Shown here: positions 1-64,000 of the stretch, piece after piece
Numbering within the stretch: the first letter of the stretch is position 1
How the letters are laid out: every line of letters begins with the position of its first letter
Assembly (NCBI GenBank): GCA_902544065.1
Contig: CACCAS010000002.1
Location: 65,517 to 129,516 of the forward strand
Reading direction: 5' to 3'
DNA from: an uncultured Pelagibacteraceae bacterium
GTDB taxonomy: Bacteria > Pseudomonadota > Alphaproteobacteria > Pelagibacterales > AG-422-B15
DNA: 64,000 nt
Translations under genes and position numbers: made by a program
The notes under the pieces: generated by a model
What the model was told of the DNA's origin: nothing
Databases searched by the model: none
What the model saw: only the letters and a program-made list of their open reading frames with translations

Positions 1-768
1 ACTGCGTGCGCAGACTTTATCTATTTCATCAATGAAAACAATTCCATTATCTTCGACTGCTTTTTTTGCCTCATTTACGATTTGGTCTGTGTCAATAAGT
101 TTATCCGACTCTTCATTTACAAGTGTTTCGTATGAGTCCTCTACAGTCATTTTCTTCTTTTTTGTTTTTGGACCCATTGCTTTACCTAGCATATCGTTGA
201 GATTAATCATGCCAACACCGGCCCCTTGTCCTCCTTGCAAATCAATTGTTGGAAACGATCCAGTATCTTGAATTGATACTTCGATTTCTTTTTCTTCAAG
301 CTCTCCGTTCCTTAATTTTTTTCTAAAACTTTCACGCGTAGTAGGTCCAGCGCCAGGACCAACTAATGAGTCCAACACTCTTTCCTCAGCTGCTAGTTGT
401 GCTTTAGCTTTAACTTCTTTTCTTTTAATCTCACGCACCATAGTGATGGCAATTTCAATTAAATCACGAACAATAGATTCAACATCTCTTCCAACGTAAC
501 CAACTTCGGTAAACTTTGTTGCTTCAACTTTCATAAAAGGGGCTTGAGCTAGCCTTGAAAGTCTTCTAGAGATTTCTGTTTTACCAATACCAGTCGGTCC
601 AATCATTAAAATATTTTTTGGAAGAACTTCTTCTCTCATATCTTCGGGAAGCTGTTGTCGTCTCCATCTATTCCTTAGTGCAATAGCAACTGACTTCTTG
701 GCATCATCCTGACCAATAATATATCTATCCAGTTCAGAGACTATTTCTCGAGGTGAAAATGCTTGCAT
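1..768 (-). CDS. hslU: HslU, ATPase subunit of HslVU protease (5' part only)
   Basis: HslU is the AAA+ unfoldase that feeds proteins into the HslV peptidase in the cytoplasm. The reading frame opens at ATG 768 and is still open at the window edge, so only about the first 256 residues are present. Visible motifs are the Walker A segment GPTGIGKTE around residues 55-63, the pore-type segment following [14 protein letters not shown], and the Walker B segment [10 protein letters not shown] near the cut end. Between them lies the charged intermediate domain typical of the family. The start is 2 nt after the hslV stop codon on the same strand, so the two subunits are probably made from one message. 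Family assignment is certain; the C-terminal half lies outside the window. Confidence 0.97.
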
Positions 769-770
769 GA

Positions 771-1322
771 TTAATATTCTATTTTTTCTATGGTAATATT
801 ATTATTAGTAAAAACACAAATTTCTCCTGCAATCTTAAGTGACTTCAAAGCAATTTCCTCAGCGGTTAAATCACTATCGATAAGCGCTTTTGCTGCAGAC
901 AATGCATAGTTACCGCCACTTCCAATGCCAATGATAGATCCCTCAGGGTCTAATACGTCACCCATTCCAGTAATAAGCAAAGAGGTAGATGAGTCAGCAA
1001 CTGTCAGTAGTGCTTCTAGCCTTCTAAGATATTTGTCAGTTCTCCAATCTTTAGCAAGCTCAACACACGCTCTTGTTAATTGTTTTGGGTGCTTCTCTAG
1101 TTTTGCTTCTAGTCTTTCAAATAAGGTAAAAGCGTCGGCGGTTGCTCCTGCGAAGCCAGCAATGACACTTCCGTCTCCAATTTTTCTCACTTTTTGGGCT
1201 GTACCTTTAATTACAGTATTGCCCAAACTTACCTGCCCATCTCCAGCAACGACTACTTGATTGCCCTTTCGAACACTGATGATTGTAGTCCCGTGCCATG
1301 ATGCATTTAGCTGATTTTCCAT
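771..1322 (-). CDS. hslV: HslV, peptidase subunit of HslVU protease
   Basis: HslV is the proteasome-beta-like threonine peptidase that forms a double hexamer and degrades proteins unfolded by HslU. The 183-residue product carries a short N-terminal extension before Gly11-Thr12-Thr13; Thr12 is the expected catalytic residue exposed by processing, as in other alphaproteobacterial HslV. The AGDGQVSLG segment and the later [16 protein letters not shown] segment are family hallmarks. It is the first gene of hslVU and is divergent from hisB, an arrangement common in alphaproteobacteria. An in-frame TGA lies just upstream of ATG 1322, so no longer form is possible. A heat-shock-like promoter sits directly upstream and implies a very short leader. 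Confidence 0.97.
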
Positions 1323-1330
1323 TATTCATG

Positions 1331-1360
1331 ATATGTGGCTATTTATTCAATAACTTCAAG
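1331..1360 (-). promoter_or_regulatory. Candidate RpoH (sigma-32) promoter of hslVU
   Basis: On the minus strand CTTGAA (1360-1355) is followed after 16 nt by CCACATAT (1338-1331). This agrees with the sigma-32 pattern CTTGAA / CCCCATNT in all but one position. Transcription would start within a few bases of the hslV ATG at 1322, so the mRNA would be nearly leaderless, which fits the absence of a Shine-Dalgarno sequence there. HslVU is a heat-shock protease in well-studied proteobacteria. The assignment is by motif only. Confidence 0.55.
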
Positions 1361-1436
1361 GCTATTTATTGCTCAAAAATTATATTTTTTATAGATAAAT
1401 CAGTAATTTATTGATAAAAACCGAGTGGATTTTGAT

Positions 1437-2036
1437 ATGAGAACTGCAAATTATAAAAGAGAGACAAAAGAAACTTCCATTAACGTTGAAATCAATATTG
1501 ATGGCACAGGTTCGTATAATGTGAAAACTGGAATAGGTTTCCTTGACCACATGTTGGAACAATTTTCAAAGCATTCGTTAATCGATATGAACATTAAGGC
1601 TACAGGTGATACACATATTGATTACCACCACACAACAGAGGACACTGGTATTGCCATAGGGGAATGCTTGTCAAAAGCGTTAGGTAATAGACAAGGCATT
1701 AATCGTTATGCTCACTCTTACATACCAATGGATGAAACACTTTCAAGAGTTGCTCTTGATCTTTCAAATCGTCCTTACTTAATATGGAATGTAAAATTCA
1801 GTGCTCCTAAAATTACTTCTTCACAGGGTGATTTTGATACAGAACTTTTTAAAGAATGGTTTCAGGCATTTGCGCAAGCAAGTGGAACGACCCTACATGT
1901 TGAGAATATTTATGGAGAAAATAATCACCACATCATTGAGTCATGCTTTAAAGCTCTTGCACGAAGCTTAAGATTAGCAATGCAAGTAAATGAACGTGAG
2001 GGCAACATAGTACCTTCTACAAAAGGTCAACTATAA
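1437..2036 (+). CDS. hisB: Imidazoleglycerol-phosphate dehydratase
   Basis: HisB removes water from imidazole glycerol phosphate to give imidazole acetol phosphate, the sixth step of histidine synthesis. The product is the stand-alone dehydratase (199 residues), without the histidinol-phosphatase domain found in enterics. Metal-binding motifs are visible: FLDHML with His38, DYHHTTED with His64-His65, and a C-terminal NHHIIES. I chose ATG 1437 because alphaproteobacterial HisB proteins usually begin Met-Arg-(Thr/Lys)-Ala and a GAGTGG stretch lies at a suitable distance. An in-frame GTG at 1425 would add four residues. It heads a run of closely coupled genes extending at least to hisE. Confidence 0.96.
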
Positions 2037-2038
2037 CT

Positions 2039-2500
2039 ATGCTTAAAGAAGGTCAAAAACTTCCATCCTTTAAGCTTAATAACCAAGAGGGTGATGCAGT
2101 TAAATTGCCAGCTAATGATATGACCATTATTTATTTTTATCCAAAAGCGGATACTCCAGGTTGCACAAAGGAATCTTGTGAATTCCAAAGTAATTTAAAA
2201 AAATTCAACAAGTTCGAGACCAGAGTTTTTGGAATTTCAAAAGACTCTGTTCAGCGTCAAAGTAAATTCGCTGAAAAATATAATTTAAAATTCAATCTTC
2301 TTTCTGATGAGAATGAAAAAGTTTGCGAAAAATTTGGAGTTTGGGTTAATAAAAGCATGTATGGACGAACCTATAAGGGAATTGAAAGATCAACTTTTCT
2401 TGTTGGCAAAAATGGCAAGATCCTAAAAATATGGCGAAAAGTAAAAGTTAATAATCATGTCGAGGAAGTTTTAGATACCATTAAAGAATTCAGTAAATGA
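2039..2500 (+). CDS. bcp: Peroxiredoxin of the BCP/PrxQ type
   Basis: The product is a 153-residue thioredoxin-fold peroxidase that should reduce hydrogen peroxide and organic peroxides at the expense of thioredoxin. The active-site segment DTPGCTKESCEF carries the peroxidatic Cys42 and a second Cys47 five residues later, the spacing expected of atypical two-Cys PrxQ enzymes. The gene starts 2 nt after hisB and its stop overlaps the hisH start in an ATGA junction, so it is embedded in the histidine operon. This is an unusual place for a peroxidase: nothing in the protein suggests a role in histidine synthesis, and co-expression is the only link. The family call is secure. Confidence 0.93.
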   Translation: MLKEGQKLPSFKLNNQEGDAVKLPANDMTIIYFYPKADTPGCTKESCEFQSNLKKFNKFETRVFGISKDSVQRQSKFAEKYNLKFNLLSDENEKVCEKFGVWVNKSMYGRTYKGIERSTFLVGKNGKILKIWRKVKVNNHVEEVLDTIKEFSK

Positions 2501-3132
2501 ATCTAGCTATAATAAATTTCGGTTCAGGAAATTTACATTCTGTTCATAAAGCTTTTGAAAGCGTAAGCTCAGATTTAAGCAATCCTTACAATATTGTTGT
2601 GACCAATGATCCTAAAGAGATTCAGTCAGCTGATAAGATTGTCTTGCCTGGAGTAGGTGCTTTCGGTGATTGTAAAAATGCAATTTTAAACATAGAAGGC
2701 TTGCATGCATCACTTCAAGTTTCGGTTTTAAAAAATAAAGTTCCTTTTATGGGGATATGTGTGGGCATGCAGTTACTGGCTGATATATCATATGAGTTTG
2801 GTACGCACTCAGGTTTTGGCTGGATACCAGGTGAAGTAAGAAGGATTACATCTCCTAAAGAATATAAGATTCCTCACATGGGATGGAATGAGATTACATT
2901 TTCAGACCACAAGTTATTCGATAATTGTGAGCAAGGGTCAGATTTTTATTTTGTTCACAGTTTTTATTTTCAGAATCAAAAAAGTGAACATTCTATAGCT
3001 ACAACTGAATACCCTGACCAAATTACAGCGGCAGTTTGCAAGGAAAATATATGTGGTACACAATTCCATCCTGAAAAAAGCCATATAAATGGGAGAAAAA
3101 TAATTCACAACTTTTTAGAGTGGAAGCCGTAA
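2497..3132 (+). CDS. hisH: Imidazole glycerol phosphate synthase, glutaminase subunit
   Basis: HisH is the class-I glutamine amidotransferase that supplies ammonia to HisF in the fifth step of histidine synthesis. The catalytic triad is visible: Cys88 in GICVGMQLL, and His191 with Glu193 in GTQFHPEKSH. An oxyanion-strand motif PGVGAFGDC lies near residue 51. The length of 211 residues is normal. Its ATG overlaps the bcp stop codon and its TAA (3130-3132) shares a base with the start of hisA, so translation of bcp, hisH and hisA is probably coupled. Confidence 0.97.
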   Translation: MNLAIINFGSGNLHSVHKAFESVSSDLSNPYNIVVTNDPKEIQSADKIVLPGVGAFGDCKNAILNIEGLHASLQVSVLKNKVPFMGICVGMQLLADISYEFGTHSGFGWIPGEVRRITSPKEYKIPHMGWNEITFSDHKLFDNCEQGSDFYFVHSFYFQNQKSEHSIATTEYPDQITAAVCKENICGTQFHPEKSHINGRKIIHNFLEWKP

Positions 3133-3857
3133 TGATCTTATTTCCCGCTATTGATTTAAAAGATGGTAAATGTGTACGTCTCGTCCAGGGCGATTTTAAT
3201 AAATCCACTACTTATAATAATTCACCCTTAGATCAGGCTAAGTTATTTGAAGATCTAGGAATAAGTTGGCTTCATTGTGTAGATTTGGATGGAGCTTTGG
3301 TGGGCCAATCAGAAAATGTAAAGTCAATTGAAGAGATTGTGTCAAAAACAAATTTGAAATTGCAATTTGGTGGAGGTATTCGAAATATAAAATCAGTTGA
3401 AATCTTAATCAATATTGGCATACAAAATGTAATACTTGGAACAGCAGTATTTGAAGATTATGAATTATTTCAAACTGCTATTCAGAAATATCCAAACAAA
3501 ATATCTATTGCACTAGACATTAAAAATGAGCAAATCGCTCTTCGTGGTTGGAGAGAAGTTAAGTCAATCAATCTAGAGAAATTTTTATTATCGATAGAAG
3601 GTTTAAAAATAAATTCAATTATATGTACAGACGTGATGAGAGATGGAATGAAAAAAGGAATTAACTTAGATATGCTGGAGAATGTCATGAAAATGACGAG
3701 CCTTTTGTGCGTTGCTTCAGGCGGTGTGTCGTCAATTGATGATATAAAAAATATCAAAGGTAAAAACTATTCCCAAATGAAAGGTGTTATTGTTGGTAAA
3801 GCAATTTATGACAAAAACATTGATATTAAAGACGCACTAAAAATATTAAGTAAATAA
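3132..3857 (+). CDS. hisA: Phosphoribosylformimino-AICAR-phosphate isomerase
   Basis: HisA is a beta/alpha-barrel isomerase that opens the ribose ring of ProFAR in the fourth histidine step. The N-terminal [14 protein letters not shown] places catalytic Asp8, and [11 protein letters not shown] contains the partner acid. Phosphate-binding glycine loops QFGGGIR and VASGGVSS are both present. I chose ATG 3132 because family members start M-I-(L/I)-(F/Y)-P-A-I-D. A start at 3120 would only add four residues that duplicate the hisH tail in another frame. At 241 residues it has the usual length, and its last base is the first base of the hisF start codon. Confidence 0.97.
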
Positions 3858-4615
3858 TGTTAAAAAAAAGAATTATACCATGTTTAGATGTTGATAATGG
3901 TAGAGTTGTTAAAGGGGTTAATTTTATCGATCTAGTTGATGCAGGAGATCCAGTCGAACAAGCTATAATCTATAATGCTGAAGGAGCTGATGAGCTTTGT
4001 TTTTTAGATATTACTGCGTCAAGTGATAACAGAGACACATTGCTAGAGGTGGTAAAAAAAACAGCTGAAAATTGTTTCATACCTCTTACTGTAGGTGGAG
4101 GTGTCAGGAATTTGGATGATATTTCACGTTTACTTCATTTTGGAGCAGATAAAGTTTCAATAAATACAGCAGCAGTTGATAATATTGATTTAGTAGCTGA
4201 GGCTGCAAACAAGTATGGTTCATCAACAATAGTGATAGCTGTAGACGCAAAAGAAACCTCCGCAAATCAATGGAAAGTATTCACTCATGGTGGGAGAAAA
4301 GAAACCAACATTGATGTTGTTACTTACTGCAATGAAGTGGCAAAACTAGGTGCTGGAGAAATATTGCTTACATCAATGGATAGAGATGGAACAAAAAGTG
4401 GGTTTGACAATAAACTATTAAAAACTGTTACTTCAAAAGTTAATGTACCAGTTATTGCGTCAGGTGGGGTTGGCAACTTGAGCCATCTTCTTGATGGCAT
4501 TCTTGAAGGGGAGGCAAGTGCATTACTGGCTGCTTCTATTTTTCACTTTGGTGAATACAGCATAGGTGAAGTTAAAAGATATCTTGCTGATAATAATATT
4601 CCAGTTAGGATCTAA
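3857..4615 (+). CDS. hisF: Imidazole glycerol phosphate synthase, cyclase subunit
   Basis: HisF is the beta/alpha-barrel cyclase that uses ammonia channelled from HisH to form imidazole glycerol phosphate and AICAR. The start [12 protein letters not shown] carries catalytic Asp11, and the second catalytic acid is expected in [10 protein letters not shown] near residue 130. Glycine-rich phosphate loops TVGGGVRN and IASGGVGN are conserved. The 252-residue length is standard. The gene directly follows hisA with a one-base overlap, and a DUF1330 gene separates it from hisE. Confidence 0.98.
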
Positions 4616-4617
4616 TC

Positions 4618-4905
4618 ATGAAAGGTTATTGGATTGCAAAAGTAAATGTACTTCATCCCGATAAACAAAAGATGTATGCTGAACTTGCTTCTAAGGCAGT
4701 GCAAAAATACGATGGTAAATTCTTAGTGCGTGGAGGAAGTCAGATTATTGCTGAGGGAAAAGAGTACGAACGAAATGTCGTAGTAGAATACTCCTCATTT
4801 GATAATGCAAAAAAAGCTTATAACAGTAAAGAATATCAAGAGGCAAAAAAATTGCTTGGTGAAGATAAGGATAGACTTTTTGCTATTGTTGAAGGTTATG
4901 AATAA
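4618..4905 (+). CDS. DUF1330 family small protein
   Basis: This 95-residue protein matches the DUF1330 ferredoxin-like-fold family. It begins MKGYWIAKVNV, continues with YDGKFLVRGG, and ends with the SFDNAKKAYNSKEYQEAKKL helix characteristic of these dimeric alpha/beta-barrel proteins. The biochemical role is unknown, and related folds include monooxygenase-like small proteins. It lies 2 nt after hisF, and its last base is the first base of the hisE start, so it is translated as part of the histidine operon. Whether it takes part in histidine metabolism cannot be told from sequence. No signal peptide or membrane segment is visible, so it is probably cytoplasmic. Confidence 0.8.
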   Translation: MKGYWIAKVNVLHPDKQKMYAELASKAVQKYDGKFLVRGGSQIIAEGKEYERNVVVEYSSFDNAKKAYNSKEYQEAKKLLGEDKDRLFAIVEGYE

Positions 4906-5213
4906 TGGTTAATAAAGTTGATGTTCTTGTTCGATTATTTGACACTATTGAAAAACGTTCAAAAGAAGATTCCTCTAAATCATATACAGCCAAGCTCTTA
5001 TCTGAAGGTAAAGCCAAATGCATTGAAAAATTAAAAGAAGAGTCTCTTGAAACAGTTGAAGCCGCAGAGCAAGATGATGCGGAACAAATAATATATGAAT
5101 CTGCTGATCTTATTTATCATTTGCTTGTACTTTGGAAAAAATTTGATATCACAGCTGACCAAATATATGCCGAGCTAGAAAGCAGGGAAGGTAAAACAGG
5201 TTTACGTAAATAA
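4905..5213 (+). CDS. hisE: Phosphoribosyl-ATP pyrophosphatase
   Basis: HisE hydrolyses phosphoribosyl-ATP to phosphoribosyl-AMP in the second histidine step. The 102-residue product is the stand-alone all-alpha NTP-pyrophosphatase form, not fused to HisI. The metal-binding acidic helices are visible in EKLKEESLETVEAA and YESADLIYHLLVL, followed by the C-terminal segment ELESREGKTGLRK. It overlaps the DUF1330 gene and the downstream HIT gene by one base each (TAATG-type junctions). hisG, hisI, hisD and hisC are not in the window. Confidence 0.96.
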   Translation: MVNKVDVLVRLFDTIEKRSKEDSSKSYTAKLLSEGKAKCIEKLKEESLETVEAAEQDDAEQIIYESADLIYHLLVLWKKFDITADQIYAELESREGKTGLRK

Positions 5214-5596
5214 TGAGTTATGACAAAGATAATATATTCGCAAAAATAATAAGAGGAGAGATTCCCTGTGATAAAATTTATGAAGATGACTTTGTACTTT
5301 CTTTTAAAGATATTAGGCCTCAAGCACCCTCTCACGCATTAATTATTCCAAAGGGAAACTATTTAGATATTAATGACTTTAGTTCAAACGCTAGTGATAA
5401 TGAAATTATAGGGTTTAATCGCGCTATTGCGAAAGTTGCAGACATGTTGGGCATCAGTGAAAATTCAGGAGGAAATGGTTATAGAGTTATAGCGAATGCT
5501 GGAAATGACGCACATCAAGAAGTACCCCATCTTCACTTTCATTTATTAGCTGGAAGACCTTTAGGTCCAATGGTTTTTCCAGAAAAATCTAATTAA
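5213..5596 (+). CDS. HIT-family nucleotide-binding hydrolase (HinT-like)
   Basis: The product is a 127-residue histidine-triad protein. The signature HLHFHLL at residues 106-112 provides the three active-site histidines, and the early segment IFAKIIRGEIPCDKIYEDD is the usual HinT N-terminus. Such proteins hydrolyse AMP-lysine and other purine phosphoramidates, and some remove AMP from failed aminoacyl-adenylates. The gene follows hisE with a one-base overlap, and a HIT gene near hisE is seen in other alphaproteobacteria. The physiological substrate here is not deducible. Confidence 0.9.
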   Translation: MSYDKDNIFAKIIRGEIPCDKIYEDDFVLSFKDIRPQAPSHALIIPKGNYLDINDFSSNASDNEIIGFNRAIAKVADMLGISENSGGNGYRVIANAGNDAHQEVPHLHFHLLAGRPLGPMVFPEKSN

Positions 5597-5608
5597 GAGT
5601 AATTTATA

Positions 5609-6064
5609 ATGACAAGTAAGATTTCAGATGAAGAACTGGTAAAATTATTTAATAAAAATAAATTATTTAATTTATTCAACATGACAGTTCTTGAGGTAAA
5701 TACTGATGCTGGAAGTATTAAGATGGAATTTGAAGTAGAGCAAAAATATTGTAATCCTGCAGGTGATGTTCAAGGAGGTATCGTAAGTGGGATGGTTGAT
5801 GACGCTACCGCTCTTGCCTTTATCTTTCAAAACTATTTTAAGAAAAGACCCCCAACTATAGAATTAAAAACAAATTTTTTGTACCCTACAAAACCAGGAA
5901 AAGTAATTGGTTATGGCCAAGTAGTTAAATCAGGAAAAAATATTGCTTTCTTAGAAGGAAGACTTGAACAAAATAATAGAACTGTTGTTACGGCCACATC
6001 TACTTGTGTAATTGTAGATATGCCCCAAGTAAATTTAAATAAAATGATGGGAGAAAAAACATGA
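5609..6064 (+). CDS. PaaI-type hotdog-fold thioesterase
   Basis: The 151-residue protein is a single hotdog domain. The segment NPAGDVQGGIVSGMVDDATALAF contains the conserved N-P-x-G-x-x-(Q/H)-G-G motif and the following acidic residue that activate water in the PaaI/YbgC group. A second strand ELKTNFLYPTKPG is also typical. Members hydrolyse acyl-CoA thioesters, but the acyl specificity cannot be read from the sequence. It begins 12 nt after the HIT gene, and its stop overlaps the start of the downstream oxidoreductase (ATGA), which suggests co-translation with it. Confidence 0.82.
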   Translation: MTSKISDEELVKLFNKNKLFNLFNMTVLEVNTDAGSIKMEFEVEQKYCNPAGDVQGGIVSGMVDDATALAFIFQNYFKKRPPTIELKTNFLYPTKPGKVIGYGQVVKSGKNIAFLEGRLEQNNRTVVTATSTCVIVDMPQVNLNKMMGEKT

Positions 6065-7074
6065 TTAACAAGCAATGGATACTAAAAAATTTTCCTGTAG
6101 GAGATATAAAAGAAGGTGATTTAGTAATGGAAGAAACTTCTGTTCCTGAATTAAATGAAAACGAGATTCTGATTAGAAATATTTATTTATCGCTTGATCC
6201 AGCTAATAGAGGATGGATGAGTGGACGTTCCTCCTATGTTGATGCAATGCAAACTGGAGACGTCATGAGAGGTGGAACAATAGGTATAATTGAGAAATCA
6301 AAAAATCAGAAATTTAATGAAGGTGAAATTGTAAATTGTATGGGTGGATGGCAAGAATATTTTATCACTAATGGCAAAGGTGTTAGACAAATACCACAAG
6401 GTACTGGGTTCCCATTAGATAGCTACATGAGTATTTTGGGAATGACAGGCATGACCGCTTATTTTGGTTTACTAGATATTACAAACCCTCAACCAGGTGA
6501 AACATTAGTTGTTTCAGCTGCAGCGGGTGCGGTAGGTTCTATAGTTTGCCAAATTGGAAAAATAAAAGGATGTAAAGTTATTGGCATCGCTGGCTCTGAT
6601 GAAAAGTGTCAGTGGTTAGTAAATGATCTTGGTATAGATGGAGTAATAAACTACAAAACGGAAAATATAAGAAAAAAACTTAAAGATCTTTGCTCTGACG
6701 GAGTTGATATTTATTTTGAAAATGTCGGAGGACCCATTACGGATGCCGTTCTTACAAGAATGAATATAAATGGTAGAATAAGTTTATGTGGTTTAATATC
6801 TGGTTATAATGCTGAATCATTAGTTCCTGGACCAGCATGGGGAAACTTATTGATCAAAAGAATAAAGCTCAAAGGTTTCATTGTTTTTGACTATTTTAAA
6901 AGATACATAGAGGCTTACCAAGACCTTACAACTTGGATCAAAGAGGGAAAAATTAAATATAAAAACCATATAGTTCCTGGTTTGGAGAATGCAGAAAATT
7001 CCATTAAGAAGTTATTTACTGGAGAAAATGAGGGCAAGTTAATAATAAAAATCTCTAGTAATCCAACTGAGTAG
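6061..7074 (+). CDS. Zinc-free MDR-family NADP-dependent oxidoreductase (CurA-like)
   Basis: The 337-residue protein belongs to the medium-chain dehydrogenase/reductase group that includes leukotriene B4 dehydrogenase, prostaglandin reductase and bacterial CurA/YncB. The N-terminal half shows LSLDPANRGWMSGRSSYVDAM. The nucleotide-binding part has VSAAAGAVGSIVCQIGKIKGCKVIGIAGSD-type geometry, with AAAGAVGS around residues 153-160. No catalytic zinc ligands are seen. Members reduce activated double bonds of enals and enones with NADPH. The gene overlaps the thioesterase, so both may act on the same lipid-derived or acyl substrates, which is inference. It ends 1 nt before the end of the convergent FkbM gene. 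Confidence 0.85.
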   Translation: MINKQWILKNFPVGDIKEGDLVMEETSVPELNENEILIRNIYLSLDPANRGWMSGRSSYVDAMQTGDVMRGGTIGIIEKSKNQKFNEGEIVNCMGGWQEYFITNGKGVRQIPQGTGFPLDSYMSILGMTGMTAYFGLLDITNPQPGETLVVSAAAGAVGSIVCQIGKIKGCKVIGIAGSDEKCQWLVNDLGIDGVINYKTENIRKKLKDLCSDGVDIYFENVGGPITDAVLTRMNINGRISLCGLISGYNAESLVPGPAWGNLLIKRIKLKGFIVFDYFKRYIEAYQDLTTWIKEGKIKYKNHIVPGLENAENSIKKLFTGENEGKLIIKISSNPTE

Positions 7075-7075
7075 T

Positions 7076-7837
7076 TTATCCCGGTAAAAATATAAAATTA
7101 AATAAATATTCATTAGAACTTTTGGGATGACGATGCAATTTTACAACATCTATTTCATCAGTACTTACTAATTTACTTTTCTTTAAAACATAAGATTTAT
7201 AACCCAAGCTTTCAATTGACTGTATCTGTTCATTTATAGGTATTTTATTGTGCTTTTCTTCCATTTCAACGAGTAGATTTGGCATATTTCTTTTTATTGT
7301 TTTTGTTGCTCCTTCTAAAACTTCATGTTCATGGCCTTCAACATCTATCTTAATAAATCCTACATTGCTAAATTCGTATTCATCAAGACACCGTGATTTA
7401 ACAAAGAGGCTCTTGGAGTTTCCATTAATTTTTTTATAATTTAGAGTTGCTCCCTGATTAGAAAAACCTTTTGAAGAAAATGGAACATGCAATTCTTCTT
7501 CGCCAGATTTATTTGATAATGCAATACAATGGGTATTAATATTTTTTACTTTAATTGATTTTAATGATGAATAAATTTTTGGATTTGGTTCAAATGACTC
7601 TACGTATTTTACTTGTTTTGATAACCAATAGCTCCAAACCCCAACATTTGCACCAACGTCTATTGCTCTAATGCAGTTTTTAGCTAATACCGAAATGATT
7701 TTTAGTTCTGGCTCACCTTTTTTCAGTTCTCGGTATGCTCTTTCTCTTATGCGTAGCCACTGGGGAACGATAAAATCTCTGATCTTTTCTTCTAAAGTTT
7801 TAGGAGGAATCCAGTTCTTTTTATAATCTGGCACCAT
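7076..7837 (-). CDS. FkbM-family methyltransferase
   Basis: The 253-residue protein contains an FkbM-type SAM-dependent methyltransferase domain. The SAM-binding loop AIDVGANVGVWSYWLS lies around residues 55-70 and is followed by VESFEPNPK. The family-typical GFIKIDVEGHEHEVLEGA lies about 100 residues further on. FkbM enzymes usually methylate hydroxyls of polyketides, glycans or lipids, but the substrate here is unknown. Its start overlaps the end of the PfkB-type kinase gene by 17 nt on the same strand, so the two are translationally linked. A single isolated FkbM gene in a streamlined genome often belongs to surface-glycan modification, but no glycosyltransferases are near. Confidence 0.85.
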   Translation of the reverse strand: MVPDYKKNWIPPKTLEEKIRDFIVPQWLRIRERAYRELKKGEPELKIISVLAKNCIRAIDVGANVGVWSYWLSKQVKYVESFEPNPKIYSSLKSIKVKNINTHCIALSNKSGEEELHVPFSSKGFSNQGATLNYKKINGNSKSLFVKSRCLDEYEFSNVGFIKIDVEGHEHEVLEGATKTIKRNMPNLLVEMEEKHNKIPINEQIQSIESLGYKSYVLKKSKLVSTDEIDVVKLHRHPKSSNEYLFNFIFLPG

Positions 7838-8774
7838 AAATTTGAATCACTTTTGAAGCAAATTTTACACCTTCTTTTCCGCATTCTTCTAGTGATTGTC
7901 CTTCTAAATATTTTAGCAAAAATCCTGCTGCAAATAGATCACCAGCACCTGTTGTATCAACAAGACTATCAATTTTTTGAGGCTCGATTTTAATTACTTC
8001 TTCATTATTTATAATCATTGCCCCTTTTTCACCAAGCGTAATTGCAAATATCTTATTTTTATCTTTAATAACGTCTATGCTTTCATCTAAGTCTGATGTG
8101 CCTAATAGGGATTTTATTTCTTCTTCATTTGCAAAAATAATATCAGCCTCTTCATTAATTAAATTTAAAAAGCTATCTTTAAAACGTTCAATACAAAATA
8201 CATCAGATACACTGAAGGCTACAATTTTGTTATTGTCCCTAGCTACCTTAGTTGCTTTTTTGATTGCTACTTGAGCATCGTCGAGGTCCCAAAGATATCC
8301 TTCTAGATAAGTAATTTTTGACTGAGAGATAACATCTTCATTAACATCATCAGAATTAAGCTTTTGAGATATTCCTAAATAGGTGCTCATTGTCCTTTGG
8401 GCATCCGGCGTTACCATAACTAAGCATCGTCCAGTTTCACTCTCGTCAGACTGAGGGGCATTTGCAAAAAATACATCTTCTTTTTTTAAGCCATCTATAA
8501 ATGCCTTGCCTACCTCATCTATTCCAACTTTTCCAATAAAAGCTGTTTTCATATTATTTTGAGCTAGAGCAACTATTGAGTTTGCAACTGATCCACCAGA
8601 CACGGTTTTTTTAATGTTAATTTTCCCCGAAATATTCTTAATACCATCTAAGTCTACTAAAGACATGAGTCCTTTCCTTAATTCGTGATCATTCAAGAAT
8701 TGATCCTCTACGTCTGTAATGACATCAACAATAGAATTACCAATACCTACAATATCATATTTATTATCTACCAT
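7821..8774 (-). CDS. PfkB-family carbohydrate/nucleoside kinase (adenosine-kinase-like)
   Basis: This ribokinase-superfamily enzyme transfers phosphate from ATP to a sugar or nucleoside. The N-terminus YDIVGIGNSIVDV, the GGSVANSI glycine motif and the PfkB signature-2 segment DTTGAGDLFAAGF near residue 280 are all present, the last with catalytic Asp. The overall layout is closest to the adenosine-kinase-like proteins common in alphaproteobacteria, but inosine-guanosine or sugar kinases are alternatives. I chose ATG 8774 because MVDNKYDIV fits the family. An in-frame TTG at 8786 would add four residues. It overlaps the stop of the upstream SDR gene and the start of the downstream FkbM gene. 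Confidence 0.87.
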   Translation of the reverse strand: MVDNKYDIVGIGNSIVDVITDVEDQFLNDHELRKGLMSLVDLDGIKNISGKINIKKTVSGGSVANSIVALAQNNMKTAFIGKVGIDEVGKAFIDGLKKEDVFFANAPQSDESETGRCLVMVTPDAQRTMSTYLGISQKLNSDDVNEDVISQSKITYLEGYLWDLDDAQVAIKKATKVARDNNKIVAFSVSDVFCIERFKDSFLNLINEEADIIFANEEEIKSLLGTSDLDESIDVIKDKNKIFAITLGEKGAMIINNEEVIKIEPQKIDSLVDTTGAGDLFAAGFLLKYLEGQSLEECGKEGVKFASKVIQIYGARL

Positions 8775-9496
8775 GTCTCCACCCAAGGACGCAGATCTAA
8801 TTCATAAGTCCACGCATTTTTCGGCTGATTATGTATCATTAAGTAGTTCTGTGCAATATCATCTGGATTCATTAGTCCATCAATTTTCTTTTTTTCCTTC
8901 ACATAATCGGGAAACAATTCATTTACCCATGGGGTGTCAATTGCTCCATCAATAACAACATGTGCAACATGAATTCCTTTAGGTCCTAACTCTCTTGCCA
9001 TACTCTGTGATAGAGCCCGCTTTGCATGCTTTGCTCCTGAAAACGCTGCAAAACCCTCTTTACCTCTGACGCTTGCTGATGCACCAGTAAAAATTATAGT
9101 CCCCTTTTTTCTAGGAACCATTTTTTTTGCGACTTCTCTTCCCATAAGAAATGCACCAAATGCAGCCATTTCCCAAACTTTATAATATTTTCTGGATGTT
9201 GTTTCTAATATGCCATACCTGATATTTGCCCCTATGTTGTATACTGCAACCAAAATCTCCCCGATTTTGTTTTCAATTTTATTAATTAAGCTAATTACAT
9301 CATCTTCTTTTCTTGCATCAAGTGAATAAAAGAAACATTCACCGCCATTCTTCTTAATTTCTTCAGCTAATCCAGATAACTGATCACCATTTCTTCTTAC
9401 AACTACAACAGTATACCCATCATTTGCAAAAACTCTTGCTATCGACGAACCTAGACTATCACCAGCGCCAACTATTAATGCTACTTTATTTGTCAT
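8768..9496 (-). CDS. Short-chain dehydrogenase/reductase with Phe in place of catalytic Tyr
   Basis: The 242-residue protein has a classical SDR Rossmann start, ALIVGAGDSLGSSIA, with glycines at 10, 12 and 16, and a catalytic-type Ser140 in FTGASAS. Where most SDRs have Tyr-x-x-x-Lys, this one reads Phe152-Ser-Gly-Ala-Lys156. The same FAAFxGAK stretch followed by SMARELGPKGIHVAHV is, as far as I recall, a recognisable proteobacterial SDR subgroup. The substitution may therefore be a family trait, not a defect. Without the tyrosine, normal carbonyl reduction is doubtful, and the protein could have changed chemistry or only bind nucleotide. It is the first gene of the SDR-PfkB-FkbM overlap cluster. 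Confidence 0.85.
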   Translation of the reverse strand: MTNKVALIVGAGDSLGSSIARVFANDGYTVVVVRRNGDQLSGLAEEIKKNGGECFFYSLDARKEDDVISLINKIENKIGEILVAVYNIGANIRYGILETTSRKYYKVWEMAAFGAFLMGREVAKKMVPRKKGTIIFTGASASVRGKEGFAAFSGAKHAKRALSQSMARELGPKGIHVAHVVIDGAIDTPWVNELFPDYVKEKKKIDGLMNPDDIAQNYLMIHNQPKNAWTYELDLRPWVETW

Positions 9497-9555
9497 TTTT
9501 AATGAACTCTAACAGTTACCGTTAAACTATCAACTCCCTATTCTAAAAATATCCA

Positions 9556-10209
9556 TTAGGGTTTTTTTGTTTGTACTGGCTTTTTTCTGTCTGGAAAACA
9601 GGTTTTGCAAATCTTACATTCTAAGCCAAAACACTTTCTAGCTTCACAATACTCTCTTCCGTAAAAAATAATTTGTAAATGAAGTTTATTCCAACTATTT
9701 ATTGGAAAGATTTTTTTTAGATCTTTTTCTGTTTGCGTTACATTTTTTCCATTGGTAAGCCCCCATCTTTGCGCTAATCGATGAATATGTGTGTCAACAG
9801 GAAAAGCTGGATGACCAAAACCTTGTGACATTACTACACTGGCTGTTTTATGGCCAACACCAGGAAGCTTTTCAAGTTCGTCAAAACTTTCTGGTACCTT
9901 GCCATTAAAATTTTTAACTAATATTTTAGATAACCTATGTATTGCACTGGACTTTTGGGGGGCTAGGCCACATGGTCTTATAATCTTGTAAATTTTATTT
10001 TGAGATAATTTCTGCATTTTTTTTGCATTATTTGCTTCTTTAAAAAGTACTGGTGTAATTTCATTTACTCTTTTGTCAGTACATTGTGCGCTTAAAAGAA
10101 CAGATACCAAAAGTTCAAATTTGTTCTTATGATTAAGAGGTATGGGAGTTTCAGGATATATTTTATTTAATATATCCATTATTTTTGATGCGCGTTCAGC
10201 TCTTTGCAT
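9556..10209 (-). CDS. nth: Endonuclease III, base-excision repair glycosylase/AP lyase
   Basis: Nth removes oxidised pyrimidines from DNA and cleaves the abasic site. The helix-hairpin-helix LPGVGHKTASVVM supplies the catalytic Lys, and PVDTHIHRLAQRWGL supplies the catalytic Asp. The 217-residue length is normal. The C-terminal cluster region reads CEARKCFGLECKICKTC, with five cysteines whose spacing (4, 4, 2, 2) differs from the textbook C-x6-C-x2-C-x5-C of E. coli Nth. An iron-sulfur cluster is still likely, but its ligand set cannot be assigned with certainty. The gene follows dapB on the minus strand, 20 nt apart. Confidence 0.94.
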   Translation of the reverse strand: MQRAERASKIMDILNKIYPETPIPLNHKNKFELLVSVLLSAQCTDKRVNEITPVLFKEANNAKKMQKLSQNKIYKIIRPCGLAPQKSSAIHRLSKILVKNFNGKVPESFDELEKLPGVGHKTASVVMSQGFGHPAFPVDTHIHRLAQRWGLTNGKNVTQTEKDLKKIFPINSWNKLHLQIIFYGREYCEARKCFGLECKICKTCFPDRKKPVQTKKP

Positions 10210-10229
10210 TAGCTATTTTTTTTATTGTT

Positions 10230-11036
10230 CTATTTATCCAAAACGTCGGTCATCGAATAAAGGCCTGGTCCTTTATCCATTCCCCATTTTACAGCTTGAA
10301 GTGCGCCATTGGCAAAAATACCTCTATTTTCTGCTAAATGCTGAATTTTAATCGTTTCATCGTTTGATGAGAATACAACCTCATGGTTACCAATGGTTTC
10401 ACCTTTTCTAAAGGATGACATTACAATTTTATTTTTTACATTTTTACCAATTGTATTAGTTTGATTAATTTTTATTACATTTTCCAATTTTTTATTTTTC
10501 CCACTAGCAGCAGCTTTACCAAGCATTATTGCTGTCCCTGACGGTGCATCAATTTTATGTTTATGATGAGTTTCATTTATTTTTATATCAAAAGAGCTAT
10601 CTAATTTTGAGGAAGTAATTTTTACAATACTCTCTAATAAATTAATTCCTAAACTCATATTGCCAGATTTAATAATTGTAGCGTGCTGTGCAGCAAAATC
10701 TATTTTACGTAACTGGCTTTTGCTGAACCCGGTTGTTCCAATCACGTGAACAATTCTTGCTTGTGCAGAATATTTTGCGTGCTCTAATGTTGCTTTTGGA
10801 ACTGTAAAATCAATAACTGCATCAGCTTTTGCAAATAGTTCAATAATGTTATCCGTAATTAAAATACCAGTTTTTTTTGTTTTTAAGATTTGACCTATAT
10901 CTTTTCCTATCGAAGGGTGTCCAAGGCTCTCGGTTGCCCCAAACAATGTAAAAGATTTATCTTGAACAATTCTTTTTGCTATTTGCGTGCCCATACGACC
11001 TGAAGCACCCGTTACGATTACTTTAATTTTTTTCAT
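10230..11036 (-). CDS. dapB: 4-hydroxy-tetrahydrodipicolinate reductase
   Basis: DapB carries out the NAD(P)H-dependent reduction in the diaminopimelate/lysine pathway, which feeds peptidoglycan and protein synthesis. The N-terminal GASGRMGTQIAKRI dinucleotide motif, the VIGTTGFSK loop and the catalytic-site segment ETHHKHKIDAPSGTA are all clear. The length of 268 residues is standard. The gene follows dnaJ on the same strand with a 40-nt spacer. A dnaK-dnaJ-dapB order is common among alphaproteobacteria. Confidence 0.97.
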   Translation of the reverse strand: MKKIKVIVTGASGRMGTQIAKRIVQDKSFTLFGATESLGHPSIGKDIGQILKTKKTGILITDNIIELFAKADAVIDFTVPKATLEHAKYSAQARIVHVIGTTGFSKSQLRKIDFAAQHATIIKSGNMSLGINLLESIVKITSSKLDSSFDIKINETHHKHKIDAPSGTAIMLGKAAASGKNKKLENVIKINQTNTIGKNVKNKIVMSSFRKGETIGNHEVVFSSNDETIKIQHLAENRGIFANGALQAVKWGMDKGPGLYSMTDVLDK

Positions 11037-11076
11037 TTTTCAAAGATAATTCAAATAAAGAAAAAAGTAATGGTAT

Positions 11077-12216
11077 TTAATTTTTTGTTTTCCAGAAATC
11101 TCTGGCTTTTTTAAAAAAAGCTGAGCTAAGAGGATTTTCTTCATTATTGCTGACCTCTTGAAAGGACTTAAGAATATCAATTTGTTTTTTGTTTAAATTT
11201 ACAGGAGTTTCAACTTTAGTTTGTATATATAAATCGCCAAGATATCCACTTCTTACGTTAGGCATTCCTTTTGATTTAAGTCTAAATTGATCTCCTGTTT
11301 GAGTTCCCTGAGGTATTTTTAATCTTGCTTTCCCCCCATCTATAATTGGTACGTCAATAGATCCTCCAACAGCAGCATCAATCATTGAAATTGGTACCTC
11401 GGCAAAAAGATTTTCATCTTCCCTGGCAAATATACTGTGTTCGTTGATATTAACAAAAATATATAAATCGCCCTGTTGACCACCATTCGTGCCAGCTTCA
11501 CCCTCGCCACTTAATCTTATTCTTGATCCATCATCAACTCCCTTTGGTATTTTAACCATTAGACTTTTTGTTTTTTGAGTTCGACCAGAACCACGACACG
11601 GATTACAAGGATCAGATATTGTTGAGCCTGATCCCTGACAGGTAGGACAAGTTTGTTGGATAGAAAAGAAACCTTGCTGTGATCTAATTTGACCTCTTCC
11701 ACCACATGTTTGACATGTTACAGGTTGGCTTCCTTTAGATGCTCCTGAACCAGAACATATCTCACATTGAACCTGTGTAGGTATTTTTACTTTGAATTTT
11801 TTTCCATTATAGGCTTCTTCAAGTGAAACTGTAATATCATATCTTAAATCAGATCCACGATTGTTTGACTTTCTCCTCCTGTTACCACCACCTCCAAAAA
11901 AAGATGAATCACCGCCAAAAAAATCCTCGAAAATATCTTGAAAAGCTGATGAAGAGAAATCAAACCCTCCTCCGCCCTGTCCAGAGCTTCCATCGACAGC
12001 TGCATGACCAAACTGATCATACGCAGACCTTTTTTCTTTATCTTGAAGAACCGCGTATGCCTCACTAGCTTCTTTGAATTTTACTTCAGCTTCCGTATCC
12101 CCCTGATTTCGATCAGGGTGATATTTCATTGCAAGTTTTCTATAGGATTTTTTTATCTCGGAGTCGTCAGCAGTCTTGGATACACCAAGAACTTCATAAT
12201 AGTCTCTTTTTGACAT
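11077..12216 (-). CDS. dnaJ: Chaperone DnaJ (class I Hsp40)
   Basis: DnaJ delivers unfolded proteins to DnaK and stimulates its ATPase. In order, the 379-residue protein shows a J domain with HPD in KYHPDRNQG near residue 33, a Gly/Phe-rich linker, and a zinc-binding region with four CxxCxGxG repeats ([32 protein letters not shown]). Two beta-sandwich substrate domains follow. All canonical parts are intact. It lies 12 nt behind dnaK on the same strand and should share its heat-shock promoter. Confidence 0.98.
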
Positions 12217-12228
12217 AAGCTTACCTGC

Positions 12229-14157
12229 TTACGATTCTTTATTGTCTTCTTTAACTTCTTCAAATTCTGCATCAACAACTTTTTCATTGTTTTCTTTTGC
12301 ATCATTAGGTTCACCGCTAGTTGGCCCACCTTCTGGTGATGGAGCATCTTGTTGTTGAGCTTTATACATTGCTTCACCTAATTTCATGGAAGATTGAGTT
12401 AATGCTTCCAGGCCACTTTTAATTTTTTCAATATCATCAGAGGTAATTGCTTCTTTTAAAGTCTTAATGTCGTTCTCGATCGCATTTTTTTCTTGATCTG
12501 AGACTTTATCACCAAATTCTTTTAGATTCTTTTCTGCTGAGTGTACCATTGTATCAGCTTGATTTTTTACATCTACAGTTTCTCTTTTCTTCTTATCAGA
12601 TTCAGCATTTGCCTCAGCATCTTTAACCATCTTTTCAATTTCCTCTTCGCTAAGGCCGCCAGATGCCTGAATTTTAATCTGTTGTTCTTTTCCAGTTCCT
12701 TTGTCTTTGGCTGATACATTTACAATACCATTCGCATCAATATCAAAAGTCACCTCAACCTGAGGAACCCCTCTTGGTGCCGGTGGAATTCCAACAAGAT
12801 CAAAATTACCTAGAAGCTTATTATCTGATGCCATCTCCCTTTCTCCTTGGCAAACACGTATTGTCACAGCCGTTTGGTTATCATCGGCTGTAGAGAAAAC
12901 TTGACTTTTCTTTGTAGGTATAGTGGTATTTTTATCAATGAGTTTTGTGAATACTCCTCCTAAAGTTTCAATACCGAGTGAGAGAGGAGTAACATCTAAT
13001 AATAAAACGTCTTTAACATCACCTTGAAGAATTCCTGCTTGGATAGCAGCACCTTGAGCTACTACTTCGTCAGGATTAACTCCTTTATTAGGTTCCTTAC
13101 CAAAGAAGTTTTTAACCGTTTCAATTACTTTGGGCATTCTTGTCATACCACCAACAAGAACAACTTCATCAATTTCACCGGCGCTTAAACCCGCGTCCTT
13201 TAACGCAGCGTCACACGGTTTGATTGTTTTTTCTATTAAATCATCGACCAATGTTTCAAGTTTAGCTCTTGTAACCTTAATGTTTAAGTGCTTTGGACCG
13301 GATTGATCTGCAGTAATAAACGGAAGATTGATTTCTGTTTGAGAAGTTGATGATAATTCTATTTTAGCTTTCTCTGCTGACTCTTTAAGTCTCTGTAAAG
13401 CTAATTTGTCTTGGGTCAGATCAATATTATTTTCCTTTTTAAATTCATCAGCTAAATAACTGAGAAGTCTTGAGTCAAAATCTTCTCCACCAAGGAATGT
13501 ATCACCATTAGTTGATTTAACCTCAAATACTCCATCACCAATTTCTAAAATTGAAATATCAAATGTTCCTCCGCCTAAATCATAAACAGCGATTGTCTTT
13601 CCATCTTTTTTATCTAGACCATATGCTAATGCAGCGGCTGTGGGCTCATTGACAATTCTTTCAACTTCTAGTCCAGCTATTTTACCTGCGTCTTTGGTGG
13701 CTTGTCTTTGTGCATCGTTAAAATAAGCTGGTACTGTAATTACTGCTTTCTCAACAGTCTCTCCTAGATATCTTTCTGCATCTTCTTTAAGTTTTTGTAA
13801 TACAAACGCAGAAATTTGTGATGGGGAATATTTTTCAGTTCCAGATTCTACCCATGCATCACCATTTTCAGATTTTATAATTTTAAACGGTACCATGTCT
13901 GAGTCTTTCTGAACCATTGGATCTTCAAAAGATCGTCCCATGAGTCTTTTAATTGCAAAAAAAGTATTTTCTGGGTTTGTTATACCTTGCCTTTTAGCAG
14001 GCTGACCGACCAATTTTTCACTTTCAGCACCAAAACTTATGATGGACGGTGTTGTACGTGATCCCTCGGCGTTTTCAATTACCTTAGGATCTTTTCCATC
14101 CATTATTGAGATACAACTGTTAGTTGTTCCTAGATCTATACCAATTACTTTTCCCAT
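12229..14157 (-). CDS. dnaK: Chaperone DnaK (Hsp70)
   Basis: DnaK is the ATP-driven Hsp70 chaperone that holds and refolds client proteins with DnaJ and GrpE. The 642-residue protein opens with the phosphate-loop segment [11 protein letters not shown] and contains [29 protein letters not shown] and [11 protein letters not shown] in the ATPase domain. The substrate domain and a lid ending in an acidic tail follow. Length and motifs are standard. It has its own upstream region with a good RpoH-type promoter, separate from grpE, which lies 119 nt upstream on the same strand. Confidence 0.99.
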
Positions 14158-14185
14158 AAAATACTCTTATTTTAATTTGATTTAT

Positions 14186-14213
14186 ATATAGGTAGTCCAT
14201 TTTTGTGTGCAAC
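14186..14213 (-). promoter_or_regulatory. RpoH-type promoter of dnaKJ
   Basis: On the minus strand GTTG (14213-14210) is followed after exactly 17 nt by CCTATAT (14192-14186). This matches the alphaproteobacterial RpoH pattern CTTG-N17/18-CYTATNT except for the first base. The dnaK start lies 29 nt downstream of the -10 element. The first G of the -35 is the last base of a nine-G run. No CIRCE repeat for HrcA is seen here, so sigma-factor control is the likely route of heat induction. Confidence 0.6.
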
Positions 14214-14221
14214 CCCCCCCC
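14213..14221. repeat. Homopolymer of nine C (nine G on the dnaK strand)
   Basis: Nine consecutive C bases in otherwise strongly A+T-rich DNA, directly abutting the -35 element of the dnaK promoter. Such tracts are prone to slippage both in cells and in sequencing, so the exact count may be uncertain or variable. Confidence 0.95.
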
Positions 14222-14276
14222 AAAGAAAGTATTTTTACTTAATTCACTAAACTTTTATAGATTTATGCTATTGATA

Positions 14277-14828
14277 TTATTGGTCTTTTTTTTTGACTAC
14301 TCCAACCATAGCAGGTCTTAAAAGCCTATCCCCAATACGGTATCCCTCTTGAACTACCTCAGTAATAGTGCCTGACTCCTTATTAGGATTTTCTACTTCA
14401 AACATAGCTTGATGCAAGTTTGGATCAAAATTTTGGTCTAAAGAATTAACTTTTTCAATTTTAAACTTTTCAAAAATTGTTATTATTTGTTTTTCTGTCA
14501 ATTCAATACCTTCAATAAATTGAGAAATATTTTTATCTGATTTATTTAATTTGTCTTGATCTATAGATTTTAAAGCTCTCTCTAAATTATCCAATACGGA
14601 CAAGATTTCTTTCGCAAAACTAGAAATAACATAGTTACTGAGATCCTCTTTTTCTCTGTCAAATCTTTTTCTTAGATTATCGTTATCTGCGAGTGAAAGC
14701 AAAATTTGATTTTCTGCTTCTTTTAGCTTTTCTTCGAGTTCTGAATAGTTGATTTCCTTTATCTGAACTTCTTCAACTTTCTCCTCAGATTTTTTCTCAG
14801 AAACATTCTTTTTTTTGTCTTTTACCAT
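14277..14828 (-). CDS. grpE: Nucleotide exchange factor GrpE
   Basis: GrpE releases ADP from DnaK to reset the chaperone cycle. The 183-residue protein has a charged, disordered N-terminus followed by a long coiled coil containing DNDNLRKRFDREKEDL. The beta-domain carries HQAMFEVENPNKESGTITEVVQEGYRIGDRLLRPA, a recognisable GrpE C-terminus. It is the first gene of grpE-dnaK-dnaJ on the minus strand. In many alphaproteobacteria hrcA sits between rph and grpE; here only 67 nt separate the two and there is no hrcA. Confidence 0.96.
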   Translation of the reverse strand: MVKDKKKNVSEKKSEEKVEEVQIKEINYSELEEKLKEAENQILLSLADNDNLRKRFDREKEDLSNYVISSFAKEILSVLDNLERALKSIDQDKLNKSDKNISQFIEGIELTEKQIITIFEKFKIEKVNSLDQNFDPNLHQAMFEVENPNKESGTITEVVQEGYRIGDRLLRPAMVGVVKKKDQ

Positions 14829-14895
14829 ATCTTTTTTTGAATATGTAATGATCTATATTATTTTCGTCAATACTTAGTATAGTGAATTAAATAAT

Positions 14896-15612
14896 ATGAG
14901 AAATACAAGAAAAATTAGCGATCTTCGTAAATTTGAAATTATTCCAAATTTCTCCTCATATCCAGAAGGTTCTTGCATGATAAAATTTGGTGAAACTCAT
15001 GTATTGTGTAGCGCGTCTTTAGATCAAAATGTTCCAAGATGGCTTAAAAATTCTCAGCAAGGCTGGGTAACCGCCGAATATGGAATGCTTCCTAGATCAA
15101 CATCTGAAAGAATGTCCCGAGAAGCTGTCAGAGGCAAACAATCAGGGCGAACACAAGAAATACAACGTTTGATTGGCAGATCGTTGAGAGCGGTAACAGA
15201 TCTTAGTTTGTTAAAAGATATGCAAATTTTAATTGATTGTGATGTTATTCAAGCCGACGGTGGAACACGAACCGCTTCAATTTCGGGTGCTTTTGTAGCA
15301 TTACAGTTATGTATGCAGAACGTGATAGAGAAAAAGATTATAAAAACCAATCCAATAAAGGAAAATCTTGCGGCTATAAGTTGTGGCATAGTCGATAATG
15401 TTCCATTGCTTGACCTAGATTTTATTGAGGATCAAAATGCTGAGGTTGATGCTAATTTTGTGATTACAGAAACAAATAAAATAGTTGAGATACAAATGAC
15501 ATCTGAAAAAAAACTTTGCACAGAAAATGAATTTAACTCCATGCTTGAATTGGCAAAATCAGGTATTAGTCAAATAATTCAGTCTCAAAAAATACTTTTT
15601 GAAGGTAACTAA
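14896..15612 (+). CDS. rph: Ribonuclease PH
   Basis: RNase PH is a phosphorolytic 3'-to-5' exonuclease that trims tRNA precursors. The 238-residue protein shows the phosphate-binding and active-site features of the family: GWVTAEYGMLPRSTSER, RGKQSGRTQEIQRLIGRSLR, and DCDVIQADGGTRTASI. Length is normal. It is divergent from grpE and overlaps or abuts rdgB, the usual alphaproteobacterial pairing. Confidence 0.97.
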   Translation: MRNTRKISDLRKFEIIPNFSSYPEGSCMIKFGETHVLCSASLDQNVPRWLKNSQQGWVTAEYGMLPRSTSERMSREAVRGKQSGRTQEIQRLIGRSLRAVTDLSLLKDMQILIDCDVIQADGGTRTASISGAFVALQLCMQNVIEKKIIKTNPIKENLAAISCGIVDNVPLLDLDFIEDQNAEVDANFVITETNKIVEIQMTSEKKLCTENEFNSMLELAKSGISQIIQSQKILFEGN

Positions 15613-15613
15613 G

Positions 15614-16219
15614 TTGTTAAAAGATATTGTAATAGCAAGTCACAATTCTGGCAAAGTGTCGGAAATAAAATCTTTATTAAAACCCTTGGGTTATAATATT
15701 ATTTCTGCCGAAAAACTTAAAATTAATGAACCGATTGAAAACGGTAGCACATTTGGAGAAAACTCTCTTATTAAATCAAAAAACGCTGCATTGAAATCTA
15801 AATTACCAGCTATAGCTGATGATAGTGGCCTTTGTATTTCATCATTAGATAATGAACCTGGTATTTATTCTGCAAGATGGGCGGGTAAGGACAAGAATTT
15901 CAACATTGCCATGGAAAAAATAGAAAAGAAAATGGAAAAAAATAATTATTTTAATAAATCAAACAGAAAAGCCTTTTTTTGTTGCGCTTTATCAATCTAC
16001 TTTCCAAACAATGTAAGCAGAGTTTTTGAAGGTAGGATTTATGGACACGTGCAATTTCCTCCAAAAGGCAAGAATGGGTTTGGTTATGATCCAATTTTTG
16101 TTCCTAAAGGCTATAAAAAAACGTTTGGTGAAATGAATTTTAACTACAAAGAAAGAATAAGTCACAGAGCTATCGCTTTTAAAAAACTGTCAAATTTTTT
16201 AGGTAAAATAAAAAATTAA
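15614..16219 (+). CDS. rdgB: XTP/dITP pyrophosphatase
   Basis: RdgB (Ham1 family) hydrolyses dITP, XTP and related damaged purine triphosphates to keep them out of DNA and RNA. The motifs ASHNSGKVSEI at the N-terminus, IADDSGL in the middle, KGKNGFGYDPIF, and the terminal SHRAIAFKKL are all present. I chose TTG 15614 because a GAAGG ribosome-binding site lies 8 nt upstream and the protein then starts M-L-K-D-I-V-I-A-S-H-N. Another TTG at 15599 would add five residues and overlap rph. Its stop codon overlaps that of the convergent LpoA-like gene. Confidence 0.95.
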   Translation: MLKDIVIASHNSGKVSEIKSLLKPLGYNIISAEKLKINEPIENGSTFGENSLIKSKNAALKSKLPAIADDSGLCISSLDNEPGIYSARWAGKDKNFNIAMEKIEKKMEKNNYFNKSNRKAFFCCALSIYFPNNVSRVFEGRIYGHVQFPPKGKNGFGYDPIFVPKGYKKTFGEMNFNYKERISHRAIAFKKLSNFLGKIKN

Positions 16220-17502
16220 TTTTTATTTATAAACTTTTCACTACCTACATGGAATATTATAGGTTTACGTTCTACTTTCCCACTTTCATCAAAACGGAAC
16301 CATCCATTTATTCCTACATATCCTAAATTAGAATGAAGAATTTCCTTTGTAATTCTCTTATGTTCTATATTCAAGCTATTGATTAAACCCACTAAATCAT
16401 AAGCTAAAGCAGCTAATGAGTGAGGATTATTTGTGTATATTTTTTTATATTCTTCTTCAAATTTTTTTCTAGCATTTAAGTCTAAGGATGAAAAATATGA
16501 ATTCTTCATTGAGGGCTCCTTAAGAATTAATTCTTTTCCCCAAATAGAATTTCCAATAAATTTTACATTTTTTGGGTCAACATCATAATAGGGTAGTATT
16601 GAAATAAAATTTGTTAATTCACTAAATGAGCGAGCGATAATTATAATAGCTTCAAAATCTAACTCACCCAAAGTATCCTTATTTTTTAATAATTTTAATT
16701 CTTTTAATGAAGATTCAGATTGCAATTCCTTTAGAAGTCTTACCCGATTATCTAGTTGTAATTTTCTTTCATCATAATTTGAAACTTCCCTAGCTATTTT
16801 GTAATAGTCAGGATTTTCGGTTGGGTAAAAAATAAATTGTGATGATGAGTTATTATTTACATTATGGAATTTTTCGATTTCATCTTTTACCTTATTGCCA
16901 TATTTATTTTCAGGGATTATAACTGCAAATTTGTTAATTCCTCTATCAACTGAATATTCATAGATACTGTTTAATTCATCTTCAATAGTTAATCCAAAAA
17001 CGTAGACATTGCGATCACTTACCTCAGAATTATTAGAAAATGTAATAATTGGAATACTTTGATTATCTAGGTACTCTTTTACCCTTAAAACTGTATTGGA
17101 AAAGACTGGACCAAGAATCAAATCAACATCATTACTCATTAAATATGCTAGATTTTTAAATAGTTGGTCTTCTTTTCCGGTGTCCACTATGTAAAATTTT
17201 AAATTTTGGTTACCGGTTCTTTCTAATGCTAGCTGCGAAGAGTCGAGTAGCGATTTGCCTATCTGATAAAATTCCCCAGACAAAGGTAAAAGTAAGCCTA
17301 TCCTGAAAAATTTATCTTTTTTTTCTATTAAATTGTTTTCCTTAGTTATTGGATCTTCATCCTCTACTATAGTTTCTAGTAATTGTGTTTGATTGTATGT
17401 TAGTGTTGCTTTGGGGTCTAATTGGGTTGTTTCACAGCTATAAAATAATAAACTTAAACAAAAAGCTAAGAAAATAATGAACTTGTCTTTAAAATAAAAC
17501 AT
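16216..17502 (-). CDS. LpoA-like lipoprotein, penicillin-binding-protein activator / type-1 periplasmic-binding fold
   Basis: The 428-residue protein begins with a lipoprotein signal peptide: basic start, hydrophobic core IIFLAFCLSLLFYSC, and lipobox Cys23. After a linker, RIGLLLPLSGEFYQIGKSLLDSSQLAL starts a type-1 periplasmic-binding fold of the kind found in the C-terminal domain of LpoA. The N-terminal TPR-like domain of enteric LpoA is absent. LpoA activates PBP1A from the outer membrane. The neighbourhood of rsmI and a BON lipoprotein matches the lpoA-yraN-diaA-dolP region of enterics, which supports that reading over an amino-acid receptor. Its start codon overlaps that of divergent rsmI. 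Confidence 0.8.
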   Translation of the reverse strand: MFYFKDKFIIFLAFCLSLLFYSCETTQLDPKATLTYNQTQLLETIVEDEDPITKENNLIEKKDKFFRIGLLLPLSGEFYQIGKSLLDSSQLALERTGNQNLKFYIVDTGKEDQLFKNLAYLMSNDVDLILGPVFSNTVLRVKEYLDNQSIPIITFSNNSEVSDRNVYVFGLTIEDELNSIYEYSVDRGINKFAVIIPENKYGNKVKDEIEKFHNVNNNSSSQFIFYPTENPDYYKIAREVSNYDERKLQLDNRVRLLKELQSESSLKELKLLKNKDTLGELDFEAIIIIARSFSELTNFISILPYYDVDPKNVKFIGNSIWGKELILKEPSMKNSYFSSLDLNARKKFEEEYKKIYTNNPHSLAALAYDLVGLINSLNIEHKRITKEILHSNLGYVGINGWFRFDESGKVERKPIIFHVGSEKFINKN

Positions 17503-18388
17503 GCAATCAAATATTAATCTTTCTTATATTACAAAGTTATTGGAACATGAGAAACCTCAAAGTGGTCTTTATATAGTTCCTACTCCAATAGGAAATTTAT
17601 CTGATATTACGATAAGGTCATTAAAAATACTGTCTTCAGTTGACTTAATAATATGTGAAGATACTAGAGTCACAAAAAAACTTACTGCGAAATATGGAAT
17701 AAGATGTAAAATGCAGCCATTTCATAAGTTTAATTCCAAAAATAAAATTCCTGGGATTATTAAAAAAATAAGCTCTAATTTCTCTATTGCTATAACAACG
17801 GACTCTGGAACTCCACTTATTTCAGATCCTGGGGCTGATCTTGTCAAAGAATGTTTTATAAATAATTTAAATGTATTTTCTCTACCAGGTCCATCGGCTC
17901 CGATAGCAAGTATTGCTTTATCAGTTTTCTCATCAGAGAATTTTACTTTTAGAGGTTTTTTCCCAAGACAAAAGAAGAAAATAGAAAGTCAGTTAACAAG
18001 ATTTAATAGAAGTGACTGCCCAGAAATATATTTTGAGTCACCCAAGAGAATTCGTAAAACACTAAATATAATTTTAGATTTATGTGGAGACTGTAAAATA
18101 ACTTTCGTAAGGGAACTAAGCAAAAAACACGAAGAAATCATTAATACTAATATCTCCAATCTTATTGAGAAAATTAACTTGAAAGAAAAAATATTAGGTG
18201 AAATAACATTCATTATAGAACCTATTACGAGTCAAGCTACTAACCTCTCAGAACTAGAAATCATTAAATTTGCCAATAGTTTATTCGACCAAGGGTTGAA
18301 TATTTCTGAGGTATCGCGACTTATATCTAAAGATTTGAGTATATCGAAAAGAGATATTTATCAGTTATTAATAAAAAATAGGAAATAA
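17501..18388 (+). CDS. rsmI: 16S rRNA (cytidine1402-2'-O)-methyltransferase
   Basis: RsmI uses SAM to 2'-O-methylate C1402 in the decoding centre of 16S rRNA. Tetrapyrrole-methylase-fold motifs are clear: GLYIVPTPIGNLSDITIRSL from about residue 22, CEDTRVTKKL, DSGTPLISDPGADLV, and LPGPSAPIASIALS. The length of 295 residues is normal. The ATG at 17501 overlaps the start codon of the divergent LpoA-like gene. A later start (for example a TTG some 13 codons in, just before the conserved GLYIV block) is possible and would give the pair a little more room. Confidence 0.94.
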   Translation: MQSNINLSYITKLLEHEKPQSGLYIVPTPIGNLSDITIRSLKILSSVDLIICEDTRVTKKLTAKYGIRCKMQPFHKFNSKNKIPGIIKKISSNFSIAITTDSGTPLISDPGADLVKECFINNLNVFSLPGPSAPIASIALSVFSSENFTFRGFFPRQKKKIESQLTRFNRSDCPEIYFESPKRIRKTLNIILDLCGDCKITFVRELSKKHEEIINTNISNLIEKINLKEKILGEITFIIEPITSQATNLSELEIIKFANSLFDQGLNISEVSRLISKDLSISKRDIYQLLIKNRK

Positions 18389-18413
18389 TATAAAATTAAT
18401 ATAATTTCGAGTT

Positions 18414-19001
18414 ATGATATTAAATAAAATATTAATATTTCCAATTTTGTCAGTATTTATCATTCTACTAACAAACTGCTCTATACCTGTAGCAACGGGA
18501 GTGGCTACGAAGGCAGTGACAGTTTCAAATTCTGACCGCAGTATCGGAGAGTTTGTTGATGATGTATTAATAAAAGCTGTTTTAAAAAATTCTTATTTTG
18601 ATCAAAGTGAAAAAATATTTTTTAACGTTGATGTAGAAGTTTCTCAAGGAAGAGTATTATTAACTGGGACTGTTGATAATATAGATTTAAGAATAGAAGC
18701 TACGCGTATCGCATGGGGAGTAAAAGGAGTTCAAACTGTGATCAATGAAATTCAAATAAGTGAAAGTGATAGTATATTAAATTTTGCAGATGATTTAGTT
18801 ATTAGTACAAAAGTCATGGCGAAAATAATGCTTGATGAAGATGTGAATTCTCTAAATTATAACATCGAAACTGTTAATAAAATCGTATACATCATAGGTA
18901 TTTCAGGCTCGAGCGATGAAAAACAAAAGGTTATAGATCTTTCAAAAGAAGTTTTTGGAGTTGAGGAAGTAGTTGACTATATAACTATTAATTCTGAGTA
19001 G
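18414..19001 (+). CDS. BON-domain lipoprotein (DolP/OsmY-like)
   Basis: The 195-residue protein has a lipoprotein signal peptide with hydrophobic core and lipobox ending LLTNC (Cys22), then two BON domains. The first includes VDVEVSQGRVLLTGTVDN and AWGVKGVQTVINEI. The second includes LNYNIETVNKIVYIIGIS and EVFGVEEVVDYI. DolP of E. coli has the same layout, sits in the lpoA neighbourhood, and supports outer-membrane integrity. The position after rsmI and beside an LpoA-like gene argues for a DolP-type role over an osmotic-stress OsmY role. Confidence 0.85.
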   Translation: MILNKILIFPILSVFIILLTNCSIPVATGVATKAVTVSNSDRSIGEFVDDVLIKAVLKNSYFDQSEKIFFNVDVEVSQGRVLLTGTVDNIDLRIEATRIAWGVKGVQTVINEIQISESDSILNFADDLVISTKVMAKIMLDEDVNSLNYNIETVNKIVYIIGISGSSDEKQKVIDLSKEVFGVEEVVDYITINSE

Positions 19002-19012
19002 GAGTTAGATTT

Positions 19013-19936
19013 ATGAAATTTGGTTTTCAAATGGACCCACTACATACGCTGAACTATACTACTGACAGTACCTTGCCAATGATTTTAGAATCTCAAAAGA
19101 GAAAGAATCGAAATTATATATTCTCTCCGGGTTCCCTTACATTTAAAGAAAGTTCTTTATATGCACAGGCAAAAGAAATTAAATTTAAAAATGATAAATT
19201 GAATAGTTATACGCTAAGTAGTGAGAAAAAATTAAATTTAAATTCTTTAAATTATATATTTATACGTCAAGACCCCCCTTATGATATGGAATATATATCT
19301 TCAATGCACTTACTTGAGCAATTAAGTAAAAAAACTAAAGTAGTAAATAGTCCATCAGGAATACGAAATGCACCTGAAAAAATATTGATGCTGAAATTTA
19401 ATAAAATTATCCCCCCAACTTTAATTACTAGATCTAAAAAGGAAATAGATCGTTTCATAAATATTTATAATAAATCTGTAATTAAGCCTTTATATGGTAA
19501 TGGAGGGCAGGGCATTTTTTTATTAGATAAGAATGATAAAAACTATAATCAAATTATTGAAAAGTTTATTGATGAAGAGAATACACCTTTTATAGTGCAA
19601 AAGTTTCTCCCTGAAATAATTAAGGGTGATAAGAGAATAATACTTATTAATGGCAAGCCTGTCGCAGCACTAAAAAGAATTCCAAAAAAAAATGAGTTTA
19701 GATCAAATATTCATGTTGGGGGAACTACCAAGGCAGTTGAATTATCAAGAAATGACAGAAAAATCTGCAGCATTATTCAGGAAACATTGATAAGTGAAAA
19801 GTTATTCTTCGTGGGTATTGATATAATAGGAAACTATCTTACAGAAATTAATGTTACCTCGCCAACTTGTATCCAAGAAATAAAAAAAGCTCATAAGATT
19901 GATGTTGCTAAAATAATTTTTGATAGATTGGATTAA
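19013..19936 (+). CDS. gshB: Glutathione synthetase
   Basis: GshB joins glycine to gamma-glutamylcysteine in an ATP-dependent step to make glutathione. The 307-residue ATP-grasp protein starts with KFGFQMDPLHTLNYTTDST, has RQDPPYDMEY and KPLYGNGGQGIFLL for nucleotide binding, and ends with the metal-site region LTEINVTSPTCIQEI. Length is normal. It follows the BON lipoprotein by 11 nt, an order seen in other alphaproteobacteria. gshA is not in the window. Confidence 0.95.
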   Translation: MKFGFQMDPLHTLNYTTDSTLPMILESQKRKNRNYIFSPGSLTFKESSLYAQAKEIKFKNDKLNSYTLSSEKKLNLNSLNYIFIRQDPPYDMEYISSMHLLEQLSKKTKVVNSPSGIRNAPEKILMLKFNKIIPPTLITRSKKEIDRFINIYNKSVIKPLYGNGGQGIFLLDKNDKNYNQIIEKFIDEENTPFIVQKFLPEIIKGDKRIILINGKPVAALKRIPKKNEFRSNIHVGGTTKAVELSRNDRKICSIIQETLISEKLFFVGIDIIGNYLTEINVTSPTCIQEIKKAHKIDVAKIIFDRLD

Positions 19937-19957
19937 TATTAATTATTAAAATATTTT

Positions 19958-20920
19958 ATGAGCATAAGATCAAAAATATTAAATTACGTGCTAAAAAAAT
20001 ATATAAAGAAAGTACAGCCATCTGTTGAAGAGCGCTCTTATCTTGAAGCAAGAAAAATGATGAATCAAAAAGGTTACGAAGATACGACAAGTTCAATTGT
20101 AAATACAAGCCTTCAAAAACTTATTTTTAGCAAAAAAAATTCTAAAATAAAAATAGAGGAAATATATTTAGAGAATATCAGAACACTTTCTTTTGATCAT
20201 GATGAATTTAATGATGATAAATGTATACTTTATTTCCATGGAGGAGGATATGTTGCCGGTTCGCCAGAAACACATCAAAATCTTTTAATAAGTATAGCCG
20301 AAAAATCTAATTTGAAAGTATATGCCATAGATTATTCTCTTGCTCCTGAGAAGCCTTTTCCTGCCGCATTAAATGATGCTGTTGAAAGCTTCAAGTGTTT
20401 ACTAAGAATGGGGTATAAGAGTCAAAATATATTTATAGGAGGAGATTCTGCTGGTGGAAACTTATCAATTGTTACTATTTTAAAACTTCAAGAAACTAAT
20501 GAACCTCTACCCTCTAAAGTTTTTCTACTTTCCCCATGGGCTGACTTAACAGGAGAAGGAAGTAGTATCAAAGAGAATTCACTGTCTGACCCATATTTGT
20601 CTTACGATGATTGGCTTAGCACATCTAAATCTATGAAAAAAAATGTTGAGGAGTGGTATGCGCCAAATCAAGACTATACTAATCCAATGATATCACCTGT
20701 ATTTGCAAATTTTAAAAAATTTCCTCAAACACTAATACAAGTAAGTAATATTGAAATACTACTAAGTGACTCTATTAAAATTTCAGAACATCTTAAAAGT
20801 GGGAATAATGGAGTGAAGCTTAGTATCTATAAAAATTTACCTCATGTATGGCAAATCTTTGAATTTTTACCAGAGTCAAAAAAGGCAGTTACAGAAATTT
20901 CAAATTTCTTAAAAGACTAA
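19958..20920 (+). CDS. Alpha/beta-hydrolase fold-3 esterase (HSL family)
   Basis: The 320-residue protein is a hormone-sensitive-lipase-type esterase. The oxyanion motif YFHGGGYVAGSPETH and nucleophile motif GGDSAGGNLS are intact, and the catalytic His lies in LPHVWQIF near the end. The acid region reads SNIEILLSDS, as in the subgroup with E-x-L-L-x-D in place of the common D-P-L-x-D. These enzymes cleave short-chain acyl esters, and the natural substrate is unknown. No signal peptide is seen. Its stop codon overlaps that of convergent maeB. Confidence 0.85.
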   Translation: MSIRSKILNYVLKKYIKKVQPSVEERSYLEARKMMNQKGYEDTTSSIVNTSLQKLIFSKKNSKIKIEEIYLENIRTLSFDHDEFNDDKCILYFHGGGYVAGSPETHQNLLISIAEKSNLKVYAIDYSLAPEKPFPAALNDAVESFKCLLRMGYKSQNIFIGGDSAGGNLSIVTILKLQETNEPLPSKVFLLSPWADLTGEGSSIKENSLSDPYLSYDDWLSTSKSMKKNVEEWYAPNQDYTNPMISPVFANFKKFPQTLIQVSNIEILLSDSIKISEHLKSGNNGVKLSIYKNLPHVWQIFEFLPESKKAVTEISNFLKD

Positions 20921-23202
20921 TTTTTAAATGCTGCAAGTGCTGCGAGATTAACAATGTCGGAAACATTTGCTCCCAAAGGTGCTATTTGAATACTTTCTTT
21001 AAACCCTACAAGATACGGACCCACCAAGTTTCCACCTCCCAATTCTTGTAACATTTTTGTAGAAATACTAGCACTGTGAATCGCTGGCATAATCAATAGA
21101 TTAGCAGGGCCAGAAAGTTTACAAAATGGATATAAGTTCATTAAATTTTCATTAAGAGCTGTGTTTGCCCCCATTTCGCCATCGTATTCAAAATCAACTT
21201 TTCTTTCGTCAAGTATTTTGATTGCATCTCTCATATAAACTGAACGTTCTGTGAACGGTTTCCCAAAGTTGGAGTAAGAAACTAGAGCTGCTCGTGGTTC
21301 AATTCCAAAAATTTCCTTTACAACTTCTGCACTTTCCTGCGTGATATTTGCAAGCTGTGCAGCGTTAGGCATATCATGAACGTTTGAGTCCGCAACAAAT
21401 ATTGTTCTACCGTTACACAACATAACAGTCATACCTAAAATTGTTTTATTTGGAATGGGGTCTAATACATATTCTATACTCTCAAGCGAAGCAGCATAAC
21501 TTCTTGTTAAACCACAAACCATGGAATCAGCCTCATTGAGAGACACCATGCAGGCGGCAAATACATTTCTTTCTTTAGTAAGTAAATCTAAACAATCTTT
21601 TCTTAAAAATCCCTTTCTTTGAAGCCGATCATATATATGTTCAGCGTATCTATCATGTTCAGCTTTATTTCTCGTACTATGAATTTCTAGCTTATCAAAG
21701 AAATCAAGTCCCATTTCTTTCATCTTATTTTTTATTATTTCTTCCCTTCCGATTAGTATCGGGGTCCCCATTCCATTATTAAGGAATATAACAGCAGCTC
21801 TAATCATGTCTTCTTCTTCACCTTCTGTAAAGATTACACGTTTTGGATTTTCTTTTACTTCTTGGAATATTTTTTGTAATAACCCAGCTGAAGGATTAAG
21901 CCTCGCTGATAGCTCATTAGAATATCTGTCCATATCAACAATTGCTTTACGTGCTACTCCAGTATCCATAGCAGCTTTGGCAACTGCTGGCGGAACTTTA
22001 CTTATCAATCGAGGATCAAATGGAGACGGTATTATATAATCAGAACCATACTGCGGGCGCTTTCCAGGGTAAGCGTTCGCAACTTCGTCAGGTACATCCT
22101 CTTTTGCTAAGTCGGCTATTGCTCTTGCAGCAGCTATTTTCATTTCTAAATTAATTGTTGTAGCCCTAACATCCAATGCTCCTCTAAATATATAAGGAAA
22201 ACCTAAAACATTATTCACTTGGTTAGGATAGTCAGATCTTCCCGTTGCAATAATTGCATCAGATCTACATTCTTTTACATCTTCCGGAGTAATTTCAGGC
22301 TCAGGATTTGCCATTGCGAAAATAATTGGATTATCAGCCATTGATAAAGCCATTTTTTGACTGATTATATTCCCAACCGATAAACCAAAAAAAATGTCCG
22401 CACCAACTAGTGCATCCTCTAATGTCCTGCAATCAGTTTTTATTGCATGAGCAGATTTCCATTGATTCATGTTTTCTTTTCTTTCTGAGTGAATAACGCC
22501 CTTAGTATCGCAAAGTATTGCATTATTGTTTGGCATACCCATTGCTTTAAGAAGCTCTAAACATGCAATACCAGCAGCTCCCGCACCATTTACAACAATT
22601 TTAGCTTCACTTATCTTTTTTCCACTGAGATCTAATGCATTTAGAAGCGCTGCTGAAGATATTATGGCTGTACCATGCTGGTCATCGTGAAATATAGGAA
22701 TGTCCATTAGCTCTCTTAACGTGTCTTCAATAATGAAACACTCAGGAGCTTTAATATCTTCTAAATTTATTCCACCAAAAGATGGACCTAAATATTTAAC
22801 AGAATTAATGAACTCATCTGCATTTTCAGTATCAATTTCAAGATCAATCGAGTCAATGTCAGAAAACCTTTTAAACAATACAGATTTACCTTCCATCACT
22901 GGTTTTGAAGCGTGTGCACCTAAATTACCAAGACCAAGAATAGCGGTTCCATTTGATACTACGGCAACAATATTACCTTTACTTGTATAATCATAGACTG
23001 CACTAGTGTCCTCTGCAATTGCATTAACTGGAGCCGCAACTCCAGGTGAATAAGCTAGAGATAAGTCTCTCTGTGTTTCAAGAGGTTTAGTTGCTTTAAT
23101 TTCAATTTTTCCTGGCTTTCCTTGAGCATGAAAAACTAAAGCTTCTTTCTCACTAAAATGTTCTGCTCTATCTTTTTTCTTCATAAATCCCTTTTTGGCC
23201 AT
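20917..23202 (-). CDS. maeB: NADP-dependent malic enzyme with phosphotransacetylase-like domain
   Basis: The 761-residue protein decarboxylates malate to pyruvate, giving NADPH. Residues up to about 430 are the malic enzyme, with SLAYSPGVAAPV, IFHDDQHGTA and the nucleotide loop VVNGAGAAGIACLELL. The remainder is a phosphate acetyl/butyryltransferase-like domain with RVIFTEGEEEDMIRAA. In known MaeB proteins that domain is regulatory, sensing acetyl-CoA, and not catalytic. A start at the internal Met7 (23184) is also possible. The gene is divergent from murJ. Confidence 0.95.
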   Translation of the reverse strand: MAKKGFMKKKDRAEHFSEKEALVFHAQGKPGKIEIKATKPLETQRDLSLAYSPGVAAPVNAIAEDTSAVYDYTSKGNIVAVVSNGTAILGLGNLGAHASKPVMEGKSVLFKRFSDIDSIDLEIDTENADEFINSVKYLGPSFGGINLEDIKAPECFIIEDTLRELMDIPIFHDDQHGTAIISSAALLNALDLSGKKISEAKIVVNGAGAAGIACLELLKAMGMPNNNAILCDTKGVIHSERKENMNQWKSAHAIKTDCRTLEDALVGADIFFGLSVGNIISQKMALSMADNPIIFAMANPEPEITPEDVKECRSDAIIATGRSDYPNQVNNVLGFPYIFRGALDVRATTINLEMKIAAARAIADLAKEDVPDEVANAYPGKRPQYGSDYIIPSPFDPRLISKVPPAVAKAAMDTGVARKAIVDMDRYSNELSARLNPSAGLLQKIFQEVKENPKRVIFTEGEEEDMIRAAVIFLNNGMGTPILIGREEIIKNKMKEMGLDFFDKLEIHSTRNKAEHDRYAEHIYDRLQRKGFLRKDCLDLLTKERNVFAACMVSLNEADSMVCGLTRSYAASLESIEYVLDPIPNKTILGMTVMLCNGRTIFVADSNVHDMPNAAQLANITQESAEVVKEIFGIEPRAALVSYSNFGKPFTERSVYMRDAIKILDERKVDFEYDGEMGANTALNENLMNLYPFCKLSGPANLLIMPAIHSASISTKMLQELGGGNLVGPYLVGFKESIQIAPLGANVSDIVNLAALAAFKN

Positions 23203-23308
23203 TTATATAGGTTTTTATCCGCGTTTCAAATTCAAAAACTATAAAATGGGAAAGCATACTTAATTTTGACGATATTTAGATGAAAATAGATTAATAAACA
23301 ACAATTAT

Positions 23309-24847
23309 ATGAATGTAATTAGGTCATCATTTATCTATTCTTTTTTTACATCTGTAAGCCGAGTATTTGGTTTCTTAAGAGATATCTTGATAGCAAATTT
23401 TTTGGGTACAGGAATATTTGCAGATATATTTTTTGTAGCCTTTCGTTTTCCAAATACATTTCGTAGAATATTTTCAGAAGGGGCAGTTAACTCTGCATTC
23501 GTGCCAGTTTATGCTAAGCTGATAAGTGAAAATTTTTTGGAAGAAGCAAAAAAATTCGCTGGAAGTATCATTGTTATTTTTACTACCGTAACAGTAATTA
23601 TTGTAATTATTATTGAGATATTTATGCCGACTTTTATTTTATTCTTGGCACCAGGTTTTGCCTTGAATGAGGTAAAGACAGACGAGTTAATCAATACATC
23701 AAGAATTATATTTCCTTTTCTTGTTATAATTAGTGTTGGATCAATTTATTCATCTATTCTTAATGCAAATAATAAATTTGCATTATCAGCTTCGCTTCCA
23801 ATAATTTTAAATCTCTTTATGATAGTGGGTATATTGTATGCCTATGTAACGGCCAATAATTTTTTACTTTTTTTATCGTGGTCTGTAATTATTGGAGGCA
23901 TAGTTCAAATAATTTGTCTAATAGCCTCACTTAAAAATAATAAAATAAAGATAACTTATTTTTCAGTACTAATCACAAGAAATACAAAACGTTTCCTTAG
24001 TTTATTCTCTACAAGTTTTTTTTCCTCAGGCTTACTTCAAATAAATATTTTTATAGGAACGATAATCGCTTCATATGAAACTGGTGCAATTTCGTATTTA
24101 TATTATGCAGATAGAATATATCAATTACCCCTAGCCTTGATCGGGATTGCACTCGGAATCGCATTGCTGCCATCAATTTCTAAAAAAATTCAGAAGAATT
24201 CTAAAACTGAGGTTTATAATACAATCGAGGAAACTACTAAATTTGCCATATTATTATCACTTCCTGCGGCTGTTGGCATTTTTATTTTGCCAGAACTCAT
24301 AGTTAGTATTTTGTTTGAAAGAGGTGAATTTAACATTGAGTCTACGGCACTTACAGCTCAGGCGCTAAAATTTTATAGTTTAGGCTTGGTTGCATTTATA
24401 TTAATGAAAATTTTTACACCAATTTTCTTTGCATATGAAAATGTTAAGCCAACACTTTATGTAACTTTTTTCAATTTAGTTTTGAATACAGTGTTAAGTA
24501 TAATACTCTTTACCTATATAGGTTTTGTAGGAATTGCGATTGCAACAAGTATCTCAGGATGGATAAGTGTATTTATTCTTTATTATTACCTTCAAAAAAA
24601 TCGTTACTTTATTTTTAGTTCAAAAATATTAAAACCAACAATTTTAGTCTTGTTAGCTTCTTTTATTATAGGAATATATATTTACTTTCTTAGAAATTAT
24701 TTTGGTGAATTATTTATCAACTCTTATATTGGCGAGACTATTTTCCTTTTATTTTTAGTCTTTTCTTCAATACTGCTTTACTTATTAATAATATCTTTTT
24801 ACAAGCCTTTTTCGTATACTAAAATTAAAAAAGTTTTTAATAAATGA
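23309..24847 (+). CDS. murJ: Lipid II flippase MurJ
   Basis: MurJ moves lipid-linked peptidoglycan precursors across the inner membrane. The 512-residue protein is almost entirely hydrophobic, with about 14 membrane segments. It opens with the family-typical SVSRVFGFLRDILIANFLG followed by ADIFFVAFRFPNTFRRIFSEGA. The end is short and basic. It is the first gene of murJ-trpS-usp-nfu, a block widely kept in alphaproteobacteria, and overlaps trpS by 4 nt (ATGA). Confidence 0.95.
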   Translation: MNVIRSSFIYSFFTSVSRVFGFLRDILIANFLGTGIFADIFFVAFRFPNTFRRIFSEGAVNSAFVPVYAKLISENFLEEAKKFAGSIIVIFTTVTVIIVIIIEIFMPTFILFLAPGFALNEVKTDELINTSRIIFPFLVIISVGSIYSSILNANNKFALSASLPIILNLFMIVGILYAYVTANNFLLFLSWSVIIGGIVQIICLIASLKNNKIKITYFSVLITRNTKRFLSLFSTSFFSSGLLQINIFIGTIIASYETGAISYLYYADRIYQLPLALIGIALGIALLPSISKKIQKNSKTEVYNTIEETTKFAILLSLPAAVGIFILPELIVSILFERGEFNIESTALTAQALKFYSLGLVAFILMKIFTPIFFAYENVKPTLYVTFFNLVLNTVLSIILFTYIGFVGIAIATSISGWISVFILYYYLQKNRYFIFSSKILKPTILVLLASFIIGIYIYFLRNYFGELFINSYIGETIFLLFLVFSSILLYLLIISFYKPFSYTKIKKVFNK

Positions 24848-25863
24848 AAAATATAAAGAAAATAGTTCTCTCCGGAGTTCAACCAACTGGAGGCTTACAT
24901 CTTGGTAATTATTTAGGCGCAATAAAAAATTTTGTATCAATGCAGACTGAATATGATTGTTTTTTTTGTGTCGTTGATCTTCATGCAATTACAGTTAAAC
25001 AAGATCCAAAGCTTCTTAAAAATAACACTTACGAGGTAGTAGCAACTTATTTAGCTTCAGGAATTGATCCTCTTAAAAGTGTAATTTTTAATCAGAGTAA
25101 TGTTTCATCTCATTCAGAACTGGCTTGGATATTTAATTGCATTACAAGAATGGGCTGGCTCAATAGAATGACACAATTTAAAGATAAAGCTGGTAAAGAT
25201 AAAGAGAATGCTAGCTCAGGGCTTTTTATTTACCCCAATTTAATGGCTGCTGATATTTTACTGTATAAAGCAACCCATGTTCCTGTTGGCGATGACCAAA
25301 AACAGCACTTAGAATTAACAAGAGATATAGCTCAAAAATTTAATCGTGATTATGAATGTGATGGTTTTTTTCCAATTCCTGAACCAATAATAGATAAAAA
25401 TATTTCTAGAATAATGTCTCTCAAAAATGGAGAATTAAAAATGAGTAAGTCTGATCCATCAGATTATTCAAGAATTAGTTTAACTGATAGTGCTGATCAG
25501 ATAGAAAGAAAAATACAAAAGGCAAAAACTACTGACACACCTATGCCAGACAATAATGAGGATGTATCAAAATTATTTGAGGTAAATAACTTATTAAATA
25601 TATTTTCAGGTTTTTCAGGAATAGATAAACTTGAGCTAATTGAGAAATATAAAGGGCAGAACTTTTCAAATTTTAAAAAAAATCTTACCGAAGTAATAAT
25701 TGAACATGTTAGACCTATATCAATAGAAATAGATAAATTAATGAGTGATAAAGTTTATTTGAATCAAATAATCTCAAGTGGAGCTGAAAAAGCTTCAGAG
25801 AAAGCAAATGTTACAATCAAAGAAGTATATGATATAATTGGATTTATTAGAAATGAAACATAG
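24844..25863 (+). CDS. trpS: Tryptophanyl-tRNA synthetase
   Basis: TrpS charges tRNA-Trp with tryptophan. This class-I synthetase has its HIGH-equivalent at GGLHLGNYLG (His19-Asn22) and its KMSKS loop at LKMSKSDPSD around residues 199-203. The segment FIYPNLMAADILLYKATHVPVGDDQKQH is strongly conserved. At 339 residues it has normal length. Its last 11 bases overlap the start of the usp gene, and it overlaps murJ by 4 nt, so this part of the operon is translationally coupled. Confidence 0.97.
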   Translation: MKNIKKIVLSGVQPTGGLHLGNYLGAIKNFVSMQTEYDCFFCVVDLHAITVKQDPKLLKNNTYEVVATYLASGIDPLKSVIFNQSNVSSHSELAWIFNCITRMGWLNRMTQFKDKAGKDKENASSGLFIYPNLMAADILLYKATHVPVGDDQKQHLELTRDIAQKFNRDYECDGFFPIPEPIIDKNISRIMSLKNGELKMSKSDPSDYSRISLTDSADQIERKIQKAKTTDTPMPDNNEDVSKLFEVNNLLNIFSGFSGIDKLELIEKYKGQNFSNFKKNLTEVIIEHVRPISIEIDKLMSDKVYLNQIISSGAEKASEKANVTIKEVYDIIGFIRNET

Positions 25864-26329
25864 GTCAAAATTTTTAGTTATAGTTGATGACTCTATTGAG
25901 TTAAGTGTTGCAATAAGATTTGCTGCACAAAGAGCCAAAAATACAAAGGGAGGTATTATCCTGTTAAATATTATAGAACAATTTGACCCTCAACAATGGC
26001 AATCTGTTGAAGAGATTATTCGCCAAGAGGCAACTGATAAAGCTCAAGCAAAATTACAAAAATGGTCTAAAGTTATCCATGATCTCGTAAACATAGTTCC
26101 TGAAGTTATAATCAAAGAAGGCATTCCAAGTGATAAAATTATTGAAACACTTGAATCTGATAATGCAATAAGGTTTTTAGTTTTAGCTGCAGCTAACGCT
26201 GATCAACCAGGTCCATTGGTTACATTATTAGCTGGGCAAAAATCAGGTAAGCTTCCAGTTCCAATCGTTGTAATTCCGCAAGGTTTAAAAGATGATGTTA
26301 TTGATGATTTGGCATCAAGAGCAAATTAA
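25853..26329 (+). CDS. UspA-family universal stress protein
   Basis: The product of about 158 residues has the UspA alpha/beta fold: an N-terminal strand FLVIVDDSIELSVAIRFAAQRAK, a middle LLNIIEQFDP, and a C-terminal nucleotide-pocket region LVTLLAGQKSGKLPVPIVVIP. It probably binds ATP or another nucleotide, and the role is unclear. I chose ATG 25853, inside the trpS stop region. A TTG at 25838 would add five residues. The same gene between trpS and nfu is common in alphaproteobacteria, which supports an old functional or regulatory link with the Fe-S gene that follows. Confidence 0.88.
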   Translation: MKHRSKFLVIVDDSIELSVAIRFAAQRAKNTKGGIILLNIIEQFDPQQWQSVEEIIRQEATDKAQAKLQKWSKVIHDLVNIVPEVIIKEGIPSDKIIETLESDNAIRFLVLAAANADQPGPLVTLLAGQKSGKLPVPIVVIPQGLKDDVIDDLASRAN

Positions 26330-26418
26330 AAAAAATCGTTAAATTCAGACACTTATAAAATTATTATATGAATTCTTTAAATAAAAAAGAATCTGATTAT
26401 ATAAAATGAATAATTATT

Positions 26419-26979
26419 ATGTTTATACAAACTGAGTCAACGCCTAACCCAAACTCATTGAAGTTTATTTTAGATGATCATGAAATATGTTCTGATCCAG
26501 TTGAATATAATGCTGGGGAAGAAAATATAAATTCAAAGCTTGCAGAAAAGTTACTTAAAATTGATGGTATTGACAAAATTTTATTTAACAAAAATTTTAT
26601 TTCAATTAATAAAAGTAAATTTACATGGGATCAATTAAAAGCAACAATTTTACACGAGATATCTGACTTCGTTAGTTCAGGCATTCCAATACTAGATGCA
26701 GAGAATGAGGTTGATGAAATTAATACAGTTGAATTCGACGATGCAGACATAGAAGTTGTTAAGAATATCCATAATATTTTAGTATCAAAAATTAGACCGG
26801 CTGTTATGCAAGATGGTGGAGATATAAAATTTAAGAAATACGATGAGGGCATTGTTTCATTGGTCCTTCAAGGAAGTTGTGCTGGTTGTCCTAGCGCAAC
26901 GCTAACTCTTAAAAATGGTGTCGAAAATATGCTTAAACATCATATTCCTGAAGTTAAAAAAGTTGAACAAATCATATAA
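26419..26979 (+). CDS. Nfu-type iron-sulfur cluster carrier protein
   Basis: The 186-residue protein has two parts. The N-terminal Nfu domain begins FIQTESTPNPNSLKF, and the C-terminal NifU-like domain contains VMQDGGDIKFKKYDEG and the cluster-binding motif GSCAGCPSATLTLKNG, with Cys154 and Cys157. Such proteins carry Fe-S clusters from the assembly scaffold to target enzymes. Several clients are nearby (miaB, nth and the CCG Fe-S protein). It is the fourth gene of the murJ-trpS-usp-nfu block. Confidence 0.94.
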   Translation: MFIQTESTPNPNSLKFILDDHEICSDPVEYNAGEENINSKLAEKLLKIDGIDKILFNKNFISINKSKFTWDQLKATILHEISDFVSSGIPILDAENEVDEINTVEFDDADIEVVKNIHNILVSKIRPAVMQDGGDIKFKKYDEGIVSLVLQGSCAGCPSATLTLKNGVENMLKHHIPEVKKVEQII

Positions 26980-26984
26980 ATGAT

Positions 26985-27959
26985 ATGAATTTCCTAAACT
27001 TATTTGTTACTAAAAATAATTCTTTAATTATCTTATTTAGGATCTATTACTCAATAGCATTATTATTTGTTCTCACAATTTTAACTTCTTTAGTTTTCAG
27101 TCAAAATGTTTACGACAAACAAATGAAAGTATTATATCCAAATAATAATTCTAAAAATGAAAACTTTGATCAAACTTTAGATAAACTTTATGCTGCTATG
27201 CTTACTGAAGAAATTTATATAAGCAAAGATGTTAATTTAGATTCGATACTCGAAACAAATTTAGTACCAAATATCATTATATCTAAACTACCATCCAATA
27301 TAAAAACACTTAAATCATCGGAAAAAAGAAAAACCCTTTTCATAAAAATAGCTCTGCCTATAATTATTAAAGAAAATGAAAAGCTAGTACTCATAAATAA
27401 TAAAATTAGAAATCTAGCAAACAGAATTGACCTTATCTCTCGTAGTGATGCTAAGTGGTTGTTAAGTAAGATGAAAGAATACAAATTAAAAGAATACTCT
27501 ATTGAAAAATTATTACAAAAAGTTGACAAAATTCCAGTTTCGCTTGCTCTTGCTCAAGCGGCTATAGAGAGTGGATGGGGAACTTCTCGTTTTGCAATCG
27601 AGGGGAATGCTTTATTTGGACAATATATATGGGATCATAGTAAGGATGGGATTGTTCCTGAAAATAGAGATCTAGGTGAAAATTATAAAATTAAATCATT
27701 TAATACCCTAAGTGACTCTGTTTCATCATATATGAAAAATTTAAACACTAATCATCATTATTCAGAGTTCAGACTAAACAGATATATGATGAGAATCAAT
27801 AATCTTCCTTTAAATGGGTTTACGTTGTCTGACTATTTATATAATTATTCAATCGAAGATGACTATTCAGAGAAAATAAAGAATATAATTAAAACAAACA
27901 AGTTTGAAGACTTTGATTATATAAAAATGGAAGATCAAAATAAAATCAAATTAATTTAA
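26985..27959 (+). CDS. Bax-like membrane-anchored glucosaminidase
   Basis: The 324-residue protein has one N-terminal membrane segment (roughly residues 13-38) and then an extracytoplasmic part. That part carries a glucosaminidase domain: VDKIPVSLALAQAAIESGWGTSRFAIEGNALFG, with the expected catalytic Glu in AAIESGWG. The arrangement resembles E. coli Bax and other peptidoglycan N-acetylglucosaminidases, so cell-wall remodelling in the periplasm is likely. It begins 5 nt after the nfu gene and ends 1 nt before the end of a convergent polysaccharide deacetylase gene. Confidence 0.85.
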   Translation: MNFLNLFVTKNNSLIILFRIYYSIALLFVLTILTSLVFSQNVYDKQMKVLYPNNNSKNENFDQTLDKLYAAMLTEEIYISKDVNLDSILETNLVPNIIISKLPSNIKTLKSSEKRKTLFIKIALPIIIKENEKLVLINNKIRNLANRIDLISRSDAKWLLSKMKEYKLKEYSIEKLLQKVDKIPVSLALAQAAIESGWGTSRFAIEGNALFGQYIWDHSKDGIVPENRDLGENYKIKSFNTLSDSVSSYMKNLNTNHHYSEFRLNRYMMRINNLPLNGFTLSDYLYNYSIEDDYSEKIKNIIKTNKFEDFDYIKMEDQNKIKLI

Positions 27960-27960
27960 A

Positions 27961-29013
27961 TTATTTAACCAAGAACTGATATCCAAACCAGTGCCAATTA
28001 TCATCAATCTTTGAAGTGCAGTTTAGTTTGCTCCTTCCAGATAAAAAATCTTCCTCTAATTTTATTTGAAACTTATACGGAGTTATTTTGATTATATTTT
28101 GTGAATTCCAATTCCCACCAGGATTAGAATAACAATTTAATTCATTATTTTTTAAATTATTAATTAATGTGAATTCAATTATTGGACGTTTATTGTTTTT
28201 TAAGAACATATCGGCAGGACTAAATTGATCTATCTGTAAGGGAAAAGAATTTACGGCAAACTCAAAACGGTCTGATGTACCAAAATTTTCGTTAAGAGAA
28301 AATCTAGGTAAATAGAAATGATTGTCATGACTTGAAATCACACCCGAATGCTGACCAAATGCATGGCTAATATTGAGATCTTTAAGAAGCTCTATAATAG
28401 CTAAGCTCGTTTCACCATACGGATACGCGAAAAGCTTAGGCACGAAACCAATATTCTTCATAAAGCTTTCATGTGAATTTTGTAAGTCTTTCTTCACATA
28501 CTTTTTACTGTTTAATGGCATATGAAGGTGAGCAGAAGTATGCTGGCCAATAGAGCCACCTTCGTCAATAAATTCCTTTATTTGAGACCAACTCATATAC
28601 CCAGGGGTATTACTATCTATAATATCTGTAGAAACAAACAGAGTGACGGGTATTTTGTATTTTTTAAATATTGGCCATGCATATTCGAAAAAAGATAAGT
28701 AAGCATCATCAACTGAAAAAGCTATACCTTTCTCATTAAACTTTTCGTCATTTTCTAATTTACTAATAATTTTCTCTAAACTTATTACATTAATATTATT
28801 TTCAATTATGTATTTTATGTGAGACTGAAACTGTTCTTTAGTAACACTTGTCGTTGGATACTTATCTTCACCAAATCTATGATACATGAAAGTTGATACT
28901 CCCAATTCATTTTCTGCAAAGGAAAAAATAGGAATACCTACAAAGCTAATTATAAGAAATAATTTAATCAGATATTTAGGAAAAAATAACAGAAACTTAT
29001 TCATCAAATTCAT
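27961..29013 (-). CDS. Exported polysaccharide deacetylase (NodB-homology domain)
   Basis: The 350-residue protein has a signal peptide (two possible starts, Met1 and Met4) ending around FSFAEN. A NodB-type domain follows, with opening strand VSTFMYHRFGEDKYPTTS, metal-binding Asp pair in IAFSVDDAYLSFF, and zinc histidines in GQHTSAHLHMP (His-x3-His). A beta-rich C-terminal part of about 100 residues follows. Members remove acetyl groups from N-acetylglucosamine polymers, for example PgaB on PNAG, or from peptidoglycan. The convergent Bax-like gene makes a cell-wall substrate plausible but not proven. Only 32 nt separate its start from divergent tsaB. Confidence 0.82.
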   Translation of the reverse strand: MNLMNKFLLFFPKYLIKLFLIISFVGIPIFSFAENELGVSTFMYHRFGEDKYPTTSVTKEQFQSHIKYIIENNINVISLEKIISKLENDEKFNEKGIAFSVDDAYLSFFEYAWPIFKKYKIPVTLFVSTDIIDSNTPGYMSWSQIKEFIDEGGSIGQHTSAHLHMPLNSKKYVKKDLQNSHESFMKNIGFVPKLFAYPYGETSLAIIELLKDLNISHAFGQHSGVISSHDNHFYLPRFSLNENFGTSDRFEFAVNSFPLQIDQFSPADMFLKNNKRPIIEFTLINNLKNNELNCYSNPGGNWNSQNIIKITPYKFQIKLEEDFLSGRSKLNCTSKIDDNWHWFGYQFLVK

Positions 29014-29045
29014 TTTTTAATCTATATGGTTAAAATATCAACTAT

Positions 29046-29672
29046 ATGTTTCTTTTTTTAGACTTCACAACTGATATGTCATTAACTTTAATTGGAAGGC
29101 ATTTCTTTATAAGTAAAAAGATTAAGTCTAATAAAAATATCTCAGAAATTCTAGTAATAGAAATAGAGAAAATTTTTAATAAAGAAAAAATAAATATAAA
29201 AAAACTTGATACAATTTTTGTTATTACAGGACCTGGTAGTTTTACAGGAATAAGATCTGCTCTAACCTTTGCAAAAACAATTCAGCTTACCAATAATACT
29301 GACATAAGAGGGATCTCAAAATTTGAGTATTTGAATTTAATCGCGAAAGATAAGAATTTACTTGATTTAAGGACTATACTAATCTTCCACAGAAGAAAGC
29401 AATTTTTCACCCAAAGGTTTAGGGGAAATACATCCATTTCTAAACCTGAAATAATTAGTTTTGATGAAAATCAGAAAATATTTAATAAAAGAACAAGTAT
29501 TCTTTGTGATAATAATATATTGGCCAGTTTTGTTGATAAAAAATATTTTGAATTATTTAAACAGAATATACACTTTATCGATTATAATAGTGAAAAATTA
29601 AAAATATTAATTTATAAAAAAAATAAACTTACCAATGATCCAAGACCGATATATATCAGCAGTAACTATTAA
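29046..29672 (+). CDS. tsaB: tRNA t6A37 biosynthesis protein TsaB
   Basis: TsaB is the inactive-kinase-like partner of TsaD in making N6-threonylcarbamoyladenosine at tRNA position 37. The 208-residue protein starts MFLFLDFTTDMSLTLI and carries the family segment FVITGPGSFTGIRSALTFAKTI. The C-terminus is shorter and more diverged than usual. It heads an 18-kb run of genes in the same direction. In many alphaproteobacteria rimI sits between tsaB and fur; here fur follows after only 12 nt. Confidence 0.88.
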   Translation: MFLFLDFTTDMSLTLIGRHFFISKKIKSNKNISEILVIEIEKIFNKEKINIKKLDTIFVITGPGSFTGIRSALTFAKTIQLTNNTDIRGISKFEYLNLIAKDKNLLDLRTILIFHRRKQFFTQRFRGNTSISKPEIISFDENQKIFNKRTSILCDNNILASFVDKKYFELFKQNIHFIDYNSEKLKILIYKKNKLTNDPRPIYISSNY

Positions 29673-29684
29673 GTCTTATTTATT

Positions 29685-30104
29685 ATGATAGATGTAAAAA
29701 AATTGTGCAGTGAAAAAGGTTTAAGGATGACTGAACAGAGAAATACTATAGCAGATGTCATAACCGAAATGAGTGCAGAAGGACATCCTGATGTAAATGA
29801 AATTTTTTTAAATGCGAATAAAAAAGATAAAAATATCAGTATTGCAACAGTTTATAGGACAGTTAAATTATTTGAAGAATACGGTGCTATTGAAAAACTT
29901 GAATTTAAAGATGGCAGGTCTCGTTATGAGGCGATTGAAGAAGTTCATCATGATCATTTAATTGATATTGAAACCGGAGAAATACACGAATTCACAAATG
30001 ATGAAATAGAGGCTATACAGACTAGAGTTGCTAGCGAACTCGGATTTAAACTTGTCGATCATCGTTTAGAGCTTTATGGGGTTAAGAAAAAAAATAAAAA
30101 TTAA
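29685..30104 (+). CDS. fur: Fur-family metal-responsive regulator (Fur/Mur type)
   Basis: The 139-residue protein is a Fur-family repressor: winged helix with LRMTEQRNTIADVI and ISIATVYRTVKLFEEYGAIEKL, then the metal-binding VHHDHLIDIETGEIHEF. There are no paired cysteines for a structural zinc, as is usual in alphaproteobacterial Fur/Mur proteins, which may respond to manganese instead of iron. Position between tsaB and plsC matches the alphaproteobacterial locus. A second Fur-family gene (irr) lies at 49614. Confidence 0.9.
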   Translation: MIDVKKLCSEKGLRMTEQRNTIADVITEMSAEGHPDVNEIFLNANKKDKNISIATVYRTVKLFEEYGAIEKLEFKDGRSRYEAIEEVHHDHLIDIETGEIHEFTNDEIEAIQTRVASELGFKLVDHRLELYGVKKKNKN

Positions 30105-30881
30105 ATGTCAATCATAAGACTTATTTATACGTTACTACTACTGTCATTTTTTATAATTATATCAATTCCGATTCAAATTTTATTAAATATATTTGCTTAT
30201 AAATTTAAGAATATTTACGCAATATATTTTTATAAAATAATTAAACTTATTACTGGACTAAAAATTACTTATGACAAGAAAAATCATAACCGCAAAAAAA
30301 AAGGAACTCTTTATGTAGCAAACCATGTCTCATGGTTTGATATTATTTGCTTAGGCACGTTACTTAATGCAAGGTTTATTGCAAAAAAAGAAGTTTCTAA
30401 AATGGGAATATTTGGCTTTTTAGCAAAGCTGAGTAATACTTTTTTTATTGATAATTCTGATAAAAACAAAATTATTGAATACAATCACATAATTAATCAA
30501 AAACTAAGCTACGGTGAAAATTTTATAATCTTTCCCGAAGGAACGACTTCTGATGGAAATGGAATTAAGCAATTTAAATCATCAATGTTGGAATGTGTAT
30601 TTTATGAAAAAAACTTAATGAATATTCAGCCTATTTCCATATGCTATTCAAGAAAAAATAACTTACCAATGGGACTCTTTTTAAGAAGGCATATTTCTTG
30701 GGTCGGTGATACTTCAATGGTTGAGGCAATGTTTAATTTTTTAAGCTCTGGGCCTGTTACAGTTGAGCTAGTATTTCATAATGAGCTTAATGCAAGTAGC
30801 TTTGATAATAGAAAAGATTTGACCTATTATTGTGAAAATCAGATAATTCAGGGCATAAATCGAACTCTTAAAATTAGCTAA
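30105..30881 (+). CDS. plsC: 1-acyl-sn-glycerol-3-phosphate acyltransferase
   Basis: PlsC adds the second acyl chain to lysophosphatidic acid at the inner membrane. The 258-residue protein begins with a long membrane segment, then shows the acyltransferase motif VANHVSWFDII (His-x4-Asp) and the substrate motif FPEGTTSDGNGIKQFKSS. It abuts fur with no spacer and precedes miaB by 1 nt. The family and locus are clear, although other lysophospholipid acyltransferases share these motifs. Confidence 0.9.
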   Translation: MSIIRLIYTLLLLSFFIIISIPIQILLNIFAYKFKNIYAIYFYKIIKLITGLKITYDKKNHNRKKKGTLYVANHVSWFDIICLGTLLNARFIAKKEVSKMGIFGFLAKLSNTFFIDNSDKNKIIEYNHIINQKLSYGENFIIFPEGTTSDGNGIKQFKSSMLECVFYEKNLMNIQPISICYSRKNNLPMGLFLRRHISWVGDTSMVEAMFNFLSSGPVTVELVFHNELNASSFDNRKDLTYYCENQIIQGINRTLKIS

Positions 30882-30882
30882 A

Positions 30883-32190
30883 ATGCAAAACCGTTCATTT
30901 TATGTAAAATCGTATGGCTGTCAGATGAATGTCTATGATAGTCAAAAAATAACTTCAATACTTGAGAGCAAAGGACTAAAATATAAATTAGATCCTAAAT
31001 CAGCTGATTTAGTAATTTTTAACACATGTAATATTCGTGAAAAGGCAGCACATAAATTATACTCTGATATAGGAAGAGTAAATAAACTAGGATTAAAAAA
31101 AACAATAGCAGTCGTTGGATGTGTAGCTCAGGCTGAAAACTCTGAAATGTTTCGAAAAAATAAATCAATCGATATTGTCCTTGGACCGCAAAGCTATCAT
31201 CTCCTTCCAAAAATGCTGGATGATTTAGAAAATAATTTTAAACAAATTAATACTGACTTCATAGTGAATGAAAAGTTCGATTATTTGTCTGAGCAAATGA
31301 GACCACAAGGAGTTTCTTCAATGGTAACAATCCAGGAAGGATGTGATAAATTTTGTTCTTTCTGTGTCGTTCCTTACACAAGAGGTCCTGAATATTCTCG
31401 GTCCATTAAATCAATTAGCGATGAAGTAAAGTTACTATCTCACAAAGGAGCAAAAGAGATTGTATTCCTCGGTCAGAATGTCAATGCATATAATGATAAA
31501 TCAAATAATAATAATGCCAAACTATCGGATTTGATCAGAGCAATCAGCGAATTTGATAGCGTTAAAAGAATAAGGTACACAACATCTCATCCAATTAATA
31601 TGGATGAAGAATTAATTCAAGAACACAAAAATAATATGAAGCTAATGCCATTTCTACATTTACCTGTCCAATCTGGTTCAGAATCGATTTTAAAAAAAAT
31701 GAACAGAAAATATGACCCTGATTTTTATCGAAGAACTATTGATAGGTTAAAGAAAGCAAAACCAGATATAGAAATATCTTCAGATTTTATTGTTGGGTAT
31801 CCAGGTGAGACAGATCAAGATTTTAATGACACATTAAAACTTATTGACGATATTGAGTTTACCCAATCTTATTCATTTATTTATAGTTCAAGACCTGGAA
31901 CTAAGTCATCGAAAGAAGTTGACAATACTCCCATTTCAGTGAAAAAAGAAAGACTCCTAGTGTTACAAGAAAAGTTAAAAAAAATTCAATACTCCTTTAA
32001 TAATGAGTTCTGTAATAAAACTGTAAAAGTTTTAATTGAAAATCAAAGTTCAAGTAATCCTGAGTATTTCTTTGGAAGAACACCATTTATGCAATCTGTT
32101 TATATCAAGTCCAATGATCTAGTGCCGGGTCATGAAAAAGATATTGATATTACGTCTTGCAACCATAAGAGTTTATATGGTACTTGTTAA
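30883..32190 (+). CDS. miaB: tRNA-2-methylthio-N6-dimethylallyladenosine synthase MiaB
   Basis: MiaB is a radical-SAM enzyme with two Fe-S clusters that adds a methylthio group to A37 of tRNAs reading U-starting codons. The N-terminal UPF0004 domain carries the first cluster cysteines (Cys13 in YGCQMN, then in NTCNIREKA and VGCVAQ). The radical-SAM motif is Cys154, Cys158 and Cys161 in GCDKFCSFCVVPYTRG. A C-terminal TRAM domain ends the 435-residue protein. It overlaps phoH by 7 nt. Confidence 0.97.
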   Translation: MQNRSFYVKSYGCQMNVYDSQKITSILESKGLKYKLDPKSADLVIFNTCNIREKAAHKLYSDIGRVNKLGLKKTIAVVGCVAQAENSEMFRKNKSIDIVLGPQSYHLLPKMLDDLENNFKQINTDFIVNEKFDYLSEQMRPQGVSSMVTIQEGCDKFCSFCVVPYTRGPEYSRSIKSISDEVKLLSHKGAKEIVFLGQNVNAYNDKSNNNNAKLSDLIRAISEFDSVKRIRYTTSHPINMDEELIQEHKNNMKLMPFLHLPVQSGSESILKKMNRKYDPDFYRRTIDRLKKAKPDIEISSDFIVGYPGETDQDFNDTLKLIDDIEFTQSYSFIYSSRPGTKSSKEVDNTPISVKKERLLVLQEKLKKIQYSFNNEFCNKTVKVLIENQSSSNPEYFFGRTPFMQSVYIKSNDLVPGHEKDIDITSCNHKSLYGTC

Positions 32191-33230
32191 AAATTGATTA
32201 TCTGCTTAATTTGAAAAATAAACAAATAAAACCCATATTCGAAAATCAAAAGGACCTGACATCAGGATCTTCCATAATAAATATTGATAACTTAGATGTT
32301 GTAGAGATATTTGGAGTTAACAATGAAAATTTAAATTTTTTTGAAGATCAGCTTCCCATTAAAGTCTTTCAAAAAGGAAATCAACTAAATATTAAAGGTG
32401 AAAAAAAATACCGAAATATTTTGCGAAATGCAATTTTAAAAACACAACAGGATTTAAAATCTAACAAAAAAGGAAACAATATCAATTTAATGCAGGAGAA
32501 TCTAAAAATGCAATCTTTAAATGAAAATGACAAAATAAGAAACTTGACAGTTACCAAGACAGCAAAACTTGATGTCATTGGTAAAAGTAAAATGCAAAAT
32601 CATTATTTAGATATTCTTCAGAAAAAGAAAATTATCTTTGCGGTTGGTCCAGCCGGAACAGGCAAAACATTTTTAGCAGTTGCTGCAGCAGTTTCTCAAT
32701 TATTAGATAATAAATTTGACAGAATAATTCTATCTAGACCAGCAGTGGAAGCTGGAGAAAAACTTGGTTTCTTACCCGGTGATTTAAAAGAAAAGGTAGA
32801 TCCTTACTTGAGACCTTTATATGACAGTCTTTATGATCTTATGCCGTCAGATATAGCCTTAAGGAAAATTGAATCTGCCGAAATTGAAATTGCTCCCTTA
32901 GCTTTCATGAGAGGAAGGACATTAAATAATTCCTTTGTAATTTTAGATGAAGCCCAGAACGCAACTCATACACAAATAAAAATGTTCTTAACTAGGTGTG
33001 GTAAAAATTCTAGAATGGTTGTTACAGGCGATCCATCTCAAATAGACCTAAATAGAAAAAATGACTCAGGGTTATTAAAATCAGTTAAAATCCTAGAAAA
33101 AATTGATAATATTGATGTTGTTGAGCTAGGCTCAAAAGATATTGTCAGAGACGAAATGGTCACAAAAATTATAAATGCGTATGATTCATACGATGACCAA
33201 ATAAAAGATCTTTTTGATAAATCATCTTAA
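32184..33230 (+). CDS. phoH: PhoH-like ATPase
   Basis: PhoH/YbeZ proteins are ATPases linked to RNA metabolism and are usually encoded beside ybeY, as here. The 348-residue protein has an N-terminal RNA-binding-like region and a P-loop ATPase domain: Walker A AVGPAGTGKTFLA, then RPAVEAGEKLGFLPGD, Walker B VILDEAQNATHTQIKMFLTR, and TGDPSQIDL. The start is TTG 32184, within the end of miaB. It precedes ybeY by 5 nt, suggesting joint expression for ribosome maturation. Confidence 0.94.
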   Translation: MLKIDYLLNLKNKQIKPIFENQKDLTSGSSIINIDNLDVVEIFGVNNENLNFFEDQLPIKVFQKGNQLNIKGEKKYRNILRNAILKTQQDLKSNKKGNNINLMQENLKMQSLNENDKIRNLTVTKTAKLDVIGKSKMQNHYLDILQKKKIIFAVGPAGTGKTFLAVAAAVSQLLDNKFDRIILSRPAVEAGEKLGFLPGDLKEKVDPYLRPLYDSLYDLMPSDIALRKIESAEIEIAPLAFMRGRTLNNSFVILDEAQNATHTQIKMFLTRCGKNSRMVVTGDPSQIDLNRKNDSGLLKSVKILEKIDNIDVVELGSKDIVRDEMVTKIINAYDSYDDQIKDLFDKSS

Positions 33231-33235
33231 CCTTT

Positions 33236-33685
33236 ATGGTGGAAATTAGTTACAATATAAAAAGTCTAGAGTGGAATAAAAATTTGCCTTCCTATAAAAA
33301 ATGTATCTCTAATTCTGTTTACCAGACATTTAAAATAATAAAATTTTCTTCTAATAATGAAATCTCTATTAGTTTCCTTCTTACATCAAATAGTGAAATA
33401 AAACTTTTAAACCAAAAATATAGAAATAAAAATAAACCTACAAATGTTTTATCATTTCCAATGAATGAGAAGATTGAAAATAAAAATTATTTGGGAGATG
33501 TTGTCATCGCTTGTGAAAAAATTATTGATGAATCTTATGAACAAAATATAAAAAAATATAAATATTTATCAAAAATGACCATACATGGCGTTCTCCACTT
33601 ATTAGGATATAAACATGATACTGACAGGCAATTTAATAAAATGAATTCAATTGAAAAAAATATACTTGAAGAAATGTATAAATAA
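33236..33685 (+). CDS. ybeY: Endoribonuclease / rRNA maturation factor YbeY
   Basis: YbeY is a zinc-dependent single-strand endoribonuclease involved in 16S rRNA 3'-end maturation and ribosome quality control. The 149-residue protein contains KPTNVLSFPM and the metal-binding HGVLHLLGYKHDTDRQ (His-x3-His-x5-His). Length is normal. It lies between phoH and corC in the usual alphaproteobacterial order. Confidence 0.95.
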   Translation: MVEISYNIKSLEWNKNLPSYKKCISNSVYQTFKIIKFSSNNEISISFLLTSNSEIKLLNQKYRNKNKPTNVLSFPMNEKIENKNYLGDVVIACEKIIDESYEQNIKKYKYLSKMTIHGVLHLLGYKHDTDRQFNKMNSIEKNILEEMYK

Positions 33686-33687
33686 AT

Positions 33688-34518
33688 ATGCTTAAAAATT
33701 TAATAAAAAGATTATTTCCGAGTAAAAATATTGATGGTGAATCCCTCAAGGAAAGCATTGAAACAGTCCTAGAGTCTTCTCAAAAAGGCACTGAGAGTAT
33801 CTCAAAGCAAGAGAGATTGATGCTTTTAAATATTCTAAAAATTGATGAAATAAGAACGATAGACATCATGATCCCGAGAGCTGACATTGGAGCAGTCGAG
33901 GTTAATGACAGCTTTGAAAAAGTATTAGAAATATTTATCAAAGAGTCTCATTCCAGAGTTCCAGTTTATGAAAATAATTTAGATAATATCATTGGGATGA
34001 TTCATATAAAAGATTTAGTTAAATATCAAAATGAGGTTCGAAAAGAAAATAAATTTTTGGACATTATTAAAAGAGAAGTTTTGGAAATTCCACCCTCAAT
34101 GCCAGTTTTAGATCTTCTATTAAAAATGCAAATCACACGACTACATATGGGAATAGTAATTGATGAGTATGGTTGTACGGACGGTTTAGTTACGATTGAG
34201 GATGTAATAGAGGAAGTAATTGGAGAAATTGAAGATGAACATGATGAGAAAAATTTGCCAATGTTAATCAAAACTTCCACCAATACAATTGAAGCTAGTG
34301 CAAGAGTTGAAATAGATGAACTTCAAAAAATAACAAACATAAATTTCTTATCGAACGAAAACAGTGATGATATTGATACCTTAGGAGGTTTAATTTTTTC
34401 CATAGCTGGGCGAGTTCCTCAAAGAGGGGAAATTATTAAACATAGTTCAGGTGTGACCTTTGAAATCAATGATGCTGATCCAATGAAAATAAAATCAGTT
34501 AAAATAAAAATCATATAA
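33688..34518 (+). CDS. corC: CorC/HlyC-type CBS-domain protein
   Basis: The 276-residue protein has two CBS domains (IDIMIPRADIGAVEV onward, and MPVLDLLLKMQITRLHMGIVIDEYGCTDGLVTIEDVIEEVIGEI at the end of the second) and a C-terminal CorC_HlyC domain. There are no membrane segments, so this is the soluble form. Such proteins are associated with magnesium/cobalt efflux or with binding adenine nucleotides. It is encoded directly before lnt, a conserved pairing, but the biochemical role is not settled. Confidence 0.9.
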   Translation: MLKNLIKRLFPSKNIDGESLKESIETVLESSQKGTESISKQERLMLLNILKIDEIRTIDIMIPRADIGAVEVNDSFEKVLEIFIKESHSRVPVYENNLDNIIGMIHIKDLVKYQNEVRKENKFLDIIKREVLEIPPSMPVLDLLLKMQITRLHMGIVIDEYGCTDGLVTIEDVIEEVIGEIEDEHDEKNLPMLIKTSTNTIEASARVEIDELQKITNINFLSNENSDDIDTLGGLIFSIAGRVPQRGEIIKHSSGVTFEINDADPMKIKSVKIKII

Positions 34519-34524
34519 TGGTGT

Positions 34525-35970
34525 ATGTACTCAAAAGTTTTTTTTAGTAATAAAAAACTTATGATTTACTCCTCTTCGTTTTTGCTTGGGATATTTTTAT
34601 CTTTCAGCTTTGAGCCCCTAAAATTGCCTTTCATATCAGTAATTGCTGTAGGTATGTTTTTTTTAATAAATGATTATATTTATCAAAATTTACAAAATAA
34701 AAAGAAAATATTTTTTCTCACAGGGTTACTTTTTGGGTTTGGGTTTTTTATATCTAGTATTAATTGGATTTCAAATTCAATTTTACAGTTTAATGAAGAT
34801 TTATATTACTTAATTCCAGTACCACTTTTAATACTCCCACTTGCTTTGTCACTATTTTATGCACTCATGCAAATTATTAATTATCTTTTGTGGTCTCAGT
34901 CCACCTCACGTATTTTTTATTTCTCAGCTAATTGGGTAATTTTTGAATTATTAAGAAGCTATATGTTTTCAGGATTTCCATGGAATCTAATTGCCTACAG
35001 TTGGTCGTGGTCTATATATTTCATGCAATCATTATCTTTGGTTGGTGTATTTGGTCTTAGCTTAATTACTGTTTTCTGCGCAACTAGTTTTTTTTCTTTT
35101 AGGATAAAAAATAATAATATTACATTCCCACTAATTGCCACCTTAGTATTACTGACAATATTTCTATTTGGGTACAATCGAGTAAGTAACTACGAGGTAA
35201 AAAAGTCTGGTATTAGCTTAAGAATTGTTCACACTGAATTTAATCAAAATGAAAAGTGGAAAAAGGAGTCACACAAAAAGATTGCCGAGGTGGGCTCACA
35301 AGACTTGATTACAATTTTTCCAGAAACTGCGTTTGGAATGGACGGTATAGGCCCATCAAATTGGTTCATTGGTCATATTCGTAATGACGCAGGAATTTAT
35401 TATAATTCATTATCTTTTAATGGTCACCAATATGACAAAATTAAACTAGTACCCTTTGGTGAAAAAATACCATTCTCTAATTTACTAAAAATATTTTTTC
35501 CAAAAAACTCTTTATTACTAAATTCAATGAAGAGTGGTAATGATGATCAATCATTTGAAAAAAAAATTACGCCACTCATTTGTTATGAGGCTGTATTTCC
35601 TAATTTTGTTCGAAATAAAATTAATAATGAAACTGAATTACTAGTAAATATTACTAATGATGCATGGTTTGGTACTTTTAGTGGTCCAAAGCAACATTTT
35701 GTACATGTCTTGTATAGATCAGTTGAATTGGGACTGCCTCTTGCGAGATCATCTAATATGGGTATATCTGCATTGATAAATCCTATTGGCCTTGTAGATG
35801 GAGTGGCTAGCTCAGATAAAATTTCCTTTATTGATGCAGAAATACCTAAAAAAATCGATACAACCATTTATCGGCAATACGGTGAATCGATGCTGTATTT
35901 TTTAATAGTTTTATTTTTTATTATTGGCTATGCTATTGATCAATTATTTTCGAGGAAAAAAAATGACTAA
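34525..35970 (+). CDS. lnt: Apolipoprotein N-acyltransferase
   Basis: Lnt adds the third acyl chain to the N-terminal cysteine of lipoproteins in the inner membrane. The 481-residue protein has about six N-terminal membrane helices and a nitrilase-like periplasmic domain. Its catalytic residues are visible: Glu in [11 protein letters not shown], Lys in [11 protein letters not shown], and Cys in [12 protein letters not shown] last membrane helix ends the protein. At least two lipoproteins in this window (LpoA-like and BON) would be clients. It overlaps the true metK start by 8 nt. Confidence 0.95.
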
Positions 35971-37120
35971 AGAATATTTATTTACAAGTGAATCCGTGTC
36001 GGAAGGCCATCCTGATAAAGTATGTGATATTATTTCAGACTCAATAGTTGATGATTTTTTATCACAAGAAAATCCGGAGAATTCCAGGGTCGCAATGGAA
36101 ACGTTGGTTACTACTAACAAAGTAGTTATTGCTGGCGAAGTTCGTGGTCCTGAAGGTTACAATTGTAACTATGAAGAGTTAGCGAGAAATGCAGTAAAAG
36201 AGATTGGATATGAACAAGATGGATTTCATTGGAAAAACTTGTCTTTTGATTCTTCAGGAGTCCATAGTCAATCTGCTGATATAGCAATGGGTGTTGATGC
36301 ATCCGGAAATAAAGATCAAGGTGCGGGAGATCAAGGAATAATGTTTGGATACGCATGTAAAGAGACACCATCTTTAATGCCGGCTCCAATATATTATTCC
36401 CATAAGATACTTGAGTTAATGGCATCAGAGCGAAAATCTGGAAATACCATTGGAATACAGCCTGACTCTAAAAGCCAGGTTACGTTAAAATATAAAAATG
36501 GCGAGCCTGAAATTTGCACTAAAATAGTTGTTTCTACTCAACATGATGCTGAACTTGATCAGCAAGCTGTTAGTGATCTGGTAATTCCAATAATTAAAAC
36601 TGTAATGCCTCAAGAATGGATGGATAATAATACTGAGATACTAATTAATCCAACTGGAAAATTTGTGATTGGTGGACCTGATGGTGATACTGGATTAACC
36701 GGAAGAAAAATCATTGTTGATACTTATGGTGGTGCTGCACCGCATGGTGGAGGAGCTTTCTCTGGTAAAGATCCAACAAAAGTTGATAGATCTGCTGCTT
36801 ATATTTCAAGATATATATCTAAAAATATAGTTGCGGCTGGATTAGCTGATAGATGTACACTACAACTTGCATATGCTATTGGCGTTTCTGAACCATTATC
36901 AATTTATTTAGATACTCATGGAACATCTAAAATAAAGGACGATGATTTAATAAAAAAAATAACAGATAATATTGATTTGTCACCTAGAGGTATAAGAGAT
37001 CATTTAGGTTTGCATAAACCAATCTATAAAAAAAGTGCAGCATACGGGCATTTTGGTAGAGAACCTATGGCTGATGGCTCTTTCTCTTGGGAAAAATTAG
37101 ACCTAGCAGAAAAATTATAA
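35963..37120 (+). CDS. metK: S-adenosylmethionine synthetase
   Basis: MetK makes SAM from methionine and ATP, supplying the many methyltransferases and radical-SAM enzymes of this window. The 385-residue protein has [12 protein letters not shown] at the N-terminus, then [12 protein letters not shown] and [20 protein letters not shown] chose ATG 35963, which begins M-T-K-E-Y-L-F and is preceded by GAGG. An upstream in-frame ATG at 35924 lies inside lnt and would add 13 non-conserved residues. No SAM riboswitch could fit between lnt and metK because they overlap. Confidence 0.97.
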
Positions 37121-37124
37121 TTTA

Positions 37125-37826
37125 TTGTTAGACTTACGATCTAAATTTCCTGACTATTATCAGTATCATGGAAGAAATATTTCTAAGAAGCTTTCATTGT
37201 CAAATGTAAGAATTCTAAATGGTCACTATAGTAAGTATTCATTAGATAAAAAAATTTTAAATATTTCTTCTAAAGTAAGTACAGAACAACTTCTGCAATC
37301 GACCTTATTTAAAAAAATAATAATAGAAGTCGGTTTTGGAGATGGAGAGTATCTCATTAAAAGCGCCCTTTCTAATCCAGAAGTTTTATTTGTTGGGTCA
37401 GAGGTATATGTTAACGGAGTTGCAAAAGTATTAAAACAAATCCTAGAGCACGATATTAAAAATATTCGTTTATGTGGAATGAACTTTGTGTGGTTGCTTA
37501 ATATTCTTAGTCAAAATAGTATTGATGAATTAAAAATTATTAATCCTGATCCGTGGCATAAAAAACGTCATTTCAAACGAAGATTAATTAATTTAAAAAA
37601 TATTATTAAGATAAGTAAAATAATGAAAAAAAAATATGCGTCCTATATAACAACAGACTCCGAAAGCTACTTTAATTATATCAATGAAATTTTTAGTTCA
37701 AATTCAAATATAATTCATGAAAATAAAAGTAAGATTCTATCAAAGAGTGACAAATTATATGGTGTATCAAGATATCAAAGAAAAGCTATTAAAAACGGAA
37801 AGAAAATATATCAACTAACTTTCTGA
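37125..37826 (+). CDS. trmB: tRNA (guanine-N7-)-methyltransferase
   Basis: TrmB methylates G46 of tRNAs with SAM. The 233-residue protein starts with TTG at 37125 (no ATG is available). It shows GRNISKKLS typical of alphaproteobacterial TrmB, the SAM loop EVGFGDGEYLI, and INPDPWHKKRHFKRRLIN for tRNA binding. It follows metK by 4 nt and ends 123 nt before nusA. The gene expected next in this order, rimP, is absent. Confidence 0.93.
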   Translation: MLDLRSKFPDYYQYHGRNISKKLSLSNVRILNGHYSKYSLDKKILNISSKVSTEQLLQSTLFKKIIIEVGFGDGEYLIKSALSNPEVLFVGSEVYVNGVAKVLKQILEHDIKNIRLCGMNFVWLLNILSQNSIDELKIINPDPWHKKRHFKRRLINLKNIIKISKIMKKKYASYITTDSESYFNYINEIFSSNSNIIHENKSKILSKSDKLYGVSRYQRKAIKNGKKIYQLTF

Positions 37827-37847
37827 TATCATTATATATTTAGGTAC

Positions 37848-37876
37848 TTGATTTATGAGAATTAGCAGTGTATAGA
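37848..37876 (+). promoter_or_regulatory. Candidate sigma-70 promoter of nusA
   Basis: TTGATT at 37848-37853 and TATAGA at 37871-37876 are separated by 17 nt, the ideal spacing, with four of six matches in each hexamer. Transcription would start around 37883, about 20 nt before a strong terminator hairpin and about 65 nt before the nusA ATG. This is one of the few clear promoters inside the long tsaB-purF run. Confidence 0.45.
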
Positions 37877-37902
37877 TCTTTCAAAATATAGCTAAACCAG
37901 GC

Positions 37903-37930
37903 AAAAGTGGGTTAAGCCCACTTTTTTTTT
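37903..37930 (+). terminator. Intrinsic terminator/attenuator in the nusA leader
   Basis: AAAAGTGGG (37903-37911) pairs with CCCACTTTT (37917-37925) over a five-base loop, and an unbroken run of nine T (37922-37930) follows. It ends 19 nt before the nusA ATG, so it lies in the 5' leader of nusA and not after an isolated gene. It may end trmB transcripts, attenuate nusA, or both. NusA is known to influence termination at hairpins and to regulate its own operon in model bacteria. Confidence 0.85.
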
Positions 37931-37949
37931 ACTCTAAAAGGAACAAAAA

Positions 37950-39485
37950 ATGGTTAGTGCAAACAAGATTGAAATTTTAAGAATAGCTGAGACCGTTGCT
38001 CAGGAAAAAATGATTGATAAATCAATTGTAATTTCTGCATTAGAAGAGGCAATTGAAAAAGCAGCAAAGAGTAATTATGGTGAAGAAAATGAAGTTGTTG
38101 TTGAAATAAATCAAGAGAACGGTGATATATCCATCTCTAGAAAAATGTCAGTTGTTGAAGAGGTAAAGAATAAATTTCTAGAAATAACTTTAAAATCAGC
38201 AAAAAAAATTAATGGAGCTGCTCAGCTGGGTGATGTCTTACTTGATCCATTGCCGGCAATTGACTTTGGCAGAATTGGAGCTCAGGCAGCAAAGCAAGTT
38301 ATTAATTCTAAAGTTAGAGAGGCTGAAAGAGAAAGACAATACAATGAATATAAAGATAGAGTTGGAGAAATAGTAAACGGAATTGTCAAAAGATCTGAAT
38401 TTGGAAATATTGTACTCGATTTAGGTAAAGCTGAAGGAGTTGTTAGAAAAGATCAAACTATACCAAGAGAAAATCTTAGAAATGGTGATAGGGTAAGAGC
38501 ATATATATACGATGTTAGATCCGAACTAAAAGGCCCACAGATTTTTATGTCAAGATCTCACCCACAATTTATGGCGAAGTTATTTATGCAGGAAGTACCG
38601 GAAATTTACGATGGAATTATTTCTATTAAAAGTGTCGCAAGAGATCCAGGAAGTAGAGCTAAAATTGCAGTATATACTGAAGATGGTTCAATAGATCCGG
38701 TAGGAGCCTGTGTAGGAATGCGAGGTAGCAGAGTTCAAGCAGTTGTCAATGAATTACAAGGTGAAAAAATTGATATAATTAATTGGTCCGAAAATGTTGC
38801 AAACCTTGCCATTTCTTCTCTTTCTCCGGCTGAAGTTCTTAAAGTAGTTCTTGATGAAGATCAAAATAAAATTGAGGTTGTAGTCTCTGAAGAACACTTA
38901 AGTCTTGCAATTGGTAGAAGGGGACAAAACGTAAAACTCGCAACTGAGCTGACAGGTTATGAAATAGATATTTTAACTGAAGATGAGGAATCATCAAAAA
39001 GACAAGAGGACTTCTCAACTAAAACAAATGTATTTATTGATTCACTAGATGTTGATGAAACTCTCGCGCAACTTTTAGTAAGCGAGGGATTTGGAAGCAT
39101 TGAAGAGGTGATTGATGCTGAAGAAAGTGAACTTTTGGCAATCGAAGGATTTGATGAAGAAATTGTAGCTGAGTTAGTTGAGAGATCAAAGAAATATATG
39201 TCTGAGTTAGATAAAAAAAATAACAAGAAACTTGAAGAGTATAATGTTTCAAAAGATTTAATTGAATTCAGTTTTTTATCTAAAGCGATGTTAGTAAAAC
39301 TTGCTGAGAATAATATAAAGACATTGGAAGACTTTGCAGGCCTAACCACTGATGATCTAATCGGATACGTTGAAGATAGGAGCGATAAAACTTCTAGAGT
39401 TACTGGTTTATTCGAAGAGTTTAATATTAATAAAGATGAAGGCGATCAATTAATTATGGAGGCAAGAAAAATATGGCTTGATTAG
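37950..39485 (+). CDS. nusA: Transcription termination/antitermination factor NusA
   Basis: NusA binds RNA polymerase and modulates pausing, termination and antitermination. The 511-residue protein has an N-terminal polymerase-binding domain from EILRIAETVAQEKMIDK, an S1 domain (GEIVNGIVKRSEFGNIVLDLGKAEGV), and two KH domains (GACVGMRGSRVQAVVNELQGE and LAIGRRGQNVKLA). Acidic helix-hairpin-helix repeats end the protein, as is usual in proteobacteria. An AAAAGGA ribosome-binding site precedes ATG 37950. It is preceded by its own promoter and an attenuator-like hairpin. Confidence 0.97.
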   Translation: MVSANKIEILRIAETVAQEKMIDKSIVISALEEAIEKAAKSNYGEENEVVVEINQENGDISISRKMSVVEEVKNKFLEITLKSAKKINGAAQLGDVLLDPLPAIDFGRIGAQAAKQVINSKVREAERERQYNEYKDRVGEIVNGIVKRSEFGNIVLDLGKAEGVVRKDQTIPRENLRNGDRVRAYIYDVRSELKGPQIFMSRSHPQFMAKLFMQEVPEIYDGIISIKSVARDPGSRAKIAVYTEDGSIDPVGACVGMRGSRVQAVVNELQGEKIDIINWSENVANLAISSLSPAEVLKVVLDEDQNKIEVVVSEEHLSLAIGRRGQNVKLATELTGYEIDILTEDEESSKRQEDFSTKTNVFIDSLDVDETLAQLLVSEGFGSIEEVIDAEESELLAIEGFDEEIVAELVERSKKYMSELDKKNNKKLEEYNVSKDLIEFSFLSKAMLVKLAENNIKTLEDFAGLTTDDLIGYVEDRSDKTSRVTGLFEEFNINKDEGDQLIMEARKIWLD

Positions 39486-39510
39486 TCATATATATATCAA
39501 AAGGACTTTT

Positions 39511-41916
39511 ATGACTGAAAATAAAGAGATAAAAAAAGGAAAAAAAACATTAAGTCTTAAGTTGGGTTCGAAGCCCATCATCTCTAATAAAAGAGGTATT
39601 GAGGCGGGCAAGACAGTAATTGTAGAAAAAAAAAGGTACAAAAGAAATACTAATACAGATCAGAAGCCTGAACAGGCATCACTAGATAAAAAAGAAGTTA
39701 CCAGCAAATCCAGCGTAGCAGAAAAAACTATCACAGATACGAAGTCAAGATCAGGTGTAATTTTGAAACCACTGACTAAGGATGAACAAAAAAAGATTTT
39801 ACAAGCAGATAGCAAAGAAGAAAAAATTGATGCTATTGATAAAATAAGAAAGGGCAATTCAGCTGAAGAGTCCACAAATGAAAAAGATACAAAATTTGAG
39901 GACAATTCAGAATCTAGTATTGAATTAAAAGAAGATAAAAAAGATATTGAGAAGAAGAAGGCCATTCAAGATAAAGAAACAGATTTTCAAGAAAAAAAGA
40001 AACCAACCAGCACCTTTGGTAGAAAAAAAATTAGAGAGAGAAAAGTAACTATTGTTACTGCCTTGAGTGATGTAGACGAAAGAACGAGGAGCTTAGCTGC
40101 ATACAAAAGAGCAAAGCAAAAGACAAGAAAAAACCAAGCAGATCAAGAGCCTGCTAAAAAAGTTGTGAGAGATGTTTATATTCCAGAACATTTAACAGTG
40201 AAAGAATTAGCCAATCGAATGACAGAAAAATCAGGAGATTTAATTAAATCATTAATGAAAATGGGAATGATGGCTACAATAAATGAGTCTCTTGATGCAG
40301 ATACAGCTGAATTATTAGTAACTGAATTTGGCCATAACTTTAAAAGAGAAAATATTGAGGAAATAGAGAAAGATTTAATTTCTAAGGACATTGAGGCAAT
40401 AAAAGAAGACCCAAGATCACCTATTGTTACCATAATGGGTCATGTTGATCATGGAAAAACTTCTTTATTAGACAAAATCAGGAATGCAAATGTTGTTTCA
40501 GGAGAAAGTGGAGGTATTACTCAGCATATAGGCGCTTACGAAGTAGAGCATAATGGTAGCAAAATTACTTTTATTGATACTCCTGGACATGCAGCATTTA
40601 CAGATATGCGAGCAAGAGGTGCAAATGTAACTGATATAGTAATTTTAATTGTTGCCGCTGATGATGGAGTAATGCCTCAGACAAAAGAAGCAATAGCCCA
40701 TGCTAAATCTGCAAATGTCCCAATTATAGTTGCAATTAATAAGTGTGATAAGGAGGAGGCTCAACCTCAAAAAATTAAAGAACAATTATTATCAGAGGAA
40801 TTAATCGTTGAAGATTTGTCTGGAGATGTACAATGTATTGAAGTGTCAGCAGAAACAGGACACAACCTTGACAAACTTCTTGATTCAATTGTTGTTCAGT
40901 CAGAGGTTTCAGAGCTAAAGACAAATAATCAAACTTTTGCTGAAGCAACTGTAATCGAAGCTAATGTTGATAAAGGTAGAGGTCCAATATGTAATATTAT
41001 TATAACAAATGGAAAACTATCTGTTGGAGATATTGCTGTTGCAGGAAGTGAATACGGTAAGGTAAGAGCGATACTTAATGATAAGGGAAAAAATCTAAAA
41101 GAGGCAACCTCATCTATGCCTGTACAGGTCTTAGGTTTAAATAATCCTCCTGAGGCTGGAGATAGTTTTGTCACAGTTGAAAGTGACGAAAAAGCGAGAG
41201 AATTATGTGAGATTAGAAGTGAAATAAAAACTAATAAAACGTTACCAAAGAAGATCAAAAATCTAGATGGAGATACAACATTTGGCTCATTAAATGGTAA
41301 AAAGGAAATATTAGAAGTTGTGGTGAAATCGGATACTCGAGGATCTTCAGAAGCTATCGTCCATCAAATTGAAGGAATTGATAGTGATAAGATAAACATT
41401 AAAGTAATTCATTCAGGTGTGGGATTTATAAATGAAAGTGATGTTGCCCTTGCGTCAGCATCTAACGCATTACTCATTTCATTTAATACGACAGCAACAA
41501 AAGAGGCAAAATCAAAGGCTAAGCTAAGTAATCTAAATATTCAAAATTTTAATATTATCTATGAACTTATTGAATATGTTTCTGATTTTGCAAGCGGTAA
41601 ACTTAAGCCTACTCTTCAAGAAAGCTTTATTGGTAAAGCAGAAGTTCTACAAATTTTCAAAGTTTCAAAAATAGGCTCAATTGCAGGCTGTATTGTTGTT
41701 GAAGGTTCTGTTAATAAAAATGCCAAAGTAAGAGTAACAAGAAATTCAGAAACCATATATGATGGTGATATTCTCAGTTTAAAACGAGAAAAAAATGAAG
41801 CAAATGAAGTTAAAGCTGGAACAGAATGTGGAATAAGTGTCAAAGAATTTAACGATTTCCAAATAGGAGATAATATAGAAGTATTTAGTGTTGAGGAAAT
41901 AGCACAGTCACTGTGA
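39511..41916 (+). CDS. infB: Translation initiation factor IF-2
   Basis: IF-2 is the GTPase that brings initiator tRNA to the ribosome. The N-terminus [19 protein letters not shown] and the long charged, low-complexity region up to about residue 220 are typical of alphaproteobacteria. An IF2_N domain follows ([15 protein letters not shown]), then the G domain with GHVDHGKT from Gly310, DTPGHAAF and NKCD, and the C-terminal domains. I chose ATG 39511, preceded by AAAGGA. An in-frame upstream start at 39478 overlaps nusA and adds a non-conserved stretch. ylxR, often found between nusA and infB, is absent. Confidence 0.97.
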
Positions 41917-42302
41917 TCCTAAAAAGGAAATACGAAACCACTGATAGATCCCTAAAAGTTTCTGAAATAATTAGAAAAGCAGTAAGTGAAGTTCTTGTAA
42001 GAAATGAATTTCCAATTAATCCATCATTTAATTTTCCATTAAGCGTTGTTAATGTTGAAATGAATAAGGATCTTAAAATTGCATACGTATATGTATTAAC
42101 TCATGAAAAAATAGAAAAGGATGAAATTATAGAAAGACTAAAGAGCTGTAAAAAATATATTTCTCAAGAAGTAAATAAGTTAGTAGATCTTAAGTTTATT
42201 CCTAAGTTAGTATTTCGAAATGATGAGACAGTTGACCAATTAAATAATATCAACAATTTATTAAATACTGATAAATTTATTAAAGACAATAATGTAGATT
42301 AA
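41913..42302 (+). CDS. rbfA: Ribosome-binding factor A
   Basis: RbfA is a KH-fold protein that binds the 30S subunit and helps late 16S rRNA maturation. The 129-residue protein has the N-terminal RSLKVSEIIRKAVSEVLVRNEF helix and the core NVEMNKDLKIAYVYVLT. The C-terminal IPKLVFRNDETVDQLNNINNLL corresponds to the usual P-x-L-x-F-x-x-D motif. The start is GTG 41913, overlapping the infB stop codon by 4 nt. The order infB-rbfA-truB-rpsO-pnp is widely conserved. Confidence 0.94.
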   Translation: MILKRKYETTDRSLKVSEIIRKAVSEVLVRNEFPINPSFNFPLSVVNVEMNKDLKIAYVYVLTHEKIEKDEIIERLKSCKKYISQEVNKLVDLKFIPKLVFRNDETVDQLNNINNLLNTDKFIKDNNVD

Positions 42303-42303
42303 G

Positions 42304-43179
42304 ATGAAAGATGGGTGGATCTTTATAGATAAACCTAAGGAGATAAGTTCATTTGAAGTTATCAGGAAACTAAGAAAAATTCTTAACATTAAAAAAATTG
42401 GTCATGCAGGAACGTTAGATCCATTTGCTACTGGGGTGCTGGCAGTAGCACTAGGTGAAGCAACAAAAAGTATATCATATTTTAATGCTAGCAAGTTCTA
42501 TCAATTTCGAGTTTTATTTGGAATATCAAAAGACACTGACGACTCTACTGGTAAAACTCTGCAGACCTCAGATGCAATTCCATCAAAAAAAGATATTGAT
42601 GTATGTCTAAAAAATTTTATTGGTTTTCAACAACAGGTCCCTCCAAGATACTCAGCAGTAAAAATAAATGGCAAAAGGGCCTATAAATTGGCAAGAGAAA
42701 ACAAAACCTTTGAAATTAAATCTAAAGAGGTAAATATCCGGAATCTCACTTGTTCAGCTACGGAAAAAAAAGAAGAATTTATATTTACCATGGAATGTTC
42801 TAGTGGAACCTATGTAAGATCATTTGCTAGAGATCTAGGCAAAATGCTTAATACATTTGCTCATGTTTCTGAGTTAAGAAGAATTAAAATTGGAAAATTT
42901 GGTGAAAATAATATTATTTTACTAGATAATTTAGCTGAATTAGTACATATTGGCGATCATTTCGAGATGATACATTCTATTCAAGATGTACTGGACGACA
43001 TCCCGGCAGTACAACTAAATAGAGATTTAAGCAAAAAATTTCGAAATGGACTAAACTTTGATTACTTTAATGTAGATATATTTGAAGATACTTTATTAAT
43101 TATATCCGATGAAAAACTTTTAGGCATTGGCAAAGTTATAGAGGGAAAAATAAAACCTGTAAGGGTTTTCAATTTGTAA
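42304..43179 (+). CDS. truB: tRNA pseudouridine-55 synthase
   Basis: TruB isomerises U55 in the T-loop of nearly all tRNAs. The 291-residue protein shows GWIFIDKPKEISSFEVI, the active-site loop GHAGTLDPFATGVL with catalytic Asp39, PPRYSAVKINGKRAYKLAR, and MECSSGTYVRSFARDLG. A short C-terminal PUA-like part follows. It starts 1 nt after rbfA and ends 11 nt before rpsO. Confidence 0.97.
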   Translation: MKDGWIFIDKPKEISSFEVIRKLRKILNIKKIGHAGTLDPFATGVLAVALGEATKSISYFNASKFYQFRVLFGISKDTDDSTGKTLQTSDAIPSKKDIDVCLKNFIGFQQQVPPRYSAVKINGKRAYKLARENKTFEIKSKEVNIRNLTCSATEKKEEFIFTMECSSGTYVRSFARDLGKMLNTFAHVSELRRIKIGKFGENNIILLDNLAELVHIGDHFEMIHSIQDVLDDIPAVQLNRDLSKKFRNGLNFDYFNVDIFEDTLLIISDEKLLGIGKVIEGKIKPVRVFNL

Positions 43180-43190
43180 AAGGATAAGAG

Positions 43191-43460
43191 ATGTCGATAA
43201 AAAGTGAAAGTAAAAGCAAACTCATAAATGAGTACTCAAGATCAGAAAAAGATACAGGTTCTCCAGAAGTACAAATAGCAATTCTTACTGAGAGAATTAC
43301 CAATCTAACTGGACATTTTCAGTCTCATAAAAAAGATAACCATTCTAGAACTGGATTAATGAGATTGATAAATCAAAGACGCAGTTTGCTAGCGTATTTA
43401 AAGAAAAGCAATAAAGATTCTTATGACAAGTTAATCGATAAATTAGGAATTAGAAAATAA
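43191..43460 (+). CDS. rpsO: 30S ribosomal protein S15
   Basis: S15 binds the central domain of 16S rRNA early in 30S assembly. The 89-residue protein has the full family sequence pattern, including [23 protein letters not shown] and [21 protein letters not shown] good AAAGGA ribosome-binding site lies 7 nt ahead of the ATG. Only 30 nt separate it from pnp, with no hairpin of the RNase III type known from the E. coli rpsO-pnp junction. Confidence 0.98.
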
Positions 43461-43490
43461 TAATGAACTATATTAAATTTAAAGGAATGA

Positions 43491-45566
43491 ATGAATATGA
43501 AAGAAGTGATTTCAAGAGAAATGAACTGGGGCGACCAGAAACTAAAAATAGAAACAGGAAAAGTAGCAAAACAGGCAACAGCATCAACAATTGTTAGCTA
43601 TGGTGATACAGTTGTTATGGCAAATGTCGTAGCAGCTAAAGAACCAAAACCAGATTTAGATTTTTTCCCACTTACAGTAAGTTATCAGGAAAAATTTTAT
43701 GCTGCTGGTAAAATTCCAGGTGGTTTTTTTAAAAGAGAGGGAAGACCAACAGAGTTTGAAACTCTTACCTCAAGATTAATTGATCGTCCAATCAGGCCTC
43801 TCTTTCCAGAAGGTTTTAAAAATGAAACTCAGGTTATATTAACTGTGCTTTCGCATGACGGAGAAACCAATCCTGACATTGTTGCAATGATAGCGGCCTC
43901 AAGTGCGTTAACATTGTCTGGAGTTCCTTTTATGGGCCCAATTGGTGGATGTAGAGTGGGTTATGATGGATCAAATTATACATTGAATCCAAAAATAAAT
44001 GATGATGGAGATCTTGATCTTGTCGTTGCGGGCACTAGCGACGCTGTACTAATGGTTGAATCTGAAGCAAAGCAGCTTTCAGAGGAAATAATGTTAGGAG
44101 CGGTAAAGTATGGTCACGAGTCAATGCAAGAAGTGATAAAAATCATAATCAATCTTGCTGAGGAATGCGCAAATGACCCTTGGGAGTTCAGCCATACAAT
44201 TAATGAGTCATTGTTAGATGAAATTAAAAAAACTTGTGAAGATAAAATTGCAAAGAGTTACTCAATTGTTGATAAGATGGAAAGACAAAGTTCGCTTTCT
44301 GAAATTAAGTCAAGTTTAGAGGATCAATATAAAGAAAACGAGGAGTACAGCATCAACGAGGTAATGGGATATTTTAAAAAAATCGAAAAAAATGTTGTGA
44401 GATCTCAAATATTAAACAATCAATCTAGAATTGACGGTCGGAAGTTAGATGAAGTAAGAAATATTTCGTCGGAAGTATCGTGGCTGCCAAGAACTCATGG
44501 ATCTGCTTTATTTACAAGAGGTGAGACTCAAGCAATTGTTGTGGCAACTTTAGGATTTGGCGAAGATGAACAAAGAATTGAAGCATTGCAAGGATCATAC
44601 AAAGAAAATTTCATGCTTCATTATAATTTTCCACCATATTCAGTTGGTGAAGTAGGAAGACTAGGAGCAACAGGTAGACGTGAAATTGGCCATGGAAAAC
44701 TTGCATGGAGAGCTCTAAAGGCAGTTTTACCATCAAAAGATGACTTTGATTATACCATTAGATTAGTTTCAGATATTACGGAGTCAAATGGATCATCATC
44801 TATGGCAACTGTGTGTGGTTCATCACTTGCATTAATGGATGCAGGAGTTCCTATTAAAAATTCTGTTTCAGGAATAGCAATGGGCTTAATAAAAGAAGGT
44901 GATGATTTTGCAGTTCTATCAGACATTTTGGGAGATGAAGATCACCTTGGTGACATGGACTTTAAGGTGGCTGGAACCAAGGAAGGTGTAACCTCTCTTC
45001 AAATGGACATTAAGATAACAGGCATCACCTATGAAATTATGGAGAAAGCCCTTGAACAAGCAAAGGGTGGGAGAGACTATATTCTTAATGAAATGAACAA
45101 AGAAATTTCTGAAGCCAGAACAGAACTAGGTCCTTACACCCCTCGTAGTGAGACAATAAAAGTCAAAAGGGACAATATTGGAGAAATAATTGGTAAAGGC
45201 GGTTCTACAATTAAGGATATTATAGAAAAATCTGGAGCAAAGATTGACATCAGTGATAATGGAAATGTTAAAATTGCTGGAACTAATAACGAAAGTATTG
45301 AGGCGGCTAAAGAACTAATCAATTCTATAATTGAAGAGCCAGAGGTGGGACAGGTTTATGAAGGTAAAGTTGTTAAGATTATGGAATTTGGTGCTTTTGT
45401 TAACTTCTTTGGAAAAAGGGACGGCCTTGTTCATATTTCTCAACTCTCAAAAGAAAGAGTTGAAAAAGTTACTGACGTAGTAAATGAGGGTGATATAGTC
45501 AAGGTAAAGGTTCTTGGTTTTGATAAAGGTAAAGTTAAATTATCAATTAAGGATACTGAAGAATAA
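43491..45566 (+). CDS. pnp: Polyribonucleotide nucleotidyltransferase
   Basis: PNPase degrades RNA from the 3' end by phosphorolysis and can add tails. The 691-residue protein has two RNase PH domains, with [31 protein letters not shown] in the first and [17 protein letters not shown] plus [14 protein letters not shown] in the second. A KH domain ([24 protein letters not shown]) and an S1 domain ([18 protein letters not shown]) end the protein. An AAAGGA site at 43481 serves ATG 43491. ATG 43497, two codons later, is equally possible. Confidence 0.98.
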
Positions 45567-45584
45567 TTTTTTTAAAAATTTGAA

Positions 45585-47036
45585 ATGATCCAAATAGATA
45601 CTTCTGAAGATAAACTTCATGAAGAGTGTGGTGTATTTGGTATATTTGGGAGTCCAGACGCATCAACTTTAACAGCTCTAGGGTTGCACGCACTACAACA
45701 TAGAGGTCAAGAAGGTGCGGGTATTGTCACTTTTGATGGAGAAAAATTTCATGGTGTCAGAAGACCTGGCCTAGTTGGTGACCACTTTAATAAAACAGAA
45801 GTTATAGACAGACTCTTAGGTAGCAACGCTATAGGTCATGTAAGATATTCCACAACTGGCAACTCAATACTAAAAAATATCCAGCCACTATATGCAGATC
45901 TATCCTCAGGCGGTTTTGCATGTGCGCATAATGGAAATTTAACAAATGCATCTATTTTGAGGGATTCTCTTGTTAAAGATGGTGCTATATTTCAGTCAAC
46001 ATCTGACACAGAAACAATTCTTCAGCTTGTAGCCAAATCAAGTAGGCAGCAAACAGTTGATAAATTAATAGATGCATTATTCAAAATACAAGGGGCTTAT
46101 TCATTAGTAATATTAACTAATAAGAAATTAATTGGAGTAAGGGATCCTTATGGCATTCGCCCTCTTGTTCTTGGTGATCTTAATGGAGCGCCCGTACTGA
46201 CATCAGAAACTTGCGCACTAGATATTATAGGCGCTAAGTATGTCAGAGATGTTGAACACGGTGAAATAATTATTATATCTGAAGATGGAATGGAAAGTAT
46301 AAAGCCATTCCCTAAAGTTCAAGAAAGGCCATGTATTTTTGAGAGAATATATTTTTCAAGACCTGATAGTATAGTAGGTGGCAAAACTGTTTACACTTAT
46401 AGAAAAAATCTAGGTCAAGAGCTTGCAAAAGAAAACCACATTGATGCTGATGTCATCATTCCAGTACCTGATTCTGGAGTACCGGCAGCACTTGGATACT
46501 CTCAAGAGTCCAAAATTCCATTTGAATTAGGCATTATAAGAAATCATTATGTAGGCCGTACATTCATAGAGCCATCACAATCTATAAGGCAATTTGGGGT
46601 AAAGTTAAAACATAATGCAAACTCTTCTTATATAAAAAATAAGAAAGTTATTCTGATTGACGATTCAATAGTAAGGGGCACAACAGCAAAAAAAATTATA
46701 AAGATGGTTTATGATGCTGGAGCTAAAGAAGTACATCTTGGAATTGCATGCCCTCCTATTAAGCATCCAGATTTTTATGGAATTGATACGCCAGATTACA
46801 ATGAGCTAATAGCTGCAAAATCCTCATTAGAGGAAATCAATAATATTATTGGTTCAAAATCAATATTCTTTCTTTCTTTAGAGGGAACTTATAAAGCGAT
46901 GGGTTATGAAAAAAGAGATAATGAAACGCCCCAATTTACAGATCATTGTTTCACAGGTGATTATCCAACTAGTCTTTTAGATAGAGAACAGGGAACAGTA
47001 TCAAAACAATTTTCACTTTTGTCTGAGAAGAATTAA
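45585..47036 (+). CDS. purF: Amidophosphoribosyltransferase
   Basis: PurF makes phosphoribosylamine from PRPP and glutamine, the first committed step of purine synthesis. The class-II glutaminase nucleophile is Cys15 in HEECGVFGIFG, after a 14-residue propeptide that should be removed. The phosphoribosyltransferase part has the PRPP motif VILIDDSIVRGTT and CPPIKHPDFYGID for the cluster-type family. The length of 483 residues is normal. It is the last gene of the tsaB-purF run, and its stop overlaps that of convergent fabI. Confidence 0.97.
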   Translation: MIQIDTSEDKLHEECGVFGIFGSPDASTLTALGLHALQHRGQEGAGIVTFDGEKFHGVRRPGLVGDHFNKTEVIDRLLGSNAIGHVRYSTTGNSILKNIQPLYADLSSGGFACAHNGNLTNASILRDSLVKDGAIFQSTSDTETILQLVAKSSRQQTVDKLIDALFKIQGAYSLVILTNKKLIGVRDPYGIRPLVLGDLNGAPVLTSETCALDIIGAKYVRDVEHGEIIIISEDGMESIKPFPKVQERPCIFERIYFSRPDSIVGGKTVYTYRKNLGQELAKENHIDADVIIPVPDSGVPAALGYSQESKIPFELGIIRNHYVGRTFIEPSQSIRQFGVKLKHNANSSYIKNKKVILIDDSIVRGTTAKKIIKMVYDAGAKEVHLGIACPPIKHPDFYGIDTPDYNELIAAKSSLEEINNIIGSKSIFFLSLEGTYKAMGYEKRDNETPQFTDHCFTGDYPTSLLDREQGTVSKQFSLLSEKN

Positions 47037-47812
47037 ATTTCTTTTGGAACTCCCACCTTATTATACCCACAATCTACGTAATGAACTTCACCTGTAACAC
47101 CTGAAGACATATCGCTCAGTAAATACAGGCCTGATTTACCAACATCTTCGAGGTTAATATTTCTATTCATGAGAGAATTTTTCTCAGACCATTTCATCAT
47201 ATCTTTACCACCAGAAATTCCTGCCATTGCAAGAGTTTTCATTGGACCAGCAGAGAGAGCGTTAACTCTAATTTTTGAGGGTCCTAAATCAGCTGCTAAA
47301 TATCTCACACTTGATTCCAAAGCGGCTTTTGCGACCCCCATTACATTGTAATTTCTAATATATTTCTGGGAGCCATCATAGGTTAAGGTAACCATGGATC
47401 CTCCGTTTTTCATAAGTTTTTCAGCCTCATGAGCAACTTCAGTAAATGAAAAACATGAAATCAACATGGTGTTTGAAAAGTTTTCTCTAGAGGTATTTAG
47501 ATATTTACCCTTTAGTTCATCTTTATTTGAAAAAGCAATGGAATGTAAAATAAAATCTATAGTTCCCCATCTTTCTTCAATGAGTTTGAATGAATCTTTT
47601 ATAGAACCATCTTTTAAGACATCACACTCAATTAAAAAGTCATTATTGATTGAATCTGCTAACGGCTTTACTCTTCTTTCTAAAGATTCACCTTGGTAAG
47701 TAAAACAGAGTTCAGCTCCCTCATTAGCAAGTTGTTGTGATATTCCCCAAGCGATCGAATGATCATTTGCTACTCCCATTATAATACCTTTTTTACCACT
47801 CATTGATTTCAT
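47033..47812 (-). CDS. fabI: Enoyl-ACP reductase (NADH), FabI
   Basis: FabI reduces trans-2-enoyl-ACP in the last step of each fatty acid elongation cycle. The 259-residue protein has the cofactor motif [15 protein letters not shown] and the active-site Tyr145 and Tyr155-x6-Lys162 in [14 protein letters not shown], all as in classical FabI. A start at Met4 (47803) is the more usual N-terminus (M-S-G-K-K-G). It is the last gene of fabA-fabB-fabI and overlaps the fabB end by 4 nt. Of the several enoyl reductases in bacteria, this is the triclosan-target type. Confidence 0.96.
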
Positions 47813-49020
47813 GACTCATACCTCCTAAAAACTAAAGAAGCATTAGTTCCACCAAAACCAAAACTATTACTCATTGCTGTATTAATTTTTTCATCGATAC
47901 GAGAAGTCAATATATTCATACCATTAGCATCTTCATCTAACTCTTCAATATTTGCTGATTCTGAGAGAAAATTGTTATTCATCATAAGTAAAGTATAAAT
48001 TGACTCGTGTACTCCAGCAGCTCCAAGCGAATGTCCACTTAAAGACTTAGTAGAGCTTATAAAGGGAATTTCATTTTTAAAAACTTCTTTAATAGCTTTT
48101 AATTCTGCCTTGTCTCCTACAGGAGTAGAAGTTCCATGAGCATTTATATAGTCAACTTTTTCTATATCTTTAGTTGCCATAAGCATGCACCTTGCCGCAC
48201 CTTCCCCCGAAGGTTGAACCATATCATAGCCATCTGAAGTCGCTCCATAGCCAACAATTTCTGCGTATATTTTTGCATTTCTTTTTATTGCAGTTTCTAG
48301 CTCTTCAAGAACAACCACACCACCTCCACCAGCAATTACAAAACCATCTCTTTGAGAATCAAAAGCCCTTGAAGCTTTGGTTGGGTCATTATTATATTTT
48401 GATGAAAGAGCAGGCATTGCGTCAAATAAAGCCGATAAAGTCCAGTCAAGTTCTTCGCCACCACCTGCAAAAATTCTATCTTGCTTACCTAATTGAATAA
48501 GCTCATACGCATTACCTATGCAGTGAGCGCTTGTTGAACAAGCAGAACTAATAGAATAGTTAACACCTTTAATTTTAAAATATGTTGATAAAGTTGCAGA
48601 GTTTGTACTGCACATAACCTTGGGAACACTAGTGGGTCCAATTTTTTTTGGGCCTTTTTCCCTTGTAATATCAAATGCTCTTAACAGACTTTTAGTTGAT
48701 GGGCCGCCAGACCCCATTATTAACCCTGTTTGATTATTAGAAATTTCATCTTCACTTAAATTTGAATCACTTATAGCTTCATTCATCGCTAAATAATTGA
48801 AGCTTGCCCCATCCCCCATAAACCTTAAGAATTTTCTTTCGATTGTTTCTTCCAAATTTAAATTAATTTGCCCACTAACTTGACTTCTAAATCCCATATC
48901 TTTTTGAGACTCGTCAAACGCGATACCAGATTTTGTATTAAAAAGTGAGTCATTTACTTCACTTTTATTATTTCCTAAAGATGAGACTATTCCTATTCCT
49001 GTAATTACAACTCTCTTCAT
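47809..49020 (-). CDS. fabB: Beta-ketoacyl-ACP synthase I
   Basis: FabB elongates acyl-ACPs and is needed in the anaerobic-type pathway of unsaturated fatty acid synthesis. The 403-residue thiolase-fold protein has the catalytic Cys161 in [12 protein letters not shown] and histidines in [11 protein letters not shown] and [11 protein letters not shown]. Its position in one operon with fabA supports FabB over FabF. Start and stop overlap fabA and fabI by 1 and 4 nt, so the three are translationally coupled. Confidence 0.96.
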
Positions 49021-49520
49021 TATTTGATTAGGCCAACTTTGAGCCCCTCTGCTGTATATATTTCCTTACCGTCTACTAAAACGGAGCCATCACCAACTCC
49101 AACAATGACGCCTTTTTTTATTATTTTCTTCATGTTGATTTTATACTCAACAAGCTTAGACTCCTTTAATATTTCTCCACCAAATTTCACACTCGAAGAG
49201 CCTAAAGCTCTTCCCCGTCCAGGGTTACCAATCCAACCTAAATAAAAACCTACGAGTTGCCACATTGCATCTAATCCCAAGCATCCAGGCATCACAGGAT
49301 CCATCTCAAAATGACAATCAAAAAACCAAAGATTTGGATTAATATCTAGCTCAGCAAGGATCTCTCCCTTTTCATATTTTCCACTGTCATCTGTGATTTT
49401 AGTAATGCGGTCAAACATTAGCATTGGGGGCAAGGGAAGCCTTGCGTTGCCAATGCCAAACATGGTTCCATGAGCGCATTCCAGCAATTCTTCTTTTGTA
49501 AAGCTTGATTTTTTTTCCAC
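49020..49520 (-). CDS. fabA: 3-hydroxydecanoyl-ACP dehydratase/isomerase
   Basis: FabA dehydrates 3-hydroxydecanoyl-ACP and isomerises the product to the cis-3 form, the branch point to unsaturated fatty acids. The hotdog-fold catalytic residues are His70 in [12 protein letters not shown] and Asp84 in [10 protein letters not shown]. Length is 166 residues. It is the first gene of fabA-fabB-fabI and is divergent from irr across 93 nt, an arrangement also known in rhizobia and related groups. Confidence 0.97.
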
Positions 49521-49563
49521 TAAGGTTATTTATCTCATTGTTTTATATGAAGTTTAATTAGAC

Positions 49564-49591
49564 TAATGTATTATTATTGTAAAATACATTA
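49564..49591. promoter_or_regulatory. Inverted repeat in the fabA-irr intergenic region
   Basis: TAATGTATT (49564-49572) and AATACATTA (49583-49591) form perfect nine-base arms around a ten-base spacer in the 93-nt region that must hold promoters for both fabA and irr. The centre-to-centre distance is about 19 nt, nearly two helical turns, which would suit a dimeric regulator. The regulator is unknown, and the sequence is very A+T-rich, so chance is possible. Confidence 0.35.
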
Positions 49592-49613
49592 AATTTTAAT
49601 AAATAGTAAAATT

Positions 49614-50006
49614 ATGAATGATATTAAGCAGTTTTTAAGATCTAATGCTTTGAGACCAACAAAGCAAAGAATAGTAATAGCAGGCTACTTATTCGATGGT
49701 ACCGATAAGCATGTAACTGCTGAAAGCTTGTCTACGGAGCTTGCTAAAAGAAAGCACATAATATCACTGGCAACAATTTATAATACACTTCACGATTTTT
49801 ATGAAAATGGACTTTTGAAAAAACTTACTCTTAGCGCTGATAGAGTCTATTTTGATACAAACACAGATGATCATCATCATTTTTATTCTGAAAAGGAGCA
49901 ATTCCTAATTGATATTAATAAGAACATAAAAGTAAATGGCTTGCCTAAAACTCCAAGAAATAAAAAGATTAATAAGATCGAAGTTATTGTACACCTCGAT
50001 AAGTAA
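49614..50006 (+). CDS. irr: Iron response regulator Irr (Fur family)
   Basis: Irr is the heme-responsive Fur-family regulator of many alphaproteobacteria; it controls iron and heme genes through ICE boxes. The 130-residue protein has LRPTKQRIVIAGYLF and IISLATIYNTLHDFYENGLLKKL in the winged helix. The Irr-typical VYFDTNTDDHHHFY carries the three-histidine cluster used for heme or metal sensing. The N-terminal heme regulatory motif with Cys-Pro found in Bradyrhizobium is absent. Its place opposite fabA and directly before a rubrerythrin operon supports the call. Two palindromes lie immediately behind its stop codon. Confidence 0.9.
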   Translation: MNDIKQFLRSNALRPTKQRIVIAGYLFDGTDKHVTAESLSTELAKRKHIISLATIYNTLHDFYENGLLKKLTLSADRVYFDTNTDDHHHFYSEKEQFLIDINKNIKVNGLPKTPRNKKINKIEVIVHLDK

Positions 50007-50024
50007 TTGATAATAGTTATCAAT
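50006..50024. promoter_or_regulatory. Perfect palindrome immediately after irr
   Basis: ATTGATAATAGTTATCAAT has eight-base arms with a three-base centre and starts on the last base of the irr stop codon. No T-run follows, so it is not an intrinsic terminator. Its GATAA/TTATC half-sites look like operators of Fur-family proteins, but the regulator cannot be named. The centre is 23 nt from the centre of the next palindrome. Confidence 0.5.
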
Positions 50025-50029
50025 ATCAG

Positions 50030-50046
50030 TTTAGAATGATTCTAAA
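50030..50046. promoter_or_regulatory. Irr-box (ICE)-like palindrome upstream of rubrerythrin
   Basis: TTTAGAATGATTCTAAA is a perfect 8-1-8 palindrome, equivalently TTTAGAA-N3-TTCTAAA, the pattern I remember for the iron control element bound by Irr. It ends 3 nt before a consensus -35 hexamer of the rubrerythrin promoter and lies directly downstream of irr itself. Irr can activate or repress depending on position. Binding has not been shown here. Confidence 0.65.
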
Positions 50047-50049
50047 GTG

Positions 50050-50077
50050 TTGACAAAATTTGAATCAACTCTAAATA
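50050..50077 (+). promoter_or_regulatory. Candidate promoter of the rubrerythrin operon
   Basis: TTGACA at 50050-50055 is a perfect -35 hexamer. TAAATA at 50072-50077, 16 nt further on, is a weak -10. A weak -10 with a palindrome just upstream of the -35 is typical of activated or tightly regulated promoters. A GAGG ribosome-binding site follows at 50103, 8 nt before the rubrerythrin ATG. Confidence 0.5.
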
Positions 50078-50114
50078 AAGAAATTATAAATTAATTATTA
50101 TTGAGGAAGAAGAC

Positions 50115-50534
50115 ATGACTGAATTAAAAGAAAGCAAAACACTTGACAATCTGAAAGCAGCATTTGCTGGTGAAAGTCAAGCAAACAGAAGATATTTATA
50201 TTTTGCTCAAAAGGCTGACGTAGAAGGTCACAATGATGTAGCTGCAGTATTTAGATCTACTGCCGAAGGTGAAACTGGCCATGCTCATGGTCATTTAGAA
50301 TTCATGGAAGAAGTTGGTGATCCAGCGACTGGTGAACCAATCGGATCAACAGAAGATAATCTAAAAGCTGCAATAGCAGGAGAAACGCATGAGTACACAG
50401 ATATGTATCCTGGTATGGCAAAGACAGCACGTGAAGAAGGTTTCGATGAAATTGCGGACTGGTTTGAAACGTTAGCAAAAGCTGAAAAATCTCACGCGGG
50501 TAAATTCCAAAAAACACTAGACTCAATCGATTAA
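50115..50534 (+). CDS. Rubrerythrin (erythrin form, no rubredoxin domain)
   Basis: The 139-residue four-helix protein carries the full di-iron ligand set of rubrerythrin: Glu20 in [10 protein letters not shown], Glu53 and His56 in [10 protein letters not shown], Glu90 and Glu93 in GETHEY, and Glu124 with His127 in AEKSH. The C-terminal rubredoxin domain of classical rubrerythrin is missing, so electrons must come from another protein. Rubrerythrins reduce hydrogen peroxide. It is the first gene of a cluster with a CCG-type Fe-S protein and DUF3501, behind an Irr-box-like palindrome and a good promoter. A GAGG site 8 nt upstream fixes the start. Confidence 0.95.
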
Positions 50535-50570
50535 GTTATTTGGGGCTGTAATAAACAGCCCCTAACTTAA
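50531..50570 (+). other. Strong hairpin between rubrerythrin and the Fe-S protein gene
   Basis: GGGGCTGT (50542-50549) pairs with ACAGCCCC (50555-50562) over a five-base loop. Outside it TTAAGTTA (50531-50538) pairs with TAACTTAA (50563-50570), leaving a TTT bulge, so the stem has 16 base pairs. It begins at the rubrerythrin stop codon and ends 3 nt before the next ATG. No T-run follows, so full termination is unlikely. It may protect the rubrerythrin message from decay, lower read-through, or mask the start of the downstream gene. Confidence 0.85.
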
Positions 50571-50573
50571 ATA

Positions 50574-51914
50574 ATGGATTATAAAAAAGAAGGAAGCCTC
50601 GCTGCACCTACTAGGGATCTAGTAGATTGGAATTCTGATAGTTACACCAACGAAGAAGAGTTAAACGCTGAGATGAAAAGGCAGTTTGAGGTTTGTCATA
50701 GTTGTAGAAGATGTTTTAATCTCTGTGATAGCTTTCCGACGCTATTTGATTTGATTGATGACTCTCCAAATGAATCAGTTGATGATCTCACCAAGAAAGA
50801 TTTCGAAGGCATTACAGACAAATGCACGCTTTGTGATATGTGCTTTATGACTAAATGTCCATATGTTCCACCACATGAGTTTAACATTGATTTCCCTCAC
50901 CTTATGTTGCGTTATAGAACTTTTCAGGATAAGCAAAATAAGTTGCCAAAAATTCCAAAAGAGTTGGCTAAAATAGATCGCAACGCTAATCTAGCCAAAA
51001 TTTCTCCCACTCTTGCAAACTGGAGTTCCGATAAAAAAAATAGTCTAACACGGCGTCCACTGGAGATGATAAGTGGCATTGATAAAGACGCTGAGTTACC
51101 TAAGTTCGAAAAAAAGACATTCCATGAACTATTGGAGAAAATTGATATTAAAGTAAACGCAAGTGCACCTGCTTTTGGAAGAAAAGTTGCAATTTACTCA
51201 ACGTGCTATGTAAATTTCAATAATTCAAAGGTTGGAATCGCTGCTCAAAAAGTACTAAACCATAATGGTGTTGAAACTATCTCTTCATACCCCGGATGCT
51301 GCGGCATGCCACATTTAGAGCAAGCTCAGCATGAAAAAGTAATTAAACAGTCAGAAATTGTTTCTGAAGAACTCTGCAGCTTGATAGACCGGGGATATCA
51401 AATTGTTACTTTAACTGCGAGTTGCGGACTCATGCTTAAGTTTGAGTGGCCACTTCTCAATCCTAATAACGAAAATGTAAAAAAACTATCAAAAAATGTT
51501 TTTGATATTGATGAGTTTATTGTTGATATAAGTAAAAAAGAGGGATTAGTTGAAGGTCTTAATTCTCTTGATGGAGGAGTGACTGTTCACAATGCGTGTC
51601 ACGCAAGAGCTCAGAACATGGGTAATAAAGCTATGGAAATGTTAAAGAAATTACCTGATACAAAAGTTGATGTTGTAGAAAAGTGCGCAGGGCATGGAGG
51701 AACTTTTGGAGTTATGAAGAAAACTCGAAAGTCTGCAAACAAGTACGGCAAAGCAACAGCTAGACAAATTAAAAATAAGAAAAATAAGTTAATGGTTTCA
51801 GATTGCCCACTTGCTTGCAAGCACCTTAATGAGTTTTTAAACGAAGACAAAGACTCTAATTATATTTCAATGCATCCAATAGAAGTATTAGCTCAAGCGT
51901 ATAATCTCTCTTGA
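50574..51914 (+). CDS. CCG-domain iron-sulfur protein (GlpC/heterodisulfide-reductase-related)
   Basis: The 446-residue protein has two N-terminal 4Fe-4S motifs (Cys41, 44, 47, 51 and Cys84, 87, 90, 95), then two CCG-like domains. The first has STCYVNFNN and YPGCCGMPHLEQAQ. The second has VHNACHARAQNMG and, in place of the usual CCG, KCAGHGGTFGV. Relatives are GlpC, GlcF and HdrB, which pass electrons between dehydrogenases and quinones or thiols. No membrane segment is seen. The start lies only 3 nt after a strong hairpin and lacks a visible ribosome-binding site. With rubrerythrin before it and DUF3501 after it, an electron-supply role is plausible but unproven. Confidence 0.88.
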   Translation: MDYKKEGSLAAPTRDLVDWNSDSYTNEEELNAEMKRQFEVCHSCRRCFNLCDSFPTLFDLIDDSPNESVDDLTKKDFEGITDKCTLCDMCFMTKCPYVPPHEFNIDFPHLMLRYRTFQDKQNKLPKIPKELAKIDRNANLAKISPTLANWSSDKKNSLTRRPLEMISGIDKDAELPKFEKKTFHELLEKIDIKVNASAPAFGRKVAIYSTCYVNFNNSKVGIAAQKVLNHNGVETISSYPGCCGMPHLEQAQHEKVIKQSEIVSEELCSLIDRGYQIVTLTASCGLMLKFEWPLLNPNNENVKKLSKNVFDIDEFIVDISKKEGLVEGLNSLDGGVTVHNACHARAQNMGNKAMEMLKKLPDTKVDVVEKCAGHGGTFGVMKKTRKSANKYGKATARQIKNKKNKLMVSDCPLACKHLNEFLNEDKDSNYISMHPIEVLAQAYNLS

Positions 51915-51945
51915 TTTTGTCAAGTTAGACACTACATAAATCTTT

Positions 51946-52539
51946 ATGACTGTAGAAAATAGAAAAATTGAGTCCTCTGATCTGCTTGAATACAGTGCTT
52001 ATGCTAAAGAAAGAAGGAGCATAAGAAGAGAGGTAGTTCAGATGAAAAAAAATAGGAGAGTGGAACTCGGACCACATTCTACGTTTTATTTCGAGAACTT
52101 CTTTACTATGAAAGCTCAAATTCAAGAGATGCTTTACATCGAAAAGGGTGGCGATGAACAACTCAAAGATGAGTTAGAGGCTTATAATCCTCTTGTACCA
52201 CAAGGCTCAGAACTTGTAGCAACTTATATGTTTGAAATTGACAATCCAAATACAAGAAAAAAAGTTTTATCGTCTTTAGGAAATGTTGAGAATAAATTAT
52301 TCATAAGTATTAATGGGACAAAGCTATATGCGACACCTGAGGAAGATGTAGATCGTACAGATAATTCAGGAAAGACTTCTTCTGTTCATTTCATTCATTT
52401 TAAATTTAGTGATAAGCAAGTTGTGGAATTTAAAAATCCGAACAGCAGAATTGAGATTGGTGCAGATCACGATAACTATCTTCATACCACTGTACTGTCT
52501 AAAGAAGTTAAAGAAGCCCTGGCAAAAGATTTTACGTAA
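51946..52539 (+). CDS. DUF3501 family protein
   Basis: The 197-residue protein matches the DUF3501 family. It shows ARRSIRREVVQMKKNRRVELGPHSTFYFEN-type N-terminal sequence around residues 20-55, MLYIEKGG and YNPLVPQGSELVATYMFEI in the middle, and SSVHFIHFKFS near the end. Cysteines are absent and no metal motif beyond a few histidines stands out. The function is unknown. The gene is third in the rubrerythrin/Fe-S cluster, 31 nt after the Fe-S gene. I recall the three being neighbours in other proteobacteria, which suggests a joint task. It ends 3 nt before the end of convergent dut. Confidence 0.8.
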   Translation: MTVENRKIESSDLLEYSAYAKERRSIRREVVQMKKNRRVELGPHSTFYFENFFTMKAQIQEMLYIEKGGDEQLKDELEAYNPLVPQGSELVATYMFEIDNPNTRKKVLSSLGNVENKLFISINGTKLYATPEEDVDRTDNSGKTSSVHFIHFKFSDKQVVEFKNPNSRIEIGADHDNYLHTTVLSKEVKEALAKDFT

Positions 52540-52542
52540 TTC

Positions 52543-52998
52543 TTATTTACCGGTAGATCCAAATCCACCTTGACCTCGATTAGTCTCATCTAGATTGTCA
52601 ACTTCTTTAAATTCTACTCTAGTGACATTTGAGAAAACCATTTGAGCAATTCTTTCCAGAGGCCGAACAATAAATTTTTCTTTACTTAAATTTATTAGTA
52701 TTACTTTTATTTCTCCTCTGTAATCACTATCAATGGTACCTGGTGCATTCAAAACAGTTATTCCGTTTTTAAAAGCAAGTCCAGACCTTGGTCTTACCTG
52801 AGCTTCCATGCCTGTTGGCATTGAAACTGAAATTCCACACGCAATTATTTCTTTTTCCCATGGGGAAATTGTAATATTACTTTTTATTGAGGCGCATAAA
52901 TCAACTCCTGAAGCCTCTTTTGACTGATACTTAGGCAATTCAAAGTCTTCAATATCAGATATTCTTTTAATGAATATAGAATTTTTTTTAGTGGACAA
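52543..52998 (-). CDS. dut: dUTP diphosphatase
   Basis: Dut hydrolyses dUTP to dUMP, which keeps uracil out of DNA and feeds dTMP synthesis. All five trimeric-dUTPase motifs are seen, including GVDLCAS, RPRSGLAFKNG, NAPGTIDSDYRGEIKV, RIAQMVF and the C-terminal RGQGGFGSTG. At 151 residues it is normal. It follows coaBC by 4 nt on the minus strand, the common dfp-dut pairing. Confidence 0.97.
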   Translation of the reverse strand: MSTKKNSIFIKRISDIEDFELPKYQSKEASGVDLCASIKSNITISPWEKEIIACGISVSMPTGMEAQVRPRSGLAFKNGITVLNAPGTIDSDYRGEIKVILINLSKEKFIVRPLERIAQMVFSNVTRVEFKEVDNLDETNRGQGGFGSTGK

Positions 52999-53002
52999 GC
53001 TT

Positions 53003-54202
53003 CTAACTTTTTAGATACTGAACTATCTTATGAGATAATTTCTCAGCAACTTCCTCTTTTTGCATCTGTTTCCAATTTTGGGTTTCAGATTTAGAAATGA
53101 AATGAATCTCATTCGTATCTTTTCCAATAACTTGTCCGTTTGAAACATTATTACCGAGAATCCAATCACAGCCCTTTTTTTCCAATTTAATTTTTGAATT
53201 TTCCTCTAGATTCTCAGTTTCAGCTGCAAAGCCAACTACAAGGTCTGGTCTCTTATCATTGCGTTTACTTAATCTAGATAAAATATCTGGATTCTCTTCT
53301 AATGTGATGTCTAACCTTGAACCATTTTTCTTAATTTTGGCTTCACTTTGTTTCATAACTTTATAATCAGCAACTGCAGCAGCACAGATAGCAATGTTTA
53401 CAGGTAACGCTTTATCGCATTCAAACATCATTTCATCAGCTGATGACACATGAACAACCTTATTAACATTGGGATCAGGTAATTTAGTTGGTCCAGAGAT
53501 TAAAGTTGTATGGGCACCTAATGATGATAATTTTTCTGCAATTGTGTAGCCCTGCTTTCCAGAGGATTCGTTGGAAATAAATCTCACAGGATCTATCATT
53601 TCTTTCGTTGGCCCAGATGTAACAAGAGCTGAGAAATCGCTAAGTGGCTTGAAATCTAGACCATTAATAAAATCATGTGTATATTTTACAATTTCACTCG
53701 GTTCACTCATTCGGCCTTCACCATATTCCCCGCAAGCCATTTCACCATTTTCTGGTCCAACAAATTTTATGCCATCATTCCTAAGAGTTTGAATATTTCT
53801 TTGTGTTGCATTATTAAGCCACATTCTTACATTCATTGCTGGTGCAACAATTATGGGTTTATTTGTAGCCACCAGAACAGTTGACGCTAAATCGTCTGTA
53901 TTCCCATATGCAATTTTAGACATAATATTTGCTGTTGCAGGTGCAACAAGAATTACGTCAGCTTGTCTTGAAAGTTGTATATGACCCATTTCATGTTCAT
54001 CAGTTAAGTTAAATAGATCTGTATAAACCTTATTTTCTGATAAGCTCTCAACGGATAAGGGTGTTACAAATTCTGAACCAGATTTTGTTAGAATACAAGT
54101 AACATCAATGTTATTGGCTTTAAGACCCCTTATTATTTCAAGCGATTTATAAGCTGCAATACCACCAGTAATTATTAACAATACTTTTTTTGTTTTATTC
54201 AT
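53003..54202 (-). CDS. coaBC: Bifunctional phosphopantothenoylcysteine decarboxylase/synthetase
   Basis: CoaBC joins cysteine to phosphopantothenate and decarboxylates the product on the way to coenzyme A. The N-terminal flavoprotein domain (KVLLIITGGIAAYKSLEIIR, APAMNVRMW, and the Cys-containing MACGEYGEGRM loop) is CoaC. From about residue 185 the CoaB part begins (ALVTSGPTKEMIDPVRFISNESSGKQGY, and AAVADYK). The 399-residue length is standard. It is co-directional with dut and ubiB. Confidence 0.96.
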   Translation of the reverse strand: MNKTKKVLLIITGGIAAYKSLEIIRGLKANNIDVTCILTKSGSEFVTPLSVESLSENKVYTDLFNLTDEHEMGHIQLSRQADVILVAPATANIMSKIAYGNTDDLASTVLVATNKPIIVAPAMNVRMWLNNATQRNIQTLRNDGIKFVGPENGEMACGEYGEGRMSEPSEIVKYTHDFINGLDFKPLSDFSALVTSGPTKEMIDPVRFISNESSGKQGYTIAEKLSSLGAHTTLISGPTKLPDPNVNKVVHVSSADEMMFECDKALPVNIAICAAAVADYKVMKQSEAKIKKNGSRLDITLEENPDILSRLSKRNDKRPDLVVGFAAETENLEENSKIKLEKKGCDWILGNNVSNGQVIGKDTNEIHFISKSETQNWKQMQKEEVAEKLSHKIVQYLKS

Positions 54203-54262
54203 TCCGTAGAGTTATACTTTTTTGTTTATCTTGAAAAGTAAATACAATTTTAAAAAAGTATT

Positions 54263-55798
54263 CTATATCAATGATATAATTAAAGCCAAGCTTGAAATTA
54301 AGACCGTTCCGCCAATTATAAAGTACTTTTTATTAGTCTTTTGAGATGTATTATCTGAATTGCCTTCAGTGATGATATTAAAGGCTTGATCGGCCCTTGA
54401 GATAAAATCAGGAATATCTGGCATTTTACGTGCAATACTTTGTAGTGTTTCCTGTGTTTGCTTTAACCTATTTTTTATTCCCAGTTCATCTTTAAGCCAA
54501 GTTTCTATTTCAGGTTTAGAAACTTCCCAGAAATTTATTTCAGGATCCAGTTTTCTTGCTACGCCCTCAACAGTAATCATAGTCTTTTGTAGTAAAAGAA
54601 GTTGAGGTTGTAAAAACATATTAAATTGCTCTGTTATACCAAAAAGTTGAATTAATACATTGCCCATAGAAATATTTTTTGCTTTTTGATTAATTATAGG
54701 CTCTCCAATTGACCTTAACGCTTGTGAAAAGTCTTCAGTAGATTGACTTTTATCAATTAGTCCAGCCTCTTGATGAATTTTCGCTATCAAATAATAATCT
54801 TGCTTTATAAACCCGTAAATAATTTCTGCTAGGTAAGATCTATTCTTCTTATTAAGCCTTCCCATAATTCCAAAGTCTACTGCAAGTAAATTTCCATTTT
54901 TATTTAAAAATAAATTACCTTGATGAAGATCTGCATGGAAATAGCCGTCTCTGATTGACTGTCTCAAAAAATTTACTATTAAATTTTCAGCTGATTTTTT
55001 GATATCATAATTATTTTCATTAAGTTCTTCGATTTTATCAGCTGGAATTCCATTAATTTTTTCCATGGTAAGTATTTTTTGAGTAATTTTTTCCCAATAA
55101 ACTATTGGAACATAAAAACTCCCATCTAATTGAGTATTCTCTTTAAGTTCTGATGCAGCTGCTGCCTCATATCTCAAATCCAACTCAAACTTGATCACTT
55201 CCTTTGCTTTTTTAATAATTGAATTGGGCCTTAATCTCTCAAATTCCTTGAAATTCTCCATGAATGAAGTCAGCCATTCTAGGCGTGACATTTCTTGTTC
55301 TATGATTTTTTCAATTTGAGGTCTGAGTATTTTAACCGCAACTTCAGTTTCAACCCCATTATTACTTATCTTTGCAAAGTGAACTTGAGCTATAGATGCT
55401 GCAGCAATTGGTTCGCTAAAATCAGTAAATACCTTATCTATAGTTGTTCCAAACTCACTTTCTACTATTTTAATCGCAGTACCCTTTGAGAAAGGGGGTA
55501 AACTATCTCTTAAAATAGACAAATCATCCGCAACAGTATTTCCAACAATGTCTGGTCGAGTTGAAATTAATTGACCCAATTTGACGAAAGAGGGGCCTAG
55601 CTCATTTAATGCTTTCGCAACCCTAACTCCGTCTGAATCATTCATTAGTTCTTTATTTTTAGAAACTCCGATAGATAAAAGTTGAGTTATTATTGTGTAA
55701 ATAATTCTGTATCTCAGATTTTGACCTATTAGACGTAATATGTCGTGTGCTTTAAATATTCTGACTATTTTTAATAGAAAAAAAAAATTATTTATCAC
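54263..55798 (-). CDS. ubiB: Ubiquinone biosynthesis ATPase/kinase-like protein UbiB
   Basis: UbiB is an atypical ABC1/ADCK-type kinase-like ATPase needed for ubiquinone synthesis. The 511-residue protein has the family KxGQ motif in LGPSFVKLGQLISTRPDI, the nucleotide-binding VAVKILRPQI, and the catalytic region HADLHQGNLFLNKNGNLLAVDFGIMG. The C-terminus ends in a membrane segment. Its start overlaps the ubiE stop by 4 nt, so the two are coupled. Confidence 0.95.
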   Translation of the reverse strand: MINNFFFLLKIVRIFKAHDILRLIGQNLRYRIIYTIITQLLSIGVSKNKELMNDSDGVRVAKALNELGPSFVKLGQLISTRPDIVGNTVADDLSILRDSLPPFSKGTAIKIVESEFGTTIDKVFTDFSEPIAAASIAQVHFAKISNNGVETEVAVKILRPQIEKIIEQEMSRLEWLTSFMENFKEFERLRPNSIIKKAKEVIKFELDLRYEAAAASELKENTQLDGSFYVPIVYWEKITQKILTMEKINGIPADKIEELNENNYDIKKSAENLIVNFLRQSIRDGYFHADLHQGNLFLNKNGNLLAVDFGIMGRLNKKNRSYLAEIIYGFIKQDYYLIAKIHQEAGLIDKSQSTEDFSQALRSIGEPIINQKAKNISMGNVLIQLFGITEQFNMFLQPQLLLLQKTMITVEGVARKLDPEINFWEVSKPEIETWLKDELGIKNRLKQTQETLQSIARKMPDIPDFISRADQAFNIITEGNSDNTSQKTNKKYFIIGGTVLISSLALIISLI

Positions 55799-56478
55799 AA
55801 TTCTTTCTTTTCTGCTGAATGCATTGCAACTACTCCATTAAAAATATTGCGGTAGTCTACTGTTACAAAATCTGAACTTTTAATTATTTCTAGAAATTCT
55901 TCTTGTGATGGAAATTCTTTAATTGTTCGAGTTAAATATTTATAAGGCTCTTCATCGCCAACAATAACTTTTCCAAATATCGGAATTAATGAAGAATATA
56001 AGTTGTATACCTTAGATAAAGTTTCATTTTTAACCTTAGAAAATTCAAGACATAGAAATCTACCACCAGGTTTCAAAACTCTTTTCGCTTCCTCCAATGA
56101 CTTTTTAAGATTACTAAAATTTCTAACACCAAAAGAAACTAAATAAGCATCAAAAGTATTATCTTCAAAAGGCAGTTCCTCAGCTGGTGCGACTACCCAC
56201 TCAATATCATTAGAATACTGCTTTATTCTTTTTCCTGCTTCAACCATATTCTCATTTGGATCACAGACTATAGCCCTACCTTGTCCATTAACTCTTTTAA
56301 GGAAGCGTCTTGAAATATCTCCTGTACCGCCAGCGACATCAATTATTTTCATTTCTTCATGAGGTGAAAGCCAGTCAATCATTAACTCTTTCCAATACCG
56401 ATGAACACCCATAGACATTACATCGTTCATAATATCATATTTACTTGCAACTGAATTAAAGACTTCTTTTGTTTCCAT
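55795..56478 (-). CDS. ubiE: Ubiquinone/menaquinone C-methyltransferase UbiE
   Basis: UbiE is a SAM-dependent C-methyltransferase in ubiquinone synthesis. The 227-residue protein shows VASKYDIMNDVMSMGVHRYWK, the SAM loop IIDVAGGTGDISRRF, and FGVRNFSNLKKSLEEAKRVLKPGGRFLCLEFS, all family hallmarks. It is divergent from mutM across 65 nt. The pair ubiE/mutM is common in alphaproteobacteria near dnaA. Confidence 0.97.
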   Translation of the reverse strand: METKEVFNSVASKYDIMNDVMSMGVHRYWKELMIDWLSPHEEMKIIDVAGGTGDISRRFLKRVNGQGRAIVCDPNENMVEAGKRIKQYSNDIEWVVAPAEELPFEDNTFDAYLVSFGVRNFSNLKKSLEEAKRVLKPGGRFLCLEFSKVKNETLSKVYNLYSSLIPIFGKVIVGDEEPYKYLTRTIKEFPSQEEFLEIIKSSDFVTVDYRNIFNGVVAMHSAEKKEL

Positions 56479-56543
56479 ATAATCAATATTTGATAAGTTA
56501 AGTATCTTTTATTTTATAACTAATAATTAATACATAAAAATAT

Positions 56544-57374
56544 ATGCCTGAGTTGCCTGAAGTTCAAACTGTAGTTAATGGGATAAAAAGTAAACTTATT
56601 GGGTTAAAGATCAAAGACACAGAGGTATTTGTCAAAAAACTCAGATATCCTGTACCAATAAATCTAAAAAATAAAATTAATAAAAGCTCACTATTAGATG
56701 TCGAGAGGCGAGCAAAATATATAATTTTAAGTTTATCAAATGACTATTCTCTAATTATTCACCTCGGTATGTCTGGAAGAATAATTATTGGTAGAAAAAA
56801 AGAAATAAAATCGATAAAACATTCACATTTTCAGCTATATTTTTCTAATGATTTAGTATTGCAATTAATAGATCCGCGCAGGTTTGGCTGCATATTGTTG
56901 AGAGAGACCAGTAAGCTATTAGAAGAAAAGCTTCTTAAAAATTTGGGAGTTGAACCACTTGATAAATCTTTTAATCAAAATTATTTGCTTGAAATTGCCA
57001 GCAATAAATCATCACCAATTAAATCCATTATTATGAATCAAAAGTATGTGGTAGGTGTTGGGAATATCTATGCATCTGAGTCTCTATATTTATCAAAAAT
57101 AAGTCCTTCTAAACTAGGGAACAAACTGACAATGTTTGAAAGTAATCGATTAGTGCGTTCGATTAAGAGGGTACTGAAAAAATCAATTCAAATGGGGGGA
57201 TCAAGTATCAATGATCATACTATGATTTCTGGCAAGTTAGGCCATTATCAGAATAAACTTCAAGTATACGGACGTGATGGGCAAAAATGCAGAAATAAAT
57301 CTTGTCAGTTGCCCATAATACGCATAGTAATAGCCCAGAGATCGACATTCTACTGTAGTGGTTGTCAAAAATAG
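56544..57374 (+). CDS. mutM: Formamidopyrimidine-DNA glycosylase
   Basis: MutM removes 8-oxoguanine and formamidopyrimidines from DNA. The N-terminus MPELPEVQTV gives the catalytic Pro2 and Glu3. LGMSGRI and DPRRFGC are conserved, and the C-terminal zinc finger runs from CRNKSC to YCSGC (Cys-x4-Cys-x16-Cys-x2-Cys). The 276-residue length is normal. It precedes rpsT by 15 nt. Confidence 0.97.
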   Translation: MPELPEVQTVVNGIKSKLIGLKIKDTEVFVKKLRYPVPINLKNKINKSSLLDVERRAKYIILSLSNDYSLIIHLGMSGRIIIGRKKEIKSIKHSHFQLYFSNDLVLQLIDPRRFGCILLRETSKLLEEKLLKNLGVEPLDKSFNQNYLLEIASNKSSPIKSIIMNQKYVVGVGNIYASESLYLSKISPSKLGNKLTMFESNRLVRSIKRVLKKSIQMGGSSINDHTMISGKLGHYQNKLQVYGRDGQKCRNKSCQLPIIRIVIAQRSTFYCSGCQK

Positions 57375-57389
57375 TAAATACAAAAAAAT

Positions 57390-57653
57390 ATGGCTAATAC
57401 TAAATCTGCAAAAGCAAAAATAAGAGAAATATCTAATAAAACAGACATAAATAAATCTGTTAGAAATAGATATCGTACCTTTATCAAAAAAGTTGAACTA
57501 AATATTGTAAGTGGCGATAAGACAGCGGCTAAAGCTGCTCTCATATCAGCTGAGTCTGAGATGATGTCTGCTGTATCAAAAAAGATTGTTCATAAAAACA
57601 CAGTAGCAAGAAAAATTTCTAGACTATCGAATAAGATCAAATTACTAAAATAG
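57390..57653 (+). CDS. rpsT: 30S ribosomal protein S20
   Basis: S20 binds 16S rRNA in the lower part of the 30S subunit. The 87-residue, lysine-rich helical protein starts MANTKSAKAKIREISNKT and contains RNRYRTFIKKV and the terminal HKNTVARKISRLSNKIKLL, as expected. It lies between mutM and dnaA, the usual alphaproteobacterial position. Confidence 0.96.
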   Translation: MANTKSAKAKIREISNKTDINKSVRNRYRTFIKKVELNIVSGDKTAAKAALISAESEMMSAVSKKIVHKNTVARKISRLSNKIKLLK

Positions 57654-57837
57654 ATTCATCAAACTTTTTCCGTATGTTAAGGTCCACAGTGGAAGTTACA
57701 TGGAAACAATCGAGTTTAATTTAATATTAAAATTTATCATCAAGTAAGTAACAATTTTATTGCGATTCAATTTTATTAACGCTAGGTTAATTCAATTAAA
57801 AATAATCATTTTAATTATCCAAATTATTTTTTTTAGT

Positions 57838-57860
57838 CTGAATTTATAGTTTAAATTCAG
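57838..57860. repeat. Inverted repeat upstream of dnaA
   Basis: CTGAATTTA (57838-57846) and TAAATTCAG (57852-57860) are perfect nine-base arms around a five-base loop. No T-run follows directly on either strand, so it is not a convincing intrinsic terminator for rpsT. It is the first of three successive inverted repeats before dnaA. Confidence 0.6.
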
Positions 57861-57869
57861 TAAGTACTT

Positions 57870-57890
57870 TTTGGAATAGGTTTTTCCAAA
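57870..57890. repeat. Inverted repeat TTTGGAA/TTCCAAA upstream of dnaA
   Basis: TTTGGAA (57870-57876) and TTCCAAA (57884-57890) are perfect seven-base arms with a seven-base spacer. Each arm contains a TCCAAA core resembling a degenerate DnaA-box end, in opposite orientations. Confidence 0.5.
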
Positions 57891-57926
57891 TGAAAAAAAG
57901 TGCAAAAAAAAATTATGCTTTTATAC

Positions 57927-57944
57927 AAAATTGGATACAATTTT
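57927..57944. repeat. Inverted repeat AAAATTG/CAATTTT upstream of dnaA
   Basis: Perfect seven-base arms with a four-base GATA centre, 30 nt before the dnaA ATG. It could be an operator or a leader hairpin for dnaA. The A+T content makes chance occurrence possible. Confidence 0.45.
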
Positions 57945-57974
57945 AATGAGTAAAATTGAGGGAGTTTAAAATTA

Positions 57975-59387
57975 ATGTTTCAGGATTTAGAAAATACACA
58001 ACCCTCAAAATCTAACATTCGAGATCAATGGAATTCTGTATTAAAAAAACTTAATTCTGAATACGGAAATGAAATATTTAACAGCTGGATAAAAAATATA
58101 TCTATAAAAAACTTAGATAACGACATTATATATTTTACAGTTCCTACCAGGTTTATTAAAGACTGGATCACTTCACATTATTTAGACAAGATTATCTATT
58201 TTTTAAATCAAGAAAATCCTGATATTAGGCGAGTAAAAATCAACATAGATAACACACTCACTTCGAATATGCTTAATTTAAATAAGGATGTATCTTCAGA
58301 AAATAATAAGACTAACACCTTATATCATTCAAATTCATCAGACGATTGGCCATTAGATGAGAGATTCACTTTTGACAAATTTGTAACGGGCCCAACTAAT
58401 GAACTTGCATTTGCATCAGCTAAGAGACTTTGCTCGGATGACACATACGAATTTAATCCACTTTATGTTTATGGTGGAGTCGGACTTGGTAAAACGCACC
58501 TTTTACATGCTATAGCCTGGCAGATAAGTGAAGAAAAAATAAATAGTAAAGTACTTTATCTATCAGCTGAAAGATTTATGTTTCAGTTTATAAAATCTCT
58601 TAGACAAAAAGATACGATGACATTTAAACAGAAATTTAGATCTGCTGATGTTTTAATAATAGATGATATTCAGTTTATGATTGGAAAAAATTCAACTCAA
58701 GAGGAATTTTTTCATACTTTTAATTCACTTTTAGATTTAAATAAAAGAGTTATTATATCTGCAGATAGATCGCCAAGTGAACTTAGTAGTTTTGATGATC
58801 GTATGAAGTCAAGATTATCAGGGGGTCTAGTCGTTGATATAATGCCAACAACATATGAATTGAGATATTCGATAATAAAAAATAAGTATAGTGAGCTAAG
58901 AGAAAAAAATAAAAACAATACATTTGAACTTGATGAAAATATTTTAGAATTTTTAGCGAAAACAATAACATCAAATATAAGAGAACTAGAAGGTGCTTTA
59001 AATAAAGTATTCACTTTCTCAAATATATTAGGAAAAAAGATTGATATCGAATTAACAAAATCAGTTCTTAAGGATTTGCTAAAATCAAGCAATCGAAGAA
59101 TAACAATCGATGAGATTCAAAATAAGGTTGCAGGTTATTTTAATATTAAAATTGATGATCTTATTTCAAGTAGAAGGATTAGAACTTTTGCTCGACCAAG
59201 GCAGGTAGCGATGTACCTTACAAAAAAATTGACAACTAGATCTTTACCAGAGATTGGAAGGAAATTTGGAGGTAGAGATCATACAACTGTAATACATGCT
59301 GTTAAAAAAATTGAAGAATTAAAACAGAATAATCCAAAATTTGATGAGGATATTAATTTAATTACCCAGATGATCACATCAGTTTAG
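57975..59387 (+). CDS. dnaA: Chromosomal replication initiator DnaA
   Basis: DnaA binds the origin and opens it for replication. The 470-residue protein has an N-terminal DnaB-interaction domain (FNSWIKNISI), a variable linker, and the AAA+ domain beginning FTFDKFVTGPTNELAFASAKRL. Walker A is GGVGLGKTHLLHA and Walker B is LIIDDIQFM. The C-terminal DNA-binding domain has RPRQVAMYLTKKLT and the signature GGRDHTTVIHAVKKI, so a canonical DnaA-box preference is expected. It is followed by dnaN, recF and gyrB. Confidence 0.98.
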   Translation: MFQDLENTQPSKSNIRDQWNSVLKKLNSEYGNEIFNSWIKNISIKNLDNDIIYFTVPTRFIKDWITSHYLDKIIYFLNQENPDIRRVKINIDNTLTSNMLNLNKDVSSENNKTNTLYHSNSSDDWPLDERFTFDKFVTGPTNELAFASAKRLCSDDTYEFNPLYVYGGVGLGKTHLLHAIAWQISEEKINSKVLYLSAERFMFQFIKSLRQKDTMTFKQKFRSADVLIIDDIQFMIGKNSTQEEFFHTFNSLLDLNKRVIISADRSPSELSSFDDRMKSRLSGGLVVDIMPTTYELRYSIIKNKYSELREKNKNNTFELDENILEFLAKTITSNIRELEGALNKVFTFSNILGKKIDIELTKSVLKDLLKSSNRRITIDEIQNKVAGYFNIKIDDLISSRRIRTFARPRQVAMYLTKKLTTRSLPEIGRKFGGRDHTTVIHAVKKIEELKQNNPKFDEDINLITQMITSV

Positions 59388-59446
59388 TTATTTCATATTA
59401 TTCAAATAATTGAAGAAATATGGTACAGTAATAATCAAGTAGATTT

Positions 59447-60574
59447 ATGGAAATTAAAGCAAGCAGTTCCGACCTTTTAAAAGCTCTAAATCATATACAT
59501 GGTATTGTTGAGGTTAGACACACATTACCAATTTTATCTAATATTGTACTATCAGCTGATAACAATGAGCTCAGCCTATCTTCTACCAATCTTGATATTT
59601 TTTGTTCTGATAAAATAGATGCAGAAATAATGACTTCGGGGGAAATTTCTGTTCCTGCGATAACGTTCTTTGAAATTGTTAAAAGATTACCTTCTGGATC
59701 AGATGTAATCCTTAGTATGGCTGATGATGATACAGAATTAGTCTTAAAGTGTGGAAGGTCTAAATTTAATCTTTCTACATTGAAAACTGAGGATTTTCCA
59801 ATACTTTCAGATAAAGATCTATCTACATATTTTGTAATTAGTGCCGATGAACTAAGCAGGATGATAGATAAAACAAAGTTTGCGATATCTAATGAAGAAA
59901 CAAGATACTATTTAAATGGTATTTTTTTTCATAAAGCAGAGAGTAATTCTATTAAATTTTTAAGAGCCGTAGCTACAGATGGGCATCGACTGGCTCAGTA
60001 TGATATACCTCTTCCACAAGGAGCCGATGAAATTACTGGAATAATCATCCCTAAAAAAACAGTTTTTGAATTAAGAAAGGTATTAGATGATGCTGATGGT
60101 GATGTAAGTGTGTCTTTAAACGAAAATAAAATTAAGTTCTCGTTTAATAATTTGAAGATAATATCAAAAGTAATTGATGGTACTTTTCCTGATTATACTA
60201 AAGTTATTCCACAAAATAATGATAAAAAATTTAAAACTAATAATTCTGAACTTAAAAATGCTATTGATAGAGTATCCGCTGTAGCTATTAATGAAGAAAC
60301 TAAATCAAAGGCAATTAAATTAACAATTGAAAATAATAAACTAAACCTTAGTGTTGAAAGTCAATCTAAAGGATCTGCAAAGGAAGAGATTGATATTAGT
60401 TACAGTAGTGAAAAAGTTGATATTGGCTTTAATTCTAGGTATCTACTGGATATTTGTAATGAGGTTGATGGTGATGAGATTGATGTAAACTTACTCGATT
60501 CAATATCACCTGCAATTATTTTAGATAAAACCGACGAAAATTTATTCTTTGTTTTAATGCCAATGCGTATTTGA
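59447..60574 (+). CDS. dnaN: DNA polymerase III beta subunit (sliding clamp)
   Basis: DnaN is the ring-shaped clamp that tethers the replicative polymerase. The 375-residue protein shows the three-repeat clamp fold: KALNHIHGIVEVRHTLPILSNIVL in domain 1, RYYLNGIFFH and RAVATDGHRLAQYDIPLP in domain 2, and SRYLLDICNEVDGDEI in domain 3. The C-terminus ends LMPMRI, the usual motif. The gene lies 59 nt after dnaA and abuts recF without a gap. Confidence 0.97.
   Translation: MEIKASSSDLLKALNHIHGIVEVRHTLPILSNIVLSADNNELSLSSTNLDIFCSDKIDAEIMTSGEISVPAITFFEIVKRLPSGSDVILSMADDDTELVLKCGRSKFNLSTLKTEDFPILSDKDLSTYFVISADELSRMIDKTKFAISNEETRYYLNGIFFHKAESNSIKFLRAVATDGHRLAQYDIPLPQGADEITGIIIPKKTVFELRKVLDDADGDVSVSLNENKIKFSFNNLKIISKVIDGTFPDYTKVIPQNNDKKFKTNNSELKNAIDRVSAVAINEETKSKAIKLTIENNKLNLSVESQSKGSAKEEIDISYSSEKVDIGFNSRYLLDICNEVDGDEIDVNLLDSISPAIILDKTDENLFFVLMPMRI

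Positions 60575-64000
<3,426 letters not shown>

Follow-up and report, generated by a model that had tools for sequence, protein, structure and literature searches.

A predicted Irr operator ahead of a rubrerythrin operon, and a putative exchangeable peroxidase slot behind irr, in Pelagibacterales

Overview

In the window (the whole 64,000-nucleotide stretch of Pelagibacteraceae DNA analysed here), a 17-nt palindrome at positions 50030-50046 lies between irr, which encodes a Fur-family iron/heme response regulator, and a rubrerythrin operon. From its sequence and its distribution, this palindrome is very probably an operator for Irr (an Irr box, or ICE), through which the product of the adjacent irr gene would control rbr-RFO-DUF3501, most likely by repression when heme or iron is low, with a second palindrome, P1, adding control by Fur. 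The assignment of the site as an Irr box is in itself highly probable. Comparison with other Pelagibacterales favours, with somewhat less assurance, a broader reading: irr would trail a single exchangeable "peroxidase slot", holding either a non-heme rubrerythrin operon or the gene for the heme enzyme KatG, but not the two together; through several swaps of the gene behind it, the operator for Irr would survive. This would constitute a self-contained module for the control of peroxide defence by heme and iron, with a joint Fur-box and Irr-box operator in the rubrerythrin form found in this genus.

The cells of SAR11 bacteria, the group to which the Pelagibacterales genome of the window belongs, rank with the most abundant in the ocean. 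Because their regulators are few and genetic tools for them are lacking, it is valuable to be able to deduce a regulator and its target from sequence. An alternation between heme and non-heme peroxidases behind one heme sensor would provide a testable reason for the existence of KatG and rubrerythrin lineages, and would help to forecast how peroxide defence tracks iron supply. Genomes with katG, but without irr or the operator, provide a natural control.

The site and its genes

The features of the locus are as follows.

49614-50006, + strand: irr, Fur-family iron/heme response regulator of 130 aa with an HHHF (HxH) motif (NCBIfam IrrA; FUR domain PF01475)
50007-50023, + strand: P1, TTGATAATAGTTATCAA, a perfect 17-nt palindrome resembling a Fur box and beginning immediately after the irr stop codon
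50030-50046, + strand: P2, predicted Irr box (ICE), TTTAGAATGATTCTAAA, assigned from sequence, uniqueness and conservation
50050-50055, + strand: -35 element of the rbr promoter, TTGACA (perfect), assigned from sequence and from its conserved place after the ICE
50072-50077, + strand: likely -10 element, TAAATA, weak in this strain and TATATA in siblings
50103-50109, + strand: likely ribosome-binding site, GAGGAAG, assigned from sequence
50115-50534, + strand: rbr, short "aerobic-type" rubrerythrin of 139 aa without a rubredoxin domain (PF02915)
50574-51914, + strand: RFO, GlpC-like Fe-S oxidoreductase, second gene of the rbr cluster (profile matches; cluster described in PMC5114695)
51946-52539, + strand: DUF3501 protein, third gene of the rbr cluster (PF12007, 208 bits; PMC5114695)

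The sequence TTTAGAATGATTCTAAA (TTTAGAA-TGA-TTCTAAA) is symmetric except at its unavoidable centre base and is an exact match to TTTAGAA-N3-TTCTAAA, which we take to be the ICE (Irr-box) consensus. The earlier note had described a 17-nt palindrome of this pattern, downstream of irr and 3 nt ahead of a perfect -35 element before rubrerythrin, and each part of that description proved exact: irr ends at 50006, GTG is all that separates the palindrome from TTGACA, and rbr starts at 50115, 68 nt from the end of the ICE to the ATG. The exact pattern occurs once in the window and once in the 1,263,973-base genome (18 contigs searched), with about 0.004 matches expected per 64 kb at 31.4% G+C. Near-matches are not enriched, either in the window (13 with at most three mismatches, versus 27 expected from shuffling) or across the genome (46 with at most two mismatches, versus 83 for a reversed-motif control), so the significance of the site comes from its position and conservation. 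A consensus scan of this strain did not pick up the TAAATA -10 element.

The assignment of the regulator is based on profile scores. The Irr models are the best match of the irr product, ahead of those for Fur, PerR and Zur, with 149.6 bits for NCBIfam IrrA (cut-off 150) and 145 bits for Irr (cut-off 170), against no more than 67.8 bits for the PerR and Fur models. These scores fall short of the NCBIfam cut-offs, narrowly in the first case and clearly in the second, which counts against the operator reading; the lineage is a divergent one. Residues H87 and H89 of the HxH heme motif are invariant in the corresponding alignment (A2). The genome has three Fur-family genes, encoding Irr, a canonical Fur and a Zur-like protein beside a zinc-type ABC transporter. 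The fabA-fabB-fabI genes are the divergent neighbours of irr, and the fabA-fabB block is kept beside irr in many loci. The rubrerythrin has no rubredoxin domain and its gene is located together with RFO and DUF3501, as in aerobic-type rubrerythrin clusters; the nearest solved structures are short rubrerythrins and sulerythrin. An identical rubrerythrin is encoded by a relative in the Pelagibacteraceae (L154). The genome of the window has no match to katG.

A second palindrome resembling a Fur box

P1, which was overlooked in the earlier note, is also found only once in the genome, and its centre lies 23 bp from that of the ICE. It fits a 7-1-7 inverted repeat of the TGATAATNATTATCA type, with one mismatch to the degenerate string. 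In the sister subclade it takes the form TTGATAATAATTCTCAA, which is one base off TTGATAATCATTCTCAA, the commonest box in sfu iron-uptake promoters; in the genus, the sfu promoter contains the core TGATAATCATT(C/A)TCA in every readable locus. Outside Pelagibacterales, Fur-like boxes are present within 60 nt upstream of the ICE in 10 of 37 alphaproteobacterial irr-rbr loci, versus 0.8 expected. From these resemblances, we infer that P1 is probably read by Fur.

Conservation of the site together with irr

Within the genus, the ICE is present at all 29 rbr loci with no more than one mismatch, and TTGAC always begins after a gap of exactly 3 nt. Mean pairwise identity is high over P1 (93%), the linker (99%), the ICE (94%) and the -35 element (91%), but drops to 73% in the spacer and to 51% in the -10/leader region.

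Conservation over longer distances was assessed in 80 named loci encoding close relatives of the rubrerythrin, by searching for the ICE in the 250 nt before rbr. The irr gene lies directly upstream of rbr in 50 of these loci, 39 of which have an ICE with at most two mismatches (0.13 expected from shuffles), the remaining 11 having an ICE only with three or four mismatches. The irr-rbr loci with an ICE span SAR116, PS1, Rhodospirillales, Parvibaculum and Reyranella, and in most irr-rbr loci TTGAC follows 2-6 nt past the ICE. The 30 loci without an adjacent irr gene, chiefly from Caulobacter, Phenylobacterium and Novosphingobium, mostly show four to seven mismatches. Five of them reach two mismatches or fewer: in L170 irr lies 1 kb away, in L201 irr was not identified, and in L188, L219 and L220 the matches belong to another palindrome type, TTAGAnTnAGTCTAA. 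In several Sphingomonadales lacking irr, a Fur-type box, TTGCGAATTATTCGCAA, is found about 4 nt before TTGATC, where the ICE sits elsewhere. The palindrome, on whose presence upstream of orthologous rubrerythrin genes the earlier note had made its reading depend, is thus kept in the genus, in the order and in many Alphaproteobacteria in which irr adjoins rbr, and, conversely, is missing from loci without irr or gives way there to another box.

Two observations on the loci without adjacent irr may be added. L188, L219, L220 and L223 have in common a different palindrome, of the TTAGATTAAGTCTAA type, which hints that there the rbr operon answers to a different regulator. The rubrerythrin promoter of L170 (about 1390-1490) carries three ICE copies (upstream, before the -35 element and in the spacer); its source is a metagenome-assembled genome labelled Flavobacteriales, with genes resembling those of Alphaproteobacteria.

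A putative peroxidase slot behind irr

In Pelagibacterales without rbr, the gene following irr encodes KatG, a catalase-peroxidase of 723-745 aa, again behind an ICE (for example, L150:3317-5551 and L147:1061-3235). Among 198 Pelagibacterales genomes, 118 have katG, 68 have rbr and none has both. Could the genomes be treated as independent, which is not the case, the hypergeometric probability of zero overlap would come to 5e-41. At the loci with irr coordinates, the gene concerned lies directly downstream of irr in every case (102/102 for katG and 61/61 for rbr), at a distance of 49-149 nt. An ICE is present in all 54 regions examined downstream of irr, whether rbr or katG follows (53 with at most two mismatches and one with three). 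Five katG-bearing Pelagibacterales genomes have no Irr-type match (G036, G039, G040 and G147, which are single contigs, and G068), and the best ICE match upstream of their katG has four or five mismatches: without the regulator, the operator is absent too.

On a tree of Irr proteins, the alternation of katG and rbr needs five changes, at least two of which are forced by well-supported branches. The adjacency of irr and rbr is widespread in other Alphaproteobacteria, so rbr is probably the ancestral occupant of the slot, replaced more than once; the outgroup rows of the tree also have rbr, having been chosen among rbr loci. A 2024 survey of SAR11 recorded the presence of KatG and, for 4 of 28 members, that of rubrerythrin, and the accessible portion of its text does not mention their mutual exclusion (PMC11366302). 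The coupling of peroxide defence to iron/heme sensing through adjacent genes, which had been proposed from the layout of this one locus, emerges stronger than foreseen, because where rbr is lacking katG occupies the same slot, behind an ICE of the same kind.

Direction of control

Irr binds the ICE when heme is scarce and is released on binding heme, and it may repress or activate, depending on the position of the ICE (PMC7762939). Published Irr sites lie ahead of mbfA and ccpA, and mutation of irr confers peroxide resistance; in B. japonicum, reactive oxygen seems to promote the heme-dependent loss of Irr (PMC3413700). When heme or iron is scarce, a heme-free Irr dimer would most likely sit on the ICE of the window, covering the upstream edge of the -35 element and keeping the rbr operon down. 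Heme would relieve this hold, as would, by analogy with B. japonicum, a loss of Irr promoted by peroxide. P1, about two helical turns upstream of the ICE, could add control by ferrous-iron status via Fur, which could reinforce either sign of control by Irr.

Repression at low heme or iron is the sign that we consider somewhat the better founded. The ICE lies on the -10 element of katG, over the -10 element of irr itself in the sister family, as expected for an autoregulated Irr, and on the spacer or -10 element of several sister-family rbr promoters, which fits repression. In G041, ICE-like sites flank the -35 element on both sides. In the genus of the window, the ICE borders a perfect -35 element on the upstream side only, a place also used by activators and, to that extent, a point against the operator reading as given; from there, Irr would repress by blocking or, less probably, activate.

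The same operator might therefore work with the reverse sign. Irr upstream of the -35 element would activate rbr at low heme or iron, and iron-loaded Fur on P1 would repress it when iron is plentiful, so that the non-heme peroxidase would stand in whenever the cell is unable to produce heme enzymes. This is possible, though we regard it as doubtful. It is consistent with the activator-like place of the ICE, the end of which lies 2-6 nt before TTGAC across distant Alphaproteobacteria, and with the statement that Irr activates directly more often than Fur does, according to ICE position (PMC7762939). In Ca. Pelagibacter ubique, rbr rose 1.57-fold under iron limitation, which is opposite to simple repression by Irr, but the effect on the array was small (PMC2864753). 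Several sister-family rbr promoters also have an ICE over the spacer or -10 element (in L184 the best ICE is found only there), the katG and irr promoters have theirs on the -10 element, and a perfect -35 element should need little help; all three points argue against activation.

Identity of the reader

Alternatively, Fur might be the protein that recognises the palindrome, or a single member of the Fur family might recognise both palindromes. The ICE and Fur boxes have the same symmetry, the ICE is two bases off the 17-mer Fur-type string, and ICE-like sequences are also present in the sfu promoter. The site nevertheless tracks irr and not Fur: G036 and G039, which lack irr, have a Fur-family match and no ICE before katG, and the Sphingomonadales without irr have a different box, TTGCGAATTATTCGCAA, in its place. 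The presence of an ICE in the promoter of irr itself also points away from Fur, and this reading is unlikely.

Still less likely is a role of the two inverted repeats at the RNA level, as a 3' end or processing signal of the irr mRNA. Two short hairpins could form (-10.5 kcal/mol), but with a z-score of only -1.6, and there is no predicted terminator on the + strand and no Rfam match. Variants in siblings break pairs in P1 (TTGATAA..TTCTCAA) and in the ICE (..TTCTAAT) while keeping the binding-site consensus, and the site is also found ahead of katG and of irr itself. A chance palindrome in AT-rich DNA, with which the number of near-matches in the genome (at or below random frequency) would agree, is extremely improbable for a site that is exact, unique, position-specific and conserved through the order and beyond.

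Relation to known systems

Irr, the ICE and the rbr cluster are already known; the case is one of a known regulator in a new target arrangement. As far as can be told, the novelty lies in the exchangeable peroxidase slot linked to irr, in the strict mutual exclusion of its occupants among the genomes sampled and in the combination of a Fur box with an Irr box. A literature search, the coverage of which did not include the Irr-regulon prediction of Rodionov (2006), found no paper that connects this rubrerythrin, or the katG of SAR11, with the Irr regulon.

The site resembles the Irr box of Rhizobiales and Rhodobacter in its inverted repeat, in the adjacent peroxide or iron gene and in its predicted reader of the Irr family. 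It differs in that the target, here in Pelagibacterales, is rbr-RFO-DUF3501 (or katG) right behind irr, and in being paired with a Fur-type box in the genus of the window. In Rhodobacter, binding of Irr is reported for mbfA and ccpA (PMC3413700). The "rubrerythrin-like" proteins Bradyrhizobium blr7895 and Rhodobacter mbfA are likewise ferritin-like diiron proteins controlled by Irr (a control that is predicted here), but they are membrane-bound ferritins, whereas the protein of the window is a soluble rubrerythrin of 139 aa. The operon shares with the aerobic-type rubrerythrin cluster (PMC5114695) its rbr-RFO-DUF3501 composition and the lack of a rubredoxin domain; that paper mentions neither Irr nor a regulator, whereas the operon here is coupled to irr and an ICE. 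The iron-limitation response of Ca. P. ubique concerns the same order, with sfu and rbr responsive to iron and both Fur and Irr present, whereas the accessible part of the study reports no analysis of Irr sites and finds rbr slightly up at low iron (PMC2864753). In Magnetospirillum, an iron regulator also directly controls a catalase-peroxidase, katG, but this regulator is Fur rather than Irr and no link to irr was reported (PMC3251581).

Other sites and loci

An ICE-like sequence, TTTATAATAATTCTAAA, lies directly before a 1-Cys peroxiredoxin gene (G000 C3:148221-148237, L294). It is unproven as a second Irr target: it overlaps a TATAAT-like -10 element, is present in only part of the genus and is lost in most of the sister family. 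The sfu promoter (L074:3700-4944, G000 contig C10) has a conserved Fur-type box and, close to the start codon, a sequence resembling the ICE; another ICE-like site is found at this locus ahead of the permease gene. The divergent fabA-irr promoter region of the window has no ICE, unlike the irr promoters of the sister family; it contains an inverted repeat, AATGTATT/AATACATT, at 49565-49590, perhaps the site of a fatty-acid regulator. One locus, from a genome labelled as belonging to the same genus (L149, G020 contig C6:45223-49794), carries an irr-katG pair of the sister-family type adjoining sfu, attributable to module transfer or to a misassigned bin.
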